A program made the position numbers and the translations under genes. Below are positions 1 to 64,000 of a DNA stretch of 64,000 nucleotides, piece after piece (position 1 is the stretch's first letter; each line of letters starts with the position of its first letter). The notes beneath the pieces are model-generated. The model was not told the origin of the DNA and ran no database searches. It worked only from the letters and a program-made list of their open reading frames with translations. The stretch is from Candidatus Gastranaerophilales bacterium (lineage in GTDB: Bacteria; Cyanobacteriota; Vampirovibrionia; Gastranaerophilales; Gastranaerophilaceae), in contig CALVEK010000001.1 of NCBI GenBank assembly GCA_944326555.1, positions 62,001-126,000 of the forward strand, written 5' to 3'.

Positions 1-880
1 CTGTCATTTTACGAGCGTTTGCTCTATATTCTTCTACAGCTTGTTTTTGTTCAGGAGTTGTAAGTTTTTCTATATCTTTGTACTCCGGAGCAACTACAAG
101 GTAAGTTATTCCGTAAACGGTATCAGGTCTTGTTGTATAAACAGGAATTTCCAGACCGTCTATTTCTTTAACTTTGAATTTTAAAATAGCACCTTGAGAT
201 TTGCCTATCCAGTTTTTTTGCATAATTTTTACGCTGTCAGGCCAACCCTCAAGTTTATCTATATCTTGCAAAAGTTGTTCTGCATAATCTGTGATTTTTA
301 AGAACCATTGAGAGAGGTATTTTTTCTCTACAACGCTGTCGCATCTCCAGCATTTACCGTCAATAACCTGTTCATTAGCAAGAACTGTAGCGCATTTGTC
401 GCACCAGTTAACCGCAGCTTCTTTTTTGTATGCAAGCCCTTTTTTATATAGTTGTAAAAACAGCCATTGTGTCCATTTGTAGTAATCAGGCTTGCAGGTT
501 GCAACTTCTCTATCCCAGTCATACATTAGACCAAGTTTCTTGAGCTGCATTTTCATATATCCGATATTTTCATCAGTCCATTTTTCGGGGTTTTCACCGT
601 GTTGAATAGCGGCATTTTCTGCAGGAAGACCAAAGCTGTCCCATCCTATCGGATGCAAAACGTTGTATCCGTGCATTTTTTTGAATCTGGCTATAACGTC
701 AGTAATTGTGTAATTTCTGACGTGTCCCATGTGCAATTTGCCTGATGGGTAAGGAAACATTGAAAGTGCATAATATTTGGGTTTTTCACAATCATCGTAT
801 GTTTTTCCGAATTTGTTTTCTTCCCAATCTTTTTGCCAATGCTTTTCAATTTCCTGAGGAAAATATTGTTCTTTTATCAC
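1..880 (-). CDS. leuS: Leucyl-tRNA synthetase, N-terminal part (runs off the left edge)
   Basis: Class I aminoacyl-tRNA synthetase that charges tRNA-Leu in the cytoplasm. The reverse-strand translation starts [16 protein letters not shown] and continues with the HIGH-type signature [15 protein letters not shown] near residue 50. A zinc ribbon of two CxxC-like pairs (CDKC...CWRC) follows near residues 165-185, then the start of the editing domain ([12 protein letters not shown]). About 293 of the usual ~800+ residues are inside the window; the KMSKS half lies to the left. The start is GTG at 880, chosen because AGGTGG sits 6-7 bases upstream and the protein then begins exactly as the family does. 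It is divergent from smpB, so the promoter must lie in 881-1029. Confidence 0.96.
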
Positions 881-1029
881 AGTTATCCACCTATAATTAA
901 AATGTACATTTGTAGTTCAATTATAGTCAAAAAACAAATCTGTGCAAAACAGGAATAATAAAATACATAGTCTTTACTGTTAATAATCAATTTTTGCTTT
1001 TAGATGTTAAAATAATAACAGGTAAAATT

Positions 1030-1479
1030 ATGAGCAGAAAAATAATATCAAATAATAAAAAAGCCTTTCACGATTATACAATTGTAGAAAAGTATGATGC
1101 AGGACTTGTTTTGACGGGTACTGAAATAAAATCTATAAGAAAAGGCGCCATAAATCTTAAAGACGGTTTTGCAAAGATAGAAGATAACGAAGCATGGCTT
1201 TATAACGTGCATATTAGCCCGTATGAGCAGGGAAACAGATTTAACCCCGACCCCGCACGAAAAAGAAAACTTCTTTTGAATAAAAATGAAATCTTAAAAA
1301 TGGCAGGAAAGGTAAAAAAAGAAAAATATACAATAGTTCCTTTAAATGTCTTTTTGGAAAACGGTTGGGCAAAGTGTGAAATAGCATTGGCTAAAGGTAA
1401 ATTGCTCCACGACAAACGTGAAGATATTGCCAAAAAAGCTATGGATAGAGATATTGCGCGTAATTTTAAAGTTAGATAG
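1030..1479 (+). CDS. smpB: SsrA-binding protein SmpB
   Basis: Binds tmRNA and brings it to stalled ribosomes for trans-translation. The 149-residue product has the family core: NKKAFHDYTIVEKYDAG, then LTGTEIKSIRKGAINLKDGF, HISPYEQGN, and the basic C-terminal tail (LLHDKREDIAKKAMDRD). A longer reading frame starts at 994, but ATG 1030 is preferred: it places MSRK directly before the conserved beta-barrel, as in the family, and has AGGT just upstream. Length is normal (about 150-160). The tmRNA gene itself is not in the window. No operon partner; leuS lies divergently upstream. Confidence 0.96.
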   Translation: MSRKIISNNKKAFHDYTIVEKYDAGLVLTGTEIKSIRKGAINLKDGFAKIEDNEAWLYNVHISPYEQGNRFNPDPARKRKLLLNKNEILKMAGKVKKEKYTIVPLNVFLENGWAKCEIALAKGKLLHDKREDIAKKAMDRDIARNFKVR

Positions 1480-1595
1480 TATTGTTTAATTTTTATTTTT
1501 TTCGTCAACAGTTTATATGAAAAAATAAAAAGGGCATAACTATTTATATCCCTAGTAACGCCCGTAATAAATAATGGTAAGATTAACTTGTTTTA

Positions 1596-1618
1596 GAGCA
1601 AAAATTGTATTTTAGCTC
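1596..1618. terminator. Weak hairpin between smpB and flgL, possible terminator
   Basis: GAGC (1596-1599) pairs with GCTC (1615-1618), extended by an A/T stem with one mismatch. It lies in the convergent gap between smpB and flgL. No good T-run follows on either strand, so a terminator role is only a guess from position. The rest of 1480-1664 shows no gene. Confidence 0.3.
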
Positions 1619-1664
1619 AATAGTTTATATTGTTTTTGAAAATTAAAACAAAAGATTTTTAAAA

Positions 1665-2594
1665 TTACAGATAATCAAGCAAAGATTGGTTTGCAATAAT
1701 TGTATAGGCCTGCATTGATGCTTGCAGTGCGTATGTTTGCTTTGTCAAATCTGTTATTGCACTTGTCATATCAACTTCTGATATATCTGCAAGTTTAGAT
1801 TCTAAAAGTATTTCATTGCTATCCAAAAGTTCTGAAGTCATGTTTAACTTTGTAACTGTAGAACTGTGTTGAGATTGAATTTCTGAGATATGTTGCATGG
1901 AATCTTGAAGCGGGTCAAGTTGTTCTCTGATGAGATTGCTATCCGGCGGGTCTGCGTTCAGTGCTGCTTCTAAATCACCCAAAACTTTGAACAAACCTGA
2001 GCTTGCTGCAGGGTCATTAGGGTCATACGTTCCAAAAATAGTATCTCCGGAGCTGTTAAGGTCTATCATTTCACCTTCTGAAATTTCAAGGTATCTTTCA
2101 TATCCTGCAGTGTCATTTGCAGGAGTTCCGTTGTAAGTAATAGTTCCATCATCTTCCAAAGTAAAAGGCGGGGTTGTTACGTTTGTTCCTGCAAAGATGT
2201 ATTTACCGTCATACTGTGAGTTTGCGAGGCTTACTATTGTTTTTTTAAGTTCTGCAATTTCAGTTTTACATGCTTCTATACCATCAGGACCGCTTGCTCC
2301 GTTGGCAGCTTGTATTGTGAGTTCATTTACTCTTTGCAGTTTTTCTACAATAGTTGAAAAAACCTCATCTTGAGCATTGATTTGAGTTTTTGCATTTTCA
2401 ACATTTTTTGCATAGGCTCCGATTTGGGCAAGTTGTTTGTTTAATCTTACTATATCGGCTGCATCTATTGGATTTTCTGAAATATCAGTATATTTTTGGT
2501 TCAGATTGATTTTATTATATATTTCATACAGCTTACTTTGCTGATTTGACATGTTTGCAACCATATTTTGAGTTGAAAATGAAGTTACTCTCAT
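1665..2594 (-). CDS. flgL: Flagellar hook-filament junction protein FlgL (HAP3)
   Basis: Forms the junction between hook and filament outside the cell and is exported by the flagellar type III apparatus. The 309-residue protein has the flagellin-like N-terminal coiled region (MRVTSFSTQNMVANMSNQQS, then NPIDAADIVRLNKQLAQI, QINAQDEVFSTIVEKLQRVNEL) and a matching C-terminal helix (LADISEVDMTSAITDLTKQ, then QASMQAYTIIANQSLLDYL). A short variable middle carries the domain with KYIFAGTNVTTPPF. It is the last gene of the leftward flagellar operon, 22 bases after flgK. Length and ends fit FlgL better than flagellin, which would have a longer conserved C-terminus. Confidence 0.93.
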   Translation of the reverse strand: MRVTSFSTQNMVANMSNQQSKLYEIYNKINLNQKYTDISENPIDAADIVRLNKQLAQIGAYAKNVENAKTQINAQDEVFSTIVEKLQRVNELTIQAANGASGPDGIEACKTEIAELKKTIVSLANSQYDGKYIFAGTNVTTPPFTLEDDGTITYNGTPANDTAGYERYLEISEGEMIDLNSSGDTIFGTYDPNDPAASSGLFKVLGDLEAALNADPPDSNLIREQLDPLQDSMQHISEIQSQHSSTVTKLNMTSELLDSNEILLESKLADISEVDMTSAITDLTKQTYALQASMQAYTIIANQSLLDYL

Positions 2595-2616
2595 TATTTT
2601 TTCCTTTTAATTAGTT

Positions 2617-4167
2617 TTATACCATTTGTATAATTGTTTGCATAAGTTCGTTTGATGTTGTAAACATCTTTGCAGATGCTTCGTAGGCTCTTTGATATTT
2701 GATAAGATCAGCCAGCTCTTCGTTCAAATCAACGCCATAGAGTTGGTCTCTTTGTGCTTGAATTTGGTCTACAACAGCATTTTGTGCATCTCCTGCACTT
2801 TTAATTGAGTCTATGCCCGAACCTATTTTGGATACAAGACTGGAGAGATAATCTATCAAAGAAAGACCTTCTCCTGCAGGGTCTGAAAGACTTAATCCGG
2901 CAAGTTTTTTACTTGCAAGACTGTTGAATTCTTTCATATTGCTTGCATTACCAACAGCTCTGTCATCAAAATCCGCCGCATTGGGGTCTAATCTTGCTGT
3001 AGCGACAAGAGTAGGATTATCTATTACTGCTTGGTTAATTTGAATATTACCTGCCGTAAAATTACCTGTTCCGTCTTTTGTTACGAATAAAGGTGTTGTT
3101 GATTCAAGAAGAGTTCCGTCAGGACCTATGTACATAGGTGTTCCGTTTGCATCTGCTTGAGTTTGGATTCTGTTCATTTCTTCTGCAAATGCTGCGGCTA
3201 GTTTATCCAAATCATTCAAGATAGATTTGTAGCCGAAAGAATCTCCTTTACCTGCTTGTAGAATTGCAGATAGTGAGCAATTACCGAGTGAATCTGAAAT
3301 ATCATCTTTTTTAACATTTCCGTCTTTGTCTACAAGTTGTATTTTGACGGGGTTATTTTCATCATCACCTTGTACAGCTTGGATTGTAAGGATTTTGTCT
3401 CCACCTTTTATAACAGTTTGTCCGTCAATTATTACATTAACTGTTCCATTTGCATTTGTCGTTGTAGTAATTGGAGCTAATGCAGAAATTTCATCAAGCA
3501 GTGCATTTTTTGAGTCTTGCAATGTATTTGAAGTTGGATCTTGTGCAAGTTTGTTGTTCAAATCTGCTAATTGTTGAAGTTTTGAATCAAGTGTATCAAC
3601 ATTTGTTTTTATAAGAGAGGTTTCAAAACTATCGGGATCTCCAAAAGTTCCGATTGCTTGATTCATGTATCCTTGAACTGTGTTTGACATATTGTTTAGC
3701 ATGTCTGATACATTTTGTGCAGCGTTAATAAAAGCAATTTTGTAAGCGTTATTAGTGGGGTCTCCGCTTAGGGCTTGTGAAGCTGCAAAAAAGTCTGAAA
3801 ACATTTTTTGTAATCCTGATGCACTCAATTCATCGTTGAGCAGGTTATCCATATTATCCAACATTCCGCCAATTTGGTCATAGTAACCGTTGGCTGCATT
3901 TTGTCCCCTGTAATAGTTGTCGAGCCATTCGGATCTTTTGCTTGTTATACCCGTAATTTCTGCACCTTGACCGGGGGTTACTTTTCCGTTGTTTGCGCAC
4001 CAGTCAAAAATTCTGTATCCGGGTATTGCAGCAAATTCTACACGTTGTCTTGTATAGTTTTGGGTGTTTAAGTTTGCTATGTTGTTACTTACAACATTTA
4101 GGGCAATCTGGTTATTGTTAATAGATTGCGATGCAATATTCATTATTCCGTTTAAAGTTGTTCCCAT
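2617..4167 (-). CDS. flgK: Flagellar hook-associated protein FlgK (HAP1)
   Basis: Hook-associated protein 1, placed between the hook and FlgL. The 516-residue product starts with the flagellar rod/hook N-terminal motif (GIMNIASQSINNNQIALNVVSNNIANLNT, residues about 8-36). It ends with the matching C-terminal helix (ELADLIKYQRAYEASAKMF...TIIQMV). The middle is the typical variable FlgK region, including a FlgK helical region around residues 90-240 and KDGTGNFTAGNIQINQ. Normal length for the family. It lies 15 bases after flgN, its predicted export chaperone, and 22 bases before flgL. Confidence 0.95.
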   Translation of the reverse strand: MGTTLNGIMNIASQSINNNQIALNVVSNNIANLNTQNYTRQRVEFAAIPGYRIFDWCANNGKVTPGQGAEITGITSKRSEWLDNYYRGQNAANGYYDQIGGMLDNMDNLLNDELSASGLQKMFSDFFAASQALSGDPTNNAYKIAFINAAQNVSDMLNNMSNTVQGYMNQAIGTFGDPDSFETSLIKTNVDTLDSKLQQLADLNNKLAQDPTSNTLQDSKNALLDEISALAPITTTTNANGTVNVIIDGQTVIKGGDKILTIQAVQGDDENNPVKIQLVDKDGNVKKDDISDSLGNCSLSAILQAGKGDSFGYKSILNDLDKLAAAFAEEMNRIQTQADANGTPMYIGPDGTLLESTTPLFVTKDGTGNFTAGNIQINQAVIDNPTLVATARLDPNAADFDDRAVGNASNMKEFNSLASKKLAGLSLSDPAGEGLSLIDYLSSLVSKIGSGIDSIKSAGDAQNAVVDQIQAQRDQLYGVDLNEELADLIKYQRAYEASAKMFTTSNELMQTIIQMV

Positions 4168-4182
4168 TATTTATCCTTTTAT

Positions 4183-4683
4183 TTATGCTTCTTCTATTAT
4201 CGAAGACATTTCTAACTTTTCTTTTGTAATGTTTTTACCGTTTTGGTTGTATTCGTTGGTAATAGGCTTTAGGCCTTTTATTATAATTTCCAGTGTTTTA
4301 TTGGTTACATGCATGCCATGTTTTATTAACTCAAGGTTAACTTTTTCCAATTCAAAAATATTTTTGGCTAAAGTTTGTACTTGTTCTCTTTTTTGTTCAA
4401 ACTTTTGTGCTGTTTCTTTGTCTTCTTCTTTAATTCGGTTGATGATATCGGTTAAAGAAAAAGTAGGCATTTGCATTGCTACAGTTATTTTTTTTCTTTC
4501 GTTAGAAAGGTTGTTTATTCTTTTGTAGACATTTTTTATTTCTTCATCAACGTTAAAAAGCTCGGTTGCTTTTGCGTGGATAAGAATTTCTTTTTTATCT
4601 GCGTACAATTTAGCTATATCTTTGTAGCCGTCAATTTCTTTATCAATTATATTTTCCAGTAATTTTATTTGTTCTTGTTTCAT
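4183..4683 (-). CDS. flgN: FlgN-like flagellar export chaperone
   Basis: A 166-residue, mostly helical and charged protein with no signal peptide or membrane segment. Its size, coiled-coil character (EQIKLLENIIDKEIDGYKDI at the N-terminus; EQKREQVQTLAKNIFELEKV in the middle) and position directly before flgK and flgL match FlgN, the cytoplasmic chaperone for FlgK and FlgL. The family is weakly conserved, so the call rests on shape and context as much as on sequence. Confidence 0.78.
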   Translation of the reverse strand: MKQEQIKLLENIIDKEIDGYKDIAKLYADKKEILIHAKATELFNVDEEIKNVYKRINNLSNERKKITVAMQMPTFSLTDIINRIKEEDKETAQKFEQKREQVQTLAKNIFELEKVNLELIKHGMHVTNKTLEIIIKGLKPITNEYNQNGKNITKEKLEMSSIIEEA

Positions 4684-4710
4684 AATTTTTCCTCGTTACA
4701 GGTTATAACT

Positions 4711-5001
4711 TTATGCGAGATATTCTACTATTACACTTCTTCCGTAGCTGAGCCCGTATTTTATATCGTCTTCTGTCAATTCTGTCTCGTCTGCGCCTTG
4801 TACCATTTGTGCGAATTTTTTAATTTCGTCTATATTTTGTCCTTTTAAAATACTGTTGTCATCGTTTAGATTTGTACCTTCTGTTGTGAATGGTTCATTT
4901 GATTCTATAGGTTTTGTTACTGCTGTATTTTTAAAAGCGTTTGTTGCGTTTAGCAATTGGATTGCGCTTATATTTGACGATGAATTTACTGACCCTAACA
5001 T
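4711..5001 (-). CDS. Small unknown protein in the flagellar operon (FlgM position)
   Basis: A 96-residue soluble protein. The first half is Ser/Thr/Asn-rich and probably disordered. The second half looks like two helices (NIDEIKKFAQMVQGADETE, then EDDIKYGLSYGRSVIVEYLA). It sits between the flgJ rod-binding gene (6 bases upstream) and flgN. In many bacteria the anti-sigma factor FlgM lies directly before flgN-flgK-flgL, and FlgM is also about 90-100 residues with a disordered first half and a C-terminal sigma-binding helix. I do not see a clear FlgM signature, so function stays open. Confidence 0.7.
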   Translation of the reverse strand: MLGSVNSSSNISAIQLLNATNAFKNTAVTKPIESNEPFTTEGTNLNDDNSILKGQNIDEIKKFAQMVQGADETELTEDDIKYGLSYGRSVIVEYLA

Positions 5002-5007
5002 TGTTTT

Positions 5008-5427
5008 TTATATCTCCTTGTCGACTTTATTTTTTATTCCCTGAGTTGCTGATACTTGTCCTGCTGCTTCTGTTATTTGAGTTTCCGGTTCCGGTGGCAG
5101 GTATCTTTCCATTTGAGAGTATATTTGTTTTGCAAAACCTACTGTTGTTCTCGGATTTTTGGCGATGTCTCTGCCTATTTCGTCATAGATTACGGATTTG
5201 AATTTATCCATATATTTGTCATCGTTACCAAAAACACTACCCTCTTTATCAACTGTTTTGTCCATGGTGTTAAGCATTTTTGTTATAAAGATTGCTTCAA
5301 ATTCCTTAGACACTTTAGCAAGCTGTGCTTTTGGAGATTTCATTGTCTTGATATCTCCAAGGCGTTGAACGTCCAAGTTGACCAAGTCAGGTGATAAATT
5401 TGCTGTTTGTGCTGAAATACTTGTCAT
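5008..5427 (-). CDS. flgJ: Flagellar rod-binding protein, FlgJ N-terminal domain only
   Basis: A 139-residue protein with the rod-binding domain seen in the N-terminal half of FlgJ: LAKVSKEFEAIFITKMLNTM (about residues 36-55), then VIYDEIGRDIAKN and GFAKQIYSQMERYL. In enteric bacteria FlgJ continues into a muramidase domain of about 150 residues; here the gene ends after the rod-binding part. A separate lytic transglycosylase sits at the start of the same operon (9706-10326) and may supply the wall-cutting activity. The gene is 9 bases downstream of flgI. Confidence 0.88.
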   Translation of the reverse strand: MTSISAQTANLSPDLVNLDVQRLGDIKTMKSPKAQLAKVSKEFEAIFITKMLNTMDKTVDKEGSVFGNDDKYMDKFKSVIYDEIGRDIAKNPRTTVGFAKQIYSQMERYLPPEPETQITEAAGQVSATQGIKNKVDKEI

Positions 5428-5436
5428 TTTCTTTCC

Positions 5437-6540
5437 TTAAATTACTTGAATTTCTGCTTGTAAGCTGCCTGCTTCTCTTAATGCCTGCATTATTGAGATA
5501 AGGTCAATTGGTGCTACTCCTATGGCGTTAAGAGCTCTTACAAGGTCGTTGAGTGTGCTGTTGGCAGGCATGGTAACTAAACTTCCGCCGCCTTTGTTAA
5601 CCGATACCGCACTGTTTGCAAATGCTGTTGTTGTACCGCCTGCAAAAGGCTCGGGTTGTGATACTTGGTTTGTTGTTTGTACCGTTACGGTTATGTTTCC
5701 GTGAGCTACTGCTGCAGGGAGAAGTTTTACTTCACTACCTATTACAACTGTTCCTGTTCTTTCGTTTACGACAACTCTTGCTTTATCTCTTGTTGCATCT
5801 ACCATCATATTTTCTAAGATAGACAAGAAAGCTATTCTGTCTTCGTTAAATTTTGCGGGGATAGCTACTTTTATACTTGAGCCGTCCATTGCTTTTGCAG
5901 ATGTAACATTTTTGCAGATAGTATTTGCAACTCTTGTTGCCATTGTGTAATCTGATTTATCCAACAAAAGAGTCAAAGAGTTTTCGTCGCCTATTGTTGT
6001 ATTGATATCTCTTTCAACAATACCGCCTCTTGGAATACGACCTGTTGTTGTGATAGCAGTTCTTGTGCTTGAGCCGTTAGAATCTTTTGAGATACCGCCA
6101 ACAGAAACAGGACCTTGACCAATTGCAACGATTTCTCCGTTTGGTGCTCTCAATTGAGTTTGAACAAGTACACCACCCTCAAGGCTTTTTGCGTCGGCCA
6201 TTGTTGAAACCGTAAGGTCAATTTGGTCGCCGTTTTTTGCAAACGGTGGTACTGTTGCAGTAACGAGTACGGCGGCTGATGAACCTTTTTGGATGTAGTT
6301 TGATTGTTCAATTACTGTTCCCAAGTTTTGTAATAACATTTGGTTTGTGATTTGTGTTGAACGAGAGTTGTCTCCTGTCCCCGGCAAACCTACAACCACA
6401 CCGTAACCTACAAGCTGGTTATTACGGACACCTTTTACATGAGCGATGTCTTTAATTCTAACCATTGTTGCCATGGCATCTGAGGTTATCATGCCTGTCA
6501 TCATCAATATTATTGTTATTACTTTTAAGAACTTTTTCAT
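5437..6540 (-). CDS. flgI: Flagellar P-ring protein FlgI
   Basis: Builds the P ring around the rod in the peptidoglycan layer. The 367-residue product has an N-terminal signal peptide (MKKFLKVITIILMMTGMITSDAMA). Family motifs follow: RIKDIAHVKGVRNNQLVGYG, VVGLPGTGDNSRSTQ, NGDQIDLTVSTMADAKSLEG, and the C-terminal TLNDLVRALNAIGVAPIDLI. Length is typical (about 365). Flanked by flgH upstream and the rod-binding gene downstream, as expected for this part of a basal-body operon. Presence of P and L rings implies a Gram-negative envelope. Confidence 0.97.
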   Translation of the reverse strand: MKKFLKVITIILMMTGMITSDAMATMVRIKDIAHVKGVRNNQLVGYGVVVGLPGTGDNSRSTQITNQMLLQNLGTVIEQSNYIQKGSSAAVLVTATVPPFAKNGDQIDLTVSTMADAKSLEGGVLVQTQLRAPNGEIVAIGQGPVSVGGISKDSNGSSTRTAITTTGRIPRGGIVERDINTTIGDENSLTLLLDKSDYTMATRVANTICKNVTSAKAMDGSSIKVAIPAKFNEDRIAFLSILENMMVDATRDKARVVVNERTGTVVIGSEVKLLPAAVAHGNITVTVQTTNQVSQPEPFAGGTTTAFANSAVSVNKGGGSLVTMPANSTLNDLVRALNAIGVAPIDLISIMQALREAGSLQAEIQVI

Positions 6541-6607
6541 TTCTTTTTCCCTGTTTTTGTTTTTTGTTTTTTTATACCGAAAGTAATCAAGAAGCCGTAT
6601 ATAGTTA

Positions 6608-7264
6608 TTAGAACAAGTATTTTACCGCTCTGTTTATGATACCTTCGTTTCCTGCTCTTGAAACTGCTCCTTTTCCTGCTAATGCAAACTGGAAGTTAGC
6701 AACGTTTCTTGAATAGACTTGTCCTTTTTGGTCAATGAATCTTGGGTCAACCACTCCGCTTACGAGAAAATCGACTCTTTCGTTTCCGTTAACCAAAGTT
6801 TTTTTACCTTGAACCATAAGATTTCCGTTGGGTAACATCTGTACAACTTGAACTGTTACATAGTCATTGATACCCAATTGTCTTTGGTTTGTTGTTGTAG
6901 AATCTACCGTATTTGAACCGCCAAAATTATTGAATTGGTTGTTTAACGGTGTTCCCGGAAGAATCTTGTTTATAAAGTTTGTAAAATTATCAACCGTATT
7001 GGATGAACGATCCGAAGAGTAGTTTAACGAATCGTTGAATGTGATGGTTTCTGAAAGGATTATTGTAACCAAATCTCCTACAGAGCGTGCTCTTACGCCG
7101 CCAAATAGCGATTTTGGTTCCGAATAAAACGATTGTGATGCATTTAGGGCATACAGAGATTCGGCTTTAGTGCTTACAGAACTTGCTGTATTCATTACAA
7201 ACATTACTGCTGCAAGAATTATCATTGTTCTTTTTATTAAATTTTTTGTATTAATCTTACCCAT
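6608..7264 (-). CDS. flgH: Flagellar L-ring protein FlgH
   Basis: Forms the L ring in the outer membrane. The 218-residue product has an N-terminal hydrophobic export segment (residues about 10-30) and family blocks ARSVGDLVTIILSETITFND, INDYVTVQVVQMLPNGNLMV, GKKTLVNGNERVDFLVSGVV, DPRFIDQKGQVYSRNVANF, and a C-terminal GIINRAVKYLF. FlgH is often a lipoprotein; no lipobox cysteine is visible here, which is seen in some lineages. A GGGGAG-type ribosome binding site lies about 13 bases before ATG 7264. Confidence 0.94.
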   Translation of the reverse strand: MGKINTKNLIKRTMIILAAVMFVMNTASSVSTKAESLYALNASQSFYSEPKSLFGGVRARSVGDLVTIILSETITFNDSLNYSSDRSSNTVDNFTNFINKILPGTPLNNQFNNFGGSNTVDSTTTNQRQLGINDYVTVQVVQMLPNGNLMVQGKKTLVNGNERVDFLVSGVVDPRFIDQKGQVYSRNVANFQFALAGKGAVSRAGNEGIINRAVKYLF

Positions 7265-7297
7265 TTTTTATTTTATCTCTCCCCTAAAAAACTTTTT

Positions 7298-8020
7298 TTA
7301 TATTTGAACAAGAACCTGATTTATTCCTATTACTTCACCTGTGTATATTTTGTTGAATCTTTTATTTTTAACTTGGATTGTATCTCCAATGTTACCTTGC
7401 ATTAGAGCTATGCCTTCTACTGCTATATTAAGAGTTGAACCTGTTCTGAAATTAACCGTTACCATGGCGTTTTTTACGACATCAGGCTTTGCTACCGTAT
7501 ATCTTTTTGTAATCATATCGCCGGGGTAGAACATTTTTGTTGCGACAATTTCTTTTGCAATATCGTTTTGATTAAGAGTATTGTCAATGTTTCCTACAAC
7601 ATTCATTTTTTTGAATTCGACTGCTTGCAAAGGAATAATTTTGTCTCTTTGTATTACTTGTTTTGCTACGGCAACGTATTTGTACGCTTTTGTTTCAATA
7701 GGAGCATAGTAGCTTCTTACATATCTGCCGTTAACGTTGATATTTATTTTTTTGAATTCTCTTGCGGTAATTCCGTTAACGCCTGAGGCTATTTCTACGG
7801 TTACCTTTCCGTCAGGGAGTTCAAAACTTTGTAAAGGCAAATGTCCGACTGTTACTTCTGATTCATCTATGTCGTATTTTTGTAAATCTTTTTGAGCTTG
7901 TTTGGCAACAATAGTTCTGAATTGATCAGCAGAAAGCACTTGTGCTTGACTTGCACAAGGAATCACAGCTGCTGCTGTTATGATTGCTGATATTAATAAT
8001 GTTTTTAATTTTTTATTCAC
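7298..8020 (-). CDS. flgA: Flagellar P-ring assembly chaperone FlgA
   Basis: Periplasmic chaperone that helps FlgI assemble. The 240-residue product starts at GTG 8020 with a signal peptide (MNKKLKTLLISAIITAAAVIPCASQA). It has the SAF-domain features of FlgA: VVAKQVIQRDKIIPLQAVEFK, ATKMFYPGDMITKRYT, then GSTLNIAVEGIALMQGNIGD and a C-terminal NKRFNKIYTGEVIG. It lies 33 bases before flgH and 34 after flgG. In enteric bacteria flgA is transcribed away from the rod operon; here it is inside. Confidence 0.92.
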   Translation of the reverse strand: MNKKLKTLLISAIITAAAVIPCASQAQVLSADQFRTIVAKQAQKDLQKYDIDESEVTVGHLPLQSFELPDGKVTVEIASGVNGITAREFKKININVNGRYVRSYYAPIETKAYKYVAVAKQVIQRDKIIPLQAVEFKKMNVVGNIDNTLNQNDIAKEIVATKMFYPGDMITKRYTVAKPDVVKNAMVTVNFRTGSTLNIAVEGIALMQGNIGDTIQVKNKRFNKIYTGEVIGINQVLVQI

Positions 8021-8054
8021 TTTATTGCCTGTTTAGTTATTTTCTACTTGTTTG

Positions 8055-8843
8055 TTATGAAACTATTTGGTTTGTTGTTCTCAAGATATCTGATGCTGCT
8101 GTTATGATTTTTGAGTTTGTTTCAAAAGCTCTTTCTGCTTTAATCAGGTTAATCATCTCATCAACGATTTGTACGTTAGAACCTTCCAAAAATGCTTGTT
8201 GAATAGAACCTAATCCGTCTTGATCAGGTGTTCCAGGGATTGGTGTACCTGAGGCGGGAGTTTCTACATAGAGGTTATGGCCTATAGAAAGTAAACCTGC
8301 AGGGTTTTGGAATCTTACAAGCTGTATTTGTCCGACAATTGTTTGTGTATTATCGTTACCTACTTTTACAGATACGTTTCCGTCAGGAGTTATGTTTACT
8401 TCTGTTGTATTTTGAGGAACTGTAATTTGAGGCTGCAAGAGATATCCGTCAGATGTACAAAGTTGTCCTACAGCATCAGGAGCAAAAGAACCGTCTCTTG
8501 TATAAGCCAATGTTCCGTCAGGTCTTACAATTTGGAAAAAGCCCTCTCCCTCAATAGACATATCATATTTGTTGCCTGTACTTTGCATTACACCTTGTGT
8601 CATAACTTTTCTTGTGGCAGAAGTCTTTACACCAAGACCGATTTCAATACCGACAGGTTGGTATGTACCTTGTGTAATCATTGCACCGGGTGTTCTTACG
8701 GCTGTTGATAGTAAGTCTTGAAATTCTGCTCTTGATTTTTTAAAACCTGTTGTATTAACGTTAGCAACGTTGTTGGCAACAACGTCTAAGTTGTTTTGTT
8801 GTGCTATCATACCTGTTGCTGCTGTCGTTAGTGATCTTAACAT
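8055..8843 (-). CDS. flgG: Flagellar distal rod protein FlgG
   Basis: Distal rod component of the basal body. The 262-residue product has the canonical N-terminus MLRSLTTAATGMIAQQNNLD followed by VANNVANVNTTGFKKSRAEF, the YTRDGSF motif (about residue 100), and the C-terminal EGSNVQIVDEMINLIKAERAFE helix. Length and motifs are those of FlgG rather than the shorter FlgF or the hook protein FlgE. Part of the leftward operon, 50 bases after the flgF-like gene. Confidence 0.96.
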   Translation of the reverse strand: MLRSLTTAATGMIAQQNNLDVVANNVANVNTTGFKKSRAEFQDLLSTAVRTPGAMITQGTYQPVGIEIGLGVKTSATRKVMTQGVMQSTGNKYDMSIEGEGFFQIVRPDGTLAYTRDGSFAPDAVGQLCTSDGYLLQPQITVPQNTTEVNITPDGNVSVKVGNDNTQTIVGQIQLVRFQNPAGLLSIGHNLYVETPASGTPIPGTPDQDGLGSIQQAFLEGSNVQIVDEMINLIKAERAFETNSKIITAASDILRTTNQIVS

Positions 8844-8893
8844 TTATTCTCTCCTGCCCTTTAATAGCCTTTAGCCTTTAATTCCTCTTATTT

Positions 8894-9709
8894 TTATGCA
8901 TTCAATCTTCCAAGATTTATCGCTTGTGATAATTGGTTGGATTTTTCTCTTACTAAACTACTTAGTGTTTCATAGTTTCTTGAAACCTTAATTGAATTAA
9001 TCATTTCTGTAATTATGTTTGAGTTAGAAAGTTCAATTGCTCCTTGTTGTACAGAAAATTTCTGTGCTCTAAGTTCCGGGTTTGTTGTGATGTCTTTTGG
9101 CACGTATTGTGATGTACCTACGGCCATCATGTCGTCTTTGTTTGCAAAATCAAAAATACCTATTCTTTGTAATGCTTGAGCATTTTCGTTTCTGTTTGCA
9201 ACAATTGTTCCGTCTTCATTTATGCTCAGATTTTTTTCTGATGCGATATTGAGTTCCGTAAAATTAAGTCTGATTGGTCTGTTTTGGTCATCAAGTACAA
9301 GATTTCCCTGCATATCAGTCAACATGTTTGCAGAATTTATGCAGAACGAACCGTTTCTTGTGTAAGTAATTGTCCCGTCAGGTGCTTGAAGTTTGAAGAA
9401 ACCATCACCCTCGATACCAAGGTCAAGAGGGTTATCAGTACGGGATAATGTACCTTGTGAAAATTGGTGTACAAGTCTGTGTGTAACAGAACCCATAGAA
9501 ATTTCACCAACCAGTCTTCCGTCTTGATTTTTTGGGTTATTTCTTTCAATAGGTTCTTCAACAATTGCGTTATAAACATTTCTGAATGACAGACCTTCTT
9601 TTTTGTAGCCTGCCGTGTTTACGTTTGCTATGTTGTTGGCTGTTGAGTCTTGCAAATCTATAAGGCTCATCATACCTTTTGCTGCTATGTCTATACCTCT
9701 TGAAATCAA
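8894..9709 (-). CDS. flgF: FlgF-like proximal rod protein, TTG start
   Basis: Flagellar basal-body rod protein of the FlgF/FlgG family, 271 residues. The N-terminus reads MISRGIDIAAKGMMSLIDLQ followed by STANNIANVNTAGYKKEGL; the middle has TYTRNGSF; the C-terminus has ELSNSNIITEMINSIKVSRN. The start is TTG at 9709, supported by GGAGGT five bases upstream and by the fit of the first residues to the family. This TTG overlaps the TGA stop of the upstream transglycosylase (TTGA), suggesting translational coupling. The choice of FlgF over a second FlgG rests on its position before flgG and its lower similarity to FlgG. Confidence 0.85.
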   Translation of the reverse strand: MISRGIDIAAKGMMSLIDLQDSTANNIANVNTAGYKKEGLSFRNVYNAIVEEPIERNNPKNQDGRLVGEISMGSVTHRLVHQFSQGTLSRTDNPLDLGIEGDGFFKLQAPDGTITYTRNGSFCINSANMLTDMQGNLVLDDQNRPIRLNFTELNIASEKNLSINEDGTIVANRNENAQALQRIGIFDFANKDDMMAVGTSQYVPKDITTNPELRAQKFSVQQGAIELSNSNIITEMINSIKVSRNYETLSSLVREKSNQLSQAINLGRLNA

Positions 9710-10326
9710 GACTGACCTCCGTTACTGTATTTTTGATACATGCTCATAATGTTTTTTACGTAATTTTGGGTTTCTTTGTATGGTGGAATTCCGTTGTATT
9801 TTTTTACTGCATTAGGCCCTGCATTGTATGCCGCAAGTGCAAGAGATTTGTCCCCGCCGAATCTGTCCAAAAGTCCTTTTAAATATTTTGTTCCGCCTGC
9901 TATGTTTTGCTCAGGGTCGTAGGCATCTTTTACACCAAGAGAATTTGCAGTCGCAGGCATGAGTTGCATAAGACCCATTGCGCCACAGCTTGATGTTACT
10001 TTTGGTTGAAAACCTGATTCTTGTTTTATGACAGCTTTTACAAAAGCACTGTCTAAACCGTTCTTTGCGCTATACTGTTCTATTAGTTCGTCGATATCAG
10101 GGTCGATATCGTTGTTTGAGGCAAGCTCGCTTGAGAAAATTTTGTTTGCAAATGGAGTAGTGTTATTTATTTGTCCTTTTGCTGACATATTGGAATCCAA
10201 AATCTTTTGAAAATCTTGATTCGGTCTGTTTGCAATAGGGTCAACACCAAAATTAGCCAGACTGTTGAAAGTGTTTTCAATAGCCTGCATACGTCTTAGA
10301 GTTATATCTAATCCACTGAGTTCCAC
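9706..10326 (-). CDS. Lytic transglycosylase (SLT) leading the flagellar operon
   Basis: Soluble lytic transglycosylase-type enzyme that cuts glycan strands of peptidoglycan. The 206-residue product has a C-terminal SLT domain (about residues 80-200): KQESGFQPKV with catalytic Glu103, SSCGAMGLMQLMPATANSLG, then ALAAYNAGPNAV and YVKNIM. The N-terminal ~75 residues show no signal peptide, so export through the flagellar type III apparatus is likely. The start is GTG 10326 with AGGA about 9 bases upstream. As first gene of the operon it probably opens the wall for the rod, standing in for the muramidase half missing from FlgJ. The gene overlaps flgF by four bases. Confidence 0.9.
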   Translation of the reverse strand: MELSGLDITLRRMQAIENTFNSLANFGVDPIANRPNQDFQKILDSNMSAKGQINNTTPFANKIFSSELASNNDIDPDIDELIEQYSAKNGLDSAFVKAVIKQESGFQPKVTSSCGAMGLMQLMPATANSLGVKDAYDPEQNIAGGTKYLKGLLDRFGGDKSLALAAYNAGPNAVKKYNGIPPYKETQNYVKNIMSMYQKYSNGGQS

Positions 10327-10432
10327 TATTCTTTTTTCCTACCCAAGTTTTCTTACCATTTAGGCTTGTAATCAATCATATAGACTAACTATTATGCCTC
10401 ATGTATAAATTACTCTATATGAAGTATTTTCT

Positions 10433-10481
10433 CATCGACCCGATGGTTGAAATTTTTTTTTAGGGTATAGACCATGTGGTC
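10433..10481. promoter_or_regulatory. Two short inverted repeats upstream of the flagellar operon
   Basis: The gap 10327-10554 separates the comM stop from the start of the flagellar operon, both on the minus strand. It holds CATCG/CGATG with a 3-base loop (10433-10445) and a near-perfect palindrome GACCA-TG-TGGTC (10470-10481), separated by a run of nine T. They may end the comM transcript or bind a flagellar regulator. I could not find a convincing sigma-28 or sigma-54 promoter. Confidence 0.35.
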
Positions 10482-10554
10482 AATATGGTGTTTGAAAAAG
10501 TAGTCATAAATGGAATAAGGATGCTGTAAGGTTTTATTTTAAGTAATCCTATTG

Positions 10555-12105
10555 CTATACTGAGGATTCTATAAAGTTTCTGTATTGCAATGCTTGTGCT
10601 ATATGCGAACTCTCAATATTTTCTGAATTTTCTAAATCCGCAATTGTTCTTGAAAGTTTTAGTATTCTGTCGTAAGAACGACCGGACAGGTTGAATTTTG
10701 AAATAGCATTTCTTAAAAGGTTTTCACTTTTTTCATCCAGTTTGCAGAAAATCTTGATAAGCTCTGCATTGAGTTGAGAATTTGTGAATATAGGATATTC
10801 TTTGTATCTTTCAACCTGTATTTTTCTTGCTTTTATTACTCTTTCTCGAATTTGAGCAGAGGATTCTGTTTTTATATTTGTATTTAAAAGCTCTTCTGCA
10901 GACAATCTTGGAACTTCAATTTGGATATCAATTCTATCAAGCAGAGGTCCTGATAATCTTGAGCGATACCTTTGTATTTGAAAATCATTACAAGTACACT
11001 GTTTTTTTGAATCTCCCAAATACCCGCAAGGACAAGGATTCATTGCACCAAGGAGAATGAAATCTGCAGGGAATTTTACACGTGTATTTGCCCTTGATAT
11101 TACAACTTCACCGTCTTCAAGCGGTTGTCTCATTACTTCAAGCACATTACGCGGAAATTCTACAATTTCATCCAAAAACAAAACCCCTCTGTGTGCAAGA
11201 GTAATTTCACCGGGTTTAGGGTTTGAGCCTCCGCCTATTATACCGATTGAAGAAGCTGTGTGGTGTACTGACCTGAACGGGCGTTTGTTTATCAAAGGGC
11301 TATCCGGACTAAGCATACCTGATACACTGTATATTTTTGTCAATTCGATAGCTTCTTCAATTTCAAGAGGAGGAAGAATGGATGCAAAACTTTTTGAAAG
11401 AAGTGTTTTTCCTGACCCCGGAGGCCCCATCATAAGAATATTGTGCCCGCCTGCTGCGGCTATTTCTAATGCTTTTTTGGCTTTTATTTGTCCTTTGATA
11501 TCTTTAAAATCAAACTCATATTTTGTTGTCGTATATTCATTGAGGTAGTCTTCTATATCAACTTCACAAACTTCAAGCTCTTTTTTTTCTTCTCTGTTCA
11601 CTCCAAAATGGCAAACTACATCTCGCAAAGTCTCTGCGGACAATACTTTGATATTTGGTACAAGAGCGGCTTCTTTTGCATTTTCTTTTGGTACAACCAC
11701 CTGCTTGATTTCAAGTTCTTTTAAACCTGAAACTATAGGTAAAACCCCGTTTACAGCCCTTAAAGAACCATCTAAAGATAATTCACCCAAAAATGCGGTA
11801 TTTTTAATTAATTCTTCATCAATTATTCCGTCTCTTGCTAATATTCCCATAGCAATCGGCAGGTCATAATTTGTGCCCACTTTTTTTAAATCGGCGGGAG
11901 CAAGATTTACTACAACTTTTTGATTTGGAAAATGGTATCCCGAATTTTTTATTGCACTTCTGACTCTCTCTTTTGCTTCCGATATTGCGGTATCGGGCAA
12001 TCCTACAATAACTACGCTCGGAATTGATTGAACAAAGTCTACTTCTACAAGAATTTTGTAAGAGTCTATACCTGAAATTGTTGATGTAATTACTTGTGCT
12101 ACCAT
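10555..12105 (-). CDS. comM: ComM/YifB family Mg-chelatase-like AAA+ ATPase
   Basis: Hexameric helicase-type ATPase that helps branch migration during natural transformation in bacteria where it was studied. The 516-residue product has the N-terminal S5-like domain (MVAQVITSTISGIDSYKILV, VVIVGLPDTAISEAKERVRS, VNLAPADLKKVGTNYDLPIA). The AAA+ core has Walker A GPPGSGKT (about residue 225) and Walker B GVLFLDEIVEF. The zinc-like cysteine cluster MNPCPCGYLGD...CTC follows, then the C-terminal domain (SGRSYDRILKLSRTIADLE). Length is typical. It diverges from the SOS repressor gene; with pilT nearby, DNA uptake is plausible but not shown. Confidence 0.95.
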   Translation of the reverse strand: MVAQVITSTISGIDSYKILVEVDFVQSIPSVVIVGLPDTAISEAKERVRSAIKNSGYHFPNQKVVVNLAPADLKKVGTNYDLPIAMGILARDGIIDEELIKNTAFLGELSLDGSLRAVNGVLPIVSGLKELEIKQVVVPKENAKEAALVPNIKVLSAETLRDVVCHFGVNREEKKELEVCEVDIEDYLNEYTTTKYEFDFKDIKGQIKAKKALEIAAAGGHNILMMGPPGSGKTLLSKSFASILPPLEIEEAIELTKIYSVSGMLSPDSPLINKRPFRSVHHTASSIGIIGGGSNPKPGEITLAHRGVLFLDEIVEFPRNVLEVMRQPLEDGEVVISRANTRVKFPADFILLGAMNPCPCGYLGDSKKQCTCNDFQIQRYRSRLSGPLLDRIDIQIEVPRLSAEELLNTNIKTESSAQIRERVIKARKIQVERYKEYPIFTNSQLNAELIKIFCKLDEKSENLLRNAISKFNLSGRSYDRILKLSRTIADLENSENIESSHIAQALQYRNFIESSV

Positions 12106-12177
12106 TGTATCCCTATTCTATCATAAATCAGACCTTAAAATTGTCAGCTTATAGTATTTATGTTTTAAGGTTAGTTA

Positions 12178-12206
12178 TTGACAATTTATGGACAAACGTC
12201 CATAAT
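12178..12206 (+). promoter_or_regulatory. Promoter with palindromic SOS-type operator, repressor gene
   Basis: A -35 box TTGACA (12178-12183) and a -10 box CATAAT (12201-12206) are 17 bases apart. A perfect inverted repeat fills the spacer and overlaps the -10: TTATGGAC (12186-12193), AAAC, GTCCATAA (12198-12205). The same arrangement, with GAC-N4-GTC cores, lies upstream of umuC. A repressor bound here would block RNA polymerase; autoregulation by the product of 12230-12805 is the natural reading. Confidence 0.85.
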
Positions 12207-12229
12207 AATTATAAAGGATTTTATTTGAT

Positions 12230-12805
12230 ATGTTAAGTGGAAAACAAAAAACTTTTTTTGAAAATCTAAAAAATGCTTACGGCAGAGAGCCTTTGCCAAG
12301 TTACGAAAAAATTGCTCAGGACTTTGGTTTTAAGCATAAAAATTCTGTTTGGCAGTATTTTAAAAAGTTAAAAGAATCCGATTTGATAAAAGAAAAAAAC
12401 GGAAAATTTTTTATCAATCCGGAATGCTTTGGCGCTATTCTTTTTACATCTTCAGTAAGAGCAGGTTTTGCTACCGTTGCGGAAGATTCTATTGAAAAAA
12501 GAGTTTCTTTGGATGAAAGTTTTGATTTGAATAACCCTTCCGTATTTATGTTTACCGTATCGGGAGATTCCATGGTGAATGCCGGCATATATGATGGTGA
12601 TAAAGTTATAGTAAAGAAAACACCTCAAGCTAAAGACGGTGATATTGTTCTTGCATTTGTAGATAACGGGTATACGCTAAAAACTTATCGCAATAAAAAC
12701 GGTAAAGTATGGTTGCAGCCAGAAAATCCCGATTACCCGATTATTGAACCCAAAGAAGTTCTAACTATTTTTGGTGTAGCCACAGGCATTAGCCGCAAGT
12801 TGTAA
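12230..12805 (+). CDS. LexA/UmuD-type self-cleaving SOS repressor (S24 family)
   Basis: A 191-residue protein. Residues 1-62 form a LexA-like winged helix (LSGKQKTFFENLKNAYGREP, then SYEKIAQDFGFKHKNSVWQY). Residues 72-190 are an S24 peptidase domain with the cleavage pair Ala78-Gly79, catalytic Ser114 (SGDSM) and Lys151 (GYTLK). The region after the cleavage site (RAGFATVAEDSIEKRVSLDE) resembles UmuD more than classic LexA. With umuC downstream, it could be the SOS repressor, a DNA-binding UmuD that also partners UmuC, or both. It has its own promoter-operator and is followed by 398 bases without a gene apart from the umuC leader. AAGGA lies about 12 bases before ATG 12230. Confidence 0.9.
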   Translation: MLSGKQKTFFENLKNAYGREPLPSYEKIAQDFGFKHKNSVWQYFKKLKESDLIKEKNGKFFINPECFGAILFTSSVRAGFATVAEDSIEKRVSLDESFDLNNPSVFMFTVSGDSMVNAGIYDGDKVIVKKTPQAKDGDIVLAFVDNGYTLKTYRNKNGKVWLQPENPDYPIIEPKEVLTIFGVATGISRKL

Positions 12806-12946
12806 TTTTTTTGATTCTAAGAATTAAAAATATCTCCAGTAAGGTATTTTTTAACAGCACTTGTAAAAAGGCAAAAAGCTGACAGGTGTTAAAAATTGCT
12901 GTAGATTCAACACTTTTTGGCAGTTTATACAAATTAAAAAAACATG

Positions 12947-12975
12947 TTGACATTTTATAGACAAATGTCTATAAT
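12947..12975 (+). promoter_or_regulatory. Promoter with the same palindromic operator, upstream of umuC
   Basis: Consensus promoter: TTGACA (12947-12952), a 17-base spacer, TATAAT (12970-12975). A perfect inverted repeat TTATAGAC (12955-12962), AAAT, GTCTATAA (12967-12974) fills the spacer and covers the -10. It shares the GAC-N4-GTC core and flanking TTAT/ATAA with the operator at 12186-12205, so both sites are probably bound by the same repressor. Transcription should start near 12982. Confidence 0.88.
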
Positions 12976-12981
12976 AACATC

Positions 12982-13170
12982 ATAAAGAAAAAACGATATC
13001 CTTCCTAATAATCAAAAACATGACGAAAGCGGGACGAATTTCTTCTTGTTAATTAGATTAGGTGTTCAAAGGTAAGTCATAGACAACTCGAGATATCGAA
13101 GTACAAATGACAATACCAAATTGAATTTAATTTTGCAGATCTCAACATGTCCGTCCCGCTTATTTTTTTT
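12982..13170 (+). ncRNA. Structured leader or small RNA ending in an intrinsic terminator
   Basis: Between the umuC promoter and umuC there is no gene, but clear RNA structure. A 10-bp perfect long-range stem AAGCGGGACG (13027-13036) / CGTCCCGCTT (13152-13161) is followed by A and eight T (13163-13170), as in an intrinsic terminator. Inside it, GGTAAGTCAT (13071-13080) pairs with ATGACAATACC (13107-13117) with a small internal loop. The loop of that hairpin holds GATATCG (13092-13098), which can pair with CGATATC (12994-13000) near the RNA 5' end, a possible pseudoknot. It would either make a separate ~190-nt SOS-induced RNA or act as an attenuator for umuC. The fold is inferred by eye. Confidence 0.6.
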
Positions 13171-13203
13171 CAAGATTGGATAAAACAAAAAGGCTAAAAA
13201 ACT

Positions 13204-14415
13204 ATGGCAGAAATTGCTCTTGTTGATTGTAATAATTTCTTTGTCTCTTGCGAGCAACTGATGAATCCCTCTCTTTTAAACAAAGCGGTGTGCGTTTTGA
13301 GTAACAATGACGGGTGTATTATTGCGCGTTCTAATGAAGCTAAAGAAATGGGAATCCCCATGGGGTATCCTTTGTTTAAGGCCCGCAAAGAGTTCAAAAA
13401 TGTTATTTATATTTCAAGAAACTTTGGATTGTATCACGATATCTCCAATAGAGTTATGCAAAAGCTGTTAAATTATACGCCTGATATCGAGCAGTATTCT
13501 ATAGATGAGGCTTTTATTGATTTAACGGGGTTAAAAAAATTGTACCGTTGTTCTTATGAACAGATAATCGAAAAAATAAAATACGAAATAGAAACAGAAA
13601 TCGGAGTACCTGTTTCTATAGGATTAGCAACCTCAAAAACTCTTGCAAAGTTGGCATGTGAAAAAGCTAAAAAGGATAAATTTTTAAACGGTACATGTAG
13701 AATCAGATACAGTGATATAGATGAAATTTTAAGAAAAACCTATATAGAAAATATTTGGGGTATAGGTAAAAATACTGCTGCACTGTTTCACAAATACGGG
13801 ATTTATAAGTGCAGTGAGATTGTTAAACAAAATGATTTCTGGCTCAAAAAAATTTGGGGTAAACGTGGAATTGAACTAAAGGCAGAGCTTTTGGGGCAAA
13901 GTGCTTATCCTGTTGTTAGCAAGGTAGTTCTGCCAAAGTCTATTCAAAAAACAAGTGCTTTTTCTCAATTTACAAGTGATAAAAATTACATAAAGGATTC
14001 ATTACATTACCATTCTCATCAGGTGTGTTCAAAATTACGCAATTTGGGACTTCAGGCAGAGGTTATTTGGGTGATGCTCAGAACAAAAGATTTTCGTGTT
14101 ATCACAGAAAAAATGGTTTTACCGGAACCGTCTGACAGTGAATTTTTGATAAATCAATTTGTCGATAGACTTTTTGATAAAATCTACGACTCTCAAATAA
14201 TTTATCGTTCTTCGGGGATTTTTGCCGATAAGTTGAGTGAGAAAGCCACCGCTCAGTTGTTTCTTTTTGAGGATGAAAAAACTCAAAAAGCTAAAAAGTT
14301 GGCAGAAATTTGGGACAATATTGAACAAAAATACGGTAAAAAATGTTTTTGTATAGGGACCATGAAAGATCCTCAGGAAGAAAGTAAATTACATGGACAA
14401 AATTATTTCTCTTAA
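13204..14415 (+). CDS. umuC: UmuC-type Y-family DNA polymerase (Pol V catalytic subunit)
   Basis: Error-prone translesion polymerase of the SOS response. The 403-residue product has MAEIALVDCNNFFVSCEQLM (first catalytic Asp), the UmuC signature CVLSNNDGCIIARSNEAKEM, the catalytic YSIDEAFIDL motif (about residues 97-106), then GIGKNTAALFHKYGI (helix-hairpin-helix) and a C-terminal little-finger region. Length is close to UmuC (about 420). The SNNDGC signature separates it from DinB. It is 33 bases downstream of the terminator-like leader and depends on read-through or an unseen promoter. A strong hairpin at 14480-14515 follows. Confidence 0.95.
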   Translation: MAEIALVDCNNFFVSCEQLMNPSLLNKAVCVLSNNDGCIIARSNEAKEMGIPMGYPLFKARKEFKNVIYISRNFGLYHDISNRVMQKLLNYTPDIEQYSIDEAFIDLTGLKKLYRCSYEQIIEKIKYEIETEIGVPVSIGLATSKTLAKLACEKAKKDKFLNGTCRIRYSDIDEILRKTYIENIWGIGKNTAALFHKYGIYKCSEIVKQNDFWLKKIWGKRGIELKAELLGQSAYPVVSKVVLPKSIQKTSAFSQFTSDKNYIKDSLHYHSHQVCSKLRNLGLQAEVIWVMLRTKDFRVITEKMVLPEPSDSEFLINQFVDRLFDKIYDSQIIYRSSGIFADKLSEKATAQLFLFEDEKTQKAKKLAEIWDNIEQKYGKKCFCIGTMKDPQEESKLHGQNYFS

Positions 14416-14479
14416 GATTTTTTGAGTATGTTTTCATTCATAAAGTTTAGCAATTGTGATAATAGATTGAATAAAAAAA

Positions 14480-14515
14480 CAAGATGATAAATTACACTAA
14501 TTTTTTATCATCTTG
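14480..14515. terminator. Bidirectional terminator between umuC and pilT
   Basis: A 12-bp perfect stem CAAGATGATAAA (14480-14491) / TTTATCATCTTG (14504-14515) with a 12-base loop, in the gap between the convergent genes umuC and pilT. T-rich sequence lies on the right and A-rich sequence on the left, so it can serve both strands. Confidence 0.8.
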
Positions 14516-14546
14516 TTTTGAATATTGTTTTTTTATTTAGAATGTT

Positions 14547-15617
14547 CTATGCAAGATTTATCAATCTTCTCAAATCATCAGGTCTGCTTGTTTTAGCCAA
14601 GGCATCTTCTGCAGATATGAGATTTTGTTTGTATAGATTTGCAAGAGCTGTTTCAAGAGTTTGCATACCCATGCCTGCGCCTGTTTGAATAGCTGAGTAC
14701 ATTTGAGAAGTTTTACCTTCACGAATAAGGTTTGCAATAGCTCCGTTTACAACCATGATTTCTTGCGCCATAACACGACCTTTTTTCTCGCCGTTTTCGT
14801 TAATTTTTGGCAACAAAGTCTGTGAAAATACTGCTGTCAAAGAGTTTGAAAGCATGATACGGATTTGTTGTTGTTGCCCTTGAGGGAATACGTCGATGAT
14901 ACGGTCTATTGTTTGGCTGGCAGATGAGGTATGGAGTGTACCCATAACCAAGTGGCCTGTTTCTGCCGCTGTAATTGCAAGAGAAATTGTTTCCAAGTCT
15001 CGCAACTCACCTACCAGAATGATATCCGGGTCTTCACGCAATGCAGATTTTAGTGCGTTTGCAAAAGATCTTGTATCTTGACCCAATTCTCTTTGGTGAA
15101 CAACACTTTTTTTGGATTTGTGTACAAATTCGACAGGGTCTTCGATTGTCAAAATGTGTTCGTTACGGTTATCGTTGATATAGTCAATCATTGATGCCAA
15201 AGTTGTAGATTTACCTGAACCGGTAGGACCTGTTACAAGAATCAATCCTCTTGGCTTTTCTGTGATTTTTCTAACAATAGGAGGAAGTCCTAAGGTTTCA
15301 AAAGATGGAACTTCTGTGTTAATTGTTCTGAATGCGGCAGCGTATGTACCGTTGTTTTTATAAACGTTTACACGGAATCTGCCAAGTCCGTGAATACCGT
15401 AAGAAAGGTCTAGTTCCCAATCTTGTTCCAGTTTTCTTCTTTGTTCGTTGTTTAAAATAGGGAAAACAAGTGTTTCGACATCTTCTGCGGTAAGGGCTTC
15501 GTGGTTTGTTCTTACAAGTTTACCGTCAATACGGAATACCGGTGGTAGGTTTGCAGAGATATGGATATCACTTGCGCCTTTGCCTACAGCGGCTTCCAAC
15601 AATTCTTCTATTAGCAT
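14547..15617 (-). CDS. pilT: Type IV pilus retraction ATPase PilT
   Basis: Hexameric secretion-type ATPase that retracts type IV pili for twitching and DNA uptake. The 356-residue product shows GASDIHISANLPPVFRIDGK at the N-terminus, Walker A GPTGSGKST (residues 130-138), the Asp box EDPVEFVH, Walker B DIILVGELRD (about 198-207) and the His box GTLHTSSASQTIDR (226-239). The PilT-specific C-terminal region is complete. Strong ribosome binding site AGGAG before ATG 15617. No other pil assembly gene is adjacent, but a prepilin lies at 57319-58041. Confidence 0.97.
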   Translation of the reverse strand: MLIEELLEAAVGKGASDIHISANLPPVFRIDGKLVRTNHEALTAEDVETLVFPILNNEQRRKLEQDWELDLSYGIHGLGRFRVNVYKNNGTYAAAFRTINTEVPSFETLGLPPIVRKITEKPRGLILVTGPTGSGKSTTLASMIDYINDNRNEHILTIEDPVEFVHKSKKSVVHQRELGQDTRSFANALKSALREDPDIILVGELRDLETISLAITAAETGHLVMGTLHTSSASQTIDRIIDVFPQGQQQQIRIMLSNSLTAVFSQTLLPKINENGEKKGRVMAQEIMVVNGAIANLIREGKTSQMYSAIQTGAGMGMQTLETALANLYKQNLISAEDALAKTSRPDDLRRLINLA

Positions 15618-15748
15618 TTTTTGCTCCTACTATTTTCCAATAATAATTTGATGATATAATTGTACATGGCTGTAAAACCGACGATTATATAGTTAAATTT
15701 TACTATTTGAAAATATTTGTGTCAAAGAAAATCAAACGGAGAGAGGAT

Positions 15749-16570
15749 ATGCAACAAATTAAACCTGTTAAATTAAAAGATTTTGAAATAGGAGCTGATA
15801 AACTTTCTATTCTTGCCGGTCCTTGTGCTATAGAGAGTAAAGATGTACTTTTTACTGTGGCAGAGGCGTTAAAAAAATTGACACAGGAGCTTAATATAAA
15901 TTACGTTTTTAAATCTTCTTTTGACAAAGCAAACAGAAGTTCTATAAATTCTTTTAGAGGTCCGGGGCTGGAAAAAGGTTTGGAATTGTTAGCTGAGGTG
16001 AAAAAGGAATTTGATTTACCGATAGTTACTGATATTCATACACCGGATCAGGCTGCACCTGTTGCAGAGGTTGCTGATATATTGCAAATTCCTGCATTTT
16101 TATGCAGACAAACAGATTTGCTTGTTGCTGCTGCTAAAACAGGTAAAATTGTAAATATTAAAAAGGGTCAATTTCTTGCACCTGCTCAAATGGCTCCGCT
16201 TGCTAAAAAAGTTATTGATTCAGGTAATGACAAGGTCCTTTTTACTGACAGAGGAACAAGTTTTGGTTATAACAATCTCGTTGTAGATATGAGAGGTATT
16301 CCTATAATGCAAGAGATGGGGGTCCCTGTTGTTTTTGATGCTACGCACAGTGTTCAGTTGCCGGGAGGTGCAGGAGAGTGTTCTTCAGGTGAAAGAAAAT
16401 ATGTTTCGACTCTTGCAAAGGCTGCTGTTGCTGCAGGTGCTAAGGCATTGTTTTTTGAAGTACATCCGAATCCCGATAAAGCTCTTTGCGATGGACCCAA
16501 CATGTTGTCTATAGACATGGCTAAGGATGTTTTCAAGACTTGTAATGATATTTTTAATCTTTTGAATTAG
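15749..16570 (+). CDS. kdsA: 3-deoxy-D-manno-octulosonate 8-phosphate synthase KdsA
   Basis: Condenses phosphoenolpyruvate and arabinose 5-phosphate to KDO-8-phosphate, the committed step to the KDO sugar of lipopolysaccharide. The 273-residue product carries ILAGPCAIESKDV, FKSSFDKANRSSINSFRGPG, LPIVTDIHTPDQAAPVAEVA, DILQIPAFLCRQTDLLVAAA, NIKKGQFLAPAQM and FDATHSVQLPGG, all typical of KdsA. The reading frame is open from 15707, but ATG 15749 is preferred: GGAGAGAGG lies just before it and length then fits the family. First gene of a rightward seven-gene operon; the DUF2142 genes follow after 6 bases. Confidence 0.97.
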   Translation: MQQIKPVKLKDFEIGADKLSILAGPCAIESKDVLFTVAEALKKLTQELNINYVFKSSFDKANRSSINSFRGPGLEKGLELLAEVKKEFDLPIVTDIHTPDQAAPVAEVADILQIPAFLCRQTDLLVAAAKTGKIVNIKKGQFLAPAQMAPLAKKVIDSGNDKVLFTDRGTSFGYNNLVVDMRGIPIMQEMGVPVVFDATHSVQLPGGAGECSSGERKYVSTLAKAAVAAGAKALFFEVHPNPDKALCDGPNMLSIDMAKDVFKTCNDIFNLLN

Positions 16571-16576
16571 ACTCTT

Positions 16577-17950
16577 ATGAAAATTGTGCAAAATATATTA
16601 AAACCGCAAAATTTGTTTATTATAGTTTGTTTGTTTTGGGGGTTATTGATTGCTATTGTAACTCCTCCTTTTCAGGCGCCTGATGAGCCTGAGCATTTGT
16701 TTAAAATGTGGGGGTATACTCAAGGAACTTTAACTTATCAAATCAAAGACAAGTGGGTTGGCGGAGTTGTTCCCAAAAGTTTCATAGAAATTTATGATTA
16801 TTACAGTCAATATCGTTGGACTTTCGACAAGACCTCTTTAGCTAAAACTAACGAATTTTCTAAATTAGAGCTAAATAAAAATGACAAATCATTTTTAAGA
16901 TACAATGCTCCTGTTTACACACCTGTATCTTATTTTCCCGCATTTTTGTTTTTGTGGGTATTAAAGTTATTGAATATATCGCCTTTGTTAATGACTTATC
17001 TTATGAGGATATGTTTTTTACTCATATACACAGCATTGGGGTATATTGCTCTAAAAATTACTCCTTGTAAAAAATGGATGTTTTTTACACTTGAGACATT
17101 GCCTTTGATGATTAGTCAGGGAGCTGCCATTAATACTGATGGTCTGTTTTTTGGGATTTTGTTTATTTTCTTAGCTTATACTTTAAGGCTGAGATTTGAT
17201 AAAAATATTGAAAAAATTTCTCAAAAACAAATTTGTATATGGGGTATAATGACAGTTTTGTTGAGTATTTTAAAATTTGCTTACGCCCCTTTGTTGTTTT
17301 TATATTTTTTATTACCAAAAGAAAAAACAGTTTTGCCTGAAAATTACTTAAAAAACTTTTTTATAATACTTTTATCTAATTTTTTAATAATATCTTTCTT
17401 TTTATCAGGCATTTTGGGAGCAGAGGGATATAGATACTGGTCTTATATCAATCATAACAGATCAAACTTTGTTGTTATCAAAGAGGTTCTTTCAAATCCT
17501 TTTGAATTTTTGTATATGGTTGTTTACACGTTTAAGTTGGGTTGGATTTTCTTTTTAGCAAATATGGTATCAAACATTGGGGTTTTGATGTTTACTATTC
17601 CTGTTTGGGCGACAAGATTGTATTGGATTATTATTTTTATAAGTGCCTTTTATTCTACTAAAGAAGAATCTGACATGAGCATTGATTTAAAAAATAAGTG
17701 GATTATGTTTTTTGTTATTGTTGTGTTATTTTTAATAACATTTTTGTCGGTGTATTTGGTTTATCAAACAAAACCGATTATTAGAGGAATGCAGGGCAGG
17801 TATTTTTCTCCACTGCTTCCTATATTTTTGTTGTTATTTATGTCAACAAAATTTAATTTAAAAAACAAATGCTGTCCAATAGTTATCTTTTGTGTAACAC
17901 AGTTGTTATTGGCTGTTAATATCTTTGGTTTTATAATAAGGTTTTATTAA
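16577..17950 (+). CDS. DUF2142-like polytopic membrane protein, copy 1 of 3
   Basis: A 457-residue, strongly hydrophobic protein with about ten predicted membrane segments. After the first segment it has TPPFQAPDEPEHLFKMWGYT, the acidic external loop typical of DUF2142 proteins, which resemble GT-C-fold glycosyltransferases using lipid-linked sugars. Other shared blocks are LRYNAPVYTPVSYFPAFLFL, LNISPLLMTYLMR and the C-terminal RGMQGRYFSPLLPIFLLL. Location 6 bases after kdsA suggests a role in lipopolysaccharide or another envelope glycan. Substrate unknown. Two close paralogues follow. Confidence 0.8.
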   Translation: MKIVQNILKPQNLFIIVCLFWGLLIAIVTPPFQAPDEPEHLFKMWGYTQGTLTYQIKDKWVGGVVPKSFIEIYDYYSQYRWTFDKTSLAKTNEFSKLELNKNDKSFLRYNAPVYTPVSYFPAFLFLWVLKLLNISPLLMTYLMRICFLLIYTALGYIALKITPCKKWMFFTLETLPLMISQGAAINTDGLFFGILFIFLAYTLRLRFDKNIEKISQKQICIWGIMTVLLSILKFAYAPLLFLYFLLPKEKTVLPENYLKNFFIILLSNFLIISFFLSGILGAEGYRYWSYINHNRSNFVVIKEVLSNPFEFLYMVVYTFKLGWIFFLANMVSNIGVLMFTIPVWATRLYWIIIFISAFYSTKEESDMSIDLKNKWIMFFVIVVLFLITFLSVYLVYQTKPIIRGMQGRYFSPLLPIFLLLFMSTKFNLKNKCCPIVIFCVTQLLLAVNIFGFIIRFY

Positions 17951-17952
17951 TA

Positions 17953-19317
17953 ATGCAAAAAAAATTGTCAGAGTTTTTACATGTAGAGAATATTTTTGTT
18001 TTTGTTTGTTTGTTTTGGGGATTATTGTTAATTCTTGCTTTACCTCCTTTGCATGGATCTGATGAGCCGGAACATTTTTTTAAAATATGGGGGTTTACTC
18101 AAGGGACTTTAAAATACCAATTAAAAGATAATTGGGTTGGAATCAATGCTCCTAAAAGTTTGGTCGAATTGGCAGGTATTTGTCATCACTACAGATGGAC
18201 GTATAAAAAAATTCCTGCCGATGTAAAGTTTTACATGTCTAAAATAAAACTCAATAAACAGGACAAAGTATTTTTTAGATACAATGCTCCTGAATATACT
18301 CCATTGTCTTATTTCCCGTCATTTCTTGTGTTGTGGGTATTAAAACTTTTAAATGTAGCGCCTTTAGTTATGACTTATTTGTTAAGAGTAAGTTTTTTGT
18401 TGACATATATAGCACTTGGTTATGTTGCATTAAGGATTATTCCTTGTAAAAGATGGATGCTGTTTTTGTTTCAGACTTTACCTGTTGTCTTGGGACAAGC
18501 ATCTATAATAAGTACGGATGGAGCATTTTTTGGTATTTTATTTTTGTTTTTTGCGTATACCATAAAACTTGCGTTTGATAAAAATATAGAAAAAATTGAG
18601 AAAAAGCAAATATGTCTTTGGGGCATTTTAGGTATTATTTTATGTATGTTAAAGTATGCTTATCTCCCTCTTTTATTTTTATATTTTATTATTCCCGAAA
18701 AAAAATTTCCTAACAAAGGTATATATTATAAGATTTTGTCGACAATTATTACAATAACTTTAGTCATTGTTATGTGTTTTATTTGCTCTGCAGTTAGTAA
18801 TGTCGGTTTGAGGAGTGCTTTTTATAATATAAATGCAAAGACTTCCGTAATAATTTTGGATATATTAAAAAATCCTTTAGAATTTTTAAATGCGGTTTGG
18901 TATTCTACTTTGATATATTTTAAGAACAATACATTTTATTCAGATATTATCGCAATGGCAAAACTTCCGTTTTTTGTTATAAACACGTATTGGTTTTTGC
19001 TATTATTATCTGTTTTTTACAGAGAAAATGATGAACCGACTATTAATTTAAAAGTAAAAGATTTTTTTATACTTATTTTTTCCGTAATTTTTACATATCT
19101 GATTATAATAACATCAGTTTATATTATTTGGCAGCATTATCCTTTTATTAGAGGTGTTTTTGGCCGATATCTTACTCCTTTGTTGCTGATTTTGTTTTTG
19201 ATTTTGGCGTCAACAAATTTTAATTTAAAAAATAAATATGTTCCTATTATTATATTTTTTGTGTCTCAATTTTTGTTGTTACTAAATTTATTTGATTCGT
19301 TGATAAGGTTTTGTTAA
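17953..19317 (+). CDS. DUF2142-like polytopic membrane protein, copy 2 of 3
   Basis: A 454-residue paralogue of 16577-17950, starting 2 bases after its stop. The first loop reads LPPLHGSDEPEHFFKIWGFT: the acidic DEPEH is kept, but PFQAP is replaced by PLHGS, so substrate binding may differ. It keeps RYNAPEYTPLSYFPSFLVLW, LNVAPLVMTYLLRVSFLLTY and a C-terminal RGVFGRYLTPLLLILFL. DNA from 18283 to 18356 is identical to 19650-19723 in copy 3, pointing to recent duplication or gene conversion. Translation is probably coupled to its neighbours. Confidence 0.8.
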   Translation: MQKKLSEFLHVENIFVFVCLFWGLLLILALPPLHGSDEPEHFFKIWGFTQGTLKYQLKDNWVGINAPKSLVELAGICHHYRWTYKKIPADVKFYMSKIKLNKQDKVFFRYNAPEYTPLSYFPSFLVLWVLKLLNVAPLVMTYLLRVSFLLTYIALGYVALRIIPCKRWMLFLFQTLPVVLGQASIISTDGAFFGILFLFFAYTIKLAFDKNIEKIEKKQICLWGILGIILCMLKYAYLPLLFLYFIIPEKKFPNKGIYYKILSTIITITLVIVMCFICSAVSNVGLRSAFYNINAKTSVIILDILKNPLEFLNAVWYSTLIYFKNNTFYSDIIAMAKLPFFVINTYWFLLLLSVFYRENDEPTINLKVKDFFILIFSVIFTYLIIITSVYIIWQHYPFIRGVFGRYLTPLLLILFLILASTNFNLKNKYVPIIIFFVSQFLLLLNLFDSLIRFC

Positions 19318-19319
19318 GT

Positions 19320-20699
19320 ATGGAAAAAAATTCATCCAAACTGTTATGTATAGAAAATATTTTTGTTTTTGTTTGTTTGTTTTGGGGATTGTTATTTGCT
19401 GTTTTGACTTCGCCTTTTCAGGCACCTGATGAGCCTGAACATTTTTTCAAAATGTGGGGGTTTACTCAAGGGACTTTAAAATATCAGCTAAAGGATAATT
19501 GGGTTGGTGTTTATGCTCCAAAAAATTTGGTGGAAATTTATAAAATTTATAACCAATATCGTTGGACATATAAAAAAATACCTACTGAAGTTAATTTTTA
19601 CATGTCAAAAGTACCTTTGGATAGGCAGGATAAAGTATTTTTTAAATATAATGCTCCTGAATATACTCCATTGTCTTATTTCCCGTCATTTCTTGTGTTG
19701 TGGGTATTAAAACTTTTAAATGTTGCTCCTTTAATGATGACTTATTTATTGAGAGTAAGTTTTTTGTTGACATATATAGCACTTGGTTATGTTGCATTAA
19801 AGATTATTCCTTGTAAAAAATGGATGCTGTTTTTGGTTCAGACATTGCCTATTGTTTTGAGTCAGTCTGCCTCTATAAACACTGATGCTATATTTTTTGG
19901 AATAGTTTTTATATTTTTTGCTTACACTCTCAAATTGGCATTTGATGAAAATATAAAAAAAATTGATAAAAAAGAAATCGTTATTTGGGGAATATTGGGG
20001 GTATTGGTAAGTATTTTAAAATTTGCTTATGCACCATTGTTGCTTTTTTACTTTATTATTCCCAAAGAAAAATTTGAGAATACTAAAAATTATTATAAGA
20101 ATTTTTTGTTTGTTTTAATATTACAGCTTTTAGTTTTATTTTTATTTTCGTATTGTGTAATGTCAAAAGATGTTTATCGCAGTGAGTATTACGGTATAAA
20201 TACAAAAACTTCTATAATTTTTTGGGAGATGATTAAACATCCGTTTGAGCATTTGTATGGAATTTTATACACGACAGTTATGTATATAAGAATGAATTTT
20301 TATTATACAAATACAATTTCGAGTATAGGTACAACTTTTACAACAATTCCTTTATTTGCGACAAATTTGTATTGGTTTTTGTTGATTTTGTCCGGAGTGT
20401 ATTCTCCTTTAGGAGAAAAAAAATATTTTACAAATTGGAAAAATAATTTGATTATTACAGTATCTCTGGTTTTTGTATACTGCATGATTGTTACATCTAT
20501 TTATCTTGTTTATCAGCATTATCCTTTTATGAGAGGGATGCAGGGGAGATATTTGACTCCTCTTTTACCTTTTTTATTGTTGCTTTTAAGTTTTAAAAAT
20601 TTTAGGTTAGAAAACAAGATAATACCTGCATGCATTTTTGTAGTAAGTCAATTTTTGCTGGGTGTTACTTTGATTTGTTATGTGGTTAAATTTTATTAG
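19320..20699 (+). CDS. DUF2142-like polytopic membrane protein, copy 3 of 3
   Basis: A 459-residue paralogue. ATG 19320 is preferred to TTG 19311: it gives the same 2-base gap and the same upstream AAGGTTTT context as the junction between copies 1 and 2. The first loop is TSPFQAPDEPEHFFKMWGFT; further blocks are FKYNAPEYTPLSYFPSFLVL and RGMQGRYLTPLLPFLLLL. It is closest to copy 2 in the first 200 residues and nearer copy 1 in the C-terminal loop (RGMQGRY), which suggests mosaic ancestry. About ten membrane segments are predicted. Function not established; GT-C-like sugar transfer is inferred. Confidence 0.8.
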   Translation: MEKNSSKLLCIENIFVFVCLFWGLLFAVLTSPFQAPDEPEHFFKMWGFTQGTLKYQLKDNWVGVYAPKNLVEIYKIYNQYRWTYKKIPTEVNFYMSKVPLDRQDKVFFKYNAPEYTPLSYFPSFLVLWVLKLLNVAPLMMTYLLRVSFLLTYIALGYVALKIIPCKKWMLFLVQTLPIVLSQSASINTDAIFFGIVFIFFAYTLKLAFDENIKKIDKKEIVIWGILGVLVSILKFAYAPLLLFYFIIPKEKFENTKNYYKNFLFVLILQLLVLFLFSYCVMSKDVYRSEYYGINTKTSIIFWEMIKHPFEHLYGILYTTVMYIRMNFYYTNTISSIGTTFTTIPLFATNLYWFLLILSGVYSPLGEKKYFTNWKNNLIITVSLVFVYCMIVTSIYLVYQHYPFMRGMQGRYLTPLLPFLLLLLSFKNFRLENKIIPACIFVVSQFLLGVTLICYVVKFY

Positions 20700-20702
20700 T
20701 TT

Positions 20703-22112
20703 ATGATTAGTCTGATTAAAAATAAAAAAATATTTTTACAATTTATTATCTTTATTTTGTACGCAATATTCACGTTTATAATGATTTTGCATCATGAAGT
20801 TTGGGGAGATGAGGCACAGGCATGGGTTGTTGTCAGAGATTCATCTTTTGTAGAAATGTTAGGACATGTCAGAACAGAGGGGCATCCTTTGTTGTGGTAT
20901 TTTTTAATTTTGCCGTTTGCAAAGTTAGTACATTCTTTTAACGCAGTGTTTTTGATGCAATTTTTAAATTGGTTTTTTGTTTTATTGGCAGCGGTTTTTT
21001 TGATTTTTAAGTCTCCTTTTAATATTTTTTGTAAAATTTGTATTTTGCTAAGTTCCGGTTTTTTGTATTGGTATCCTGTAATTGCCAGAAGTTATTGTAT
21101 TATTCCGATATTAATTTTTTTGGCGGCATATTTTTTTAATAAGCAAGACAAACATCCTTATATTTATTCTTTGATTATTATTCTTTTGGCAAATACTCAT
21201 GTTATTATGTTCGGTTTTTGTTTTGCGCTTTCTTGTATATTTGCTTTGTATGCCAAAACAAAAAAACAAAAAATTGCTTTTGCACTTGTTGTTTTATCGT
21301 TGTTTTGTGTTGCAGGTTATTTGTACGGTTCTCAAAATGAGAATTTTATTGTAAAACATTCTCAGCATTTAAGCGGTATTATTGGCTTTTTGAAAGTATA
21401 CAGCAGAGTTGTTTTTAATATTTACGGTATTTCAAACTTACTTGTGCTTTTGACGTTTGGGTTGTTTTTAATTTTTTGTTCTGTGGTTTTTTACAACAAA
21501 GATAAAAGAGTATTTTTTGTTTATTTGGCTAATCTTATTTATCAATTTGGTGTATACATGTTTGTTTGGGGTAGTTTGCCCCAAAGAGTTTATATTATTC
21601 TTTTTTCGATAGTATTTGGTTTTTGGGTAATATATGAAAAAACAGTTAATTCAAAGTTGAATTTTTATTTGAGTTTAATGATTGCTTTATCATTTTTGCT
21701 GACTTTTGGAGATGGTTTAAAAATGTTAAAGGATGATTATGTCAAAGATTTTTCCGGAGGCAAAAAGACTGCAGAATTTATTTTAAAAAATATTCCTCAA
21801 AATTCTGTTATTTTGTCTAATGATCCTGTAACAAGCACAAGTGTTAGCGCCTATTTGTTTGAAAATAAGGATAAGTATAAATTTTGGTATAACGGTTATA
21901 ATGATTTTTACACTTATACTTTATGGAATAAACCGATATTACCTCCTTATGCTTCTATTAGTGTTTCAGAACTTTTGAAAAAATATGATACAGTGTATTT
22001 GCTTATAAGTTCTGATGTTTATTTGAGCGAATTAACTCCTTTATTTGTTTCTGATATAAATGTTTTAACAAAACAAGAGCGATTTAAGATTTATAAAATA
22101 ACTAAAGAGTAG
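20703..22112 (+). CDS. GT-C/GT39-like membrane glycosyltransferase candidate, copy 1 of 3
   Basis: A 469-residue polytopic membrane protein of a second family, distinct from the DUF2142 trio. After membrane segment 1 it carries MILHHEVWGDEAQAWVVVRD, with the Asp-Glu pair expected in the first external loop of GT-C enzymes such as PMT/GT39, followed by RTEGHPLLWYFLILPFAKL. Ten or so membrane segments run to about residue 350. The last ~110 residues look extracytoplasmic (SGGKKTAEFILKNIPQNSVI, then a Tyr-rich block). Start is 3 bases after the previous stop. Confidence 0.78.
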   Translation: MISLIKNKKIFLQFIIFILYAIFTFIMILHHEVWGDEAQAWVVVRDSSFVEMLGHVRTEGHPLLWYFLILPFAKLVHSFNAVFLMQFLNWFFVLLAAVFLIFKSPFNIFCKICILLSSGFLYWYPVIARSYCIIPILIFLAAYFFNKQDKHPYIYSLIIILLANTHVIMFGFCFALSCIFALYAKTKKQKIAFALVVLSLFCVAGYLYGSQNENFIVKHSQHLSGIIGFLKVYSRVVFNIYGISNLLVLLTFGLFLIFCSVVFYNKDKRVFFVYLANLIYQFGVYMFVWGSLPQRVYIILFSIVFGFWVIYEKTVNSKLNFYLSLMIALSFLLTFGDGLKMLKDDYVKDFSGGKKTAEFILKNIPQNSVILSNDPVTSTSVSAYLFENKDKYKFWYNGYNDFYTYTLWNKPILPPYASISVSELLKKYDTVYLLISSDVYLSELTPLFVSDINVLTKQERFKIYKITKE

Positions 22113-22117
22113 AGAGT

Positions 22118-23545
22118 ATGGATATTAGTAAACGTAAAATTTTGAGTTGGGTTAATGTTTTAACAATACTTTTGTACGCATTGTTTACGTTTATTTTATT
22201 GTTGCACCACGAAATATGGGCGGATGAGGCTCAGGCATGGTTGGTTGTTAGAGATTTGGATTTTAGCGGGTTGATTTCTCATGTTCGGACAGAGGGGCAT
22301 CCTTTGCTGTGGTATTTTACTATATTCCCTTTTGCAAAGTTGTTGAATTCTAATTTTTCTATATTTTCAATGCAAATTGTAAATTGGTTTATTGTTGTTT
22401 TGGCTATGGGAGTTTGGGTTTTTAGGTCTCCTTTTAATATTTTTGCAAAAATTTCAATGTTGTTAAGCTCAGGGTTTTTGTACTGGTATGCAATTATAGC
22501 AAGGAGTTATTGTTTTATACCTTTGTTTGTTTTTTTGTTGGCGATTTTTTATCCTAAACAAAAGGAGCACCCGTTTGTATATGCGTTATTAATAATTGCT
22601 CTTGCGAACACTCATTTGATTGTATTTGGTTTTTGTTTTGCATTGGCTTTAGTTTTTTTGTACAAAAACAGAAATGATAAAAAGGCTTTGATAGCTTCAA
22701 GTTTGGTTTTTTTATCCTTTATTTGTATTGTAATTTATCTTTGGGGTTCTCAAAATGAAAATTATATTGTAAGAAACGCTTTTAAGTTTCCTTTTTGGGA
22801 TGGGGTAAAAGATACTTATGAGCGTATGATTTTTAATTTTTACGGCTCACAAAAGATTGTTTTTTCAGTTATTTTAAGTTTGTTTTTAAGTTTTTCAGGT
22901 TTATTTTTATTTTTTAAAAACAAAGCAATGTTTTTTGTGTATTTAATGAGTATTATTTATCAAGTTGCTTTGTATGTGTTAGTTTGGGGGCAGTTGCCTC
23001 AGAGGACTTATTCTCTTTTTCTTGTGATAGTTTTTTGTTTTTGGGTAATGTTTAATGATTTATCAAAAAGACTAAAAAATTTGGTGAATTTTGCATTGAT
23101 TATTGCATTTTTGGCCAGCTTCCCCACTGCTTTGTTTTTGATTAAACAAGAATGGGAGAAGGATTTTTCTGACGGATTGAATGTAGCTAATTTTATTGAG
23201 CAAAATATTCCGCAAGATGCTTTTATTGTTTCAAATTATCCGCTCACAACGGTTTCTATAAGTGTATATTTGCCGCAAAATAAAGGTAAATGGAAATTTT
23301 ATTATCCTGCATATAAGGATTATTATACTTTTACTCATTGGAATAAGACTATTAATCCGAGTTTTACGCCATTACCGTTGGCGGATTATCTTAAAGACAA
23401 AAAAGAAATTTATGTGCTGTTGAGTGCGGGTTCTGTTTATGAAGATTTAAAGCCTTTATATTCTTCTACTGACAAGGTATGCAACAATCAGGAAAAGTTT
23501 AAAATTTATAAAATAACAAGAGAACAGATGTATGGAACAAACTAA
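22118..23545 (+). CDS. GT-C/GT39-like membrane glycosyltransferase candidate, copy 2 of 3
   Basis: A 475-residue paralogue of 20703-22112. It keeps LLHHEIWADEAQAWLVVRDL, RTEGHPLLWYFTIFPFAKLL, SSGFLYWYAIIARSYCFIPL and the C-terminal soluble block DGLNVANFIEQNIPQDAFIV. A gap of 5 bases separates it from copy 1, with AGAG-type purines before ATG 22118. It overlaps copy 3 by 14 bases. Acceptor and donor are unknown; the operon position behind kdsA favours an envelope polysaccharide. Confidence 0.78.
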   Translation: MDISKRKILSWVNVLTILLYALFTFILLLHHEIWADEAQAWLVVRDLDFSGLISHVRTEGHPLLWYFTIFPFAKLLNSNFSIFSMQIVNWFIVVLAMGVWVFRSPFNIFAKISMLLSSGFLYWYAIIARSYCFIPLFVFLLAIFYPKQKEHPFVYALLIIALANTHLIVFGFCFALALVFLYKNRNDKKALIASSLVFLSFICIVIYLWGSQNENYIVRNAFKFPFWDGVKDTYERMIFNFYGSQKIVFSVILSLFLSFSGLFLFFKNKAMFFVYLMSIIYQVALYVLVWGQLPQRTYSLFLVIVFCFWVMFNDLSKRLKNLVNFALIIAFLASFPTALFLIKQEWEKDFSDGLNVANFIEQNIPQDAFIVSNYPLTTVSISVYLPQNKGKWKFYYPAYKDYYTFTHWNKTINPSFTPLPLADYLKDKKEIYVLLSAGSVYEDLKPLYSSTDKVCNNQEKFKIYKITREQMYGTN

Positions 23546-25046
23546 AAAAAATTTGTTGATAAATATATTATGTACAACAATTTATGCCTTAATTACGTTA
23601 GTTGTGGTTTTGCATCATGAAATTTGGGCAGATGAAGCTCAGGCATGGATGATTGCAAAGAGTTTACCATTGACAGGACTATTCAAACATTTGGTAAATG
23701 AGGGGCATCCGTCATTTTTTTATCTTTTGATAATGCCTTTTGCAAAATTGTTGAAAGGAACAGAGGCTATTTTGTCCATGCAGATTTTGTGCTGGTTTTC
23801 ATCTGTTTTTTCTGTCTTTTTAATTTTTCAGTTTTCTTCGTTTAACAGGTTGGCAAAATTTGCAATAGCATTCAGTGCGGGTTTTTTGTACTTTTTCCCT
23901 GTTATAGCAAGGAGTTATTCGATATTGCCTTTATTGGTCTTTTTATTGGCGATATTTTATCCAAAAGCTAAAGATAGGCCTGTTTTGTATTCGATATTAC
24001 TCATCTTGATTGCAAATACACATATTATTATGTTTGGTTTTGCATCTTTGCTTGGTTTTTTATTCTTTTATGAATCTTTTATAAAGGATAAAATCAATAT
24101 TAAAAATTATATTATTCCATTATCAATATGGATTTTGGGTTTATTGGCCGTTATATTGCAATTACATTCAACTACATCGAGCAATGTTTTTATTTCTTTA
24201 GATTTTAGCAATATTGTTGCCAATACGGTAAAAGTTGTCAGTCAGTTTTTTATAAACGGTTACGACAATCAATATGCGGATACGGGGAAAATTATTTTCC
24301 CTATGTTTGGTGTTTTTGCAATTCTTGTTAGTTTTCTTTTGTATATTTGGTTTTTTGTTATTTTGTTTGTTAATGATAAAAAAATATTTTTTGTAACTTT
24401 TTTGAGTATTTTTTTTCAACTTGTAATATACATTGTCGGTTATAATCATTGGATTTTTGCAAACAGGATATTTTGCGCTCATATAATCCTTATTTTTGCA
24501 TTTTGGGTGATGCTTAAAAATAATGAGTTTAAAAATTTACCAAAAATCAATAATAAAAAATTTATTAATATAACAATTGCTGTATTATTCCTTTTGACAA
24601 TATTAAACGGAATCAGATATTCTGTATTGGATTGTCTTTACAGCTATTCGGGAGCAAAAGAGACGGCCGAATTTATACAAAAAAATATACAAGGTAAAGA
24701 TACCTTGTTTATTACGGATAATGAGCCTTATTGTGTCGCACTTGCGTATTATTTGCAAGGTAAAAAGGGGATATATTCTGCTATCCATCAAAAAGATATT
24801 ACATACATTGTATGGGATGAAAATTTGTATCACATGCTCTCTGATGGAGGATGGGATGAGTATGTTAAATTTATGAGACAGGAAAGAAATGAAGACTTTT
24901 TAACTAAAAAAATATATGCGGTTATACCGACATTTAACAAGTATAGTCTTAATATTGCACATCCTAAAAATTACAAATTGATTTTTGAAAGTAAGCCATC
25001 GATATTAAAATTTGAGGGATTTAGCATTTACGAGTATCAAGGATAA
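23532..25046 (+). CDS. GT-C/GT39-like membrane glycosyltransferase candidate, copy 3 of 3
   Basis: A 504-residue paralogue, the most diverged of the three. It keeps VLHHEIWADEAQAWMIAKSL and NEGHPSFFYLLIMPFAKLLK, and SAGFLYFFPVIARSYSILPL, but RTEGHPLLWYF has become VNEGHPSFFYL. The C-terminal soluble part is longer (GAKETAEFIQKNIQGKDTLF, then about 110 residues). ATG 23532 lies inside the end of copy 2, in another frame. Last gene of the kdsA operon; a hairpin with a T-run starts within its stop codon region. Confidence 0.78.
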   Translation: MEQTKKNLLINILCTTIYALITLVVVLHHEIWADEAQAWMIAKSLPLTGLFKHLVNEGHPSFFYLLIMPFAKLLKGTEAILSMQILCWFSSVFSVFLIFQFSSFNRLAKFAIAFSAGFLYFFPVIARSYSILPLLVFLLAIFYPKAKDRPVLYSILLILIANTHIIMFGFASLLGFLFFYESFIKDKINIKNYIIPLSIWILGLLAVILQLHSTTSSNVFISLDFSNIVANTVKVVSQFFINGYDNQYADTGKIIFPMFGVFAILVSFLLYIWFFVILFVNDKKIFFVTFLSIFFQLVIYIVGYNHWIFANRIFCAHIILIFAFWVMLKNNEFKNLPKINNKKFINITIAVLFLLTILNGIRYSVLDCLYSYSGAKETAEFIQKNIQGKDTLFITDNEPYCVALAYYLQGKKGIYSAIHQKDITYIVWDENLYHMLSDGGWDEYVKFMRQERNEDFLTKKIYAVIPTFNKYSLNIAHPKNYKLIFESKPSILKFEGFSIYEYQG

Positions 25047-25065
25047 CCTGTTAAGTTATCTTTTT
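25042..25065 (+). terminator. Terminator of the kdsA-membrane protein operon
   Basis: Stem GATAAC (25042-25047) / GTTATC (25055-25060), a 7-base loop and five T. The stem contains the stop codon of the last gene of the operon. The stem is short, so strength is uncertain. Confidence 0.6.
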
Positions 25066-25233
25066 ACAGATTCTTTTTAACAGTTGCACTTTTCTTTTTT
25101 GTCAGTATATCTCGCAAAAAAAGAATTATTAATTTTTCATTAACTTTTGAAGTTTTTTAAAAATCAAATGGTATAAAAGTAGAGTAGAGTAGGTAGAAAT
25201 ATAAGTATAAGAATAATTAAAAAGGAGGACGCT

Positions 25234-25521
25234 ATGTCAATCAGACCATTATCAGACAAATTGGTAATCAAAGTTATAGAAGATACAGAAAAAACAGAAG
25301 GCGGAATTTTTATTCCTGATTCTGCAAAAGAAAAACCACAAAAAGGTGAAGTAATTGCAGTAGGCCCCGGAAAAACTCTTGAAGACGGTAAAAAAGAAGA
25401 AATGGATGTTAAAGTAGGCGAAGTTGTTCTTTTTGCAAAATACGCAGGTACTGATGTAAAAATGGGCGACGAAACTTTTAAAATAATGTCTGTAAAAGAT
25501 GTTTTGGGCGTTTTGGAATAA
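25234..25521 (+). CDS. groES: Co-chaperonin GroES
   Basis: Heptameric lid of the GroEL chaperonin. The 95-residue product is complete: MSIRPLSDKLVIKVIEDTEK, then GGIFIPDSAKEKPQKGEVIA with the mobile loop, VGPGKT, and the C-terminal VGEVVLFAKYAGTDV. AAGGAGG lies before ATG 25234. A possible promoter is TTGAAG (25147-25152) with TATAAA (25172-25177), spacing 19, which is weak. No CIRCE element is seen in the upstream gap, so HrcA control is not indicated. Confidence 0.98.
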   Translation: MSIRPLSDKLVIKVIEDTEKTEGGIFIPDSAKEKPQKGEVIAVGPGKTLEDGKKEEMDVKVGEVVLFAKYAGTDVKMGDETFKIMSVKDVLGVLE

Positions 25522-25551
25522 ACCCGTTCGGAAATAAAATATAATCATTAA

Positions 25552-27207
<1,656 letters not shown>

Positions 27208-27232
27208 TTTCATATCACTTAGAAAATTTATG

Positions 27233-27267
27233 GCGGGCATTTTCTGTTTTGAAAGTGCCCGCTTTTT
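27233..27267 (+). terminator. Terminator of groES-groEL
   Basis: A strong hairpin: GCGGGCATTTTC (27233-27244) pairs with GAAAGTGCCCGC (27251-27262) with one wobble pair, a 6-base loop, and five T (27263-27267). Confidence 0.9.
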
Positions 27268-27333
27268 ACAACTCGCTATTGATTAATTTTTCTTGTAAAT
27301 ATAGTCGTATAACGCTTATTATCCCAAACAGCA

Positions 27334-27385
27334 ATTACATATATGTAATATGTCCGATTTTAAAATAAATATAATTACATATATG
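27334..27385 (+). promoter_or_regulatory. Palindrome plus half-copy before the XRE gene, probable operator
   Basis: ATTACATATATGTAAT (27334-27349) is a perfect 16-bp palindrome. ATTACATATATG recurs at 27374-27385, where its last three bases are the preferred start codon of the regulator. Two copies about 40 bases apart, directly before a small HTH gene, suggest an autoregulatory site. Confidence 0.5.
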
Positions 27386-27631
27386 GAACAGGAAGAGAAA
27401 AAGCTAATCAAAGTTTTAGGAAATACTCTCAAATTGTTGCGTGAAGAAAAAGGTGTTTCGTTAAACATTTTTGCATACGAAAATGATCTTACAACAGCAA
27501 CGGTCTCAAGGGTGGAAAACGGTCTTGTCGATACAAAATTCTCTACCCTTATTAAGTATGCCAAAGGCTTGGAAATTCCTCTTGAACAAATTTTGCAGTT
27601 ATTAAACATAAATTACAAAAACGAAGATTAG
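27383..27631 (+). CDS. Small XRE-family HTH regulator
   Basis: An 82-residue Cro/CI-type DNA-binding protein with an HTH at about residues 10-65: LGNTLKLLREEKGVSLNIFA, then ENDLTTATVSRVENGLVDTK and FSTLIKYAKGLEIPLEQIL. No second domain. The frame is open from ATG 27350, which would add 11 residues; ATG 27383 is preferred because the HTH family usually begins near MEQEEKK and because both upstream repeat copies then lie outside the gene. Neither start has a good ribosome binding site. Target genes unknown; likely autoregulated. Confidence 0.85.
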   Translation: MEQEEKKLIKVLGNTLKLLREEKGVSLNIFAYENDLTTATVSRVENGLVDTKFSTLIKYAKGLEIPLEQILQLLNINYKNED

Positions 27632-27647
27632 TATTCGCAATTAAGTT

Positions 27648-29075
27648 TTAATTAAAGATTTTCTCTTTTGTATTTATTGTTCTTTTGTCAGGCAAAGGAT
27701 AAATCTGTTTTGCTTCTTTATCTTTATTTTTAAAATTTAGACAAATATCGGTTTTAAAAACTTCATGGTCATTTTGTAAATATACTTTGCCGTTTACATC
27801 TATAAGAATGCTGCTTAGTTTTTGCTTTGTTACATCATCATAAGAGACATTTTTTTGGTCTTTTATGTAATCGTAATCATCATCTATAGTTGCAAAAATA
27901 TTATCTCTTGTTGATGGAGAAAGACTTGTTATTAACGGAGAAAACTTTTTAATATGCTTGCTGACAAGATTAATCACATCTTCTTCTGTTTTTGCGTATT
28001 TATAATTATTATTCTCTATATCACTCATGTATCTTATGTGTAACGTTGAGATAATTTCTTTGATTAAATTGAATATGGCATCTTTGTTATAATCTTTGAA
28101 ACCTTCTCCTTGTCTGTCATCTACAGCTTTAATCAAAATCTGATAGCAATCTTTTTCCACCAAAGGAGTACACGTATACATTGCGTTTACGATATTATTT
28201 ATATACGCTTTTTTCATTCTGTTGTAAGATTCTATATCTCCCTTGTTTTTATACTCGTTAGCTTTTTGCATTATTCCGTGGTAAGTGTTAACAGAGATAT
28301 TTATTTGGTCAATTTCTTTTTCATGCTCAGGATTACTGTAATATTTAACAATATTTTCTATTCTTTTTTGTACGACAGAATTTTTGGGAGACCATCCGGC
28401 AGTATCAAATAACCCTTTGAGTCCTGTTGCATCGTAGAGCATTTTGTTTAGCTCAGGAAATTCGTGTATTGTGCCTTTTTCATCTTGCAGCCAAACATCT
28501 TTACCATCAGAATCATAGAATAATGCAGAACTTGGAAGAGTATAATAACCTGTACCGTAAGTATTTTGAATGGATTTTTGTGTACTTTTTTCAACACAAT
28601 TAAAATTTAATCTATGGGTAATTTCTTTGATATCATTTGTCAGGTTTTTAAAATCTTCAAAATCCATGCGTGATATAGCATCTTTATTTCGTTCTTTTGG
28701 TCTTCCGTTTACGTAACACGCAGGACACATACCGGAGCAATCTCTCACAACGGGGATGGTAATTTCTCCCATGTTTGAGAGAATAAAATAAATTTGAGGA
28801 AAGCTCAGATTTTCGAAACTTTTTAAGCCGTATTGAATGCCATCAAGGTGTTTTTGGTCAAAATCATCCATGTTTTGAATTTGGTCTTTTGAAAAACAAT
28901 CCACAATGTCCAATGCTCTTTGATATTTTTCTTCAGCAGAGAGATTATTTCTACCTTTAAAAGTAACAATATCCTGCGTTAAACCCTGATTTATGGGAGT
29001 TTGATTGTGAGTATTTTTTTGAATTTGGTTATGTTTGCCTGTAAAAATAGGCACAGATATATTTTTTATTAGCAT
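27648..29075 (-). CDS. Unknown protein with radical-SAM-like CX3CX2C motif
   Basis: A 475-residue soluble protein I do not recognise. Residues 103-126 read GEITIPVVRDCSGMCPACYV and then NGRP; the cysteines at 113, 117 and 120 have the CX3CX2C spacing that binds the 4Fe-4S cluster of radical SAM enzymes. Later blocks such as DQINISVNTYHGIM (about residue 240) could be core strands. The N-terminal ~45 residues are polar and include QDIVTFKGR, a motif type also seen in 56867-57244. The C-terminal ~150 residues are unassigned. Lies convergent to the XRE gene and 45 bases after the yitT-like stop. Substrate and reaction unknown. Confidence 0.75.
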   Translation of the reverse strand: MLIKNISVPIFTGKHNQIQKNTHNQTPINQGLTQDIVTFKGRNNLSAEEKYQRALDIVDCFSKDQIQNMDDFDQKHLDGIQYGLKSFENLSFPQIYFILSNMGEITIPVVRDCSGMCPACYVNGRPKERNKDAISRMDFEDFKNLTNDIKEITHRLNFNCVEKSTQKSIQNTYGTGYYTLPSSALFYDSDGKDVWLQDEKGTIHEFPELNKMLYDATGLKGLFDTAGWSPKNSVVQKRIENIVKYYSNPEHEKEIDQINISVNTYHGIMQKANEYKNKGDIESYNRMKKAYINNIVNAMYTCTPLVEKDCYQILIKAVDDRQGEGFKDYNKDAIFNLIKEIISTLHIRYMSDIENNNYKYAKTEEDVINLVSKHIKKFSPLITSLSPSTRDNIFATIDDDYDYIKDQKNVSYDDVTKQKLSSILIDVNGKVYLQNDHEVFKTDICLNFKNKDKEAKQIYPLPDKRTINTKEKIFN

Positions 29076-29120
29076 ATCTGATTTAAAAATCGTAAAAAAT
29101 TTTTTTGCTAGAATTTTTAA

Positions 29121-29969
29121 TTAAATATAATTGTGTCTTTTGACACGTCCGCCATCAACTTCGTGAACGTTTTCGATTGTTATAAATGCTGATTCATCCA
29201 CGTTTTTGATTAGTTGTTTAAGTTTAGCGATTTCCAGCCTGTTAATTACACAAAATATAATTTTCTTTTCGGCACCTGAATAACCGCCTCTGGCTTTTAG
29301 GTAAGTAACGCTTACATCAAAATGTTCCATAATAGCGTTGCCGATATCAGTATGTTTTTCTGTGATTATTCTGACTGCTTTAGATTCGTTTAAACCTTCA
29401 ATAACGATATCAATGACTCTGTATGCAATAAAATAAGATATTATTGAATACATGGAACTTCGCCAATTGTTGTAAACAAAACCCGCAGCGGTAAATATGA
29501 AAAGGTTAAAGAACATTATAATTTCGCCAACAGAAAAGCCCCATTTTTTTGACAATCTTATAGAAAGGATTTCTGTGCCGTCTAATGAAGAATTGCTTCT
29601 AAGTACAAGTCCCACGCCTGCTCCCAGAATTAATCCGCCAAATATACATGCCAAAAAAGGGTCTGAAACATGTTTGTGCGATAACCAAATTGGAATAAAT
29701 GATACACCCAAAGACAAAATGGTTACTGCATAAAATGTTGACAAAACAAACAATTTACCCATTTTTTGTAAAGCCAAAAATATAAACGGCAGGTTAAGCA
29801 AAAATATGCACCAGCCAAGTGCAAAATTTGTTTTGTAATTTGTCATGATTGCTATACCAAGGATTCCTCCGTCAATAATTTTGTTTGGGATTAGAAAACA
29901 TTCCAAGGCAAATGCAGCAACCAATGCACCAAAAGTCATAACCAAAAAATTGATAAAATGCTTTTTCAT
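29121..29969 (-). CDS. YitT-family membrane protein
   Basis: A 282-residue protein with five or six membrane segments in the first 190 residues (MKKHFINFLVMTFGALVAAF, ALGWCIFLLNLPFIFLALQK, FLACIFGGLILGAGVGLVLR) and a C-terminal soluble DUF2179-type domain (SKAVRIITEKHTDIGNAIME, GYSGAEKKIIFCVINRLEIA). The signature NSSLDGTEILSIRL is typical of the family, whose function is unknown. The frame is open from 30032; ATG 29969 is preferred since it puts the start directly before the first membrane segment. No clear ribosome binding site at either start. Divergent from the SNF2 gene. Confidence 0.9.
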   Translation of the reverse strand: MKKHFINFLVMTFGALVAAFALECFLIPNKIIDGGILGIAIMTNYKTNFALGWCIFLLNLPFIFLALQKMGKLFVLSTFYAVTILSLGVSFIPIWLSHKHVSDPFLACIFGGLILGAGVGLVLRSNSSLDGTEILSIRLSKKWGFSVGEIIMFFNLFIFTAAGFVYNNWRSSMYSIISYFIAYRVIDIVIEGLNESKAVRIITEKHTDIGNAIMEHFDVSVTYLKARGGYSGAEKKIIFCVINRLEIAKLKQLIKNVDESAFITIENVHEVDGGRVKRHNYI

Positions 29970-30033
29970 AAAATAATAATAACATGTGCTCTGTTCTTTA
30001 ACAATTAAATTCTTTAGGATTATGTAAAACATA

Positions 30034-30061
30034 TTGTTATTTTCAAAATTTATTGTATAAT
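30034..30061 (+). promoter_or_regulatory. Promoter of the SNF2 helicase gene
   Basis: TTGTTA (30034-30039), a 16-base spacer and a consensus TATAAT (30056-30061). It predicts a start near 30068 and a long leader of about 150 bases before ATG 30221. Confidence 0.65.
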
Positions 30062-30067
30062 CTAATT

Positions 30068-30220
30068 AGCAGTTAATTAAGATAAGGTTTTGAACTGCTT
30101 TGTGGAATTAAGCAAGAGGGTTGCCGGTTTTAGTTTAAACTTTCTCTTTTGTTTAAAATTGTTTGTCGGAAACGGAATTTTATTTCTTTTTCTGATGAGG
30201 TTTAATTAATTACTTTAAAT
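30068..30220 (+). promoter_or_regulatory. Long 5' leader of the SNF2 gene with a 5' hairpin
   Basis: AGCAGTT (30068-30074) pairs perfectly with AACTGCT (30093-30099), a hairpin at the expected RNA 5' end. It is followed by GTGGAATTAA (30102-30111) and AAGAGG (30114-30119). The same two words at nearly the same spacing occur in the leader of the gene at 42938. No known riboswitch is recognised. Confidence 0.4.
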
Positions 30221-33200
30221 ATGAGCGTTTGCAAGTTTAACTACAAATACATTAAGGATAAAGCAACACCCGGAAGCTGGAGAAGGGGCTATGAAAGCTA
30301 TCAAAAAGGTATAGTTCTTTCTTATGACAAAAAAATTGCCGGTGTGGATGCAAAGGTAAAAGGCAACTTTAAAGATGCCTATGAGACCAGTTTGACTTTT
30401 ACAAAAAATGGTGTAAAAGCTGATTGCAGTTGCCCTCTTAAAGAAGAATGGTGCAAACACGCAATAGCAGTTGGTTTAAAAGTTATAGAAGATAAAGTAT
30501 ATGATGAATATTTGGAGCGTGTTCACAAAATTAAGCCCGAATATCCGGATGAGGATGTTGAGCCTGTAGAAAATCCTACAGGAAAATACGTTTTCCATTT
30601 TAATCCCAAAAGACGCCAAAACTTTTTCTCAATCCTTGTAATGGATAGAGCTACAGGCAAAGTAATTCGTGATTTGGAAGCAATTTTAAGAGCTTTGATT
30701 GAAGTTCAAAGAAATGATCCGTCTTTTGTTTTGAACGATGAAGAAAAGGTTGAATTAGCAATTTTCCAATTATTGTTGCAACGTTCAAGGTTGGATAAAA
30801 AGGCCGGTTGGTATGATGTTCCGATTAACAAGTTTGACGGATTTTTCCAACTGCTTGCCAAAGCAGAAGAAGTAATTGACGGCAAGACAAAACAAAGGTT
30901 GAGATTTGAAGACAAAGAATGGGAGCTTGCGCTTTCCGTTAATTTCTCCATGGTCGGGAATGTTCTTTTATCTTTGACTTGGGAAAGACCTGACGGTTCG
31001 GATTCTTATCCGTTTGAAGAAATAAGGTATTTTTCAAGACAGTTAAAATGGGGTCGCTATAAGAATGTAATTTTCCCCACAACTACACCTGTCTCTGCAT
31101 TGCCTCAAAGCCTTATTAAAGCAAGTTTTACTGATGTTAAAGATGCTGACGGCGCAAAATTTTTGTATGAAGAATTGCCTAAACTCAAAAAGGCAATGAA
31201 AGTTACTGTTTCAGAAACGATTGAAAAACTTTTCTTAGAGCAAAAACCGCCAATAAATGTGGTTAAATTGGGTCTTGATTATGACGGTTCGCTAAAAGCC
31301 GAGTTGGAATTTGATTATGACGGTACGAGGGTACCTTATTCAAAACATACGGAAAAAACTCCTTATGTTACTATCAAAAAGCCTAAAGAAGATTTGTTGT
31401 ACTGGGTAAAAAGAAATCCCGCACACGAAGAAGCAGCTTATAACATGCTTTTGGCTTGCAAGTTTGCGCCTATGCAGACAAACAATTTGGCTCTTGAAAA
31501 AGAAAATGCTATTGATTTTTACAACTATTATATTCAGCAGGCAGGCGATGGCTGGGTATTTGAAGAAAAAGATGATATGTCTTTCTTCAAATTAACAAAA
31601 GATCCTTTTGAGTTGTGTGCTGATATTGATTTTGCCGTTGATTCTACGGATAGTTTTGAGTTGGAGCTGTACGGTCGTGTTGGTGAGGAGATAATTCCTT
31701 TTGACGATGTGTATGCTCTTACGATAGATAACAGCAAATATGTAAGAATAAGGAATCTTGGTTTTGCAGAAGTTCCTACAATGGATATTTACTCTCTTAT
31801 GAGAGCATTCAATACGTTTGATGTTTACAAAAATGATGAAAACAGATACATTGTAAAAACTTACAGAGCAGGTTTAATTTCTGAAATGGAGAATTTGGGG
31901 CTTAAACTTAAAATGAGTCGCAGGTTCAATAAGTTTTGGAAACAGATTTCAACATTTTCAACCATGGATGTTCCGTCTTTGCCTAAAGGTATCAAGGCTG
32001 AGTTTAGAGAATATCAAACCAGAGGTTTTGGCTGGTTATGGTTTATGTATCAATATGGTCTGAATGGTATCTTGGCTGATGATATGGGTCTTGGTAAAAC
32101 GTTGCAGGCTTTGGCTTTGATACAAAAGGCAAAAGAGAAAAACAAGAAAGCACCAAATTTAGTTATTTGTCCGACATCGGTTGTTTTTAACTGGGAAAAT
32201 GAAATTGAAAAATTTGCACCAGGGCTTAGTTGTTTAAAACTTAGCGGTACGGAAAGAAAAGAGCTCTTTAAAGAAATTCCTAAATATGACGTTGTTATCA
32301 CAAGCTATGCTCTTGTCAGACGAGATATTGCAAAACTTAAAAAACATGAGTTTAGGTATGTTATTTTGGATGAATCTCAAAATATTAAAAATGCTGATTC
32401 TATTACCGCTCAAAGTGTTAAACAACTCAATTGCAGACACAAACTTGCACTTTCCGGTACACCTATAGAAAACAGACTCGAAGAGTTGTGGTCTATATTT
32501 GATTTCTTGATGCCGGGGTTCTTGTTTGACAAAAATGAATTTAATTACAGATATGTAACACCTATTATGGAACGTGAAGACAAGACGGTTGAAAAACGTT
32601 TGAAATCTCAAATTTATCCGTTTATCTTGCGTCGTATGAAGCGTGATGTTGCAAAAGATTTGCCTGATAAAATTGAAAACGTTGCATATTGCGAACTTAC
32701 GCCCGAGCAAAAAGACTTTTACATGGAAGTTATGGATTCTACAAGAGAAGAACTCTTTAAATCTATTGAAGAAAAGGGTATTGAAAAGAGCAGGATGTCT
32801 ATATTCTCAGCGTTGTTGCGCTTGAGACAAATTTGCTGCCACCCGAGACTGTACGATAAAGAAAATATCAAGGGTATTAAAGATTCAGGCAAGTTTGAAC
32901 AGTTGAAATCCATGTTGGAAGAAATTATTTCTGAAAAACACAGGGTATTGTTGTTTAGCCAATTTGTTGACATGTTGGATATTATAAAAGAATGGTTGAC
33001 CAAAGAAGGTATCAAGCATGAATACTTAACGGGAAGCACAAAAGACCGTCAGGAAGTTGTTGAAAGATTCAATTCAGATCCTACAATTCCAATCTTCCTT
33101 ATCAGCTTAAAAGCAGGCGGTACAGGATTGAACCTTACAGGTGCAGACTATGTAATACATTATGACCCATGGTGGAATCCGGCTGTTGAAGACCAAGCAA

Positions 33201-33397
33201 CTGACAGGGCTTATCGTATAGGTCAAACCAAAAAGGTATTTGTTTATAGAATGATTACCAAAGGTACGGTTGAAGAGAAAATTCAAAAACTTAAATCAAG
33301 AAAAAGAGACCTTGTTGATAGCGTAATCTCTGTTGACAGAAATATCGGTAAATCACTTACTTATGAAGATTTGAAAGATATCTTCTCGCTTGATTAA
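30221..33397 (+). CDS. SWIM-SNF2 family DNA translocase/helicase
   Basis: A 1058-residue Swi2/Snf2 ATPase. The N-terminus carries a SWIM zinc finger, C69-x-C71-x6-C78-x-H80. A long middle region of about 500 residues resembles bacterial SNF2 accessory domains. The ATPase core begins near residue 590 (KAEFREYQTRGFGWLWFMYQ) with motif I ADDMGLGKT (residues 619-627, Lys626), motif II DESQ (717-720, where DEAQ or DEAH is usual), ALSGTPIENRLEELWSIFDF, and C-terminal helicase motifs LISLKAGGTGLNLTGADYVI, HYDPWWNPAVEDQATDRAYR, IGQ. Probable role in remodelling protein-DNA complexes. First of a rightward run with tilS and hpt. Confidence 0.95.
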   Translation: MSVCKFNYKYIKDKATPGSWRRGYESYQKGIVLSYDKKIAGVDAKVKGNFKDAYETSLTFTKNGVKADCSCPLKEEWCKHAIAVGLKVIEDKVYDEYLERVHKIKPEYPDEDVEPVENPTGKYVFHFNPKRRQNFFSILVMDRATGKVIRDLEAILRALIEVQRNDPSFVLNDEEKVELAIFQLLLQRSRLDKKAGWYDVPINKFDGFFQLLAKAEEVIDGKTKQRLRFEDKEWELALSVNFSMVGNVLLSLTWERPDGSDSYPFEEIRYFSRQLKWGRYKNVIFPTTTPVSALPQSLIKASFTDVKDADGAKFLYEELPKLKKAMKVTVSETIEKLFLEQKPPINVVKLGLDYDGSLKAELEFDYDGTRVPYSKHTEKTPYVTIKKPKEDLLYWVKRNPAHEEAAYNMLLACKFAPMQTNNLALEKENAIDFYNYYIQQAGDGWVFEEKDDMSFFKLTKDPFELCADIDFAVDSTDSFELELYGRVGEEIIPFDDVYALTIDNSKYVRIRNLGFAEVPTMDIYSLMRAFNTFDVYKNDENRYIVKTYRAGLISEMENLGLKLKMSRRFNKFWKQISTFSTMDVPSLPKGIKAEFREYQTRGFGWLWFMYQYGLNGILADDMGLGKTLQALALIQKAKEKNKKAPNLVICPTSVVFNWENEIEKFAPGLSCLKLSGTERKELFKEIPKYDVVITSYALVRRDIAKLKKHEFRYVILDESQNIKNADSITAQSVKQLNCRHKLALSGTPIENRLEELWSIFDFLMPGFLFDKNEFNYRYVTPIMEREDKTVEKRLKSQIYPFILRRMKRDVAKDLPDKIENVAYCELTPEQKDFYMEVMDSTREELFKSIEEKGIEKSRMSIFSALLRLRQICCHPRLYDKENIKGIKDSGKFEQLKSMLEEIISEKHRVLLFSQFVDMLDIIKEWLTKEGIKHEYLTGSTKDRQEVVERFNSDPTIPIFLISLKAGGTGLNLTGADYVIHYDPWWNPAVEDQATDRAYRIGQTKKVFVYRMITKGTVEEKIQKLKSRKRDLVDSVISVDRNIGKSLTYEDLKDIFSLD

Positions 33398-33424
33398 AGT
33401 TTTTGCATAGTATAATATCTGTGT

Positions 33425-34774
33425 ATGATAAATGGAGTTAAAAATTTTTTAAAAAAGCATGGTTTATTTGCTTCGGAAAAAACTTTTTTGGTAGGTTTCT
33501 CCGGTGGTTATGATTCTATGTGCATGCTTGATGTATTACACAGAATCAGCGAAAAAGTCGGATTTAAACTGGTTGCGCTTCATTTAAATCATAATTGGCG
33601 AGGCAAAGAAGCAGAAATTGAACAAGAAAATTGCGAAAATTATTGCAAACAAAAAAATATTCAAATTATTACGGAAATATTGCCCCCTGATGTTCCAAAA
33701 ACAGAGACTGCAGCCAGAGAGAAAAGACAAGAATTTTTTAAAAAGTATTATAAAAAACTCAATGCTGACGGATTGTTCCTTGCTCATACAAAATCTGACA
33801 ATACGGAAACTATTCTCTATCGTTTAACCAAAGGAACGGGTGTCAGAGGTTTATGCGGAATACTTGAACACTCTTCTTTGGATTTTTGCGAGGTTTATCG
33901 TCCTCTCATGAATTTTACGAGAAAGGATATTCTCAGATATTGTACTGTTAACAAACTTGTTCCAAACAATGATTCAAGTAATTTTGATACAAAATATGCA
34001 AGAAATTTTATAAGACATCAGATTGTTTCAGAATTAAAAACAATTAATCCAAAGATTGATGATGTTTTCTTGAATTTGTCCCAGATAGCTATATCCGAAC
34101 AAAATATTGTAAATGAATATTTAAACCAAATAAAACAGGAAATTGTAAAAGACGGTTATTTTGTAACTCAAAAATTTTGCGAATTGTCAAAAGACGTTCA
34201 ATACAAAATGATTTTAAATTTTCTTATAGAAAATAACCTTGATTATGATTCTCGTAAAGTTTTGGAAATTTATGATTTTATCCATAAGTCTGCAAAATAC
34301 AAATCAGGTAAAACCCTTTCTTTAACAAAAGATTTGTGGCTTTTTGTTTCAAAAGAGAAAATTTGTACAATTGTTGATATAGAGCCGGAAAAGATTGATG
34401 AGCATGTTGATATTAACCAATGCGGTAAATATATGTTTAACGGAAGTGTACTTAGTTTAAAAAAATATAACGGTACACAAATTCCTGATTTTCCTCAAGA
34501 ATTTGAAAATAAAGTTTATGTTTCTTTGCCTGATAAATTTAATTTAACATTGCGTACAAGAGCTCATGGGGATATTATTCAACCTTTTGGTATGCAAGGG
34601 ACAATGAAACTCAAAAAACTTTTTATCAATAAAGGTATAGAAAAATTTAAAAGAGATGAGATTCTTCTTTTGTGTAAAAATCAAGAGGTAATGTGGGCTG
34701 TGGGAGTTTGTCTTAACGAAAAATTGCGTGCAAAAGATATTCCTACACACGTTATAACAGTGGAGAAAAATTGA
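33425..34774 (+). CDS. tilS: tRNA(Ile)-lysidine synthetase TilS
   Basis: Modifies C34 of tRNA-Ile(CAU) to lysidine so that it reads AUA codons. The 449-residue product has the PP-loop SGGYDS (residues 26-31), ALHLNHNWRGKEAEIEQENC, the AAREKRQEFF and LAHTKSDNTETILYRLTKGT blocks, then RPLMNFTRKDILRYC and the NDSSNFDTKYARNFIRH motif. The C-terminal substrate-binding domain (GTMKLKKLFINKGIEK) is present. The gene follows SNF2 by 27 bases and is 3 bases before hpt, a common tilS-hpt pairing. Confidence 0.96.
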   Translation: MINGVKNFLKKHGLFASEKTFLVGFSGGYDSMCMLDVLHRISEKVGFKLVALHLNHNWRGKEAEIEQENCENYCKQKNIQIITEILPPDVPKTETAAREKRQEFFKKYYKKLNADGLFLAHTKSDNTETILYRLTKGTGVRGLCGILEHSSLDFCEVYRPLMNFTRKDILRYCTVNKLVPNNDSSNFDTKYARNFIRHQIVSELKTINPKIDDVFLNLSQIAISEQNIVNEYLNQIKQEIVKDGYFVTQKFCELSKDVQYKMILNFLIENNLDYDSRKVLEIYDFIHKSAKYKSGKTLSLTKDLWLFVSKEKICTIVDIEPEKIDEHVDINQCGKYMFNGSVLSLKKYNGTQIPDFPQEFENKVYVSLPDKFNLTLRTRAHGDIIQPFGMQGTMKLKKLFINKGIEKFKRDEILLLCKNQEVMWAVGVCLNEKLRAKDIPTHVITVEKN

Positions 34775-34777
34775 ATT

Positions 34778-35317
34778 ATGCTGGATAGAAAAGTTGAAGA
34801 TTTAAAAATACTTTTTACAAAAGAGCAAATTGAACAAAAGGTGCAAGAACTTGCTGAAATGATTAATAAGGATTTTGGCTCAAATGAAGAGATAGTACTT
34901 ATTTGTGTGCTCAAAGGTTCGAGTATTTTTTGCTGTGATCTTGCAAAACATCTTAAAATGCCGGTGGAGATGGAGTTTATAAGGGTCTCAAGTTATGGCA
35001 ATGCAAAAACTTCTTCGGGTAATGTTCAAGCACTTGATTTAACTTTGCCGAATCTTGAGAACAAGAATGCAATAATTGTTGAAGATATAATTGACACAGG
35101 TTGTACGATGAAATTCTTAACGGATATTATATGCCGTACACATCAACCTAAAACACTCAAAGTTATTACTTTTTTAAATAAAAAAATGGCACGAAAAACC
35201 GATATCGAACCTGATTATTACGGTTTTGAAATAGATGACAAATTTGTTGTAGGCTACGGATTAGATTACGAGGGGTATATGCGTAATCTGCCTTATATAG
35301 GTTATTTTGAAAAATAA
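34778..35317 (+). CDS. hpt: Hypoxanthine phosphoribosyltransferase
   Basis: Purine salvage: converts hypoxanthine or guanine plus PRPP to IMP or GMP. The 179-residue product shows VLICVLKGSSIFCCDLAKHL, FIRVSSYGNAKTSSGNVQ, the PRPP motif AIIVEDIIDTGCTMKFL, and the C-terminal DKFVVGYGLDYEGYMRNLPY. Length matches the family. The common third partner ftsH does not follow; instead plsC converges with a 4-base gap. Confidence 0.96.
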   Translation: MLDRKVEDLKILFTKEQIEQKVQELAEMINKDFGSNEEIVLICVLKGSSIFCCDLAKHLKMPVEMEFIRVSSYGNAKTSSGNVQALDLTLPNLENKNAIIVEDIIDTGCTMKFLTDIICRTHQPKTLKVITFLNKKMARKTDIEPDYYGFEIDDKFVVGYGLDYEGYMRNLPYIGYFEK

Positions 35318-35321
35318 AAAT

Positions 35322-36170
35322 TTATACTCCTGAATTTGGATTAATTTCAATCCTTTTTAGGCGTTTTTCGAGTTTTTTGTACCATTTTAATTTTTGTTTG
35401 TACAAATACTCGTATTCTTCAATTTCACCTTTTGTAATATCAAAAAATTGTTTATCGCATAAAGATTCAAATCTTTTTTCGAGAGTATGAGTAAGTTCTC
35501 TTCTGTCGATATTTTTGTCTGTTAAAATATATGGTTCTCCGACTTCACAAAGGACTTCGGGTTTGTCTTCTCTTAAAAACGGATAATTAACGGCAACAGG
35601 GATTAAGTTTATTCCTCCTGCTTTTTTTACTACATTTTTTGCAATATAGGCCATACCTGTTTGAAATTCTATAGGGCGATACATTGGAGGTCTTATAATT
35701 CCTTGAGGAAAAATCCACAACGATTTATTTTTATCACAGAGTTCAGCCACAGAGTATTGCAAAGCCCTCATAGATGCTTGAGCAGATTTTTTATTTACGG
35801 GAAAAGCTCCGGCTCTGGCAAGAATGGGAAATCTGTTCATTTCTTCAATCATCATTCTTATGTCGGTTTTAAAAATCCTGCGGCAAAGATTATAACCAAC
35901 AATTCCATCCCACCAATTGTTATGTGGTGCATAAATTATGTTTGCAAAATCAGGGTTTCTCTTATCATAATTTTCTTTATTTTTAATTTTCAGTGAGAAG
36001 AATCGGTGTTCTAACATATTGTAGAAAAATCTATCTGCAACCCAGCGCCAAAAAGGTGTTGGCTTTGCAACCCTAAATTTTTCGTCCCTATTTCTTAATT
36101 TTGTAGGTGGGACATCAGAATAAAATTTTTGATTCTCCTTATGAAGTAAGTTTTCCAATGGTTTACACAA
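35322..36170 (-). CDS. PlsC-family 1-acylglycerol-3-phosphate acyltransferase
   Basis: A 282-residue acyltransferase of phospholipid synthesis or a related lipid. The catalytic H-x4-D box is present as APHNNWWDGIVGY, followed by the glycerophosphate site FPQGIIRPP and then AYIAKNV...INLIPVAVNYPFL. The N-terminal ~65 residues carry no clear membrane segment. End of a leftward run with the TPR protein, mgtC and opp permeases, 72 bases after the TPR gene. Exact acceptor unknown. Confidence 0.87.
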   Translation of the reverse strand: MCKPLENLLHKENQKFYSDVPPTKLRNRDEKFRVAKPTPFWRWVADRFFYNMLEHRFFSLKIKNKENYDKRNPDFANIIYAPHNNWWDGIVGYNLCRRIFKTDIRMMIEEMNRFPILARAGAFPVNKKSAQASMRALQYSVAELCDKNKSLWIFPQGIIRPPMYRPIEFQTGMAYIAKNVVKKAGGINLIPVAVNYPFLREDKPEVLCEVGEPYILTDKNIDRRELTHTLEKRFESLCDKQFFDITKGEIEEYEYLYKQKLKWYKKLEKRLKRIEINPNSGV

Positions 36171-36242
36171 CTCCTTATAGTATTCTACTCTGTTGAAGCA
36201 ATTTTTTGAATAGTTTTAATATTTTTTTTTACAATTTAACAA

Positions 36243-37514
36243 TTAACGCTTGATTTCAATCGAGTATACAGGAATTTTTCTCATGTTATCTTTTTTGCCT
36301 GCATAAATATCAAGCCATAACTTTTCTGCCATAAAGATATCATCTTTGTCATTATATTTGTATTTTATATGATATTCTTGTGATTCTTCTCTTGATTTTA
36401 GAGGCTGTTTTTTGGAATATAATTTTTGACTGTATATTTCTCTGCTTTTGCCGTCATATCTCAGTTTTGCGATAATAAATAAAGTGTTAAAATCGTATTT
36501 TGATGTATTTTCTATTTTAAATTTGAAGTCAATATAGTGCCTTGTTCCCAAGATATTGCTTTTGAATTTTATTTTTGTAGGATTAATTTTTACATCTTTT
36601 TCTGTTATTACATATCTTTTTTGGAAATTTTTGACAGCTTTTAATTTATGTTTATACAAATCAGTTTCGATGTCTTTACCGTTTTGGTAGTAATAGTTCA
36701 TTAAGTTAATGAGTATTTCTTCATAAATATCAAAGTTGATTAATCCCGGATCCCAAGCATAAGTTTTTTCCATATACTTATTTGCTTCAACAGGGTTAAA
36801 ATCTTTGTATAACAAAGCAAGTTTGTAATAAAGAACAGGTGTTTCTCTGTACAGCAATGCTGTTTCTAAACTTTCTATTGCTTTGTCTATTTTGTGGAGT
36901 TTGTAATCTTTGTCTGCAATTTTATTATAGCAATCCAATATGCCTTCTACTGCAATATCTTTTTTACGGGAATCTACTTTTTTATAATAGAAAAATGCCA
37001 ATTTATATTGCATTACTGCTTGTTCATATTTATTTTCTTGCCACAGTGCATCTCCGAGATTCATGTAAAAATCGCCTTTTGCAATCAAAAGCGGTTTATG
37101 ATCTTTATTTTCCAGTTTTTTTACTATAATTAGAGCTTTTTTGTATTTATGTGTTTTTATGTATAAATTTGCAAGTCCAAAAAACGGACTGTATACTCCG
37201 TATGGAGATTTGTCTATTGCAATGTTATATTGTTTTTCTGCTTCTGTGTAGTTAAAAAGTAATTCATATAAATTGCCGAGTCTTACGTTTATATAGTAAT
37301 CACCGGGGTTTTTCTTTGCTTCTTCCTGATATTTTGAGATAAGAAACTCAATCATTTCGTTATCTTTTGTTGTGTTAGAAATTTTGGCCAGCATTCTTGC
37401 GTGGTGTTCCGCAATAATTTTTGAGCATCCTGTAGCAATCCCTGCCAATACCAGAGATACAAGTAATGCTATTAAAATTGTACGAACATATTCTAAAATT
37501 TCTATTTTAGTCAT
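36243..37514 (-). CDS. Membrane-anchored TPR protein
   Basis: A 423-residue protein with one N-terminal membrane segment (LEYVRTILIALLVSLVLAG and then IATGC, which could also be read as a lipobox). Several tetratricopeptide repeats cover about residues 50-300 (YYINVRLGNLYELLFNYTEA, LYIKTHKYKKALIIVKKLEN, NLGDALWQENKYEQAVMQYK, IESLETALLYRETPVLYYKL). A C-terminal beta-rich domain of about 120 residues follows. Start ATG 37514 overlaps the mgtC stop by eight bases, preferred to ATG 37550 that would overlap more. A scaffold role is inferred only. Confidence 0.82.
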   Translation of the reverse strand: MTKIEILEYVRTILIALLVSLVLAGIATGCSKIIAEHHARMLAKISNTTKDNEMIEFLISKYQEEAKKNPGDYYINVRLGNLYELLFNYTEAEKQYNIAIDKSPYGVYSPFFGLANLYIKTHKYKKALIIVKKLENKDHKPLLIAKGDFYMNLGDALWQENKYEQAVMQYKLAFFYYKKVDSRKKDIAVEGILDCYNKIADKDYKLHKIDKAIESLETALLYRETPVLYYKLALLYKDFNPVEANKYMEKTYAWDPGLINFDIYEEILINLMNYYYQNGKDIETDLYKHKLKAVKNFQKRYVITEKDVKINPTKIKFKSNILGTRHYIDFKFKIENTSKYDFNTLFIIAKLRYDGKSREIYSQKLYSKKQPLKSREESQEYHIKYKYNDKDDIFMAEKLWLDIYAGKKDNMRKIPVYSIEIKR

Positions 37515-38214
37515 AAATTTCTTGTATTGAAAGTGATTCAATTCCTTCAATATTGTTCAATTCTTTGTGCAAAGCCTGCACAGGATTTTTGTCAAACAAA
37601 TCCAGTTTAAAACTTATCTTCATCAAATCTTCTTTTGATGAGGATACTTTTTTGTTTATTTCAAAAATAGACTTAAACTTGTCTACAATAACAGAATAGA
37701 CTTCATCTGCGGTATCAGAATTTGCATAAAAACTGACTTTAAATTTCCTTGGATTTTTTGTTCCTTTGTGCAGATATTGTTTTTCAAAAATTCTTATTAA
37801 AACTAGAGTTCCAACCGCAAGAACAGTACAAACAAGTGCTAAAGATGTGTATCCGCATCCGCAGGCCATACCTATACTTGCTGTAATCCATAATGTAGCA
37901 GCTGTAGTCAGTCCGTATATCGAATAACCGTGTCTTAAAACGGTACCACCACCTATAAAACCTATACCTGTAAGAATTTGTGCCGCGATTCTTGCGGGGT
38001 CTGCTTGAGGGCTGTGTGCAAATACAGGGAAAGCGTGTATTGAAAGTAACGTAAAAATACAAGAACCTAAACATACAAGCATGTGTGTTCTAAGGCCTGC
38101 CCATTTGTTTGTAATTTCTCTTTCAAAACCTATTGCAAATCCCAAGAATATTGCAAGAAGTATATCCAAGAGCATACTTTTTTCTATGATTATACTTTTA
38201 AAAAACTCTTCCAT
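37507..38214 (-). CDS. MgtC/SapB-family membrane protein
   Basis: A 235-residue inner-membrane protein. The N-terminal MgtC domain has LLAIFLGFAIGFEREITNKW, GLRTHMLVCLGSCIFTLLSI, ADPARIAAQILTGIGFIGGG and ASIGMACGCGYTSLALVCTV. A soluble ACT-like C-terminal domain follows from about residue 155 (KFKVSFYANSDTADEVYSVI). MgtC proteins are linked to Mg2+-limited growth and virulence in some species; here the role is unknown. 39 bases after oppC, overlapping the TPR gene. Confidence 0.92.
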   Translation of the reverse strand: MEEFFKSIIIEKSMLLDILLAIFLGFAIGFEREITNKWAGLRTHMLVCLGSCIFTLLSIHAFPVFAHSPQADPARIAAQILTGIGFIGGGTVLRHGYSIYGLTTAATLWITASIGMACGCGYTSLALVCTVLAVGTLVLIRIFEKQYLHKGTKNPRKFKVSFYANSDTADEVYSVIVDKFKSIFEINKKVSSSKEDLMKISFKLDLFDKNPVQALHKELNNIEGIESLSIQEIYD

Positions 38215-38253
38215 ATCTCTCTTCCGTACGTTTTATCTTATCCAATAAAAATG

Positions 38254-39339
38254 TTATCTTAATTTGCTTTTTGGGTCCAGAATATCCCTTATTGTATCAC
38301 CTATGAGATTAAATGATAATACCGCAATAAAAATTAAAAAACCCGGAGTTAAAAGCCAAGGACGATACAAAATATTTACATATTCTTGAGCTTCTTTAAG
38401 CATATTTCCCCAGCTTGCATCAGGTTGTTGTATACCAAGTCCCAAAAAGCTCAAACCTGATTCTGACAATATGTAAGAGGGAACACTCAAGGTCATTGCC
38501 ACAATTACATAACTGAGAGTCTGAGGTAAAAGATGTTTGATTACAATCCTGAGTTTAGAAGCTCCTATTGATTCTGCTGCTTGCACAAACTCTTGTTTTT
38601 TAATTGATAATACCATACCTCTTACTACACGAGAGAACCCTGCCCATCCTATCAAAGCCAAAATAACAACGATAAGAGAAAAACGCTGAATACTTGTCAT
38701 ATTAGTCGGTAATATTGCAGCTAATATGATTAAAAGATAAAAACTCGGAATGGACATGATGGCTTCTGATATCCTCATCATAATATTATCTGCAAAACCG
38801 CCAAGATATCCTGAAATCCCTCCATATAACATTCCCAAAGGAAAAGATATAAACAAAGCAAGAAAACCAATTGTAAGCGAAATTCTGCCGCCAAAAAGTA
38901 TTCTAGAGAAAATATCACGACCGTTTATATCTGTACCAAGTAAAAATAATCTTCCTCCTTTATCCACTCCGACAAGGTGTCTGTCAGTAGGAATAATACC
39001 GAGAAATTTGTATTTTTCGCCTTTACAAAAGAATTTTAAAAAATACTTTTGGCTTCTATCAAGTTTGTAGCTTATTTTTAGCTCCTCGGCATTAAAATAA
39101 CGTTGATAGTTGTATGTATAAGGCCATGAGAGTTTCCCTTGTTCATTTATGGTAAAAACCTTTGACGGTGGAACATAGGCTCTATGCCTATCAGAAAATT
39201 CTTTGGAATAAGGAGCAAGAAAATCTGCAAACAAAATTCCTAAGTACAAAATCAAAAGCACAATTACTGCAGTTGTTGTGTATTTGTCTTTAAAAATCTG
39301 AGATATAACAGAGTTTTTGTCAAAACAGAATTTTTTCAT
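38254..39339 (-). CDS. OppC/DppC-type ABC transporter permease
   Basis: Inner-membrane permease of a peptide/nickel-type importer. The 361-residue product has an N-terminal segment (AVIVLLILYLGILFADFLAP), a long periplasmic insertion of about 90 residues, then the permease domain (DINGRDIFSRILFGGRISLT, then AAESIGASKLRIVIKHLLPQ with the EAA loop, and GIQQPDASWGNMLKEAQEYV). The C-terminus GDTIRDILDPKSKLR is typical. It overlaps oppB by one base. No substrate-binding or ATPase gene is nearby. Confidence 0.92.
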   Translation of the reverse strand: MKKFCFDKNSVISQIFKDKYTTTAVIVLLILYLGILFADFLAPYSKEFSDRHRAYVPPSKVFTINEQGKLSWPYTYNYQRYFNAEELKISYKLDRSQKYFLKFFCKGEKYKFLGIIPTDRHLVGVDKGGRLFLLGTDINGRDIFSRILFGGRISLTIGFLALFISFPLGMLYGGISGYLGGFADNIMMRISEAIMSIPSFYLLIILAAILPTNMTSIQRFSLIVVILALIGWAGFSRVVRGMVLSIKKQEFVQAAESIGASKLRIVIKHLLPQTLSYVIVAMTLSVPSYILSESGLSFLGLGIQQPDASWGNMLKEAQEYVNILYRPWLLTPGFLIFIAVLSFNLIGDTIRDILDPKSKLR

Positions 39340-40307
39340 TAGCTCACACTCACCCTCGGGTCAACAACTTTAAGCAAAATATCGGCAAGTAGGTTTCCGA
39401 CTATGAGCATAATTGTTCCCATCATCAAAGATGCCATAACAAGGTTTATATCCGATTTCATAACGGCTTCCAATATCAGACGGCCCAAACCGGGGTATTG
39501 AAAAACATATTCTGTCAAAGCGGCACCGCTTAAAAGTGATGCAAATTCAAATCCAAGCAATGTTACCATGGGGTTTATTGCGTTTCTCAATGCATGTTTA
39601 TATACCACTTTGTTTTCGCTCAAACCTTTTGCTCTGGCAAATTTTACATAATCAGAACCCAAAACATCAAGCAAATTGCCTCTCATTTGTCTTTGCAATC
39701 CTGACAAAGATATTGTGAAAAGCACTATAACAGGCAAAACAAGGTGATGTACTATGTCCCAAAATTTCCCCCAAGGTGTGTAATTTGAAAAGTTATAACT
39801 CGTAAGTCCGCCTGTAGGGAACCATCCTGTTTTTACCGCAAAAATTAATAATAACAATGCAAAAAAGAATGATGGTATAGCCATACCGATACTTGTTATT
39901 ACGGTTAATAACCTGTCAATAGGTTTTTTCCAGTTCAATGCCGCATAAATACCCAGCGGTATACCAATTAGCCAAGTAAAAAGAATTACCACAGATGTTA
40001 ATAACAAAGTGTTTGGGATTCTTTCCCACAACTTTGCACTGACTTTTTCTCCCGTTACCGTTACTCCAAGATCGCCTTTCAGAAAACTTTTTAACCACAG
40101 TCCGTATTGTACGATTTTGGGTTTATCAAGGCCGAGTCTTTGTTGCTCTGATTTTAAGGTCTCTTGCGAAATAGACGGATTTAGTCTCAATTCTGCAAGA
40201 GGATCAACAGGGCTCAATCTGACCAGAAAAAAACTGATTATTGAGACCAAAAACAATAACGGTATTGCTTGTAGTAATCTTTTTAAAATGTAAATTATTA
40301 GCTGCAT
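39339..40307 (-). CDS. OppB/DppB-type ABC transporter permease
   Basis: A 322-residue partner permease with six membrane segments: YILKRLLQAIPLLFLVSIIS, GDLGVTVTGEKVSAKLW, IPNTLLLTSVVILFTWLIGI, the EAA loop YVKFARAKGLSENKVVYKHA, and C-terminal YVFQYPGLGRLILEAVMKSD, then DPRVSVS. The operon runs on into oppC. The matching SBP and ATPases must be encoded elsewhere. The substrate cannot be read from the permease. Confidence 0.92.
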   Translation of the reverse strand: MQLIIYILKRLLQAIPLLFLVSIISFFLVRLSPVDPLAELRLNPSISQETLKSEQQRLGLDKPKIVQYGLWLKSFLKGDLGVTVTGEKVSAKLWERIPNTLLLTSVVILFTWLIGIPLGIYAALNWKKPIDRLLTVITSIGMAIPSFFFALLLLIFAVKTGWFPTGGLTSYNFSNYTPWGKFWDIVHHLVLPVIVLFTISLSGLQRQMRGNLLDVLGSDYVKFARAKGLSENKVVYKHALRNAINPMVTLLGFEFASLLSGAALTEYVFQYPGLGRLILEAVMKSDINLVMASLMMGTIMLIVGNLLADILLKVVDPRVSVS

Positions 40308-40359
40308 AAGATTATTTTACAAGACTGGTTGAGTTTTGCAATTAGTTTATAGTTTAATT

Positions 40360-40430
40360 TTCAGTTTGGCTATGGAATTAACAAACTGAACAAATAAAGC
40401 GGATTATTGCACCAACAAACAATCCGCTTT
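40360..40430. terminator. Two adjacent hairpins between pheS and oppB
   Basis: TTCAGTTTG (40360-40368) pairs with CAAACTGAA (40382-40390), and AAAGCGGATT (40396-40405) pairs with AATCCGCTTT (40421-40430). Both stems are perfect. The second lies 21 bases past the pheS stop on the minus strand and is the likely pheS terminator; the first may be in the oppB leader or promoter. Confidence 0.65.
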
Positions 40431-40451
40431 AAAATGATTTGTTTTAATCGA

Positions 40452-41486
40452 TTAAAACTGTTTTAAGAATCTTGCATCGTTGTTGAAGAATAGTCTGATA
40501 TCATCGATTCCCCATTTCAACATGGCGAGTCTTTCAACCCCCATACCAAAAGCAAATCCCGTATAAACTTCAGGGTCAATGTTGACATTTCTCAAAACGT
40601 TAGGGTCAACCATACCTGCGCCAAGAATTTCTAACCATCCTGTACCTGAGCATACACGGCATCCTTTACCCTCACACATAATACATTGAACATCTATTTC
40701 GGCAGACGGTTCTGTAAAAGGGAAAAAGCTGCTTCTGAATCTTGTTGGTCTTGCACTGCCGAAGTATAATCTCAAAAATTCGTTCATTATACCTTTTAAG
40801 TCGGCAAAAGTGATATCTTTATCAACAAGAAGACCTTCTATCTGATGGAAAAGATTATTTTTCCTTGCGCTAACTGATTCGCAACGGTATACTCTTCCAG
40901 GTGCTATAACTCTTATAGGCGGTCTGCTGTTGAGCATTTCATGTATTTGTGCGCCTGATGTTTGGCTTCTTAATATTACATTCGGCGCTACTTTTGTGTA
41001 AAAAGTATCCTGCATATCACGTGCAGGGTGATCTTTTGGAATATTTAACATATCAAAGTTAAAGTATTCTGTTTCAACTTCGGGTGAATTTTCGTTGTGT
41101 ACAAGAGAAAACCCCATACCTTTAAAGATTTCTACAATTTCATCTACGGTTTGTGTCAGAGGATGTACTTTTCCGTAAGGTGTAAATGAACCCGGAAGTG
41201 TTATATCAATTCTTTCTTTTTCTAATTTTTCGTTTAATTCTTTTTGATAAAACGTTTGATATTTTTCATTTAGTTTTTCTTCAATATCTTTTGTAATTTG
41301 ATTTGACAGTGAACCTACAATTCTTTTGTCTTCATTTGACAAATCTTTTAAATTCTTTTTTATGTTATTTAATTCACTTTTTCTGCTTAAGTAAGTATTT
41401 CTTACTTCTTCTACATCGGCAGTTGAATTGATATTTGAAATTGCATCAAGTGCGTTTTTATGAATTTTTTCCAAAGTTTCTTTCAT
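40452..41486 (-). CDS. pheS: Phenylalanyl-tRNA synthetase alpha subunit
   Basis: Catalytic subunit of the class II PheRS. The 344-residue product has the N-terminal coiled coil (about residues 1-90), then LPGSFTPYGKVHPLTQTVDE, FKGMGFSLVHNENSPEVETE, NIPKDHPARDMQDTFY, LRSQTSGAQIHEML, GRVYRCE, FHQIEGLLVDKDITFADLKG, FRSSFFPFTEPSAEIDVQC, and motif 3 FAFGMGVERLAMLKWGIDDI. Complete. The beta subunit gene pheT is not next to it in this window, which is less common. Confidence 0.97.
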   Translation of the reverse strand: MKETLEKIHKNALDAISNINSTADVEEVRNTYLSRKSELNNIKKNLKDLSNEDKRIVGSLSNQITKDIEEKLNEKYQTFYQKELNEKLEKERIDITLPGSFTPYGKVHPLTQTVDEIVEIFKGMGFSLVHNENSPEVETEYFNFDMLNIPKDHPARDMQDTFYTKVAPNVILRSQTSGAQIHEMLNSRPPIRVIAPGRVYRCESVSARKNNLFHQIEGLLVDKDITFADLKGIMNEFLRLYFGSARPTRFRSSFFPFTEPSAEIDVQCIMCEGKGCRVCSGTGWLEILGAGMVDPNVLRNVNIDPEVYTGFAFGMGVERLAMLKWGIDDIRLFFNNDARFLKQF

Positions 41487-41602
41487 TATTCACCCTCGTT
41501 AGTTTTTCTCTATGAAACAATTATATTATAAAAACATTTAACAAATTTTCTTTTTGTTTATTTATTTTATAATTAAATTGAATGAGAGACGGAAGTAAAT
41601 AA

Positions 41603-42742
41603 ATGAAAATATCAATACTTGGTTCAACAGGATCCATAGGCAGACAAGCAGTAGAAGTAATACAAAAAATGCCCGATTTTTTTGAAATTGTATCTATTGC
41701 CGGCGGTAGCAATGTTGAACTTTTACGTGAACAGATAAAATTACTCAACCCTAAGAATGTAAGTGTCAAATCTGAACAAGATGCAATAAAACTCCAAAAA
41801 GAGTTTCCAAAAATTAACGTATTGTTTGGGGATAAGGGGCTTGTTGATATTGCATCGGACAAGACAAATGAAAGAATCCTTGTTTCTGTTTCGGGTAAAG
41901 CAGGTTTAAAACCGACACTTGCAGCAATTGATAATCATATAGATGTAGCTTTGGCAAATAAAGAAACGCTTGTTATGGCAGGGGATATAGTTATGTCTCG
42001 TGCTAAAAAAGAGGGTGTGAAAATTCTTCCCGTTGATTCGGAACATGGAGCAATTCATCAGTGTCTTTCTAATCGTAATGAAGTAGAAAAACTTATTATA
42101 ACGGCGTCCGGCGGACCTTTTAGAAATAAATCAATTGATGAGATGAAAAATGCTACAGTAGAGGAAACTCTACATCACCCAAGATGGAATATGGGTAAGA
42201 AAATTACTATTGATTCTGCAACTTTGATGAACAAAGGATTGGAAGTAATAGAAGCTCATCATCTTTTTGATATGCCTTATGAAAAAATTCAAGTGGTTGT
42301 TCATCCTCAAAGTATTGTACACAGTGCTGTGGAATATGTTGATGGTAGTGTTATTGCTCAATTAGGCTTTCCGTCTATGCATATACCTATTCAGTATACT
42401 CTTACTTATCCTCATCGATTTGAAGGTATTGAGACAAGAAGTTTTGATTTTATTAAAGCGGGCAGGTTGGATTTTGATGCGCCAGATTTAGAAAAGTTTC
42501 CTTGTCTTAAATTGGCTTTTGAGGCAGGTAAAAAGGGCGGTACCTTGCCTGTTGTAATGAATGCTGCAAATGAAGAAGCAGTTTTTGCTTTTTTAGATAA
42601 AAAGATTTCTTTGTGGCAGATTTTTGAGATTACAAAAAATATGATGGAAAATCATGATAATATTTTGTCTCCATCATTGGAGCAAATATTTGATATAGAC
42701 AGGATTACAAGGGAATCTGTTAAAAAATTAACAAAAATTTAG
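41603..42742 (+). CDS. dxr: 1-deoxy-D-xylulose 5-phosphate reductoisomerase
   Basis: NADPH-dependent enzyme of the MEP isoprenoid pathway. The 379-residue product has MKISILGSTGSIGRQAVEVI (Rossmann), ALANKETLVMAGDIVM, ILPVDSEHGAIHQCLSNR, ASGGPFRNKSIDEMKNATVE, LHHPRWNMGKKITIDSATLM, NKGLEVIEAHHLF, HPQSIVHSAVEYVDGSVIAQ and NAANEEAVFAFLDKKI. GGAAG lies 9 bases before ATG 41603. Divergent from pheS. Often next to the rseP protease gene; not here. Confidence 0.97.
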   Translation: MKISILGSTGSIGRQAVEVIQKMPDFFEIVSIAGGSNVELLREQIKLLNPKNVSVKSEQDAIKLQKEFPKINVLFGDKGLVDIASDKTNERILVSVSGKAGLKPTLAAIDNHIDVALANKETLVMAGDIVMSRAKKEGVKILPVDSEHGAIHQCLSNRNEVEKLIITASGGPFRNKSIDEMKNATVEETLHHPRWNMGKKITIDSATLMNKGLEVIEAHHLFDMPYEKIQVVVHPQSIVHSAVEYVDGSVIAQLGFPSMHIPIQYTLTYPHRFEGIETRSFDFIKAGRLDFDAPDLEKFPCLKLAFEAGKKGGTLPVVMNAANEEAVFAFLDKKISLWQIFEITKNMMENHDNILSPSLEQIFDIDRITRESVKKLTKI

Positions 42743-42937
42743 TTTGTAAAAATTGCTACATATTTGAAAAATTTTATTAGATTTTTATGCAAATTTCATG
42801 CTAGATTATAGATACCTTAAATCCGTATATTAAATAATGAATAGTGGAATTAAACTAAGAGGAGTGGTTTTCAATTACCATTCGGGGAAATAAGGAATTA
42901 GACAGTCGTATCATTTTAGTCAAGGAGATTTATTAAG
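42743..42937 (+). promoter_or_regulatory. Leader of the winged-helix-like gene, shares a motif with the SNF2 leader
   Basis: No gene in this gap. A likely -10 box is TATAGA (42807-42812) with no clear -35. Downstream lie GTGGAATTAA (42844-42853) and AAGAGG (42857-42862), as in the leader of the SNF2 gene, then a small hairpin made by GAGTGG and CCATTC. AAGGAG lies before ATG 42938. Confidence 0.4.
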
Positions 42938-43588
42938 ATGCCGGATTATTTGACCAAAGAAGAAATCAGACAGTGGAGAAGTTCTTTGGAAAGAATTACG
43001 CTTGAAGAGTATGCTAAAAGGTTAGGCAAGGTTATAAGCGAAGAAAAAGAAACTAACGATATAGTTGATATTATGATGAAACAAAATAATACTACCCGTT
43101 ATGTTTCCAATGAACCAGAAGTAAAAACATATAATGTTAAAGCAGAAAGAATAAGCTCTTTGGCTCAGCAATCTTTTGACAGAGAAAAAGAAATTTCTCT
43201 TGCAAAACAAGAAAGAGAATTGAGAAAATCTATAAACAATAAGAATCTGACTGCAAAGCAAGTTGAAAAACCTGTTGCAAAAAAAGAAGTTAAACCTGTT
43301 AAGGAAACTGTAAAACCTCAAAAACAAGAAACGAAAAAAATTGAAACAAATTCTATAAGAGAAGAAGTTCAAATCACTTTTAAGAAAAATCTTACACCAA
43401 GAGAACAAGCTGTTTTTGAACATTTCTTGAATAATAAAAATAGCATTGTTTATGCAAAAGAACTCGCACAAGTTTTGGATTTACCAAGAGATTATGTTTA
43501 CAAATATATTAAAAACTTAAGAGCTAAAATGAATGAAAATGCTATCCAAAATGCGGATAATGGCGGTTTTATTCTTCAGGTAAAGTAA
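42938..43588 (+). CDS. Unknown protein with C-terminal winged-helix-like domain
   Basis: A 216-residue soluble protein I cannot name. Residues 1-60 look helical (LTKEEIRQWRSSLERITLEE). Residues about 60-145 are Lys/Glu/Val-Pro-rich and probably disordered (KPVAKKEVKPVKETVKPQKQ). Residues about 150-216 resemble the winged helix of OmpR-type regulators (NLTPREQAVFEHFLNNKN, YAKELAQVLDLPRDYVYKYI, KNLRAKMNENAIQ, GGFILQVK). A DNA-binding role is inferred. No receiver domain. Stand-alone gene with a 195-base leader and its own terminator. Confidence 0.75.
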   Translation: MPDYLTKEEIRQWRSSLERITLEEYAKRLGKVISEEKETNDIVDIMMKQNNTTRYVSNEPEVKTYNVKAERISSLAQQSFDREKEISLAKQERELRKSINNKNLTAKQVEKPVAKKEVKPVKETVKPQKQETKKIETNSIREEVQITFKKNLTPREQAVFEHFLNNKNSIVYAKELAQVLDLPRDYVYKYIKNLRAKMNENAIQNADNGGFILQVK

Positions 43589-43609
43589 TATTATAGTTTT
43601 TTAATTATG

Positions 43610-43639
43610 AAAAGACCTCTCAATTATGAGAGGTCTTTT
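43610..43639. terminator. Strong bidirectional terminator
   Basis: AAAAGACCTCTC (43610-43621), loop AATTAT, GAGAGGTCTTTT (43628-43639), a 12-bp perfect stem flanked by T and A runs. It serves both the winged-helix gene (+) and the 57-aa gene (-), which converge here. Confidence 0.92.
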
Positions 43640-43665
43640 TTAAACTTCATTCATAAAAACTTAAA

Positions 43666-43839
43666 CTATTCGAACGAGAGAATATCGTGTCCCGGAATTC
43701 TTTCTACACGATGTTCTTCTTTTGCCGGTGTTGAAAGTCTAAGACTAATACTTTTTCTGAATCTGATACTTTCAGCATTCAATTCATTGTTCTCTAACCC
43801 CAAAATTTTTCTGAAATTTTTTCCGTTTACATTGTTCAT
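43666..43839 (-). CDS. Small 57-residue unknown protein
   Basis: A short gene with coding character. The translation begins MNNVNGKNFRKILGLENNEL and continues with NAESIRFRKSISLRLSTPAK, ending in EEHRVERIPGHDILSFE. It is basic, with no membrane segment. A GAGGT ribosome binding site lies 9 bases before ATG 43839, and the strong terminator at 43610-43639 lies 27 bases after the stop. The overlapping plus-strand frame has no such signals. Function unknown. Confidence 0.65.
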   Translation of the reverse strand: MNNVNGKNFRKILGLENNELNAESIRFRKSISLRLSTPAKEEHRVERIPGHDILSFE

Positions 43840-44000
43840 GATAGAAGACCTCTTTTCTCAGAATTAAATTAAATTAAACAAACACATATAAATAATTAAC
43901 AACCTAAATATATTATGAACTATTTTTTTGATTTTGCCAATACATTTGTAGTAGGAAAAGTGTAAAACTTAACACTTATTATCTAAAATCATGCAAAATA

Positions 44001-44029
44001 TAGACATTCACTCATGTTGATACTATTAT
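44001..44029 (+). promoter_or_regulatory. Promoter of fabI
   Basis: TAGACA (44001-44006), a 17-base spacer and TATTAT (44024-44029), 27 bases before ATG 44057. The region 43840-44000 is otherwise very AT-rich, with an AGTGT/ACACT inverted repeat around 43958-43978 that could bind a regulator. Confidence 0.55.
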
Positions 44030-44056
44030 TTAATCAGTATAATAAGGAGATTTTTT

Positions 44057-44875
44057 ATGAAATTAATGGAAGGCAAAAAAGGTATTATTTTCGGCGTATC
44101 AAATGCTAGAGGAATTGCTTATGCTATTGCAAAACAAATTCACGAAGCAGGTGCGGAAATCGCTTTTACTTATGCAAATGAAGCTATGGAGTCTAGAGTA
44201 AGACCTTTGGCTGAAGAAATGAATGCAAAAATGATAGTTGAATGCGATGTTACAAACGAAGAACAGGTAAAATCAGTTTTTGCCGAATATGAAAAAATTT
44301 ACGGAAAATTGGATTTTGTAATTCACGCTGTAGCTTTTGCTAACAAAGAAGACTTGATGGGTGATTTTATTGACACATCAAAAGACGGATGGGATTTGGC
44401 ACTTGGTGTAAGTGCTTATTCTCTTGTTTCTTTGGCAAGAAATGCAAAACCATTAATGAATGAAGGCGGTGCAATTCTCGCTTTGACATATCTCGGATCA
44501 GAATATGTCGTTGCAAATTACAACGTAATGGGTGTTGCTAAAGCTGCTTTAGAATCTTCTGCAAGATATCTTGCAGAAAACCTCGGACCTTTAGGTGTTA
44601 GAGTTAACTGCCTATCTGCAGGTGCCGTTAAAACTCTTGCTGCAAAAGGTATTTCCGGTTTTGATAGAATGCTTAAGGCTGCTATTTTAAAAGCTCCTTT
44701 GAAGAGAAACGTATCTTTAGAAGATGTTGGTAAAACAGGTCTTTATCTTGTATCTGATTTGTCATCAGGTGTTACAGGTGAGATTGTGCACGTTGATTGC
44801 GGATGCCATGCAGTTTATGCTTCTAAAGAAGAAATGGAAGCTACATACGCTTATCAAAAAGAACATCAAAATTAA
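44057..44875 (+). CDS. fabI: Enoyl-[acyl-carrier-protein] reductase FabI
   Basis: NADH-dependent last step of the fatty-acid elongation cycle. The 272-residue product is an SDR with GKKGIIFGVSNARGIAYAIA at the nucleotide site, HAVAFANKEDLMGDFIDTSK, and the catalytic Tyr-x6-Lys as YNVMGVAKAALE. LSAGAVKTLAAKGISGFDRM is the substrate lid, and the C-terminus is GVTGEIVHVDCGCH. AAGGAG precedes ATG 44057. Single gene with its own promoter and terminator. Confidence 0.97.
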   Translation: MKLMEGKKGIIFGVSNARGIAYAIAKQIHEAGAEIAFTYANEAMESRVRPLAEEMNAKMIVECDVTNEEQVKSVFAEYEKIYGKLDFVIHAVAFANKEDLMGDFIDTSKDGWDLALGVSAYSLVSLARNAKPLMNEGGAILALTYLGSEYVVANYNVMGVAKAALESSARYLAENLGPLGVRVNCLSAGAVKTLAAKGISGFDRMLKAAILKAPLKRNVSLEDVGKTGLYLVSDLSSGVTGEIVHVDCGCHAVYASKEEMEATYAYQKEHQN

Positions 44876-44881
44876 TTTAAT

Positions 44882-44905
44882 AGGGGTAACTTAATTGTTA
44901 CCCCT
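44882..44905 (+). terminator. Terminator after fabI
   Basis: AGGGGTAAC (44882-44890), loop TTAATT, GTTACCCCT (44897-44905), a perfect 9-bp stem a few bases after the fabI stop. The T tract is short. Confidence 0.8.
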
Positions 44906-44960
44906 TTAATATTTAATAAAGTTGTAAACCGAAATATTAATATTTATAAGGATTAAGAAA

Positions 44961-46391
44961 ATGATGAAAAAGAACAAAACAAAAATTGTTGCCACACTTG
45001 GACCTGCAAGTTGTGAAGAAAGTATTATTGAAGAATTGGTACACGCCGGAGCAACTATGTTCCGTATAAACACTTCTCACAATACTGCTGAAGAACATGC
45101 AAAAACTATTGCTAAAATAAGAAGTGTTGAAAAGAAACTCAAAACATTTATTCCTGTTTTGGTTGATTTACAAGGACCAAAAATCAGAGTTGGTAATTTG
45201 ATTGAACCTATTCCTATAGAACCTGGCAAAGAATTGGTTTTGGAATATGGTTTGGAACAAACAGACCCTAACATTGTTCCTGTTGATTATAGAGGCGTTG
45301 CAGAAGATGTTCATGAAGGTGAATATATTCTTCTTGATGACGGTAAAATTAGAATTCAAGTTATTGCAAAAGAAGGCTCTAAAGTTAGAGTAAAAGTTAT
45401 CGATGGTGAATTACTTAAACCAAGAAAAGGTATCAATATCCCCGGCGGAACAAAAAGCCTTTCTGCAATTACAGAACGTGATGTTGATTTTATTAAATTT
45501 GCTGTTGATAATGATGCAGATTATCTTGCTTTATCTTTTGTTAGAGACAAAGATGATATCTTGCTTGCTAAAAAATATTTGAGCCATTTTGGTGCAGATA
45601 TTCCTATAGTTGCAAAAATCGAAAAACCTGAAGCTGTTAAAAATATCGAATCAATTCTTGATGTTGTAGATGCAGTAATGGTTGCAAGAGGCGATTTGGG
45701 TATTGAATTGGCTCCCGAAAAAGTTCCTATGGTTCAAAAGATGATTGTTGATGCAGCTTTTGCTCATAGAAAAACTTGTATCGTTGCTACACAAATGCTC
45801 GAATCTATGATAGAAAACCCAATTCCTACAAGAGCAGAAGCATCTGACGTAGCAAATGCTATTTTGGATGGTGCTGATGCTGTTATGTTGTCAGGAGAAA
45901 CTGCAGCAGGCAAACACCCTGTAGAAGCTGTTAAAATGATGGCTATGATTGCTCACGATGTTGAACAAAGTGATTTTGTTAGCTACAATTTGGATTTGCC
46001 TATGAATCCTAATTATGAACCAACACCTCAAGCTGTTGCTTCTGCTGCTGTTAAAATGGCACATGACCTAGGTGCTAAAGCTATTTTGGCATTTACTCAT
46101 ACTGGTTATACTGTTAAATTGCTTTCTAAATTGAGACCTTCTGTCCCCGTTTTAGCAATTTCTGACAGCGAAAAATCTTGCAGAAAGTTAAATCTCTTCT
46201 GGGATATGCACCCTTACTTAAAAGATTGGGATGTTGTTTTAAATGATGAATTGCTCAAAAAAATTGACAAGTTATTGCTTGAAAAAACTGAATTTAAAAA
46301 GGATGACAGAGTTATTATCATCGGTTCTATTCCAAAACTTATTTCCGGAAGAACTAACTTTGTAAGAGTTCACAGAATGTGTGCTTTTTAG
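44961..46391 (+). CDS. pyk: Pyruvate kinase
   Basis: Last step of glycolysis: phosphoenolpyruvate plus ADP to pyruvate plus ATP. The 476-residue product has TKIVATLGPASCEESIIEEL, FRINTSHNTAEEHAKTIAKI, VLVDLQGPKIRVGN, the active-site block IPIVAKIEKPEAVKNIESIL, VMVARGDLGIELAPEKVPMV, then TRAEASDVANAILDGADAVM and LSGETAAGKHPVEAV. The C-terminal allosteric domain is present; the extra PEP-utilising domain found in some bacteria is absent. ATG 44964 is an equally possible start. Ended by the hairpin at 46416. Confidence 0.97.
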   Translation: MMKKNKTKIVATLGPASCEESIIEELVHAGATMFRINTSHNTAEEHAKTIAKIRSVEKKLKTFIPVLVDLQGPKIRVGNLIEPIPIEPGKELVLEYGLEQTDPNIVPVDYRGVAEDVHEGEYILLDDGKIRIQVIAKEGSKVRVKVIDGELLKPRKGINIPGGTKSLSAITERDVDFIKFAVDNDADYLALSFVRDKDDILLAKKYLSHFGADIPIVAKIEKPEAVKNIESILDVVDAVMVARGDLGIELAPEKVPMVQKMIVDAAFAHRKTCIVATQMLESMIENPIPTRAEASDVANAILDGADAVMLSGETAAGKHPVEAVKMMAMIAHDVEQSDFVSYNLDLPMNPNYEPTPQAVASAAVKMAHDLGAKAILAFTHTGYTVKLLSKLRPSVPVLAISDSEKSCRKLNLFWDMHPYLKDWDVVLNDELLKKIDKLLLEKTEFKKDDRVIIIGSIPKLISGRTNFVRVHRMCAF

Positions 46392-46415
46392 GAAGTAACA
46401 ATAGTTGAATAATAA

Positions 46416-46446
46416 AAACACGGGTCTGATTGAACGACTCGTGTTT
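46416..46446. terminator. Bidirectional terminator between pyk and prmA
   Basis: AAACACGGGTC (46416-46426) pairs with GACTCGTGTTT (46436-46446) with one G-T pair, followed by a T-run on the plus strand and preceded by an A-run that serves the minus strand. Confidence 0.85.
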
Positions 46447-46470
46447 TTTTTATTTGTTTTTTTGTATTGT

Positions 46471-47385
46471 TTAGTCTTTTTGTACAACTATTGCTACCCA
46501 TTGATCTTGGTGCAATATTTCTGTAACGTTAAGAGAGTGTTTTTCTATTGCCTCAAGAACTACAGGTTTTTTTTCATCAAGAATGCCACTTAAAACCATG
46601 TGAGCTTTAGGTTTCATGATGTTCTTTAAATCGCCCATTATTTCAGCAAGTACGTTGTGTAAAATGTTTGCGCATACAAAATCAAACTGTTCAGAGAGCA
46701 TGTCTGCTGTTGCATGTGAAAAATCTATTTTGTTGTAGACACCGTTAACTTGAGCATTATCTTGTGCTACATCTATTACAAGCGGGTCATTATCAATAGC
46801 AACAGCATGTGTTGCGCCAAATTTTATTGCAGTAATTGCCAATATGCCTGAACCTGTACCTATATCTGCCATTTCATCTCCTTTTTTGAGATATTTTTCA
46901 ATGGCTTGTATGCAAAGCTGTGTTGTTGCGTGTGTTCCTGTTCCAAAGGCAGACCCCGGGTCTAAAGTGATTAAAACTTCATCTTTTTTGTGAGAACATT
47001 CTTCCCAAGATGGACAAATTACAACATGCTCAGATGCTCTTGTCGGTTTCCAGTGCTCTTTCCATTTTTGAGACCAGTCTTGATTTATTACTTTTTGAGC
47101 GGTTACTGTCCATTCGCCAAGTTCTTCATCCGTAAAGCCTTCTTCTTTGAGTTCTTCTTTGGCGTTTGAAAATATTTTTTGAATTTCCGATAATTTAAAA
47201 TCTGCTTCTTCGTATCTGATATAGCCTTTTGCTATATTATTTGTTGTTTCAATAAGCTCAAGATCTTTGTATTTTTCTTCTGCCTGAACCACGCCTTCGC
47301 ATTCAAACCTTTCAAAAAATACTTCTGTTACAAGTTCTATTGCATTAGGATTGATTTTAACAGAAACTTCAAAATAATCTTTCAT
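46471..47385 (-). CDS. prmA: Ribosomal protein L11 methyltransferase PrmA
   Basis: SAM-dependent methyltransferase acting on L11. The 304-residue product has the N-terminal L11-recognition domain (YFEVSVKINPNAIELVTEVF), then LDPGSAFGTGTHATTQLCIQ, the SAM motif MADIGTGSGILAITAIKFGA, VAIDNDPLVIDVAQDNAQVN and FVCANILHNVLAEIM. Complete. Gene lies 13 bases after accA and is the last of the leftward run. Confidence 0.95.
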   Translation of the reverse strand: MKDYFEVSVKINPNAIELVTEVFFERFECEGVVQAEEKYKDLELIETTNNIAKGYIRYEEADFKLSEIQKIFSNAKEELKEEGFTDEELGEWTVTAQKVINQDWSQKWKEHWKPTRASEHVVICPSWEECSHKKDEVLITLDPGSAFGTGTHATTQLCIQAIEKYLKKGDEMADIGTGSGILAITAIKFGATHAVAIDNDPLVIDVAQDNAQVNGVYNKIDFSHATADMLSEQFDFVCANILHNVLAEIMGDLKNIMKPKAHMVLSGILDEKKPVVLEAIEKHSLNVTEILHQDQWVAIVVQKD

Positions 47386-47398
47386 TCACTACTCCCAA

Positions 47399-48346
47399 CT
47401 AAGAATTAAAGACACCCATTCTGCGGAATTTGTTGTAACGGTCATCTTTTAATTGTTGCGGCGTCATGTTTTTATACTCGTCTAATGCGGACAAAAGTTC
47501 TTTTTTAAGTTCTTCGCCCATAGCTTCGTAGTCATAATGAGCTCCGCCTAAAGGTTCTTTAACAATTCCGTCTATGATGTTATATTTTAACAAATCCGGA
47601 CCTGTGATTTTTAACGCTTCAGCAGCATCCGCAGCTTTTGCAGCGTCTCTCCATAGGATAGAAGCGCATCCTTCAGGAGAAATAACAGTATAATATGCGT
47701 GTTCTAGTACAAGAACTTTGTTTGCAACAGCTAATCCTAAAGCTCCGCCTGAACAGCCTTCACCTGTAATTACAGCTATAACAGGTACATCAAGTTTTGC
47801 CATTTCTTTTAAGTTAACAGCAATGGCTATACCTTGGCCGTGTTCTTCTGCTTTTATGCCGGGGTATGCGCCTGGGGTATCTATTAATGTAATTATTGGT
47901 AATCCAAAACGATTTGCATGTTCAAAAAGTCTTAGAGCTTTTCTGTATCCTTCAGGTTGAGGCATACCAAAATTGTAAACAAGGTTTTCTTTTGTTGATT
48001 TACCTTTAACTGTTCCAACAATCATAACGGGATGATTGTTGATTCTTGCTACACCCCCTACAATTGCTCTATCGTCTGTACCTTCTCTATCACCGTGCAT
48101 TTCAACAAAATCTTCCGTTATAAGATTTATGTAGTCAAAAAAGTTAGGACGATTAGGATGTCTTGCAATTTGCAATTTTTGAGAAGGCTTTAGATTCTCA
48201 TATAATTCTTTTTTGTATTCGTGGGACTGTTGTTCAAAGATTTCTATCTCTTTTGACAAGTCCATTCCTGATTCTTCACTCATTTTTTTTAATTCTTCTA
48301 TTTTTTCTTCAATTTTTGTTATTGGTTTTTCAAAATCTAATTTCAT
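47399..48346 (-). CDS. accA: Acetyl-CoA carboxylase carboxyltransferase alpha subunit
   Basis: With AccD transfers CO2 from carboxybiotin to acetyl-CoA to make malonyl-CoA. The 315-residue product has LDFEKPITKIEEKIEELKKM, RHPNRPNFFDYINLITEDF, HGDREGTDDRAIVGGVARI, FGMPQPEGYRKALRLFEHAN, PIITLIDTPGAYPGIKAEEH and VIAVITGEGCSGGALGL. The frame can begin at TTG 48364, but ATG 48346 with AGGA upstream gives the family N-terminus. Follows accD by 33 bases. Confidence 0.96.
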   Translation of the reverse strand: MKLDFEKPITKIEEKIEELKKMSEESGMDLSKEIEIFEQQSHEYKKELYENLKPSQKLQIARHPNRPNFFDYINLITEDFVEMHGDREGTDDRAIVGGVARINNHPVMIVGTVKGKSTKENLVYNFGMPQPEGYRKALRLFEHANRFGLPIITLIDTPGAYPGIKAEEHGQGIAIAVNLKEMAKLDVPVIAVITGEGCSGGALGLAVANKVLVLEHAYYTVISPEGCASILWRDAAKAADAAEALKITGPDLLKYNIIDGIVKEPLGGAHYDYEAMGEELKKELLSALDEYKNMTPQQLKDDRYNKFRRMGVFNS

Positions 48347-48379
48347 AATTCCAATTCCTGCCAAGTTTAAAACATTTTT

Positions 48380-49243
48380 TTAATGTCTGTGTAGTCTTAA
48401 TATTTTTGCCAAAGTTTCTTTGAGCTCCTGACGTTTAGCAATCAGGTCAATTTGTCCGTGTTTCATGAGGTATTCTGCAGTTTGAAAGTCTGCAGGCAAT
48501 TTTTGTCTGATTGTTTGTTCAATTACACGTCTTCCTGCAAAGCCGATTCTTGCACCTTGTTCTGCGATAATGATATCACCAATTGTGCCAAAACTTGCTG
48601 TAACACCGCCATAAGTCGGGTCTGTAAGTATGTTTATATATAGTAATTTTGCGTCATTCAATTTTGCAACAGCACAGCTTGTTTTTGCCATTTGCATTAA
48701 AGATAGAGCACTTTCTTGCATTCTGGCACCGCCAGATGCTGTGATTGTTACTACAGGCAATCTTTTTTCGAGAGCGAGTTCTATTATTCTTGTTACTTTT
48801 TCACCTACTACGCTACCCATTGAACCGCCCATGTATTCAAAATCCATGATTGCGCAGGCTATTTCTTCTCCGAGAACTTTTCCTGTCCCTGTTATTACGG
48901 CATCATTTAACTTAGTTTTTTCTTTTGCCTTTGCTTGTCTTTCTGTGTATGGTTCGGTATCTACAAACTCAAGAGGGTCGGAAGGAGAAATGTTTTCAAA
49001 ATACTCAGTGAATGTTCCTTCATCAAATAATTGATTTATTCTTGTTCTTGCATTTATTCTAAAGTGGTATCCGCATTGAGGACATACCATCATATGATGT
49101 TCAAGCTCTTTTCTTGGTAGTTGAGCATTACAATTGAAACATTTTACCCAGAGTTTTCCTATATTATCATCGATTTTAGGATCTATAGGACGTGCTGCGT
49201 GTTGTTCTTCTTTTCTGGTTTCAAACCAATCTTTTAGAGTCAT
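48380..49243 (-). CDS. accD: Acetyl-CoA carboxylase carboxyltransferase beta subunit
   Basis: Partner of AccA. The 287-residue product has the N-terminal four-Cys zinc ribbon (WVKCFNCNAQLPRKELEHHM, then CPQCGYHFRINAR), and the crotonase-like core with CAIMDFEYMGGSMGSVVGEK, PVVTITASGGARMQESALSL, LLYINILTDPTYGGVTASFG and IGFAGRRVIEQTIRQKLPAD. Complete. accB and accC are not in the window. Confidence 0.97.
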   Translation of the reverse strand: MTLKDWFETRKEEQHAARPIDPKIDDNIGKLWVKCFNCNAQLPRKELEHHMMVCPQCGYHFRINARTRINQLFDEGTFTEYFENISPSDPLEFVDTEPYTERQAKAKEKTKLNDAVITGTGKVLGEEIACAIMDFEYMGGSMGSVVGEKVTRIIELALEKRLPVVTITASGGARMQESALSLMQMAKTSCAVAKLNDAKLLYINILTDPTYGGVTASFGTIGDIIIAEQGARIGFAGRRVIEQTIRQKLPADFQTAEYLMKHGQIDLIAKRQELKETLAKILRLHRH

Positions 49244-49316
49244 TTTATACTTATTCCCCTTGTCGCAATTTACAAAACGATTAATTTTCTCACATTATAC
49301 TACAAATGATATTTAA

Positions 49317-51383
49317 CTACATCCCCGGCGGTCTTATTAAAGATGGTGTTAACATTGTGCCGCCCGGCATCATGTTAAATGATGGGTTGTAATCATCATA
49401 ATCTTTAACTGAACGATTCATCGGATCAGCCATTTTTCTTTTCTTTTCTTCTTCAGCTTTTTTCTTTTGGGCCGCCATTCTTTCCTTGTCTGATTTTTTC
49501 TTTTGTCCTATAGCCTCAGGATCGTTTAAAATCAGACGTTTAAATTCAACTTCAGAGTTTTCGGCACCGACATTCATTGATATACCCATTGATGCATTTT
49601 GACGATAAGCATCGTATCCAATCATAAATTTGATATCGTCAGGACCTATAACGAAGTAGAACCTGTTTTCTTGAAGCATTCTATCATCAGGTGTATCGTT
49701 AGAAACTACAATTGTTGCTGTGTACATCAATGTCAAATATTTGCAGATTCTAAGTGATTCACCTATTACTACGTTAGATTTACCGTAGAAGTTTTTGTCA
49801 AAATAGAAAGGTGAGTCGCCTGCTTGTCCGCCCTGATAATATGCTATGTATTGTTGCCAAGATTTATATTGTGTTTTTAGGTACGGGCCTGCTCTTAATA
49901 GACCCATTGTATCTCCGTTTCCGTACAATGCTGCATGGGTTTGAAGATTTAAGCCAAAATCCATTGCGAACTTGCTGTCGAGGTTTTTGTATTGAAACAA
50001 AGACTTACCTGTTGAAGTCTGCCAAGCAAATTTTGTTGTGGAGAAATTGCTGTCTCCCCAATCTCTGTAAAAACCGCCAACAAATCTGTTGCTAAATTTC
50101 ACTCCTAGGTCTTCAATATCATAATCTTTGTGATGAATAAATTGAAAACCGTATTTTGGCATTCTGGATCCGAGGAAAAAGTTATTCATATACGAATTTA
50201 ATCCGTATTGCAAAGTTAAATTATCTGTAATTTCTTGTTCACCGCGAACAACAAATTTACTTTTTGAACTGCCCCAACCAAATGCGGTTCTGTTTTTGTC
50301 CGTCAAAAATCTGCCTATTGCACCAACACCAATTTCGTGGTCATAAGTGAGTGCAGGACCAAGTTTTAGTGTTGACGCATTTGGGGTTTGAAATACATAT
50401 CCCGGAGAGACAAAGGCTCCTATATTTCTTAAAGAACCCATTTCAAGCATGTTAGTTTCTATATACTGTTGTTCTTTGTCAGTATACAGTTTCATTTTTC
50501 CGGATGAACCTATTTTTGTGTCTTTTATGTATAGGTCTGCATTTTTTAGAGTTGCTATATCTCTGTCTTTATAGCTGTCTATTATGATAGTTTTTGCTTT
50601 AAGTCGCCATTTGTTATCATATTTTTCTTTAAAGTAAAAATCTTTTGGAATAACTTCATCCATCATTGGTTTATCAAAACCAAATACCGGTCGTGAGGTA
50701 AATTTGTATGCAACTTTATCGTTAAATGTTACGTTACCCTCAAGTGCTTCTGTTTGAGCATCATAAACAATACCCTGCTTTGCTTTAATTTTAATTGCCA
50801 TGTGGTTTAAGACAGGGTTTGTCATTAATGCATTATTTTCATTCAGATCAACTTGAATATATTCTCCGTTAATTTTTTGACCGTCTTTTATAAGTACGAC
50901 ATTTCCGTAGCCTTTTACGTAATTTGTGTCGTGGTTAAAAATAATTTTGTCGGCTAACAAAACTGAATTTTCGCTAGGGAAAGTAACTTTAGCGTTTCCT
51001 ACAGCCTCAAATTCATGTCTTTCGGGGAAATATTCTATTGTATCACTATCAACAAGAACTTCTGTTGTTGGGCCTTCTTGCACAGGTTCTTGTTTTTTGT
51101 CTCCTTTTTGTGCTTTTGAGAAGAATTTTTTTGTTTTACCTTGATTTTCTTTATCTTCTTCTTTAGCTAATTCTTTGTTTTCTGAATCCTTGCTTGCAAC
51201 GGATTCGTTTTTGTCTTTTTGGTCTGTTAAATCTTCTTTATTTTCTTTATTCGTATCATTATCAGAAATTTCTTTTACGCTTGTGTTTTGTGGTACATCA
51301 AGAGTTTCTGCGGCGTAAACATTTTTTACCCCCAGTGAAAGAATTATTATAAGCAATGTAGATATTATTAGTTTTTTATTCAC
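49317..51383 (-). CDS. lptD: LptD/OstA-like outer-membrane protein with tails
   Basis: A 688-residue protein. Starts at GTG 51383 with AGGT upstream and a signal peptide (MNKKLIISTLLIIILSLGVK to about residue 24). Residues 25-105 are charged and disordered. Residues about 108-220 form an OstA/LptA-like domain (DSDTIEYFPERHEFEAVGNA, KVTF, GYGNVVLIKDGQKINGEYIQ). The rest to about residue 620 is a likely beta-barrel, as in LPS-assembly protein LptD. The last ~70 residues are unusual: a Lys/Glu-rich stretch (KKSDKERMAAQKKKAEEEKK), then a Met/Pro-rich end. The barrel is shorter and diverged, so LptD is the best match rather than certain. 20 bases after the EnvC-like gene. Confidence 0.8.
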   Translation of the reverse strand: MNKKLIISTLLIIILSLGVKNVYAAETLDVPQNTSVKEISDNDTNKENKEDLTDQKDKNESVASKDSENKELAKEEDKENQGKTKKFFSKAQKGDKKQEPVQEGPTTEVLVDSDTIEYFPERHEFEAVGNAKVTFPSENSVLLADKIIFNHDTNYVKGYGNVVLIKDGQKINGEYIQVDLNENNALMTNPVLNHMAIKIKAKQGIVYDAQTEALEGNVTFNDKVAYKFTSRPVFGFDKPMMDEVIPKDFYFKEKYDNKWRLKAKTIIIDSYKDRDIATLKNADLYIKDTKIGSSGKMKLYTDKEQQYIETNMLEMGSLRNIGAFVSPGYVFQTPNASTLKLGPALTYDHEIGVGAIGRFLTDKNRTAFGWGSSKSKFVVRGEQEITDNLTLQYGLNSYMNNFFLGSRMPKYGFQFIHHKDYDIEDLGVKFSNRFVGGFYRDWGDSNFSTTKFAWQTSTGKSLFQYKNLDSKFAMDFGLNLQTHAALYGNGDTMGLLRAGPYLKTQYKSWQQYIAYYQGGQAGDSPFYFDKNFYGKSNVVIGESLRICKYLTLMYTATIVVSNDTPDDRMLQENRFYFVIGPDDIKFMIGYDAYRQNASMGISMNVGAENSEVEFKRLILNDPEAIGQKKKSDKERMAAQKKKAEEEKKRKMADPMNRSVKDYDDYNPSFNMMPGGTMLTPSLIRPPGM

Positions 51384-51403
51384 AAAGTTACCTTTTTATT
51401 TTG

Positions 51404-52549
51404 TTAAATATAGTTTAACGGATTTTGCGGTTTACCGTTGACTCTTACTTCAAAGTGGCAGTGAGGACCTGTGCTATATCCGGTAGAACCCTCGTAACCT
51501 ATAACTTGTCCTTTTAGTACACTTTGACCTGCACTGACTACGTATCCTGACATGTGAGCATAAAGTGTAGTTGTTGGTTTTCCGTATACAAGACCGTGGT
51601 CTATAATTACAACTTTGCCATATCCTCCATACCAGCCTGAATATAGAACTTTACCTGAGTTGGCCGCACGGATTTTACCACCGTTAATGCCTCCGATGTC
51701 TATTCCGGAGTGGAATATTGTTCTTTTAAATATCGGATGTGTTCTGTACCCAAATGGGGATGTTATTGGCCCTGCAATAGGCTTCATAAATCCTGAAACA
51801 ACTTTTACAGTCGAGCCTTGGGTGTTTTTGTTAATCATTCGGCTCAGAGCTTCTGACTGTTTTGCAAGCTCCCTTTCTGCTTTTTCGTAGTATGCTCTGT
51901 TCGAACGATATTTTTGGATTGAACTTTCATTCTGGCTTATTGCGCCTTGAATATACTGTTGTTGAGCGTTTATATTTTTAATCGAGTAGGCTATGATTGT
52001 TTTTTGCTGTTCAATTTGATTTCTCAATATGGCAATTCTTCTCGATTTTTCTTTGAGGTATGCAAGTTTTCTTTTATCTTTTTTGGTAATTACATTTTGA
52101 AAATATATCCTGTCCAAGAATGTATTTATATCTGTAGAGGCAAGCAATAACTGGAAAAGACCTTTTCTTTGCTTTTTATAAATTTGTCTTATTCTGTTTC
52201 TTGTTTGATTTTCACTCGCAGAGTATTCTTGCATTGTTGCATTTAGGTTTTTTTCTGCTTGTGAAAGTTGCGTTTCTGCATCTTGGTACTGTTTTTTACT
52301 GTTTTTTAAGTTCTTTGTTGCATTTTCAAGACGTTGCTGGTTTTTGTACAATTTGTTTGTCTCAATTGATTCCAGACGTTTTAGACGAACCACTTTTGCA
52401 TGAGTTTCTCTTCTCTTTTTTTCTATGTGATTTTGGCTACATAGTGCTTCTTGACTGAAAGAGATTATTAAAATAAATATAAAAAAAGCCTTTAATAAAT
52501 TGTTAAATATGCTTATTTGTTTATGATTTAAGGTCTTTTTAGCAGACAT
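51404..52549 (-). CDS. EnvC-like murein hydrolase activator (M23/LytM domain)
   Basis: A 381-residue exported protein. N-terminal signal or anchor at residues about 15-37 (LLKAFFIFILIISFSQEALC). A long coiled coil covers about residues 40-250 (YKNQQRLENATKNLKNSKKQ, FQLLLASTDINTFLDRIYFQ). A C-terminal LytM domain follows (PITSPFGYRTHPIFKRTIFH, SGIDIGG, ATTLYAHMSGY-type block, GPHCHFEVRVNGKPQNPLNY). The zinc ligands H-x3-D and H-x-H seem present, so it could be an active endopeptidase rather than a pure activator. The coiled coil plus LytM is the EnvC layout. Confidence 0.88.
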   Translation of the reverse strand: MSAKKTLNHKQISIFNNLLKAFFIFILIISFSQEALCSQNHIEKKRRETHAKVVRLKRLESIETNKLYKNQQRLENATKNLKNSKKQYQDAETQLSQAEKNLNATMQEYSASENQTRNRIRQIYKKQRKGLFQLLLASTDINTFLDRIYFQNVITKKDKRKLAYLKEKSRRIAILRNQIEQQKTIIAYSIKNINAQQQYIQGAISQNESSIQKYRSNRAYYEKAERELAKQSEALSRMINKNTQGSTVKVVSGFMKPIAGPITSPFGYRTHPIFKRTIFHSGIDIGGINGGKIRAANSGKVLYSGWYGGYGKVVIIDHGLVYGKPTTTLYAHMSGYVVSAGQSVLKGQVIGYEGSTGYSTGPHCHFEVRVNGKPQNPLNYI

Positions 52550-52691
52550 TTATGATGGTTACCCGTCTTTTTCAAGTATAACTTACAACTATCTGATTCG
52601 GTGTTTCAGCTTTTGCTGTTATTTGTACCGAAAATGCAGCTATTTTAGTCCAAAAAACTTCATGAAAATTTTTCACAAACTTTAGAACTTT

Positions 52692-52802
52692 TTAGCCTTG
52701 TCTTGATATGAATGCAATTAGCATAGGTGCAAACATAAACAATAAAAATGAAACAGCGATTATACCTACTATTATTTTTTGATTTTTTCTGAAAAATTCC
52801 AT
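52692..52802 (-). CDS. Very small single-span membrane protein (36 aa)
   Basis: A 36-residue frame: MEFFRKNQKIIVGIIAVSFL then LFMFAPMLIAFISRQG. It has a basic N-terminus, one hydrophobic span of about 20 residues, and a short polar end. AAGAGA lies directly before ATG 52802, a tight spacing. It sits in the 372-base gap between the EnvC-like gene and yhcH, which is otherwise empty. The start resembles the N-terminal anchor of PpiD-type folding factors, so a truncated remnant is also possible. Confidence 0.5.
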   Translation of the reverse strand: MEFFRKNQKIIVGIIAVSFLLFMFAPMLIAFISRQG

Positions 52803-52921
52803 ATCTCTTATTTATCCAATATCTTCGACTATAACATTTTACATGTAAAAAATATCTTTTACAAGTTTTTCACATACTGTAAAAAAGGTTATTTTACTTA
52901 TTTTGATTGGATATCAAGATG

Positions 52922-53383
52922 TTAGTCCAATTGAATTTTTACTACAGCTTTTTTTACATAAGAAGGCTTTTCAAAAGTAATACAAGGCATATGTACATCT
53001 TGGGGGAAGAATACTACAAAATAATCTTTTGTTGCTTGTACAAATTGATTTGATGAATTTTCTTTATCTAAGAAAACTATGTCATTTTTTTCGTCATAAC
53101 AAGTATTTGGACTAAAATCAGAAACATTTCCCCATCCGAGTTTTTCTTCACCTTTTATTATGAATTGAATGTCTGCATATTTTTTGTGAGCTTCGTATTT
53201 ACCTTGAGATTCCGGTTTTGTAATATAGTCCTGAACAGAGACGAATATTTTTTCTCCATCTATTTCATATTTGCCGTTTTTAAGGTTAATAAGGTCTGTA
53301 TTTTTTAAATACTCAAATCCCTTTTTGAAATTTTCTCCTATTCCGTAGTAAAGGTGTGCATTCTCAATTTTATCTATTATCAT
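52922..53383 (-). CDS. YhcH/YjgK/YiaL family protein
   Basis: A 153-residue cupin-like protein (DUF386). Typical blocks are KYEIDGEKIFVSVQDYITKP, KYEAHKKYADIQFIIKGEEK, and FVVFFPQDVHMPCITF. Family members are linked to sialic acid and other sugar catabolism, probably acting on anomers. No sugar catabolic genes are adjacent. AGGAG lies before ATG 53383. Single leftward gene with its start facing a 12-bp inverted repeat. Confidence 0.9.
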   Translation of the reverse strand: MIIDKIENAHLYYGIGENFKKGFEYLKNTDLINLKNGKYEIDGEKIFVSVQDYITKPESQGKYEAHKKYADIQFIIKGEEKLGWGNVSDFSPNTCYDEKNDIVFLDKENSSNQFVQATKDYFVVFFPQDVHMPCITFEKPSYVKKAVVKIQLD

Positions 53384-53422
53384 TGCTTGCTCCTGTTTTT
53401 TATTAGTATTAACTATTTTGTA

Positions 53423-53474
53423 ACAAACTTTATAGCTTTGAATATTTTGCTAAATAGGTGATTATAAAGTTTGT
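53423..53474. repeat. 12-bp perfect inverted repeat between divergent genes
   Basis: ACAAACTTTATA (53423-53434) and TATAAAGTTTGT (53463-53474) are separated by 28 bases, in the gap between yhcH and the gene at 53575. No T-run follows on either side, so it is more like a paired binding site or a leader hairpin than a terminator. Confidence 0.55.
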
Positions 53475-53574
53475 ATATGTGAATATTATATGTTAATAAT
53501 AGCAAATTTTTATATTTAATTGTTTTGTTGTGTTAGAATCTTGATATCGTAATAGTTTAATTGATAAAAAATAA

Positions 53575-54279
53575 ATGACCATTACCATAAATAACAAGCC
53601 GAATACAAGTGTATTTAGCTCCTTTCAAACCTCCGCGCATACGAAAGGGCTGTATTCGTCTTTGTACTATAAGAGAAATCACAGAGTTTTTGAAACTGAC
53701 ACTAAAACAAAGTTGAAGGTGGCAGCGGGTGCCGTAGGCGCTACGATTTTGCCTATGATTTATTTTGCAAAAAAACAACATGGTTTAAAAAATATTCTTG
53801 ATATTTTTAAAATAGACTATGGTCTGAAAGAAGTTTTGGCATTAAGCAGTGCAAGTATTGTTGGCGGTGTTTTGTCTGGTATTGCGTTTGATAAGATATC
53901 AGATAAAAAAAGAAAAATTAAAGAGGGTGTATTTCAATTTATGAATGCTACTATCCCGACCATGTTGGTTGGTGGGGCTATGAAGTTAATTGAAGACAAC
54001 GTAAAATACAAGGATTCAAGAGCTGTAAAAGTGGCTGCTATTGCTACAGGTATGATTGCAGGTATGCCCCTTGCTGCTTGGTTATCAAATATTATCAATG
54101 ATCCAAAAGACAAAGAGCCTGACAGAAAACTTACTTTAAAAGATTCTGTAGTAAACATGGATGATGCTTTAGGTGCTCTTGTTGTTGCAAAGGTACCGTT
54201 AGTGGGAGCATTGCATTTGGATAAACTTATGCCGGCTATTTTTGCTTGGTGTGGATATAGAGCAGGACAGAGCAACTAG
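53575..54279 (+). CDS. Unknown protein with hydrophobic segments
   Basis: A 234-residue protein not recognised. Polar N-terminus (MTITINNKPNTSVFSSFQTS), then several hydrophobic stretches: VAAGAVGATILPMIYFA, EVLALSSASIVGGVLSGIAF, VAAIATGMIAGMPLAAWLS and DALGALVVAKVPLVGALHLD. Probably a membrane protein with three to five spans. The start has no clear ribosome binding site. Its stop overlaps the photolyase stop by four bases. Confidence 0.75.
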   Translation: MTITINNKPNTSVFSSFQTSAHTKGLYSSLYYKRNHRVFETDTKTKLKVAAGAVGATILPMIYFAKKQHGLKNILDIFKIDYGLKEVLALSSASIVGGVLSGIAFDKISDKKRKIKEGVFQFMNATIPTMLVGGAMKLIEDNVKYKDSRAVKVAAIATGMIAGMPLAAWLSNIINDPKDKEPDRKLTLKDSVVNMDDALGALVVAKVPLVGALHLDKLMPAIFAWCGYRAGQSN

Positions 54280-55568
54280 GTATATTTTTTAATATACTCT
54301 TCTACATTAAATTTACTTTTTGCTCCATTATAGGTCATTGTTCTGATTTTTCCTGTTACGGGTCTGTCTAGGAATGGTCTGTCGTGGAGTCCTCCTATTG
54401 ACCAGAGTATATTTGTATATCCGTTACAAGACGGTGCATCTAGGGCATATTTGTCATTTAGGTAAATAGCTTTTTCTATTGCTTCTTGTGCATTTATTGA
54501 CCATTTTGCTATTTGTTTTGCCCAGTACATTCTCAAATATCCGTGAATTTTTCCTTCTTTTTTTAATTGCAGTTGTGAAGCATTCCACAAATTATCATTT
54601 GTTTTTGCGTTTTCAAGTTCTTCTATTTTGTATAAAATTCTGAAATCATTTTTGTGTTCTTGAAGTGAATTTTTTGCCCAATTAGGACAGGAGATTATAT
54701 TTTTGTAATTTTTATTGTAGTAACAAAAGTTATCTGCAAGTTCTTTTCTTATTATGAGTTCTTCCAAAAAACTTTCTTTATTTTCTTTAGTTCCCTTTGC
54801 TTTTAGTACTTCCAGAGTTATTCTTTGCGATGATATAAACCCGTTACTTATGTATGGAGATAGCTCAGACAATACATCATAGTTTGGATTGTTTTTGTAT
54901 TTTGCATAATTTGCCAGTTTTTGATTTAAAAATTTTTTTAGTAATGAATAACTCTTGTTTTTTTTGAATTTAATTTTAGGAAATTCTGTTAAAAAGGGAT
55001 TTATTTTCTTATAAATGGCTCTTCTAAAAGATGCTGCATTATACGATTGTTTTTCTATGACATAAAACGCAGGTACTATATTGAATGAGTCAATTTCTAA
55101 AAAATTGCATTTTGCAAATAGTGAAGTATTTAATAGCGGATTAAAATCGGATATTACAATTGTGGGATTTTTTGATTCCAGTTCAATTTTTATATCTTTT
55201 ATTTTTCCTTTTATAAAAATGTAGTCAATATTATTAAGTTTTAGATTGGTTTTTAAAATTTCAAAATTCTTTTTTAAAAAAATTTCTTTCTTTTTTATTA
55301 AAACTTTTTTTTCAAAAAATATTAATACAATTAATCGGCATGAAAATTTTTTGGATAATTCCAAAGCATAATTTAACGCAAAATTATCTTCTACTCTGTA
55401 ATTTCTGTTCATCAGATAAATGATGGTTTTTGTATTTTCTAAAGCGGTGATTTTTGATTTATCAAAAGCACATCGAGCAGGGTTTATTTCATTTTCGACA
55501 AAAATTTTTTCTGTTGTTATATCAGGTAATTGGTTTAGGAGATTATTTTTTGTGTAAAGATTTTTCAT
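54276..55568 (-). CDS. Class II CPD photolyase
   Basis: FAD enzyme that uses blue light to split cyclobutane pyrimidine dimers. The 430-residue product has an N-terminal Rossmann-like domain (TKTIIYLMNRNYRVEDNFAL) and a C-terminal FAD domain: SELSPYISNGFISSQRITLE, EELIIRKELADNFCYYNKNY, LWNASQLQLKKEGKIHGYLR, MYWAKQIAKWS and NDKYALDAPSCNGYTNILWS, then IGGLHDRPFLDRPVTGKIRT. These are class II rather than class I signatures. The frame is open from ATG 55628; ATG 55568 is preferred, but neither start has a good ribosome binding site. Confidence 0.9.
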   Translation of the reverse strand: MKNLYTKNNLLNQLPDITTEKIFVENEINPARCAFDKSKITALENTKTIIYLMNRNYRVEDNFALNYALELSKKFSCRLIVLIFFEKKVLIKKKEIFLKKNFEILKTNLKLNNIDYIFIKGKIKDIKIELESKNPTIVISDFNPLLNTSLFAKCNFLEIDSFNIVPAFYVIEKQSYNAASFRRAIYKKINPFLTEFPKIKFKKNKSYSLLKKFLNQKLANYAKYKNNPNYDVLSELSPYISNGFISSQRITLEVLKAKGTKENKESFLEELIIRKELADNFCYYNKNYKNIISCPNWAKNSLQEHKNDFRILYKIEELENAKTNDNLWNASQLQLKKEGKIHGYLRMYWAKQIAKWSINAQEAIEKAIYLNDKYALDAPSCNGYTNILWSIGGLHDRPFLDRPVTGKIRTMTYNGAKSKFNVEEYIKKYT

Positions 55569-55778
55569 AGTAAAAATTTTTATAAAAAAAACGCAAAAAT
55601 AATCTGCCTTGTGATTAAAACATGACATCTATTATTATTTTGTTTATTAGTGCAGAATTTATTTTGAAAATTTGGACTTTTGGGTGTTGATTAGAATAAT
55701 TTTTTTTGCTACGAAGTATGTTTAAGTCTTGTTAATAAAAAGATAAGTGAGACAAAGTCGAATTAAAAAAGCATAAAA

Positions 55779-56690
55779 ATGAAAAGACAATTTACAGGTT
55801 TTTTAAATGGAACAATAGCTGCAGCAAGTTACGGAACGAATCCTCTTTTTGCGCTGCCTTTGTATGCAGGCGGAATTGGTGTTAATTCCGTTCTTTTTTA
55901 CAGGTATGCTATAGCGGTTTTAATTTATGGGTTATGGCTAAAATTCCATAAAAAGTTATCATTTAAAATTAATCGCAAAGAATTTTTTGTATTGTTGATT
56001 CTTGGCTTATTGTTCTCTTTTTCTTCTTTAACTTTATTTGATGCTTTTAACTATATTCAAGTAGGTGTGGCCTGTACTATTTTATTTATTTATCCGATTT
56101 TTGTGGCTGTAATAATGGCTTTATTTTTTAAGGAGAAAATTACAAAAACAGTTATTTTTTCTATTATATTAACTTTTTCCGGAATATGGCTTTTGTATAA
56201 TGGAAAAGCGGGTATAACTCTTAATTTACACGGGGTTATTTTAGTTTTGTTGTCGGCTATTTTTTATGCGTTGTATATAGTCGGTGTAAAAAATATTAGC
56301 GTAGTTAAGCATATCAAATCGGACAAATTGAGTTTTTACGTTATGTTGTTTGGTTTGTTGGTTTATATTATCAACCTTAAATTCTGTACAGAGCTACAAA
56401 TGATTAATAGTCCGTTTTTATGGCTGTGTACCCTTGGTTTGGCTTTGTTTCCTACAATTATTTCCCTTGAAACTATAGCTATATCAATAAAATTAATTGG
56501 TTCCACAACTACTGCTATTTTGGGTGCACTTGAGCCTTTAACTGCAATATTTTTTGGTGTTGTATTTTTTCATGAACATTTAACTTTTAGGATTATTGTT
56601 GGCGTAATTTTGGTTTTGGCAGGCGTGTTTCTTGTTATTTTAAGAAAAAAATTGAAACAAATGTTTGAAAAGAATAATTGTTTGTATTAA
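55779..56690 (+). CDS. EamA/DMT-family transporter
   Basis: A 303-residue inner-membrane protein with ten membrane segments and two EamA repeats: NGTIAAASYGTNPLFALPLY and SLTLFDAFNYIQVGVACTIL in the first half, ILVLLSAIFYALYIVGVKNI and GSTTTAILGALEPLTAIFFG in the second. Drug/metabolite transporter superfamily; the substrate is not predictable. No ribosome binding site of note. Single rightward gene, divergent from the photolyase. Confidence 0.92.
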   Translation: MKRQFTGFLNGTIAAASYGTNPLFALPLYAGGIGVNSVLFYRYAIAVLIYGLWLKFHKKLSFKINRKEFFVLLILGLLFSFSSLTLFDAFNYIQVGVACTILFIYPIFVAVIMALFFKEKITKTVIFSIILTFSGIWLLYNGKAGITLNLHGVILVLLSAIFYALYIVGVKNISVVKHIKSDKLSFYVMLFGLLVYIINLKFCTELQMINSPFLWLCTLGLALFPTIISLETIAISIKLIGSTTTAILGALEPLTAIFFGVVFFHEHLTFRIIVGVILVLAGVFLVILRKKLKQMFEKNNCLY

Positions 56691-56866
56691 TCTGTAATGG
56701 TTGAAAAATTAAGCCATCAGCTAAGTTTTAACATTCACAAAGTTTTTATTATAAAAACACTAGCAAAATATATGAGAATTGTTTTGAACAGGATTGTTGG
56801 TGATATTCAAGGTCTTGTTTAATATCGTTGTATCAGATTGATTTTTGAAGAAAGGAAGTTTTTAAA

Positions 56867-57244
56867 GTGCGTATCAACAATTATGAAGCTAAAACAAACA
56901 ATATTACGTTTGGAAATATGAAAAGAGATTCTTATTCTATGACAAAGGAGTTGTTTGACAGAGTTGTCGAATATCCTGCTGTTAAAGAGTTTTCCAAAAA
57001 ATATAATGCAGTTGTTGCAGTGGACAGTTTTTTTAGCAGCAGAGTACCTAACAGAGCTCAATATGCTTTGGTATTGAAAGAGATTGAACCAAAATCATTT
57101 TGGGGTAAAGTTAAAAATTTATTCACTAAACAAAATGCAGATTCGATAACTCTTAAAACAAGAGCTAATAGTCTTGATGATTTTGAAAGATCTGTTGCTA
57201 ATAAAGAAGAAAATTGTCTTTTAGATATTTACAACAGAAAATAA
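56867..57244 (+). CDS. Unknown 125-residue protein, GTG start
   Basis: Starts at GTG 56867 with AAGGAAG about 8 bases upstream. The N-terminus MRINNYEAKTNNITFGNMKR contains an ITFGN motif close in form to VTFKG in 27648-29075. The rest (SYSMTKELFDRVVEYPAVKE, KYNAVVAVDSFFSSR, LKEIEPKSFWGKVKNLF) is soluble with no known domain. A strong terminator follows. Confidence 0.75.
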   Translation: MRINNYEAKTNNITFGNMKRDSYSMTKELFDRVVEYPAVKEFSKKYNAVVAVDSFFSSRVPNRAQYALVLKEIEPKSFWGKVKNLFTKQNADSITLKTRANSLDDFERSVANKEENCLLDIYNRK

Positions 57245-57263
57245 TAAATAAGTTTGATAAATA

Positions 57264-57296
57264 AAAAAAGAGGCAAGTCATAGCTGCCTCTTTTTT
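57264..57296. terminator. Strong bidirectional terminator
   Basis: AAAAAAGAGGCA (57264-57275), 9-base loop, TGCCTCTTTTTT (57285-57296), a 12-bp perfect stem. It sits between the convergent gene at 56867 and the prepilin gene, serving both. Confidence 0.92.
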
Positions 57297-57318
57297 GTTT
57301 TATATTTCTTTACTATTA

Positions 57319-58041
57319 CTATGGTAAATCTTCCCAATATGTTTTTGTGGAATCATGTGGACTTTTGTTTGCAATCGCATAGTAAGAGCATCCGTAGCCG
57401 TTGCTTTTTTGTTTAGATGATAGAGAACAAGGATCACCGATTTCTTCCTTGTCTACAGCTTCATACTTATTACCGGTGGTTGCGTCTTTAATTTCTTCCT
57501 CAGTCATATCGGCATACATTTTTATGGAAGTCAGCTCACCTGTTGATGTAGCATGAAAACAAAATATATCATGACCCAATTGATTTGGCGGTTTAACTCC
57601 GTTTGTATCAATGGTCATGTTTATCATACCTTCATTGATAAAAAAACCTATTAACATTCCATTTGCCAAAACTTTGTTTGGGTATGCAAATCTACCGCCG
57701 TTGACAGGACTGTGAGCGGTTTTATTATAGTTATATATTTTATAGTTTCCGTTGTTAAGATTGCTCGTTACCTGTAGCAAATCATAGTAATAGTTGTATA
57801 GTGTGTTTGCATCTGCGTATACTGTACCATTGTATATTGGAGCCTTCTTAAATATTGTTGGATCTTTAGCATAGATGATTTTTGTTGATTCATCCAACAG
57901 ATGATATGCTTTTTTAAACGATGATTCTAATAAACGGGTTCTGTATACATCAGAAAGTGACGGAATTGTTATTGCTGCAACAACACCAATTATTCCAAGA
58001 GAAATTAAAACTTCTGATAGTGTAAATGCTTTTCTTTCCAT
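57319..58041 (-). CDS. Type IV prepilin-like protein
   Basis: A 240-residue pseudopilin or pilin. The N-terminus MERKAFTLSEVLISLGIIGV carries a class III signal with a basic leader, Phe at +1 and Glu at +5. The residue before the cleavage point is Ala5, where Gly is usual. The hydrophobic helix runs to about residue 30. The C-terminal globular part has paired cysteines (DIFCFHATS; DPCSLSSKQKSNGYGCSYY). It would need a prepilin peptidase encoded elsewhere; pilT is at 14547. Confidence 0.88.
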   Translation of the reverse strand: MERKAFTLSEVLISLGIIGVVAAITIPSLSDVYRTRLLESSFKKAYHLLDESTKIIYAKDPTIFKKAPIYNGTVYADANTLYNYYYDLLQVTSNLNNGNYKIYNYNKTAHSPVNGGRFAYPNKVLANGMLIGFFINEGMINMTIDTNGVKPPNQLGHDIFCFHATSTGELTSIKMYADMTEEEIKDATTGNKYEAVDKEEIGDPCSLSSKQKSNGYGCSYYAIANKSPHDSTKTYWEDLP

Positions 58042-58222
58042 ATATTTTATTATAACTCATTTTTCCTTTTAGGCTAGAGGTTTTTTAACAATATGTAATT
58101 TTTTTTATAAAAATTGCAAAAATAAGATATTGCATTATATTGTTCAGCATTGTTTGTAAAGATTAAAAGTTGCGGATTTAACGCTAAAAATCTATCTGTG
58201 GCAGTTGATTAGAAGTTTTATT

Positions 58223-59194
58223 CTAATTGTATAAATTTATAGCTTTTTGATAAATATTTTCAGCTGAAAAATCATCTGATATTACAACAGAATGGTACAT
58301 AAAATCTCTTGGTGCCCACTTTTTTATCATTTCGGGGCAGTAAAAAACGCTTGCAACAGGAGCACCAACAGCACAAGCAAGGTGCATTGTCCCTGTATCA
58401 ACACTTATTACCGTTTTACATATTTTTAAAATATCAGCAAGTTGTTTTATTGTTGTAACATCTGTTAAGTCCACAAAATTAACACAGCCGCTTTTTTTTA
58501 TGTTATTTGCAAATTCTCTGCATTCTTTTCCTGCACCCAGATAAAAAACCGTTTTGTTATCTTTGTTTGCGAGCTCTATAATTTTGATTGCTGTTTCAAC
58601 AGGCATGTCTTTTATTTTTTGCTTGCTTATGCAGCATAAACCTATAATATCTTTGTTTTGAAATTGTTTTTTTAATTTTTGAGCTAATTTATCAGTTTCA
58701 ATATCTGTTTTATATTTTATAGGCAATATTTGAGCTGTTTTTCCGGTTAATGATTTTATAAAATTTGCGTTTATGTCTTGTGTGTGGACAAAACCATCAG
58801 TCTCTTTGTGCTTGTGCGTAAGAAGATATTTTGAAATATTTTCTGATCCTGAAATTCTATATTTTGAGCGTAGTAAATATGACAAAAGAATTCCTCTGTC
58901 ATTGCCGTACAAGATGAATGTTGCATAAATCTTTTTATAATATGGGCATTCGGTTACAAATTTTACCAGTCCCCAAAATCCTTTATGTTTACCCCTTTTG
59001 TCAACGGTAATTACGTCATCTACACATTCTTGATATTTTGCTGCCTCATAAAAGGGCTTGTTGACAAGGAATACGATTTTTGAATCGGGGTAGTTTTGCT
59101 TTATGTTTTGGCACAAAGAGCTTGTAAGAACGACATCACCAAAATATGAAAGATTTATGATAAGAAAAATTTTTTCATTATTATTTTTTATCAT
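58223..59194 (-). CDS. Glycosyltransferase family 9 (heptosyltransferase-like)
   Basis: A 323-residue GT-B enzyme of the family that adds heptose to the LPS core. Blocks: IFLIINLSYFGDVVLTSSLC at the N-terminus, NYPDSKIVFLVNKPF, and the nucleotide-sugar site ICKTVISVDTGTMHLACAVG, APVASVFYCPEMIKKWAPRD. The usual DTGPMH is DTGTMH here. The acceptor is not predictable. With kdsA it supports an LPS-type core. Single leftward gene with a start at ATG 59194. Confidence 0.92.
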   Translation of the reverse strand: MIKNNNEKIFLIINLSYFGDVVLTSSLCQNIKQNYPDSKIVFLVNKPFYEAAKYQECVDDVITVDKRGKHKGFWGLVKFVTECPYYKKIYATFILYGNDRGILLSYLLRSKYRISGSENISKYLLTHKHKETDGFVHTQDINANFIKSLTGKTAQILPIKYKTDIETDKLAQKLKKQFQNKDIIGLCCISKQKIKDMPVETAIKIIELANKDNKTVFYLGAGKECREFANNIKKSGCVNFVDLTDVTTIKQLADILKICKTVISVDTGTMHLACAVGAPVASVFYCPEMIKKWAPRDFMYHSVVISDDFSAENIYQKAINLYN

Positions 59195-59307
59195 AGTTTT
59201 GAATGCTTTTACTATAACTGCGCACCATATTATTTAATCATATACATAGATATATTGATAGCTTTTGTTATAAATATTTCTTTCTAATTTATGATAAAAT
59301 CCGTTTT

Positions 59308-59694
59308 ATGAAAAACTTTGAAAAATATGTTACACTGAATTTTTTATCCTTTTTAGGATGGATTTTTCTTGTTATATCATTGATTGTTATTTTTTATTTA
59401 TTTCCCGATGTAACAGTCTATGATAATAGGTCTGGTGAAGATGCACCGTACGGAATATTCGGGTTGATGTCTTTTTGTGCCGCGTATCTTTTTATCAATA
59501 CGCTAATAGAACTTGCTGTTTTACCTTGTGTTTTTATAGAGTTTTTAATTTACAAATTCAAAAAAACAAAACCCAAGTTTATAAAAGTAGCTGATAAACT
59601 GAAAAACATTCATTCAGTAGTTTTTATTTTAGGACTAATTTTTTTGATTATTTCTTTAATTCTTGGACTTTTATATATCCTGAGCCCGATTTAA
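59308..59694 (+). CDS. Unknown small membrane protein
   Basis: A 128-residue protein with three or four membrane segments: LNFLSFLGWIFLVISLIVIF, YGIFGLMSFCAAYLFINTLI, and SVVFILGLIFLIISLILGLL. A loop with VYDNRSGEDAPYG lies between the first two. No known family recognised. Divergent from the GT9 gene. The start lacks a clear ribosome binding site. Confidence 0.7.
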   Translation: MKNFEKYVTLNFLSFLGWIFLVISLIVIFYLFPDVTVYDNRSGEDAPYGIFGLMSFCAAYLFINTLIELAVLPCVFIEFLIYKFKKTKPKFIKVADKLKNIHSVVFILGLIFLIISLILGLLYILSPI

Positions 59695-59708
59695 TGTATA
59701 AATTGTTT

Positions 59709-59911
59709 GAGCCTTGCTTTACATGACAGAGCTCAACGCTCTGAGTGTGGAGTTAGCTGAGTCTTGCTTGTTCACTACGTGAAGACATTTTGCACTGAAT
59801 CAAAGATTCACTCATATGACGTTAAAAGTGAGTAAGATGACACTCTGTCGTGCAAAACAATCCTGTGAATTTTTTGTGAGAGGTAAGGTGAGTTTTCGGC
59901 AGCTTACTCTA
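59709..59911. repeat. Cluster of short inverted repeats, no gene
   Basis: The 393-base gap after 59694 is rich in hairpins. CAGAGC/GCTCTG lies at 59727-59743, TTCAC/GTGAA at 59771-59783 and TGAATC/GATTCA at 59796-59810. TTTTGCAC (59788-59795) pairs with GTGCAAAA (59850-59857), and AGAGGTAAG pairs with CTTACTCT near 59879-59911. A direct repeat GAGYCTTGCTT occurs at 59709 and 59759. It may be a structured RNA or the remains of a mobile element. Confidence 0.5.
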
Positions 59912-60087
59912 CTTAACAAATGTCAAGTAATATGTCAATATAAATTAGTATTTTTTAATTATATATACTTCACTATTAGACTCGGAGACAAATGGATAAT
60001 TTAAAAATTGAAACTATTACACAATGGTTATTAATTTATTTGCATAAAAAATAATGCAATAAATAAAAAATAGGTTAAAATAAATTT

Positions 60088-60597
60088 ATGAAAAAAATTC
60101 TTGTTTTATTATCATTAATATTGGTTTCTTCAGGCTGTACTAAAGTACAGGAAAATCAGATTGTCGCAGAACAGCAGCAGTGTCCTTCTTGTGAAGAATA
60201 TTGCAAGGAACACCCTGTTTTAAAAGAGCCTGAAATACCTGAATCTACAAAACATCCCATTGATATTGAAGAAGAGAAATGTTTAAAGAACGCATATTCT
60301 AATGCGGATATGAGAAATTGTTCTTATGATGCAATGGACGCTTGGTTTAAGGTAATAGACAAAGATTTAGCTACTTTGAAAAAGATTTTATCTTCTGAAA
60401 AATATGAAGCTATTGTTAAATCACAGAAACAATGGGAAAAATATCAAGAAGAAGAATTTATAACCAATAATCTGGTAGTTTTTGACAAAGGTGGCACTTT
60501 TTATCATGTTGTAAGTGTCGGTGATAAAGCTCATATAGTGAAAGAAAGAGCATTGCTTTTGAATTCTTATGTAAATCTGTATTCAGAGCAAGATTGA
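60088..60597 (+). CDS. LprI/DUF1311-like lipoprotein (lysozyme-inhibitor type)
   Basis: A 169-residue exported protein. The signal peptide MKKILVLLSLILVSSGC ends in a lipobox-like Cys17, though Ser rather than Leu is at -3. Two short Cys motifs follow (CPSCEEYC). Residues about 63-135 match the DUF1311/LprI-N pattern: EEKCLKNAYSNADMRNCSYD, then AMDAWFKVIDKDLATLKKIL and KSQKQWEKYQEEEF. Members of this family include LprI, a lysozyme inhibitor of mycobacteria. The next gene, 65 bases on, is a muramidase, so a protective partner role is a fair inference. An alternative is an unrelated envelope lipoprotein. Confidence 0.78.
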   Translation: MKKILVLLSLILVSSGCTKVQENQIVAEQQQCPSCEEYCKEHPVLKEPEIPESTKHPIDIEEEKCLKNAYSNADMRNCSYDAMDAWFKVIDKDLATLKKILSSEKYEAIVKSQKQWEKYQEEEFITNNLVVFDKGGTFYHVVSVGDKAHIVKERALLLNSYVNLYSEQD

Positions 60598-60617
60598 TTT
60601 TTCATGATTTATTTTAA

Positions 60618-60654
60618 CCTTTCTGTTTAATAAAAATATGTATTTACAGAAAGG
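60618..60654 (+). promoter_or_regulatory. Hairpin covering the muramidase ribosome binding site
   Basis: CCTTTCTGT (60618-60626) pairs perfectly with ACAGAAAGG (60646-60654) around a 19-base loop. The 3' arm contains most of the AAAGGA ribosome binding site (60650-60655), 7 bases before ATG 60663. The hairpin would hide the site and reduce translation unless opened. No T-run follows, so it is not a terminator. Confidence 0.6.
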
Positions 60655-60662
60655 ACCACGAA

Positions 60663-61478
60663 ATGTACGATAAAAAATTTTACACATTATTAGATTATGT
60701 ATTTGCAGAAGAGGGTGGTTTTAGCAATCATAAAAATGACAGAGGCGGACGAACAAATTTTGGTATTTCTCAAATCGCAATGGATGAGTATACAAGAAAG
60801 AGAAACCTACCTCACAAAGATGTTAAAAATATTACAAAAGAAGAAGCAGCTAAAATTTACTATGAGGATTATTATTTAAAATCAGGAGCTGACAAACAAG
60901 ATGATATTCGAGATGCATATATTTTGTTTGATACAGCAGTAAACTTCCACCCTACAACCTCTAAAAATATGTTTAAACAAGCAAACGGTAATTTTTACAA
61001 TATGCTCGATATTAGGCTTAAACAACATCTTAAAGAGGTCAAAGATGACCCAAGACAAGAGGTGTTTAAACAGGGTTGGATAAATAGAGTTAAAAGAATT
61101 GAAAAACGAGCAGATGAACTAATAAAAGATCCTGATTTCAAGCCTTCTTATGCGGATGAAAAAACACCTTTTGATGAGGACTACGAGGGAGAACTCAAAA
61201 AAATAAATAATATCTCTGACCCAAAAGAGAAAGAAAGATTAAAAAATAAATATCAATATTTGTTAAACAAAAACGGTACTCCAACTGGCCATGCTACTAA
61301 TATTGACCAAGATAGAGATACACGAACCCCAAGTCAAAGACTCGATGATGAAATAAGAGAAAAATATTTTAGAATGAAAAACAAAAGACTTCAAAGAGTG
61401 TTTGGTAAATCAAGTGGTTCATCAGGTACGGGTCGCTGGGTCACTATTAACGGCAATCATGTGTTCATAGAGGATTAG
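60663..61478 (+). CDS. GH108-type muramidase (phage endolysin-like)
   Basis: A 271-residue peptidoglycan muramidase. The N-terminal domain (about residues 8-150) has the GH108 catalytic motif FAEEGGFSNHKNDRGGRTNF with Glu17 in EGG, then GISQIAMDEYT, EEAAKIYYEDYYLKSGA, DAYILFDTAVNFHP and FKQGWINRVKRIEKRADEL. The remaining 120 residues are charged and end with GRWVTINGNHVFIED, a tail type I associate with phage head or structural proteins. No signal peptide or membrane anchor. Phage or domesticated endolysin is the best reading. It follows the LprI-like lipoprotein and precedes the tRNA-Gly repeat region. Confidence 0.85.
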   Translation: MYDKKFYTLLDYVFAEEGGFSNHKNDRGGRTNFGISQIAMDEYTRKRNLPHKDVKNITKEEAAKIYYEDYYLKSGADKQDDIRDAYILFDTAVNFHPTTSKNMFKQANGNFYNMLDIRLKQHLKEVKDDPRQEVFKQGWINRVKRIEKRADELIKDPDFKPSYADEKTPFDEDYEGELKKINNISDPKEKERLKNKYQYLLNKNGTPTGHATNIDQDRDTRTPSQRLDDEIREKYFRMKNKRLQRVFGKSSGSSGTGRWVTINGNHVFIED

Positions 61479-61860
61479 TTTTACTAAAAGAACAGGTATA
61501 AAAAACTGCCCTTTTGTCATCTACCGCAAGTTCAATAAAAGCACTCCTAAAAAACAGCATTATACAAGGCAAATACGGGATTGTCCGCATATCCGATAGG
61601 AAAGTTAATTAAACAAACAGGCTCAAACTTATTAAATGCAGCAAATATTGCCTGTTATGGTAGAAACACAGTAATATAAACATTTATCAAATTGGATTAT
61701 TCGGGTACGCATAGTCCTTAATTTCGCTAAAATTTTGCTGTCGCAAAATTGCCGTTCAACCGGACTATATGCTCTTACGAGTTTCGCCTTTTGTGCTTTG
61801 CACAAGCCGTCTCAATCTGTTCGCTCACCGGACTCGTTTTACTCCGTCCGTACGCAAATC
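61479..61860. other. Non-coding spacer with hairpins
   Basis: No convincing gene. Two good hairpins: AATTTTGC/GCAAAATT with a 4-base loop (61731-61750) and TTGTGC/GCACAA with a 3-base loop (61791-61805). CCGGACT occurs twice (near 61761 and 61828). The stretch from about 61700 on is visibly richer in GC than the surrounding genes, which suggests a different origin. Confidence 0.5.
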
Positions 61861-61948
61861 CGCTCGAACTTTACTTGAGTTCTCACCTCTGTCTCTCTAT
61901 ATACTAAAAAACACCCTGTCGGGTGTTATCTTAAAAATGGAGCGAGAG
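61861..61948. repeat. 88-bp direct repeat, copy 1 (tRNA terminator plus tRNA 3' tip)
   Basis: Matches 62201-62288 at 85 of 88 positions, 340 bases away. It contains a minus-strand terminator hairpin (AACACCC/GGGTGTT, 61910-61927) and ends with the last 11 bases of tRNA-Gly (61938-61948, minus-strand CTCTCGCTCCA), without the tRNA body. Confidence 0.9.
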
Positions 61949-62072
61949 CCAAGCAGGTACTATGTCCCTAATGCTCATTTCATTCGCAAAGGGTCATAGC
62001 ATCGAGGCTTTAGTGTGAATGTTTCTTTAAAAAAATCATTATTACTTTTTAGTATCTTTGTCTTTCTTCCAT

Positions 62073-62104
62073 AAAAAAAGAGTCCTCACAGGGACTCTTT
62101 TTTT
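62073..62104. terminator. Strong hairpin terminator inside the repeat region
   Basis: AAAAAAAGAGTCC (62073-62085) pairs with GGACTCTTTTTTT (62092-62104), a 13-bp perfect stem with a 6-base loop. On the minus strand it directly follows a displaced copy of the tRNA-Gly 3' end (62106-62124). Confidence 0.88.
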
Positions 62105-62105
62105 A

Positions 62106-62124
62106 TGGAGCGAGAGACGAGGCT
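62106..62124 (-). pseudogene. Displaced copy of the tRNA-Gly 3' end (19 nt)
   Basis: Nineteen bases (minus-strand AGCCTCGTCTCTCGCTCCA) are identical to the 3' end of the intact tRNA-Gly at 62278-62296, including CCA. Upstream of it on the minus strand the match stops, so there is no tRNA body. Such fragments mark attachment sites of tRNA-targeting elements or leftovers of tRNA duplication. Confidence 0.75.
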
Positions 62125-62200
62125 GTCTTGCTCGCTCGCAATAAACGGCGTTACGTGTCGAAAACTCAACGTTTCCGCCACTGCAGCCTCCGCTCGCTCG

Positions 62201-62288
62201 CGTTCGAACTTTACTTGAGTTCTCGCCTCTGTCTCTCTATATACTAAAAAACACCCTATCGGGTGTTATCTTAAAAATGGAGCGAGAG
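62201..62288. repeat. 88-bp direct repeat, copy 2 (joined to the intact tRNA)
   Basis: Second copy of the 61861-61948 repeat, 3 mismatches. Here the tRNA end belongs to the intact tRNA-Gly. It includes the real tRNA terminator. Confidence 0.9.
62246..62267 (-). terminator. Terminator of tRNA-Gly
   Basis: On the minus strand, AACACCC-GATA-GGGTGTT (stem 62250-62267) is followed by TTTT (62249-62246), 10 bases after the CCA end of the tRNA. Confidence 0.85.
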
Positions 62289-62352
62289 ACGAGGCTCGAA
62301 CTCGCGACCCCTTCCTTGGCAAGGAAGTGTTCTACCACTGAACTACTCTCGC
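62278..62352 (-). tRNA. tRNA-Gly (GCC anticodon)
   Basis: A 75-base minus-strand tRNA with encoded CCA. Acceptor GCGAGAG pairs with CTCTCGC. The D arm holds AGTTCAGTGGTAGAAC, the anticodon arm CTTCCTTGCCAAGGAAG with anticodon GCC, and the T arm GCGAGTTCGAGCCTCGT. All four arms fold. Its 3' part is duplicated at 62106-62124 and 61938-61948. The CCA-adding enzyme gene lies just upstream. Confidence 0.96.
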
Positions 62353-62394
62353 ATTCGGTAATTCTTATTATACATGGCAAATTTTATTTTTCAA

Positions 62395-63630
62395 CTACTT
62401 TATTTGAGTTTTTACAAAATTAATTTCATCTGCCTTATTTATAACATTTCCGTTGAGTTTTTTTCGTAATATCTTATCCAGCATTTCTCCTATTTGTTTG
62501 CCATCTGTTAATCCCATCTCTTTTAGTTCTTCACCGTTTAACTCAACTCTTATTTTTGAAAGTTTTTCTATATATATCAGTGCTTCTTTTCTTTTGGTTA
62601 AAAGGTAATATATTAAAACCGATTCAAGCGTTCTTTTTTCAAAAAACTTGTATATGTCGTAATTTGAATTAATCATGCTTAAATTGGCAGACAGCAAGAT
62701 ATCTTTATCCGTAAAAATCTTTTTTTCTTGTCTCGTAAAACAAAATGCCTCGATAATTTCTTTGTCGTTTAATATACAGCCGAGATATACTAACCAAGGA
62801 AAATCTATTTCAGCCTTGTGATTATCAATAAGCGTTTTTATTTCCAATCCTTTTACGTCAGGTTTTTGCGCATACAATAACTTTTCAACGTTATTTGCAA
62901 GAAACATGTCAAATATTTTGTGATTTTCAAGAGAAAAAGATTGTTTAATTTCCGACTTTATTCGGCTCCAGGATATGTCTTTGTGGAGTTGTGTATTTTG
63001 GTATTTTTCCTGCAATTCTTTTGTATGCTCATCTCTGTGGAAACTGAATCTGGCAGCAAATTTTAATCCTCGTATGATTCTTGACGGGTCTTCGTTAAAA
63101 CTGTTGTCATGCAGAATCTTTAATTTTTTATGTTTTATGTCGTCTATTCCGCCTACGTAGTCTATAACATTGCCGAATGTCTTTTTGTTTAGTGATACTG
63201 CTAAAGAATTTATGGTAAAATCTCTGCGATATACGTCTTCTTCCAGTGTGCAGCCAATGCGTACCACTACAGGTAAATGGCCTCTACGAGGGTAAAATTC
63301 TTGTCTTGTTGAGGCAAAATCGATTTCTATATTATTGGGAAATTGAACTTTAACAGTTTTTAAATCCGAATTAACCTGCAAAATTTTACATAATTTGCTA
63401 TCGACAAGTTTGTGGCAAAAATCTGTAGCATTCCCCTCAACGGTGATATCTATGTCGAAACTTTCTTTTTCTAAAAACAAATCTCTGACGATTCCGCCAA
63501 TGAGAAAAATTTTGAAACCGTATAAGTCAGCAGCTTTGCCGCATACATCCAGTATTGTTTGTATATCTTGCGAAAGTTGTGATTTTATTTTGTCGGTTAT
63601 ATTAAGCGTGTTTTTATTTGCTTTTTGCAT
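62395..63630 (-). CDS. cca: CCA-adding tRNA nucleotidyltransferase / poly(A) polymerase family
   Basis: Adds or repairs the 3' CCA of tRNAs. The 411-residue product has the class II nucleotidyltransferase head: KIFLIGGIVRDLFLEKESFD, DIDITVEGNATDFCH, FASTRQEFYPRRGHLPVV, RDFTINSLAVSLN, DDIKHKKLKILHDNSFNEDP and SRIIRGLKFAARFSFH. The C-terminal part is less conserved. It could instead be an A-adding enzyme, since tRNA-Gly already encodes CCA. Overlaps the upstream coiled-coil gene by 17 bases. Confidence 0.9.
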   Translation of the reverse strand: MQKANKNTLNITDKIKSQLSQDIQTILDVCGKAADLYGFKIFLIGGIVRDLFLEKESFDIDITVEGNATDFCHKLVDSKLCKILQVNSDLKTVKVQFPNNIEIDFASTRQEFYPRRGHLPVVVRIGCTLEEDVYRRDFTINSLAVSLNKKTFGNVIDYVGGIDDIKHKKLKILHDNSFNEDPSRIIRGLKFAARFSFHRDEHTKELQEKYQNTQLHKDISWSRIKSEIKQSFSLENHKIFDMFLANNVEKLLYAQKPDVKGLEIKTLIDNHKAEIDFPWLVYLGCILNDKEIIEAFCFTRQEKKIFTDKDILLSANLSMINSNYDIYKFFEKRTLESVLIYYLLTKRKEALIYIEKLSKIRVELNGEELKEMGLTDGKQIGEMLDKILRKKLNGNVINKADEINFVKTQIK

Positions 63631-64000
63631 ATATATTACCGAATAGTTTTACAAAAGACTTGTTGTCTTTTTCAAGTTCTTCAATTCTTTTAATTAGTAT
63701 TTTGTTATCCGAAATCAATTCATCAATTTTTTCTAAAAGGATTTGATTGTCTTTTTTATATTCGCCAAGTTGAACAGCATCTTCTATAAAGTCTGTTTTT
63801 TTTATAAAATCCGCAACATCCGATGTTATTTTTCTTGCAATAGATTCGGCGAGTATTGCAAGTGTTTGGTTTGATATATCAAGGGTAACATTTTTTAGTT
63901 CGTTTTCAACTTCTCTGTTTACTTCTTCAATAACAGCAACAGGCAATTCTTTTATTATATCGTTGTTTTCTTTGGTTTCTGATTCGACAAAGGAATCTTT
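63614..64000 (-). CDS. Coiled-coil protein, C-terminal part (runs off the right edge)
   Basis: Open to the window edge; 128 codons visible with no start needed inside. It contains LPVAVIEEVNREVENELKNV, an Ile/Ala-rich stretch (TLAILAESIARKITSDVADF) and a C-terminal coiled coil (NQILLEKIDELISDNKILIK, RIEELEKDNKSF). Function not recognised. The stop overlaps the cca start, suggesting the two are in one operon. Confidence 0.7.
   Translation of the reverse strand, partial: KDSFVESETKENNDIIKELPVAVIEEVNREVENELKNVTLDISNQTLAILAESIARKITSDVADFIKKTDFIEDAVQLGEYKKDNQILLEKIDELISDNKILIKRIEELEKDNKSFVKLFGNIYAKSK

Follow-up and report, generated by a model that had tools for sequence, protein, structure and literature searches.

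What is the role of an SOS-type promoter, a stretch of structured non-coding RNA and an intrinsic terminator when they are placed directly in front of umuC? The locus lies in a window of 64,000 nt (the whole stretch of DNA analysed) from the 2.08 Mb genome of a Candidatus Gastranaerophilales bacterium, and a preliminary description offered two answers: a damage-induced small RNA, or an attenuator through which umuC would be made only after antitermination. Comparison with relatives favors the former, and its signals support an SOS-promoted, terminated and conserved non-coding RNA as the probable product. The safest statement is that the element gives a terminated RNA that is conserved, linked to lexA and under SOS control, and that it is not a umuC-specific attenuator; what appears to be a leader attenuator in one genome becomes a lexA-associated RNA once relatives are compared (Table 1).

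Table 1. Features of the lexA–umuC interval, in window coordinates.
Feature	Position	Strand	Basis or remark
lexA's own box TGGACAAACGTCCA, related to TAGACAAATGTCTA	12189–12202		
lexA-like repressor gene	12230–12805	+	Pfam PF00717 E 6e-26, Peptidase_S24 C-terminus
SOS-type promoter of element, TTGACA-17-TATAAT	12947–12975	+	12/12 to consensus
LexA-type operator TAGACAAATGTCTA overlapping promoter	12958–12971	+	putative, sequence match
Conserved CU-rich motif AUCCUUCCUAAUA, anti-Shine-Dalgarno-like	12998–13010	+	predicted unpaired probability 0.89
CAUGACG segment	13019–13025	+	complementary to CGUCAUG at ftsL ribosome-binding site
Terminator stem, 5' arm	13027–13036	+	compensatory changes
Private insert, ~70 nt (approximate)	13046–13116	+	holds 9-bp hairpin and pseudoknot loop
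Loop seed UUUAAUUUUGCAGAUCUC	13126–13143	+	pairs 18 bp with rsmH 3' end, ~35–50 nt upstream of ftsL start
Terminator stem, 3' arm	13152–13161	+	compensatory changes
U-tract of intrinsic terminator, A plus eight T	13162–13170	+	sequence
umuC-type Y-family polymerase gene	13204–14415	+	Pfam IMS, IMS_C, IMS_HHH

The upstream gene product resembles LexA, including an N-terminal winged helix by resemblance; such proteins gave one match per genome, and this gene is the only one found in its genome. The consensus SOS-type promoter reported ahead of the RNA is borne out at every consensus position and encloses a LexA-type palindrome, and the RNA would begin near position 12982. The pattern TRGACN4GTCYA is present both before lexA and before the element, where it overlaps the promoter, and by its operator the element appears to belong to the LexA/SOS regulon. 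This promoter layout is the same one that drives lexA in relatives.

Two observations on lexA-type promoters were made alongside. The lexA gene appears to be leaderless in most species of the order, with a TATAAT box ending ~6–9 nt before the ATG and the same operator–promoter right before the start codon (window 12170–12232, loci L013–L035 and L077–L106); the window's clade departs from this in having a leader, with a ribosome-binding site, before lexA. Another promoter, at G000:C22:27820-27833 (L110 ~1500), is also overlapped by a perfect LexA-type palindrome, TAGACTTTTGTCTA, and precedes, judged by eye, a DUF177/YceD-like gene and then rpmF- and plsX-like genes; besides lexA and the element, this is the only promoter-located exact match to the pattern in that genome.

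The terminator described just before umuC is likewise present as claimed: its 10-bp stem is perfect, and stem plus T8 lie 33 nt 5' of the umuC ATG. In a 12-species alignment five pairs of the stem have changed on both sides and 92.5 per cent of cells are paired, with a covariation score of 0.358 compared with 0.160 in shuffles (0/500) and at most 0.18 for slid versions of the stem. The fold of the whole RNA also beats shuffles (z −2.6). Conservation is limited to the terminator stem; the inner helices lie in an insert confined to the window genome, absent from all relatives compared and folding no better than shuffles (p 0.29). Within this insert the 9-bp hairpin (13071–13080 with 13107–13117) exists but is incidental, and the 7-nt loop does match the RNA 5' end as the proposed pseudoknot would have it, a match of at least seven being found in 1.4 per cent of shuffles before the choice of segments is counted; both structures were rejected for want of conservation in relatives. 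Rfam 15 gave no gathering-score match in the window region, and a search of 12940–13210 that admitted E values up to 1 was likewise negative. Two further candidates were set aside, namely a short leader peptide (ATGACGAAA...) that is open in some promoter-clade members only and not conserved (by eye), and a match of TCAACATGT in the loop to ACATGTTGA, the context of the −35 box, that is missing in G003 and G008.

Read across relatives, the element is larger than was first described. Genus-wide it comprises ATCCTTCCTAAT and a large-loop terminator following either lexA or an SOS promoter, with AUCCUUCCUAAUA placed 5' of the terminator hairpin and its large loop. Of the 23 genomes of the genus, 21 carry the exact 12-mer, each as a single copy and nowhere else, and G006 and G014 have variants of it in the equivalent place; by blastn among the 23 genus species, conservation is confined to the two ends of the region and is seen in 7 genomes, the window's own among them. 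The element adjoins the lexA 3' end in most species of the genus. In the clade that includes the window's genome (G000, G003, G006, G008, G014 and G018) it is preceded by its own SOS promoter, which is present where lexA sits apart from the element: in G003 lexA lies ~1.8 kb upstream of the element plus umuC, and in G006 the upstream gene is not lexA.

A candidate partner emerged from a second conserved motif, UUUGCAGAU, within the loop. Its complement, taken as a 13-mer with one mismatch across six promoter-clade genomes, led to a place near the 3' end of rsmH, ~50 nt ahead of the start of an ftsL-like gene; it is the one non-self orthologous locus to recur in five of the six in a genome-wide search. 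In the window's genome, where 426 start regions were sampled as stretches (464 kb), the loop/rsmH duplex is continuous (16 Watson–Crick and 2 G–U pairs, −25.4 kcal/mol) and the rsmH–ftsL site ranks 1/426 for the loop. The CAUGACG segment, which was not used in finding the site and is found in some promoter-clade members only, ranks ftsL 4/426. The core seed is predicted to be unpaired in the window RNA at 0.73 (CU motif, Table 1), and the joint fold with the target gains −15.1 kcal/mol compared with −4.7 (sd 2.8) for shuffled targets (0/100). The assignment of FtsL is modest, being based on PF19579 (E 4.5e-4, below cut-off) and on position after rsmH.

Loop and site also tend to occur together across the genus. 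The core UUGCAGAU of the seed is common to loop-positive members, and AUCUGCAAA is kept in 17/17 loop-positive genomes and 0/6 loop-negative ones. Codons at the site read A-TCT-GCA-AAA in loop-positive species (AGG-TCT-GCA-AAA in G006, whose loop mismatches its rsmH site) and carry TCG or TCA in all six loop-negative species; it is the single column with disjoint codon sets among 196 invariant-residue columns of rsmH, and the only codon-triple fully invariant in the 17 yet varying in the six. This co-change is perhaps one evolutionary event, since the six loop-negative species form about one clade, and because the site encodes RSAKLR, a motif conserved in the protein, constraint on the protein accounts for much of the rsmH match. 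When the loop is scored against 424 start regions, the junction of the same species takes ranks from 1 to 82 in the 17 loop-positive species, and the ranks in loop-negative species are mostly poor. When the main-clade CU motif was tested for targets, ftsL was not singled out. As a separate observation, four genomes (G002, G013, G016 and G022; L031–L034) have lost the UUUGCAGAU loop and have in common a different conserved loop, CUCAUGUCAAA, in which CUCAUG is a possible, weak pairing partner for CAUGGG of the ftsL site.

The sister genus g33 offers a second view of the same junction. Its elements carry CCUUCCCAUGAC, complementary to GUCAUGGGAG, which in the window's genus is the ribosome-binding site of ftsL, and in g33 itself the rsmH–ftsL junction reads CGTCATGGGAGAACTAAATTGAC, as predicted from CCUUCCCAUGAC. 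In one g33 genome, with 1,473 start regions drawn from stretches covering about 75 per cent of it, CCUUCCCAUGAC pairs over 10 bp with the ftsL site (−17.4 kcal/mol, z −3.4, rank 5/1,473), and at this site the control seeds rank 925 (reversed) and 774 (window-genus seed) of 1,473. The g33 junction is without the AUCUGCAAA anchor and the g33 element is likewise without the loop motif; complementarity to rsmH–ftsL in the two genera thus uses different RNA segments. For the g33 seed a start region other than that of ftsL scores best, from a gene whose ribosome-binding site reads GGGAGGGG (L351, G111:C1:40001-60000; −20.3 kcal/mol).

The RNA has parts that match the start of a cell-division gene, and it may therefore halt division during DNA repair. 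The best explanation, to which about an even chance is given here, is that the element is an SOS-induced small RNA, either a lexA 3'UTR or a stand-alone transcript, that would base-pair with rsmH–ftsL mRNA. Its weak points include a target that came from searching, few independent evolutionary events, the modest assignment of FtsL and the failure to detect Hfq in the genus. Promoter, operator, covarying terminator, family-wide conservation independent of umuC and complementarity in two genera are its basis in sequence, and an intrinsic-terminator 3' end together with a conserved, apparently accessible seed is what a trans-acting small RNA would be expected to have. If the RNA is expressed and freed from lexA mRNA, and if it represses its target with an effect on division, as is presumed here, DNA damage would inactivate LexA and a small regulatory RNA would be made; in the window's clade its own LexA-controlled promoter would give a stand-alone RNA of ~190 nt (~110–120 nt in relatives). 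Transcription would stop at the intrinsic terminator and leave the CU-rich 5' motif and the large terminator loop exposed, so as to pair in trans with rsmH–ftsL mRNA at the anchor near the rsmH end and/or at the ftsL ribosome-binding site. This pairing would reduce the output of FtsL and hold back division until repair has advanced, and umuC would arise from readthrough alone. More tentatively, and with somewhat less than an even chance, the SOS division checkpoint of this lineage may be carried by the 3' end of lexA mRNA, such that one transcript provides both repressor and ftsL-silencing RNA, the RNA of the window's clade having become lexA-independent through its own LexA-controlled promoter.

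It might instead be that the RNA is SOS-induced and acts in trans on other targets, with the CU motif either pairing to the Shine-Dalgarno sequences of several mRNAs as a seed or sequestering a pyrimidine-binding protein, and that the ftsL match is due to chance. This is rather unlikely, although the rsmH-matching loop is restricted to part of one genus and the exposed CU-rich motif is the part kept in all genera. A LexA-profile scan of named genomes gave about 60 lexA loci from Gastranaerophilales, and related genera have equivalent elements in which the motif shifts between the 5' side of the stem (CCUUCC) and the loop (CCUCCC), or occupies both in GWA2_34_9; in deeper relatives (LexA up to ~62 per cent identical to the window's) lexA and umuC abut with no element. 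However, scans for conserved Shine-Dalgarno complements with 7- and 9-mers yielded no conserved target, and two unrelated segments, from two genera, both place ftsL very near the top. Simple Shine-Dalgarno targeting was rejected in that TAGGAAGGA near start codons gave 21 matches genus-wide compared with 39 for the reversed control, and in g41 the 68 matches of GGGAGGA near starts included none common to more than two genomes. In g41-type genomes (L132–L157) a second conserved stretch, AU-rich (TATTCAAATA...TTTATTCTTC), was also seen ~10–40 nt after lexA and before the CU-loop terminator.

Less probable still is that the element is a plain lexA or operon terminator with no trans role, conserved for termination and 3'-end stability. 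Such a terminator would have a strong stem with a U-tract and would lie where lexA ends, as the element does, but termination requires no unpaired 12-mer of invariant sequence and no large, CU-rich loop, and the element has gained an SOS promoter of its own. The CU-rich motif accompanies 30 of 34 lexA terminators and none of the 85 remaining terminator-like hairpins of these loci, a control set that includes some spurious hairpins; loops are unusually large at the lexA terminators and mostly short in the others.

An attenuator dedicated to umuC, in which the terminator would keep the gene off until a specific antitermination signal acted on a structured leader, is very improbable: the window terminator does separate umuC from the only SOS promoter seen, but umuC is not downstream of the element in G010, G075 and G101, the inner structure is private to the window, and no conserved alternative pairing was found. 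The element is retained after lexA in G010 and two g19 genomes that have umuC elsewhere, the next genes being flagellin and a different enzyme, and because it persists in this way it is not primarily a umuC attenuator. Only the terminator stem is conserved, with no conserved, mutually exclusive antiterminator, and intramolecular pairing of the CU motif was rejected in that no conserved complement was found inside the lexA–umuC transcript. Since the terminator stands between umuC and the only SOS promoter seen, umuC needs readthrough, and wherever umuC is downstream the predicted terminator must still reduce it.

If the proposed pairing of this RNA with rsmH–ftsL is true, RNA checkpoints would be a recurrent solution, found beyond DinR in Klebsiella, for which control of division by an SOS-induced RNA is known in detail. 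The element is kept across an order of gut bacteria that are uncultured and related to cyanobacteria, a lineage with almost no genetics, and its candidate target would be directly testable there.

Several known systems invite comparison. The RepG small RNA of Helicobacter pylori acts through a C/U-rich terminator loop. The present element resembles it in that CU-rich bases are exposed within or beside a large terminator loop, and differs from RepG (PMC8295292) in target, trigger and lineage. RNA regulation within the LexA regulon is also known from tisB/istR-1 and symE/symR, although these are toxin-linked antisense RNAs and no toxin gene was seen at the present element. Delay of division in DNA damage, the outcome proposed here, is achieved by OxyS, SulA, YneA and SosA, but OxyS responds to oxidative stress, SulA, YneA and SosA are proteins, and none of the four is tied to the 3'UTR of lexA itself. 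The closest analogue is DinR of Klebsiella pneumoniae, an SOS-induced small RNA that acts on ftsZ and is proven by experiment (PMC10907235), whereas the present element is predicted from sequence. Hfq (PF17209) was detected in 0 of 23 genomes of the genus (control rings in 5/14), so within the genus the element does not present as an Hfq-dependent small RNA, and no sequence relation to DinR was seen. In contrast to DinR, the present element belongs to Gastranaerophilales, has lexA or its own SOS promoter as parent, and has rsmH–ftsL as its candidate target.
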